A stretch of DNA of 10,367 nt, taken from positions 1 through 10,367 of the forward strand of contig JACPQY010000022.1 of the NCBI GenBank assembly GCA_016190245.1, written 5' to 3'. Below, one piece after another: positions 1-10,367 of the stretch (within the stretch, counting starts at the first letter, position 1; every line of letters begins with the position of its first letter). Below the pieces are notes generated by a model that searched no databases, had not been told where the DNA came from, and saw nothing but the letters and a program-made list of their open reading frames with translations. This DNA is from Nitrospirota bacterium. GTDB lineage: Bacteria > JACPQY01. The translations under genes and the position numbers were made by a program.

Positions 1-65
1 AGATACGCCAGCGTGAATCCCAGCGTGAGTCTGAACCCGGGGAGGACACGCCGCTTCCCCCCCAC
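1..65 (-). CDS. cysT: Sulfate ABC transporter permease CysT, N-terminal fragment (cut by window edge)
   Basis: Only the first 21 codons are inside the window. Reading from a GTG at 65, the peptide begins MGGKRRVLPGFRLTLGFTLA. This matches the N-terminus typical of CysT/CysU sulfate-thiosulfate permeases (basic start, then R-V-L-P-G-F-x-L-x-L-G followed by the first membrane helix). The protein would be one of the two inner-membrane channel subunits that take sulfate from the binding protein encoded just upstream. The start is uncertain: an in-frame ATG lies at 92, and neither start has a convincing Shine-Dalgarno sequence. Identification rests on the short motif plus the position directly after the sulfate-binding protein gene. 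cysW and cysA would be expected beyond the window. Confidence 0.72.
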   Translation of the reverse strand, partial: MGGKRRVLPGFRLTLGFTLAY

Positions 66-235
66 CCCGTGCTCAGGAAGGCACGGGGCCATGATATGTC
101 GCCGTGCCAAGGACGGCACGGCATGGACCATGGCCTTGATCCTCCCCCGCCAGGGGGGAGGAGGGATCAACACCTCTTCCCTTAATCCGTAGGCAACGAC
201 GGATTTCCCAATCATGGGGGCACACCCGATGGGTG
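65..235. repeat. Run of short hairpins between sbp and cysT
   Basis: Five consecutive inverted repeats fill this stretch. They are CCCCGTGC/GCACGGGG (65-72/81-88), GCCGTGCC/GGCACGGC (101-108/115-122), CCTCCCCC/GGGGGAGG (141-148/154-161), AATCCGT/ACGGATT (184-190/199-205) and CACCC/GGGTG (223-227/231-235). Loops are 3 to 8 nt. The stems differ in sequence, so this is not a direct-repeat array. The run sits inside an operon, between the sulfate-binding protein gene and cysT, and no gene is seen in it. It could be decayed REP-type DNA or mRNA-stabilising structure; the function is inferred only from position. The first hairpin overlaps the alternative cysT starts. Confidence 0.6.
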
Positions 236-244
236 CGTCTTTGC

Positions 245-302
245 CGTAGGGAGCGATTCCGATCGCTCCGTCTTTTCGGACGCATAGGAATGCGTCCCTA
301 CG
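245..302. repeat. REP-like inverted pair (BIME-type element)
   Basis: Two palindromes stand head to head. The first, on the plus strand, is GTAGGGA, arm GCGAT, loop TCCG, arm ATCGC, then TCC (246-269). The second, on the minus strand, is GTAGGGA, arm CGCAT, loop TCCT, arm ATGCG, then TCC (301-278). The 5' GTAG followed by a palindrome, in inverted pairs, is the classic layout of REP elements and BIMEs. The arms differ at several positions yet stay fully paired, so pairing has been conserved. The whole 58-nt unit can also fold with an outer 8-bp stem CGTAGGGA/TCCCTACG and three inner hairpins, leaving no unpaired base at the junction. No REP-associated transposase gene is in the window. Confidence 0.75.
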
Positions 303-346
303 CGACACGGTCGTCTGGCGAAGGATTGGGGATTTCGAAAGCACGC

Positions 347-1366
347 TCAACTCCCCGGCTGGTAGATCAGATCGAAGAGGCCGCCGTCGCTGAAATGCGT
401 TCTCTGCGCCTTCTGCCAGCCGCCGAACACTTCATCGATGGTGAAGAGGTTCAGTTTGGGGAAACGGTCGGCGTTCGCAGCCGCCACGGCGGGATCGCTC
501 GGCCGGTAGAAGTTCCTGGCGGCAATCTGCTGACCTTCCGGCGAGTAGAGGTACTCGAGATATGCCTGGGCCACGGCGCGTGTCCCGTGCCGGTTGACGA
601 CCTTGTCCACGAGACTGACCGTCGGCTCCGCGAGAATGCTGACGGAGGGAACGACCAGTTCGTATTCGCCGGGGTTGAGCTTGCGCGTGATCAGCAGGAG
701 TTCGTTCTCCCAGTTGATCAGCACGTCGCCGATGCGGCGTTCGACGAACGTGGTCGTGGCGCCGCGGGCGCCGGAGTCGAGGACCGGCACGCGCTTGTAG
801 AGCGCGGTCACGTAGTCCTTGGCCCTGAGCTGATCGCCGCCGCTTTTCCGGAGGGCATAGCCCCACGCCGCAAGGTAGTTCCAGCGCGCGACGCCGGAGG
901 TCTTGGGGTTGGGGGAGATGACGGAAACTCCGGGCTTCAGCAGGTCCTCCCAATCCTTGATCCCTTTCGGGTTACCCTTGCGCACCAGGAAGGCCAGCGT
1001 GGACGTGTACGGCGAGCTGTTGTGAGGCAGCCGCTTCTGCCAGTCCTTCGGCAGCAGGCCGGCCTTCTCGTGGATGGCGTCCACGTCATACGCCAGCGCG
1101 AGGGTGACGACGTCCGCTTCGAGGCCGTCTATGACGGACCGCGCCTGCTTGCTCGATCCGCCGTGTGATTGGTTGACGACCACCGTCTGCCCGGTTTTCT
1201 CTTTCCAATACCGGGCGAACGCCGCGTTGAACTCCTGGTAGAGTTCACGGGTCGGGTCATAGGAGACGTTGAGCAGGGTCAGGTCCTTGGCTCCCGCCTC
1301 CGAGGGCTGGAGAAGGATGGACCCGAGAAGAGCGATGAACGCGAGGGCTATGAGTTTGTAAGACAT
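347..1366 (-). CDS. sbp: Periplasmic sulfate-binding protein
   Basis: This is a 339-residue exported solute-binding protein of the Sbp/CysP family, which captures sulfate (or thiosulfate) in the periplasm and delivers it to the CysT/CysW permease. Residues 1 to about 26 form a signal peptide (MSYK, hydrophobic core, then P-S-E-A-G-A). The mature part carries N-V-S-Y-D-P-T-R at 33-40, Q-S-H-G-G-S at 66-71 and N-P-K-T-S-G-V-A-R at 153-161, an exact match to the family signature N-P-K-[ST]-S-G-x-A-R. Length is normal for the family. The chosen ATG at 1366 has AAGGAG at 1375-1380 eight bases upstream; an in-frame ATG at 1390 lies before this site and overlaps the porin stop codon, so it is rejected. 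The gene follows the porin by 20 bp and precedes cysT. Sulfate versus thiosulfate preference cannot be told. Confidence 0.93.
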
Positions 1367-1386
1367 GGTTGTTTCTCCTTTGGTGT

Positions 1387-2763
1387 TCAAAACGCGACTT
1401 GGAAGCGGTTCAAGACAATCTTCTCCGCCTCACGGTCTTGTCCCCCCTGAGAAAAGCGGGTTTGCTCGTAGTCGAGGGAGACTTTGATGTTCTTGTTGAG
1501 GTGCCAGTTCAGGCCGCTGCCCACGGCGATGGCGGTCCGGGCGGACTTGGCCGACTGGGCGTAGTCCGGGAAGGCGTCAGTATCCGCGCGTAGGAAACCG
1601 TACCGAGTGGCGAGTTCGAGCGCGCCCCAGCCCCCGCCGGACTCGAAGGGGCGCTTGACCTTCACGCCCTTGAAGGAGGCATCGTCGCCCGTGAGGACGT
1701 AGGACGCGACGACCTGGAAGGCGTCGTTTTTCAGGTTCGCCCGCTTGTCGCCTTTCTTCACCTTCTGGGCCGAGGCGGCGTACTCGGCCAAAACGCCCAG
1801 AGGACCCTTGTAGAAGTACCCCTGCGGCGAGTACCGTGTGCGAGTCCCTGCGGCCACCACGGTGCCCGCCGATGTCTTGTCCTTGTCGGCGGCGTAGGTG
1901 AAGAAGGTTTGCTGGCCGGGCGACTTGAACGACGGCAGGTTTGGAGAGTCGGGCTTCCCCTGTTGATTGCCGTAGGTCACGGACCCGCCGATGCCAAGGC
2001 CCTGCAGCGACCAGACCTCCGTGTTCTTGAACGGGAAGGCGAAGATGCGGGCAGCGAGATCCTTCTCGTCGTTGGTGTCGCCGTCGCCGCTCGCGCCGTC
2101 CGGAACACCGTTGAATGCCCCCAGGGCCAGGTTCACTGAACCGTTCAGCAGATCTCCCGAAAGTTGGAGACCTACGTCGCGGTTGGGCAGGATACTCGTT
2201 GGGAAGCCCCGCTCGACGAAGATGAGGTCCGTCCCCGACTGGAGCCGTTCCAGCCCGGCCGGCGTCTTGAACTTCCCGGCCCGGAGTCTCAGTGCCGGGT
2301 TGATTGCCGCGTCCAGGTATGCCTCCTGGAGCACGGCCTTGCCCTCGCCGAAATCGGACAGGATGCGGAAGTCGAACGACTTCGCGACCGTTCCCTCGAA
2401 GCTCGGGCGCACGCGCCGGAGCAGGAGGGAATCCGTGGATGTCTTCTTGTCATCCGACAGATAGAACCGCGCGTCGGACTGGAGGTACCCGCGCAGCTTG
2501 AACTGATAGGCGCCATCCCACGACTTGAGGAAGAATCCGTCCTTCCCCGCGCCAAGGACGGGCGACTCTTTCGCCTTTGCAGCGTTTTCCTGATCAACCT
2601 CCCAGCGCCGTTCGAGGATCCGGACCTTCTGGTCCAGTTCCTCGATGCGATCTTGCTGGGAGGGGCTCTTGGCTTCGGGCTCCGCCGCTGGAGCGGAGGG
2701 AACGCCTCCCAAGGCCGCGCCGATCAGAAGCACGGCTGAAACGGACGATCGTACAATCCACAT
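1387..2763 (-). CDS. Outer-membrane porin, phosphate-selective O/P (OprO/OprP-like) type
   Basis: The 458-residue product has a signal peptide (residues 1 to about 27, ending P-A-A) and a predicted coiled coil at about 36-62 ([16 protein letters not shown]). A long beta-rich barrel follows: [14 protein letters not shown] near 88-101, then [13 protein letters not shown] and [11 protein letters not shown], with terminal Phe (F-Q-V-A-F), the usual outer-membrane assembly signal. This order of coiled coil and barrel is that of the Porin_O_P family. The start ATG at 2763 has AAGGAG at 2773-2778. Its place between DUF2292 and the sulfate-binding protein suggests it passes sulfate or a related oxyanion across the outer membrane; the ion is inferred from context only. 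Confidence 0.88.
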
Positions 2764-2876
2764 GGTCTTCTTCTCCTTCCGACATGCGGATCTCCGGTCG
2801 TCCGGTCGCCCGATGCGATGTTTCGACGGATACGCCTCCGGTTTTCCGGTGGGATCGTTTTTTCATTGGATGGGCG

Positions 2877-3089
2877 CTACTCTTGGGAGAGGCGCGTCCG
2901 CTCGTGCCGTTCGATCTGGGTCACATGTCCCTGATGGAAGGTAAGCACGACGCTGCCAAAATCCAGATTGCGGGCCGCGCGCTCGATCTGTTCCCAGGGG
3001 AGATCGAGAATCAGCTTGAAGACCCGGCTGCCGGATGGGACCGGCTGAATCGGGACATCCTGTTGCGCTGCTGCTGCTCTATGCGACAT
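2877..3089 (-). CDS. Small DUF2292/YezD-family protein
   Basis: This 70-residue protein has the family pattern in its second half: W-E-Q-I-E-R-A-A-R-N-L-D-F-G-S-V-V-L-T-F at 32-51, then H-Q-G-H-V-T-Q-I-E-R at 52-61 and a basic-aromatic tail. YezD/DUF2292 proteins are short, have no signal peptide and have no established biochemical role. My recollection is that they often lie beside sulfate or cysteine genes, which fits here. The start ATG at 3089 has a perfect AGGAGG at 3098-3103 with an 8-bp spacer. It is the first gene of the operon after the Cys-rich leader, so it would be the first target of any attenuation. The first 24 residues are not conserved in any way I recognise. Confidence 0.8.
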   Translation of the reverse strand: MSHRAAAAQQDVPIQPVPSGSRVFKLILDLPWEQIERAARNLDFGSVVLTFHQGHVTQIERHERTRLSQE

Positions 3090-3144
3090 GGGTCAAACCT
3101 CCTGATTGAACGCACCTCTGGAAAATGCTTTCGCGTTGGGGATC

Positions 3145-3199
3145 GGGACCACCTGACCGGAAGGTATCCGGTCAATTGCAGATAGGGTGGCCCCTATCT
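3145..3199 (-). promoter_or_regulatory. Attenuator-like leader RNA with competing stems
   Basis: Downstream of the leader Cys codons the RNA can form hairpin A, AGATAGGG-GCCA-CCCTATCT (3199 to 3180), whose 5' arm contains the leader stop codon. It can also form hairpin B, TGACCGG/CCGGTCA (3174 to 3154). A third pairing, GGGGCCACC (3194-3186) with GGTGGTCCC (3153-3145), nine pairs with one G-U, would break hairpin A and stack on hairpin B. Mutually exclusive stems beside a regulatory codon run are what attenuators need. No clear U-rich terminator was seen, so the output could be translational. Hairpin A is strong; the long pairing could be chance. Confidence 0.5.
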
Positions 3200-3292
3200 A
3201 CAGATGCAGCAGCAGAAAGTGGAGGGACGAGTCACAGACGGATTCAGGGAAGAACCGCCGAGGGTTGTTGAAGCCTCATGCTTGTGACCCAT
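3194..3292 (-). CDS. Cys-rich leader peptide, putative cysteine-responsive uORF
   Basis: A 32-codon ORF begins with ATG at 3292 and ends F-C-C-C-I-C-R-stop, with Cys codons TGC TGC TGC at 3214-3206 and TGT at 3202-3200. Four of its last six residues are Cys. The ATG lies seven bases after a -10 element, so transcription should start at or within a base or two of it and the ORF would be leaderless; it has no Shine-Dalgarno sequence. It ends 105 bp before the DUF2292 start. Leaderless poly-Cys ORFs that act as cysteine-responsive attenuators are known in mycobacteria; here the same logic would sit before a sulfate-uptake operon in a Gram-negative. A shorter start at an in-frame GTG (3235) is possible. 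The function is inferred; the Cys run and location are directly seen. Confidence 0.62.
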   Translation of the reverse strand: MGHKHEASTTLGGSSLNPSVTRPSTFCCCICR

Positions 3293-3299
3293 GCGCGGC

Positions 3300-3328
3300 A
3301 CTGTAGGCTGCCGGTCGCCGCTTGTCAA
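3300..3328 (-). promoter_or_regulatory. Sigma70-type promoter of the sulfate operon
   Basis: On the minus strand TTGACA (3328-3323, a perfect -35) is followed after exactly 17 bp by TACAGT (3305-3300, four of six matches to the -10 consensus). It lies in the short gap after the ATPase stop codon at 3351. The expected start of transcription, about 3292-3294, coincides with the leader ATG, leaving a transcript of about 200 nt ahead of the DUF2292 gene. Confidence 0.6.
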
Positions 3329-3350
3329 GTCGAGGTCGGCCGCACGGCGG

Positions 3351-4517
3351 TCAGCGCCTTTCAGCGAGTTCGCGGAACAGAGATAGGTACGGGAGAACCT
3401 GCACGCTGGGATCGAAGACTTGGGTGTCGGCCCCACGGTAGGCCACCAACCGTGCCACGGGCTTGTAGCGTCCCACCGCCTCGGCCAAGGATGCCAGCCC
3501 TCTCAAGTCGGGCGGCCTCACGGTTCGGCCCGACTTGATTTCGATCCCGATGATTTCACGCTCCGTTTCGATCACCAGGTCCACTTCGGCCCCGCCCTCG
3601 GTCCGATAGGAAGACAGGGCCCACTCCTTCCGGAGGGCGCGGTTCAGGCAGGCGACCTGGGAGATCATCCACTGTTCGAACGCGGGTCCGAAGCGGTCCG
3701 GTCCGGGGCTCTCGCGGTGGAGCCCGAGCAGGGCGTTGCGCACGCCGAGGTCGAAGAACACGAAACGGTCGCGCTGGGGGAGCCGCCGACTCTTCCGAAG
3801 CCGCGGGTGAAATGGGGGAAGGCGGAAGATCAGGAGCGTATCCTCGAGAATGCCGAAAAAGCGGCGAATGGTCTCCTTCGGTATCTCGGCATCAGAGGCA
3901 AGCTTCGAGTAGTTGATCCACTCACCACTGGTCAGGGCGGCGGTATCGAGGAATCGGGCGTAGCCACCGATCTGACGAGTCAGGGCTTCCGCGCGTATCT
4001 CCTCGCGCAGGTACACTTCGGCGTAGCTGCCAAGCACGTCCACGCCTTCCCGTTCGTCAAGGTACACCCCGGGGAGCGTGCCGACCTGGAGCGCCCGGTC
4101 CAGCCGGAACTCCGGGCCGATTTCGAGCGCGGAAAGCGCGTCGAGGTGTTCGAGTATGATCCTGCCCGGCAGGAGGTTGGCTTGGCCTCGGCGGAGCTTC
4201 CGCGCGCTCGATCCGGTCAGGAGGAATCGGGGGCCCCCTTGCCGGTCCACGATCGACTGCACGACGTTGAGGAGAGACGGAACCCGCTGAATCTCGTCGA
4301 CGCACACGAGGCGGGCTCTCGGCGCCCCCTCAACGAGGCGGCGGAGCGCCGCGGGATCCTTGGCGTACCGCAGGTATTCCCCTTCGTCCGCGAGATCGAG
4401 GAGAAGGTCGGGACGGAGAGAGCGGCACAACGTGGACTTGCCCGTCTGGCGAGGACCGAGGATGAGCGTGCTTCGGCGTGAGGAGGCCAGGCGGGGCCGA
4501 ATCAGCCTGTCTATCAT
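3351..4517 (-). CDS. AAA_14/DUF4143 ATP-binding protein
   Basis: This 388-residue protein has an N-terminal P-loop ATPase domain: Walker A G-P-R-Q-T-G-K-S-T at 21-29, Walker B L-V-C-V-D-E-I-Q at 70-77, and a sensor segment L-L-T-G-S-S-A-R-K-L at 99-108. A winged-helix-like middle part follows, around 199-235. The C-terminal DUF4143 domain carries E-V-D-L-V-I-E at 311-317 and I-E-I-K-S-G at 325-330, resembling a PD-(D/E)xK nuclease fold. Proteins of this family are very common in bacteria and archaea, usually as solitary genes, and their role is unknown; links to toxin-like or defence functions are speculative. Length and motifs look intact. It has its own promoter and an inverted repeat at its start. 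No antitoxin-like partner is evident. Confidence 0.9.
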   Translation of the reverse strand: MIDRLIRPRLASSRRSTLILGPRQTGKSTLCRSLRPDLLLDLADEGEYLRYAKDPAALRRLVEGAPRARLVCVDEIQRVPSLLNVVQSIVDRQGGPRFLLTGSSARKLRRGQANLLPGRIILEHLDALSALEIGPEFRLDRALQVGTLPGVYLDEREGVDVLGSYAEVYLREEIRAEALTRQIGGYARFLDTAALTSGEWINYSKLASDAEIPKETIRRFFGILEDTLLIFRLPPFHPRLRKSRRLPQRDRFVFFDLGVRNALLGLHRESPGPDRFGPAFEQWMISQVACLNRALRKEWALSSYRTEGGAEVDLVIETEREIIGIEIKSGRTVRPPDLRGLASLAEAVGRYKPVARLVAYRGADTQVFDPSVQVLPYLSLFRELAERR

Positions 4518-4518
4518 G

Positions 4519-4552
4519 TAGGCAATTTACATCGGAATTGACCTATTATCAA
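4519..4552 (-). promoter_or_regulatory. Promoter of the ATPase gene with overlapping inverted repeat
   Basis: On the minus strand TTGATA (4552-4547), a 17-bp spacer and TAAATT (4529-4524) lie six bases before the ATG at 4517, so the mRNA would have almost no 5' leader. An inverted repeat covers the spacer and -10: TAGGTCAATT (4545-4536) and AATTGCCTA (4527-4519), matching except for one extra base. Its AT-rich sequence stands out from the GC-rich surroundings. It is a candidate repressor or autoregulatory operator. Confidence 0.45.
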
Positions 4553-4557
4553 GACGA

Positions 4558-4752
4558 CTAGGTGGAGGGCGGTGGGAACGTGCCCAAGGCCTCCTGCACG
4601 GGCTTGAGGCCGACCATGAGATCGTCCTCCACTTGGCAACGGGACAGCAGTTCGCGGGCGTTCGGGTGGTAGCGGACGGCCTCATCGAAGCCCTCGGTAG
4701 GCCGGCTTCCCCTCATCACAGGAATGGTCGTACGCGGTGTTCCGAGCGTCAA
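4558..4752 (-). CDS. Small ORF of unknown nature, possible gene remnant
   Basis: Sixty-four codons follow the GH13 gene after 6 bp. The start would be TTG at 4752 (or ATG at 4716), without a good ribosome binding site. The middle part (F-D-E-A-V-R-Y-H-P-N-A-R-E-L-L-S-R-C) reads like a real helical protein, and third codon positions are strongly G or C like the neighbouring genes. No family is recognised. It may be a small gene translated by coupling to GH13, or the tail of a deleted gene. The call as a CDS is tentative. Confidence 0.3.
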   Translation of the reverse strand: MTLGTPRTTIPVMRGSRPTEGFDEAVRYHPNARELLSRCQVEDDLMVGLKPVQEALGTFPPPST

Positions 4753-4758
4753 CCTGCC

Positions 4759-6495
4759 TCATTCCGCGGGAATCGCGATCACGGCGGAGCGGGGGGGGAG
4801 ATCCAACGGGTAGCGGTCTGCATTGTCCTGAGTGACAGGGGGCAGTGAGACTCCACTCCAGACGTCAAGAAGAGATCCTCCGGCGGCGACACGAGTGTCC
4901 CGCAGGTTCACCGTGACGGATGCGGGCCGGTCGCCGGTGTTGATGGCTGCGAGCACTGTGACCGCCCCGGTGGATCGGAGGAAGGCGAGGACGGAGGGAT
5001 CGCCCGTATCGAGAGGGAGGTATGTTCCGCCTCGGAGTGCGGGCAGGGCGTTCCGCAGCCTGATGAGTTGCCGGTAGTGTTGGAGGAGAGATTCGGGGTC
5101 GTGCATCTCGCTTTCGACATTGCGGTTCGCGTGGTTCCCCGCCAATCGTATCCAAGGTGCGGATTCCGAGAAGCCGGCCTGTTCGGAACCGTCCCACTGC
5201 ATCGGCGTGCGTGCCATGTCTCTCCAGTCCACCACGACTTGGTCTCCGCTCTCGATGCCCAGCTCTTCGCCGTAGTAGATGAAGGGTGTCCCCGGCAGGG
5301 TCATCTGGAGAGTGGCGAGCAGCTTGGCCCGTCCGGTCTCTCGCCCGACGAGGGAGTAGGACCGTGGAAGGTCGTGATTGCCGGTCACGATGGCGTAGTG
5401 ACCGCCTTCGGGCAGTCGCGCGTACGTTTGCTCCAGGACTTCCGCCACCCCGCTGACGTTCCCCCCGAGGGCGGCCTGTAGAAGAGCGGGAATCATCGTG
5501 AAGTTGAAGAACATGTGCAGCTCGTCCGATCCGTCGCCCAAGTACGCGATCATCTCGGGTGGCTGAGGCAGGACTTCGCCCACCGTCGCCCTGGCGGGGT
5601 AGGAATCCAGCACCGCTCGCAGATCTTTGAAGAAACGGTGGGTTTCCGGCTGGTTCATGCACAGGTTTGCAGAGGGGTCCTCCACGTAGAAGGAAGCTGC
5701 GTCGATTCTGAAACCGTCCACGCCCTGACCGAGCCAGGATCGGACGATATCGAGGAGTTCGTTTCTCACCGCGGCATTCCGGAAATTGAGATCCGGCATC
5801 GCGGCGTAGAACTGATGGTAGTAGTACTCGCCGGTGGACGGGTCCAGCTCCCAGCGGCTCTCGCCGAAGGGGTTACCCAGGGAGATCGTGTCGAGGCAGC
5901 GAAAACCCGGCGTGGGGGACCACAGATACCAGTCCCGCTTCGGGCTGTCCCTGCTCGATCGTGATTCGCTGAACCAGGGATGGGCGATGGATGTGTCGTT
6001 GATGGCCAGATCGAGGAGGATCCGGATGTTCCGCGCGTGGGCCTCGGCGATCAGCTCTTGAAGGTCGCCCGCTGTGCCGAACTCGGGATTGACGGCTCTG
6101 AAGTCCGTGATGTCGTAGCCGAGGTCCGCGTTTTGCGTGGGATAGGTCGGGTTCAGCCAGATCCCGCCGATGCCGAGATCCTCGAGATAGTCCAACTTGC
6201 GGACGATGCCCTGGAGGTCGCCAATGCCGTCTCCGTTCGTGTCCAGGAAGCTCCGGGGGTAGATCTGGTAGAAGACGACTTCCTTGTACCATGAGGGGGC
6301 TGTAGTGCCGGGGGCGGAGGAGTCGTAGCCGCCTGGCTCCTTCGATCCTGTGCACTCCGTCACCATGATGATGGACAAGGCCACGGCGGTTCGGTGAAAC
6401 GCGGTCGGAGTCCGCGGGCGTCGTAGGAGTCGGCGGCTGCGTCTGATGGCTGACTGTCCCTTCGATCCGAAGGATGGAGGGCCTATTCTTGACAC
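4759..6495 (-). CDS. Exported GH13 alpha-glucosidase / alpha-amylase-family enzyme
   Basis: This 578-residue enzyme has a GH13 (beta/alpha)8 barrel starting near W69, most like oligo-1,6-glucosidases and related alpha-glucan hydrolases. Seen motifs are a metal-site loop D-T-N-G-D-G-I-G-D at 85-93, region V M-P-D-L-N at 233-237, region II G-F-R-I-D with nucleophile D265, region III with acid/base E307, and region IV N-H-D with D375. The catalytic triad is intact. Region I reads D162-L-A-I-N166-D167, with Asp where the family has a substrate-binding His. The N-terminus is Arg-rich, then A-V-A-L-S-I-I-M-V-T-E-C48 and a Ser/Gly/Thr/Pro linker, suggesting an exported, perhaps lipid-anchored protein, although E at -1 of the Cys is not a good lipobox. 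The GTG start at 6495 has GGAGAGG upstream, 21 bp after the glycosyltransferase gene. Substrate unknown. Confidence 0.88.
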   Translation of the reverse strand: MSRIGPPSFGSKGQSAIRRSRRLLRRPRTPTAFHRTAVALSIIMVTECTGSKEPGGYDSSAPGTTAPSWYKEVVFYQIYPRSFLDTNGDGIGDLQGIVRKLDYLEDLGIGGIWLNPTYPTQNADLGYDITDFRAVNPEFGTAGDLQELIAEAHARNIRILLDLAINDTSIAHPWFSESRSSRDSPKRDWYLWSPTPGFRCLDTISLGNPFGESRWELDPSTGEYYYHQFYAAMPDLNFRNAAVRNELLDIVRSWLGQGVDGFRIDAASFYVEDPSANLCMNQPETHRFFKDLRAVLDSYPARATVGEVLPQPPEMIAYLGDGSDELHMFFNFTMIPALLQAALGGNVSGVAEVLEQTYARLPEGGHYAIVTGNHDLPRSYSLVGRETGRAKLLATLQMTLPGTPFIYYGEELGIESGDQVVVDWRDMARTPMQWDGSEQAGFSESAPWIRLAGNHANRNVESEMHDPESLLQHYRQLIRLRNALPALRGGTYLPLDTGDPSVLAFLRSTGAVTVLAAINTGDRPASVTVNLRDTRVAAGGSLLDVWSGVSLPPVTQDNADRYPLDLPPRSAVIAIPAE

Positions 6496-6516
6496 ATTTT
6501 TCGCCTCTCCGCGAGC

Positions 6517-8037
6517 TCAGCCGTTCCGGAGCGCGGCGCGGAGGTGTTGTTCGATGAGCGCCAGGCGGTCGGGCGGGATGGCGTCAGGGGCAATTCCGCC
6601 GGAAAGGATTTCCTGGAGGAGCGCGCCTCTCACGCCGCTGAGGAGATGCTCGCCTTTCGCGATGCGTTCGAAAAGCTCACCGAGATGATCGGGCGTGAGG
6701 CAGCACCGACCGGGGCCGTGCTCCGGGGAACCTGGCGGTGTGAGGGGTCCTGCTGCCGAAGCGGCGATATCGGTGTTGAGCGCTCGGAGGGCACGGTCGG
6801 CCTCAGGTCGCAGGATCGGGCAGGAGAGGACGGCGCGAAGTTCCGCCTCCGCTGCCGGACCGTTCCCACGGGCGACCGCCAGGCAGGCTGAGAGGAAATG
6901 GGCCTCGCAATCGGGGCTTCCGGCCACGGTGGCGGTGCGCAGCAAGTCTGACGCAAGGCGAAGGCCCGTCCTCACGCGCTCGTCCCATTCGGCTTGGGCC
7001 ATCGCCCCCGGCGCAAGCGCGAACCATAGGAGATGACGCGCCAGCGCGAGAGGGTCGGTTCGGCATTGGCGCGGGCCGGGTCGTCCCGCGAGGTACTCGA
7101 GGATCACGTCGGCGAGCCGGTGGGTGCGGTGGGCGGGCCGGTGCCGTTCCCATACCTCGAGCATCCCCCGCGAGGCGAGGCGCTGGGCGGAGGGAAGGTC
7201 GCCCAGGATCTGTCGCGCCACCTCGGCAGCTCGTCCCGCGTCTCCCGCCGGATACGTCAACAGGTGGTGGCCGGGGATGAAAAGGTCCCGAAGCCCGGGG
7301 CACGGCTCAGGTGTCACGACGACCGAGCCGCAGGCCATGGCCTCGAACGTTCGCTGGTTGAGTTCGCCTCGCTGATTGAAGTTGACCACCACCTTCGCCC
7401 GCGGATAGACCTGTTTCCAGTCGCCGGGTCCGATCTCCTGCTTGATGCCCGGCCCGAGAGCAGCTTGGAGTTCGCCGAGGAATCGATCGCGTCCTTCGTC
7501 GTACATGCGGCCCCTGGCGCCGACGAACGCCACATCGATCGGTCGCGCCTCCAACCGAAGTGGGAGTGTGGAAAGTGGGTAGGGCGGGTCCGCGCCGACC
7601 GGTATCCAGTGCGCCGGGGTGCCGACCTCGCGCCGGATCCGTTCGGCGTAGTCTTTCTGAATCGTCACCACGAGATCGAAGAGTCGGGCGTACTCCCGGC
7701 CATGGGCCCACACGGCGTCCGGATCCCAGAGGACAAGGAGTTTGGGGATGGCGATCTCGTGGAGGTCCACGGGAATCTCGGGACCGCCGGAATGGACGAT
7801 CAGGAGGTCGGGGCGGGAGCGCAGGGTTCTGATCCACGGTCGCATGCGAACGTACCGGATGGGTCCGCGTTGCGATGGCTCGGCCAGTTCGGGGCAGTAT
7901 TCCACTCGCGCGACTCGATCGAGCCCGACGCCGATGGAGACGGGTCCGTGCCAGGCCAGAAGAGGACGTTCCGGCCGCATGCTGTGTTTCAATCTCACCT
8001 GATTCCAACAGATCATGAGCGGCGTGTCGAGAAGCAC
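6517..8037 (-). CDS. CgeB-like glycosyltransferase with unknown C-terminal region
   Basis: Residues about 20-315 of this 506-residue protein resemble the CgeB / Glyco_trans_1_2 type of GT-B glycosyltransferases. Seen are L-F-D-L-V-V-T-I-Q-K-D-Y at 119-130, H-W-I-P-V-G-A-D at 143-150, D-V-A-F-V-G at 168-173, and the nucleotide-sugar-binding C-domain with Y-P-R-A-K-V-V-V-N-F at 211-220 and F-E-A-M-A-C-G at 231-237. Residues about 320-506 are Ala/Leu/Arg-rich, look helical and match no domain I know. The donor and acceptor sugars are unknown. The start is uncertain: the GTG at 8037 gives the longest frame, ATG at 8016 and ATG at 7980 are alternatives, and 7980 gives a more usual start just before the first beta strand. 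The GH13 gene follows closely, so the two probably work on a common glycan. Confidence 0.75.
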   Translation of the reverse strand: MLLDTPLMICWNQVRLKHSMRPERPLLAWHGPVSIGVGLDRVARVEYCPELAEPSQRGPIRYVRMRPWIRTLRSRPDLLIVHSGGPEIPVDLHEIAIPKLLVLWDPDAVWAHGREYARLFDLVVTIQKDYAERIRREVGTPAHWIPVGADPPYPLSTLPLRLEARPIDVAFVGARGRMYDEGRDRFLGELQAALGPGIKQEIGPGDWKQVYPRAKVVVNFNQRGELNQRTFEAMACGSVVVTPEPCPGLRDLFIPGHHLLTYPAGDAGRAAEVARQILGDLPSAQRLASRGMLEVWERHRPAHRTHRLADVILEYLAGRPGPRQCRTDPLALARHLLWFALAPGAMAQAEWDERVRTGLRLASDLLRTATVAGSPDCEAHFLSACLAVARGNGPAAEAELRAVLSCPILRPEADRALRALNTDIAASAAGPLTPPGSPEHGPGRCCLTPDHLGELFERIAKGEHLLSGVRGALLQEILSGGIAPDAIPPDRLALIEQHLRAALRNG

Positions 8038-8069
8038 GAGGCAGTTGACGCGGCGCCGAGACCTGATAA

Positions 8070-8489
8070 TTGAGGGGTGTGTTCCCCATCAATCCGACCA
8101 AAGAGAAGGCGCTGATCGAGCGGATGGAAAGGCTCGGGGTGCGGGAGCAGGATCTTGAAGAGTCCTTTGTGGCCTCCTCGGGGCCGGGTGGACAGCATGT
8201 GAACAGGGCGGCCACCTGCGTTCTTCTCGTTCATCGGCCCAGCGGGATCAGCGTCCGTTGTCAGCAAGAACGGTCTCAAGCCCTGAACCGATTTCTGGCG
8301 CGCCGACTTCTTCTGGACAAGATCGAAGCGCGGATCCTCGGGAGGCAGTCGGAGGAGGCGCAACGCGTGGCCAAGCTTCGCCGGCAGAAGCGGCGGCGAT
8401 CCAGGCGCGCGCGAGAGAAAATGCTTCGCGACAAGCATCTCCATTCCGCCAAGAAGGCGCTTCGGCGGAGCGCGGGTCTTGAGGATTGA
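8070..8489 (+). CDS. GGQ-domain peptide-release factor, ribosome-rescue type (ArfB/C12orf65-like)
   Basis: The product of at most 139 residues contains only the RF-1 catalytic domain: S-S-G-P-G-G-Q-H-V-N-R at 36-46 carries the universal GGQ motif (40-42) that hydrolyses peptidyl-tRNA. There is no codon-recognition domain. The tail after about 90 is very basic (R-R-Q-K-R-R-R-S-R-R), as in ArfB/ICT1 and C12orf65 proteins, whose tails enter the empty mRNA channel of stalled ribosomes. It therefore most likely frees stalled ribosomes. The start may be TTG at 8070 or the in-frame GTG at 8079; GAGGGG lies too close to the GTG for a normal Shine-Dalgarno spacing. It is divergent from the glycosyltransferase gene. 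Confidence 0.82.
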   Translation: MRGVFPINPTKEKALIERMERLGVREQDLEESFVASSGPGGQHVNRAATCVLLVHRPSGISVRCQQERSQALNRFLARRLLLDKIEARILGRQSEEAQRVAKLRRQKRRRSRRAREKMLRDKHLHSAKKALRRSAGLED

Positions 8490-8518
8490 GCGGCTGGGGT
8501 GTAACATCCACGCCGCTC
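8488..8518 (+). terminator. Stem-loop at the end of the release-factor gene
   Basis: GAGCGGC (8488-8494) pairs with GCCGCTC (8512-8518), and inner pairs TGG/CCA and GTG/CAT extend the stem around a short loop. It overlaps the stop codon. No T-run follows, so it is not a standard intrinsic terminator; it may be an mRNA-end structure or weak terminator. Confidence 0.3.
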
Positions 8519-8588
8519 CGGACACAGAGGGGGAACGTGGGAATTATTGGAATCCTTCAGTCGACAGTCTTCAACAGGAGGTGAAAAA

Positions 8589-9200
8589 ATGAGAAAGGCA
8601 ATCGCAGGGTTTCTCTTTGCCCTGGTCGCATCCTTCGTCGCGCTCGCGGCGCAGCCCGCCTGGGCCGCCACGACCTACAAGGTGGACAAGTCGCATTCGA
8701 GCGTGGGATTCGTGATCGGCCACCTCGTCATTGCGGAGGTGGAGGGCCGTTTCGACTCCTTCGAGGGGACGATCGTATTTGACGAGGCGGATCCGACCAA
8801 GTCGTCGGTCCAAGCCACGGCTCAAACGAACAGCATCAATACCAACGAACCGGACCGAGACAAGCATTTGCGCTCGGCGGACTTTCTCGATGTCGAGAAG
8901 TTCCCCACCATGACGTTCAAGAGCTCCAAGGTGGTCCCGGCGAAGGACGGGAAGACGGGGAAGATCCATGGAACGCTGGAGCTGCACGGGGTGAAGAAGG
9001 AGGTCGTTTTGGACACGGTGTTCAAGGGGAAGACGACCGATCCCTGGGGCAATCAGAAGGCCGTGTTCGAGGCCACGGGCAAGATCAATCGGGGGGACTT
9101 CGGCCTGAAATGGAACAAGGTTCTCGATGCGGGCGGCCTGCTCGTGGGGGAGGAAGTTACGATCAAGCTGAAGGTGGAGGCGATCGCGCAGAAATCGTAG
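8589..9200 (+). CDS. Exported YceI-family protein
   Basis: This 203-residue protein has a clear signal peptide (M-R-K, hydrophobic core, cleavage after A-W-A at 26) and then the YceI lipocalin-like barrel. Seen are T-Y-K-V-D-K-S-H-S-S-V-G-F near 29-41, the middle L-R-S-A-D-F-L-D-V-E-K-F-P-T-M-T-F-K-S segment, H-G-V-K-K-E-V, and R-G-D-F-G-L-K-W near the end. YceI proteins bind isoprenoid or other amphiphilic molecules in the periplasm and are often linked to stress or respiratory-chain genes; the exact role is unknown. The ATG at 8589 has a perfect AGGAGG at 8576-8581. An intrinsic terminator follows 21 bp after the stop, so it is likely a single-gene unit, or the last gene of a unit with the release factor. 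Confidence 0.93.
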   Translation: MRKAIAGFLFALVASFVALAAQPAWAATTYKVDKSHSSVGFVIGHLVIAEVEGRFDSFEGTIVFDEADPTKSSVQATAQTNSINTNEPDRDKHLRSADFLDVEKFPTMTFKSSKVVPAKDGKTGKIHGTLELHGVKKEVVLDTVFKGKTTDPWGNQKAVFEATGKINRGDFGLKWNKVLDAGGLLVGEEVTIKLKVEAIAQKS

Positions 9201-9221
9201 CTTGTCGGAAGAAGCCTTCTT

Positions 9222-9257
9222 GCCGCCCTCGCGAGGCACCCGAGGGCGGCTTGCTTT
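9222..9257 (+). terminator. Intrinsic terminator after the YceI gene
   Basis: A perfect 10-bp stem GCCGCCCTCG/CGAGGGCGGC (9222-9231/9241-9250) with a 9-nt loop is followed by TTGCTTT. It lies 21 bp after the YceI stop codon and before the start chosen for the cytochrome gene. Confidence 0.8.
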
Positions 9258-9294
9258 CGACGGGACGAGGGCGGATGATCCGCGCGGATTTTCC

Positions 9295-10059
9295 GTGAAG
9301 ATCCTCTCGCGCTGCCTCTGGTTGTGTGGTGTCGGCATGGTGTTGGCCTTGCCCGTCGCGGCACGGGCCGTCGGCGGTGGCGATCTGGAAAGGGGCCGTG
9401 AGGTCTACCGGCAGTTCTGCCGCGCCTGTCACGGCGACGCGGGAGATGGAAAGGGGCCGGCCGCCGAACTCCTGAACACGCCACCGCGCGATTTCCAGCG
9501 GGCGGTCTTCAAGTTCCGAAGTACTCCCTCCGGGCATCTCCCTACGAGAGAGGATCTTGAGCGGACCATTGCTTTCGGCATACCTAAAACGGCCATGCCG
9601 AGTTGGAAGAGCCTCCCCACCCGGGATATCCGTGCTGTGGCCGACTTCATCCGGTCGTTTTCCCCTCGGTGGGTGAGCGAACCGCCGGTTTCGGCTGTGC
9701 CTCTTCCGAAAACGCCGGGCGACATCGCGTCGCAAGCGGCCGTGCTGCGCGGTGAGGAGGCGTACCGGGCCGCCGGCTGCTGGGAGTGTCATGGCGGTCC
9801 CGCCGGCAAGGGGGCGGAGGGCGGGGCCTACCCCTGGGGCGAGGGACCCAAGGCGGCGGAGCTCCGGGATGACCAAGGCCGACCCTCGTCCGCCTACGAC
9901 TTGAGGGGGGACTATTTCAAAGGAGGCAGCCGACCCGAGGATATCTTCCGCACACTCACCACCGGCATGGATGGCACGCCCATGCCCTCGTACGCAGACT
10001 CACTCTCCGAGCGCCAACGGTGGGACCTCGTGGCGTACCTCATCTCGCTTGGGCGGTAG
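9295..10059 (+). CDS. Exported dihaem c-type cytochrome
   Basis: The product is 254 residues. A signal peptide (residues 1 to about 25, ending A-A-R-A) precedes two class I cytochrome c domains. The first has C42-R-A-C-H46 with likely axial Met M101 (T-A-M-P-S-W); the second has C162-W-E-C-H166 with M230 (T-P-M-P-S-Y). Both haems therefore appear His/Met ligated, suited to periplasmic electron transfer. The partner is unknown; YceI genes are sometimes found near cytochromes. The frame is open back to 9202, but that would place a terminator inside the gene, so the GTG at 9295, followed by K-I-L and a hydrophobic core, is chosen. Its Shine-Dalgarno sequence is poor. A 13-bp palindrome GCGGATGATCCGC at 9271-9283 lies just upstream and could be an operator. 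Confidence 0.88.
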   Translation: MKILSRCLWLCGVGMVLALPVAARAVGGGDLERGREVYRQFCRACHGDAGDGKGPAAELLNTPPRDFQRAVFKFRSTPSGHLPTREDLERTIAFGIPKTAMPSWKSLPTRDIRAVADFIRSFSPRWVSEPPVSAVPLPKTPGDIASQAAVLRGEEAYRAAGCWECHGGPAGKGAEGGAYPWGEGPKAAELRDDQGRPSSAYDLRGDYFKGGSRPEDIFRTLTTGMDGTPMPSYADSLSERQRWDLVAYLISLGR

Positions 10060-10078
10060 GGGCGCCTCGGGTTTGCCC

Positions 10079-10367
10079 TCACGCGAAGAACCGGACATGC
10101 CCGACCCGCTCGGTTCGACCTAGAAGACGGCGCACCCACCGGAGTGAATCGGCGACGGCCTCAACGAGTGGCCGGCGCTGCGCCAGGTGACCCGCAATGG
10201 CACTGGCGAGAGTGCAGCCAGTCCCTCGCACTTCGTACGGTACCGCCTTCCCGTTGGTGAACCACCGGTATTCCCGACCGTCGAAAAGGAGCTCGCTCTT
10301 GAGGTGACCCGAGCGCGGGAGCTTGAGCAGCACCCGTTGGGCCCCAAGCCGATGAAGTCGCAGCGCC
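10079..10367 (-). CDS. thiD: ThiD-type (hydroxymethylpyrimidine / phosphomethylpyrimidine) kinase, C-terminal part
   Basis: The reading frame is open to the window edge and ends at TGA 10079-10081. The visible ~95 residues contain L-F-D-G-R-E-Y-R-W-F and then V-R-G-T-G-C-T-L-A-S-A-I-A-G-H-L, the ribokinase-fold anion-hole motif G-T-G-C as in ThiD, which phosphorylates HMP and HMP-P for thiamine synthesis. Where ThiD usually has V-K-G-G-H, this protein reads L-K-L-P-R-S-G-H, with a few extra residues. The gene converges on the cytochrome gene with 19 bp between stops and no obvious terminator. It could be another PfkB-like vitamin kinase, but GTGCTLASA favours ThiD. Confidence 0.75.
   Translation of the reverse strand, partial: ALRLHRLGAQRVLLKLPRSGHLKSELLFDGREYRWFTNGKAVPYEVRGTGCTLASAIAGHLAQRRPLVEAVADSLRWVRRLLGRTERVGHVRFFA

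Follow-up and report, generated by a model that had tools for sequence, protein, structure and literature searches.

The leader upstream of a sulfate-uptake operon in a Nitrospirota genome is likely a cysteine-responsive, ribosome-mediated attenuator, in which the Cys codons of a short open reading frame (sORF) are predicted to pair with the beginning of the structural gene that comes first in the operon. The window, i.e., the whole stretch of DNA analyzed here (10,367 nt), is an entire contig of a 3.3-Mb draft genome, and the operon encodes a DUF2292 (OscA-like) small protein, an outer-membrane porin, Sbp, and CysTWA. Based on modeled RNA pairing, control would probably be exerted at the level of translation. 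A cysteine-sensing attenuator ahead of the sulfate-uptake genes had been proposed in a sequence-only reading of this DNA, and comparison with other genomes now lends this proposal support at the sequence level, although one of its RNA elements, the alternative stem, is not universal, and the leader is patchy in occurrence. Two genomes recur throughout this comparison: G001, the one other genome of the window's phylum in the comparison set (same family, other genus), and G352, which belongs to a different phylum. The promoter and coding features of the leader are the following:

3300–3328, minus strand: sigma-70-type promoter TTGACA-17-TACAGT, with the −35 box at 3328–3323 and the −10 box at 3305–3300.
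3292 (ATG) to 3194 (TAG), minus strand: leader sORF of 32 codons (MGHKHEASTTLGGSSLNPSVTRPSTFCCCICR, then stop), identified by ORF reading and by the corresponding sORFs in G001 and G352.
3200–3214, minus strand: regulatory codons Cys Cys Cys Ile Cys, with Cys at 3214–3206 and 3202–3200; the same place holds CCRCIC in G001 and CCSCIC in G352.

The 32-codon ORF, its Cys-rich end, and a good promoter ahead of the operon had all been noticed in the sequence-only reading, and all were recovered on the minus strand within a few bases of where they had been placed. The promoter displays 10/12 matches and is the sole promoter-like site across 2700–3500 in a promoter scan (shuffles mean 0.2), and the peptide C-terminus reads F-C-C-C-I-C-R-stop. 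Such a Cys run had been judged very unlikely to arise by chance, and ORFs with ≥4 Cys in their final 8 codons were indeed absent from 200 dinucleotide shuffles of the window, as well as from a further 72 kb (strand-nt) sampled elsewhere in the same genome. An NCBIfam search with the leader peptides returned no match. Since the ATG lies 7 nt past the end of the −10 box, i.e., approximately at the expected transcription start, promoter geometry suggests that the sORF is probably leaderless, which adds to the earlier reading, where the ATG position was not mentioned. Further upstream, an AAA_14/DUF4143 ATPase gene (3351–4517, minus strand) has its stop ~23 nt before the −35 box of the leader promoter.

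Downstream of the leader, the following features were identified:

3098–3103, minus strand: Shine-Dalgarno (SD) sequence AGGAGG of the DUF2292 gene, read from the sequence.
2877–3089, minus strand: gene for DUF2292 (OscA-like small protein), the first structural gene (PF10055, 47 bits; NF033785 OscA, 36 bits, under its cut-off of 85).
1387–2763, minus strand: gene for an outer-membrane porin (profile match to PF07396).
347–1390, minus strand: sbp, sulfate ABC transporter substrate-binding protein (TIGR00971, 500 bits; NF008022, 535 bits).
3–92 (92–3), minus strand: start of cysT, first ~30 residues (MAPCLPEHGVGGKRRVLPGFRLTLGFTLAY), truncated by the contig end; the full cysT-cysW-cysA is found in G001.

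The original placement of the sORF ahead of DUF2292-porin-sbp-cysT holds by PF10055, PF07396, and TIGR00971, with cysT partial at the contig end, and G001 carries the same gene order (DUF2292-porin-sbp-cysT-cysW-cysA) as far as the window's contig reaches. Because sbp and cysT abut in G001, the 255-nt gap between them in the window (92–346, minus strand), which is dense in inverted repeats (fold z = −4.8), resembles an inserted repeat element. Elsewhere in the window, positions 8070–8489 (plus strand) encode a PrfH/RF1/ArfB-like protein of 139 aa (under NCBIfam cut-offs) that carries the release-factor motif GPGGQHVN and is, from its sequence, a candidate small stand-alone ribosome-rescue factor. 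A two-domain cytochrome c (Cytochrome_CBB3 + Cytochrom_C) is encoded at 9202–10059 (plus strand), adjoining a YceI family protein gene (8547–9200).

When the leader upstream regions of related genomes were compared, as the sequence-only reading had suggested, G001 proved to retain the Cys codons, a hairpin over the stop codon, an alternative stem, and the operon. Its sORF spans 34 codons (MNRQSVNRIETASSPMPRPVHFSSSLFCCRCICR, then stop), ends FCCRCICR-stop, and follows a promoter (TTGACA-17-TACAAG, ATG 9 nt later) that was read by eye and falls below the promoter-scan threshold. In the otherwise diverged leader, a 21-nt block over the stop and hairpin (ATCTGTAGATAGGGGCCACCC) is identical between the window and G001, and the leader motif is single-copy in both genomes. 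This comparison could be extended to another phylum, with one leader found among the upstream regions of 30 sulfate-SBP loci: in G352, TTGACT-17-GATAGT is followed 9 nt later by the ATG of a 38-codon sORF (MSQLPTSVDLGYSFSKTDVRAFSKKSSLSLLCCSCICR, then stop) ending in LLCCSCICR-stop, with TGCATCTGTAGATAGGGACTTCCCTGTCT over the stop and the same stop hairpin. This leader stands directly ahead of sbp-cysT-cysW-cysA, and the G352 locus is without DUF2292, porin, and alternative stem. Common to the window, G001, and G352 are thus the peptide end CC-x-C-I-C-R-stop with the stop hairpin TGYATCTGTAGATAGGG, a −10 to ATG distance of 7–9 nt, and a frame that stays open through to the Cys run across 32–38 codons of diverged sequence. 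Clear members number three, two of them from one family, and pair covariation is thin.

The RNA structures predicted around the stop codon are the following:

3177–3202, minus strand: stop hairpin of 11 bp with a loop of 4 (3202–3192 with 3187–3177), covering the end of the sORF from its last Cys codon through Arg to the UAG stop.
3186–3194, minus strand: 5′ strand of the alternative stem (GGGGCCACC), mutually exclusive with the stop hairpin and not found in G352.
3145–3153, minus strand: 3′ strand of the alternative stem (GGTGGTCCC), identical in G001 and absent in G352.
3154–3174, minus strand: second (inner) hairpin of 8 bp with a loop of 5 (3174–3167 with 3161–3154), enclosed by the alternative stem.

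The stop hairpin, which had been read as 8 bp (3199–3180), is present and extends over 11 bp, while the nine-pair alternative stem (3194–3186 with 3153–3145) was read correctly and also encloses the second hairpin. The two elements proposed to compete are both conserved in G001, but the alternative stem is missing in G352, so that it is not shared by all members. The two folds lie within 3–4 kcal/mol of one another both in the window (hairpin state −32.5, alternative state −29.8 kcal/mol) and in G001 (−32.4 and −28.2 kcal/mol). For positions 3216–3136, none of 200 shuffles was equally stable (fold z = −5.2), and the fold z-scores obtained in all were −5.2, −3.5, and −2.4. The stop hairpin measures 11 bp in the window, 12 bp in G001, and 8 bp plus 6 outer bp in G352; its 5′ arm is identical among members, and substitutions in the 3′ arm preserve pairing (U-A to U-G). 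The inner hairpin is also 8 bp in G001, where most pairs differ on both sides (compensating changes), and the spacing to GGTGGTCCC is 33 nt in G001 versus 32 nt in the window. We infer that the alternative stem and second hairpin, kept within the phylum, probably tune the switch.

Nucleotide conservation that peaks in the hairpin (21 identical nt), along with the fold z-scores, would also suit a non-coding regulatory RNA, protein- or ligand-binding, to which the Cys ORF is incidental. We regard this as extremely unlikely, and as the least probable of the explanations weighed here: an Rfam covariance-model search of the leader (T-box, other leaders) gave no match and chance-level scores only, three genomes share the open frame and the Cys codons although their upstream sequences and lengths differ, and sbp is preceded in further lineages by poly-Cys sORFs of unrelated sequence (see below). 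Another explanation is that the Cys-rich nascent peptide is itself the sensor (of metal, redox, or sulfide), arrest being caused by peptide chemistry and not by a lack of Cys-tRNA. Copper-sensing translated uORFs are known (PMC9973294, PMC9426467), and the C-terminal CICR is identical in the three genomes; however, this identical part doubles as one strand of the stop hairpin (its 5′ arm), so that RNA structure accounts for its conservation, and one Cys is swapped for Arg or Ser among members. Given in addition that the peptide has no hydrophobic export segment, and that the operon serves sulfate uptake, not metal handling, a peptide sensor appears very unlikely.

For a ribosome-mediated attenuator, modeling of the leader RNA points to a switch that is absent from the sequence-only reading and appears better supported than a terminator, namely base-pairing between the run of Cys codons and the beginning of the DUF2292 gene:

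3202–3215, minus strand: Cys-codon strand, pairing with the DUF2292 start (13 pairs, one bulged A; duplex −24.7 kcal/mol).
3068–3080, minus strand: target of the Cys-codon strand, DUF2292 codons 4–8 (+10 to +22), as predicted when the entire leader is folded.

This was the third output model tried, after negative tests of SD pairing and SD-only accessibility. The best partner for SD sequestration by the leader lay +40/+41 nt past the stop (G001, G352) and was not better than shuffles (P = 0.44, 0.13, 0.09), and the SD-only accessibility profile by ribosome position revealed no switch. No intrinsic terminator was found in the leaders of the window, G001, or G352. In the predicted whole-leader fold of the window, CUGCUGCUGC-(A)-UCU (3215–3202) pairs with AGAGCAGCAGCAG (3080–3068), with a duplex energy lower than that of 99.8% of same-genome windows. 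In G001, CUGCCGCU is predicted to pair with AGCGGCAG at +6 to +13, the pairing of the Cys run spanning +6 to +17. The Arg codon CGC that G001 has instead of Cys finds its counterpart in a GCG codon of DUF2292, but pairing registers differ between the window and G001, so that this match is not strict column covariation. For G285, a further genome with a poly-Cys sORF before sbp, GUGCUGCUGU is predicted to pair with ACGGCAGCAC just ahead of the SD. Ranked against 55-nt windows of their own genome, these duplexes reached P = 0.0024 for the window, 0.12 for G001, and 0.09 for G285, compared to 0.90 for G352 and 0.91 for G324 (another such genome); in G352, neither duplex ranking nor the ribosome model showed Cys-run/gene-start pairing.

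With a modeled ribosome on the Cys codons (its footprint limits of −15/+12 being an assumption of the opening-cost model), the cost of opening positions −20 to +16 falls from 16.6 to ~11.5 kcal/mol in the window and from 29.0 to ~15.5 kcal/mol in G001. When the ribosome is placed at the stop, the cost returns to 23.5 kcal/mol in G001, and the initiation site of the window remains open, so that repression in the latter would need ribosome release. The opening gain from the stalled ribosome, 4.7 kcal/mol in the window and 12.3 kcal/mol in G001, is matched by 2/120 and 0/120 other gene starts swapped in, respectively, which favors translational attenuation with the Cys codons as an anti-initiation strand.

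The same cysteine-sensing leader could alternatively act on transcription, with the speed of the ribosome exposing or hiding a Rho-binding region past the stop, and Rho terminating when cysteine is plentiful. Such an output is consistent with the lack of an intrinsic terminator, with the mutually exclusive stop hairpin and alternative stem, and with the presence of Rho in all three genomes, and Rho has been proposed for actinobacterial cys leaders (PMC1262725). Nevertheless, the ~105 nt from the stop to DUF2292 are mostly folded and lack a clear C-rich, G-poor composition, no rut-like tract conserved between the window and G001 was seen by eye, and the gene-start pairing favors translation, making a Rho-based output unlikely.

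In the translational attenuator that we favor, transcription would start at or beside the ATG of the 32-codon sORF, as promoter geometry suggests, and ribosomes would reach the Cys codon run just ahead of a stop codon enclosed in a stable hairpin. With ample cysteinyl-tRNA, the ribosome would pass and leave, and the stop hairpin would re-form; with the ribosome gone, the Cys-codon strand is predicted to pair with the first DUF2292 codons, closing the initiation site. If cysteinyl-tRNA runs low, a ribosome would stall on the Cys codons and cover this strand, and the initiation site is predicted to open. Expression of the remaining operon genes may then rise through translational coupling or because Rho-dependent polarity is relieved.

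Operon and Cys ORF are kept together in G001, whereas two other genomes keep sulfate-uptake genes without the leader, which makes the element patchy in occurrence: G397, a member of the G352 family whose Sbp is 70% identical, has no such leader in the 440 nt upstream examined, nor was one found in G151, which carries DUF2292 and sbp. The G397 locus without Cys leader (L097, G397:C65) displays a long inverted repeat upstream of sbp (CTCTTGAAATAAGAGGGG...CCCCTTATTTCAAGAG). Among the 27 sulfate-SBP loci where sbp could be the first gene, a sense poly-Cys sORF was detected just upstream of sbp in three and an antisense one in none (0.2–0.4 expected from shuffles). These are the sORFs of G352, G324 (ending RCVPCCSACLR-stop), and G285 (ending RPACCCT-stop), the latter two unrelated in sequence. 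In G285 (L056, G285:C139, ~1325, minus strand), the sORF is SD-led, ends SARPACCCT-stop just before sbp, and is associated with a 14-bp hairpin starting at the stop codon; a 10-bp pairing is predicted between its Cys codons and the sequence adjoining the sbp SD, and from this modeled pairing the leader looks like an independent cysteine attenuator. No second sbp was found in the class of G285 (two genomes). The G324 sORF (FFRCVPCCSACLR, then stop; L050, G324:C6, 1153–1330, plus strand) ends ~32 nt before sbp and is a possible further Cys leader, for which no hairpin or pairing evidence was found.

Pattern searches returned chance matches only beyond the three members when the core was allowed 1–3 mismatches in two family genomes and several hundred others, weak matches only for the 17-nt core in plasmids, and six matches for this core in viral contigs, none with a Cys run. 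The full alternative-stem pattern (TAGGGGCCACC...GGTGGTCCC) matched genome contigs seven times without poly-Cys frames, which was judged to be chance. For the core-pattern searches, chance level corresponded approximately to a reversed-pattern control, and genome sets overlapped between searches. A DUF2292 protein scan across genome contigs found no relatives, and no convincing poly-Cys leader was seen at the PAPS-reductase loci of the window genome, G001, and G352.

Poly-Cys attenuators are known in mycobacteria, as the sequence-only reading had correctly stated (PMC1262725, PMC4633059; Canestrari 2020 as cited in PMC9031893 and PMC13236596). These leaderless sORFs (Shell 2015, PMC4633059; Canestrari 2020) are described as exerting translation-level control, and uORF-downstream pairing is given as the general scheme for such systems (PMC4633059; PMC9031893 and PMC13236596). 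Similarly, the leader described here includes a short ORF that heads a sulfur/cysteine operon and has several Cys codons in a row close to its end, and in silico, in the window and G001, a strand of the sORF pairs with the next start and is freed from it by a stalled ribosome; judging by promoter spacing, the ORF would probably be leaderless. Unlike the mycobacterial sORFs, it occurs in other phyla, would control sulfate import in an operon with a Gram-negative-type porin, and has its stop inside a conserved hairpin (TGYATCTGTAGATAGGG), to which the window's phylum adds an alternative stem. Cys leader peptides have also been described before cys operons in Mycobacterium and P. acnes, and before cbs in B. 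longum (Seliverstov 2005, PMC1262725); these share Cys runs near the stop codon and the lack of terminators, but display no conserved terminator-capable hairpins, whereas hairpins are conserved here in two genomes and partly in the third. The LEU element of actinobacterial leuA (PMC1262725) pairs a regulatory codon run with the region where translation of the next gene begins, as is predicted here, yet differs in amino acid, sequence, and phylum, the predicted target here being codons 4–8 (+6 to +17 in G001) and not the SD. Finally, a leader peptide with regulatory codons and mutually exclusive hairpins is shared with the classical trp-type attenuator, although here there is no terminator hairpin and U-run between leader and first gene. 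Taken together, the models suggest a mode of action like that of the mycobacterial attenuators, here in a Gram-negative-type lineage.

In the Gram-negatives that have been studied well, control of sulfate uptake is attributed to CysB-type activators. Attenuation by cysteine is known from actinobacteria (PMC1262725, PMC4633059), and reports of it come so far mainly from mycobacteria and related bacteria. The leaders reported here may represent a conserved cysteine-attenuator module (CC-x-C-I-C-R-stop over TGYATCTGTAGATAGGG) that governs sulfate import in at least two phyla outside actinobacteria, and, together with the unrelated poly-Cys sORFs before sbp, may indicate that cysteine attenuation of sulfate uptake is a widespread and repeatedly evolved strategy in which Cys codons close the start of the next gene, a generalization that we see as evenly balanced between holding and failing. 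The combination of TGYATCTGTAGATAGGG and a Cys run provides a searchable motif for finding further members. If this reading is true, the charging of Cys-tRNA could directly determine sulfur supply in little-sampled phyla, with no regulator protein involved.
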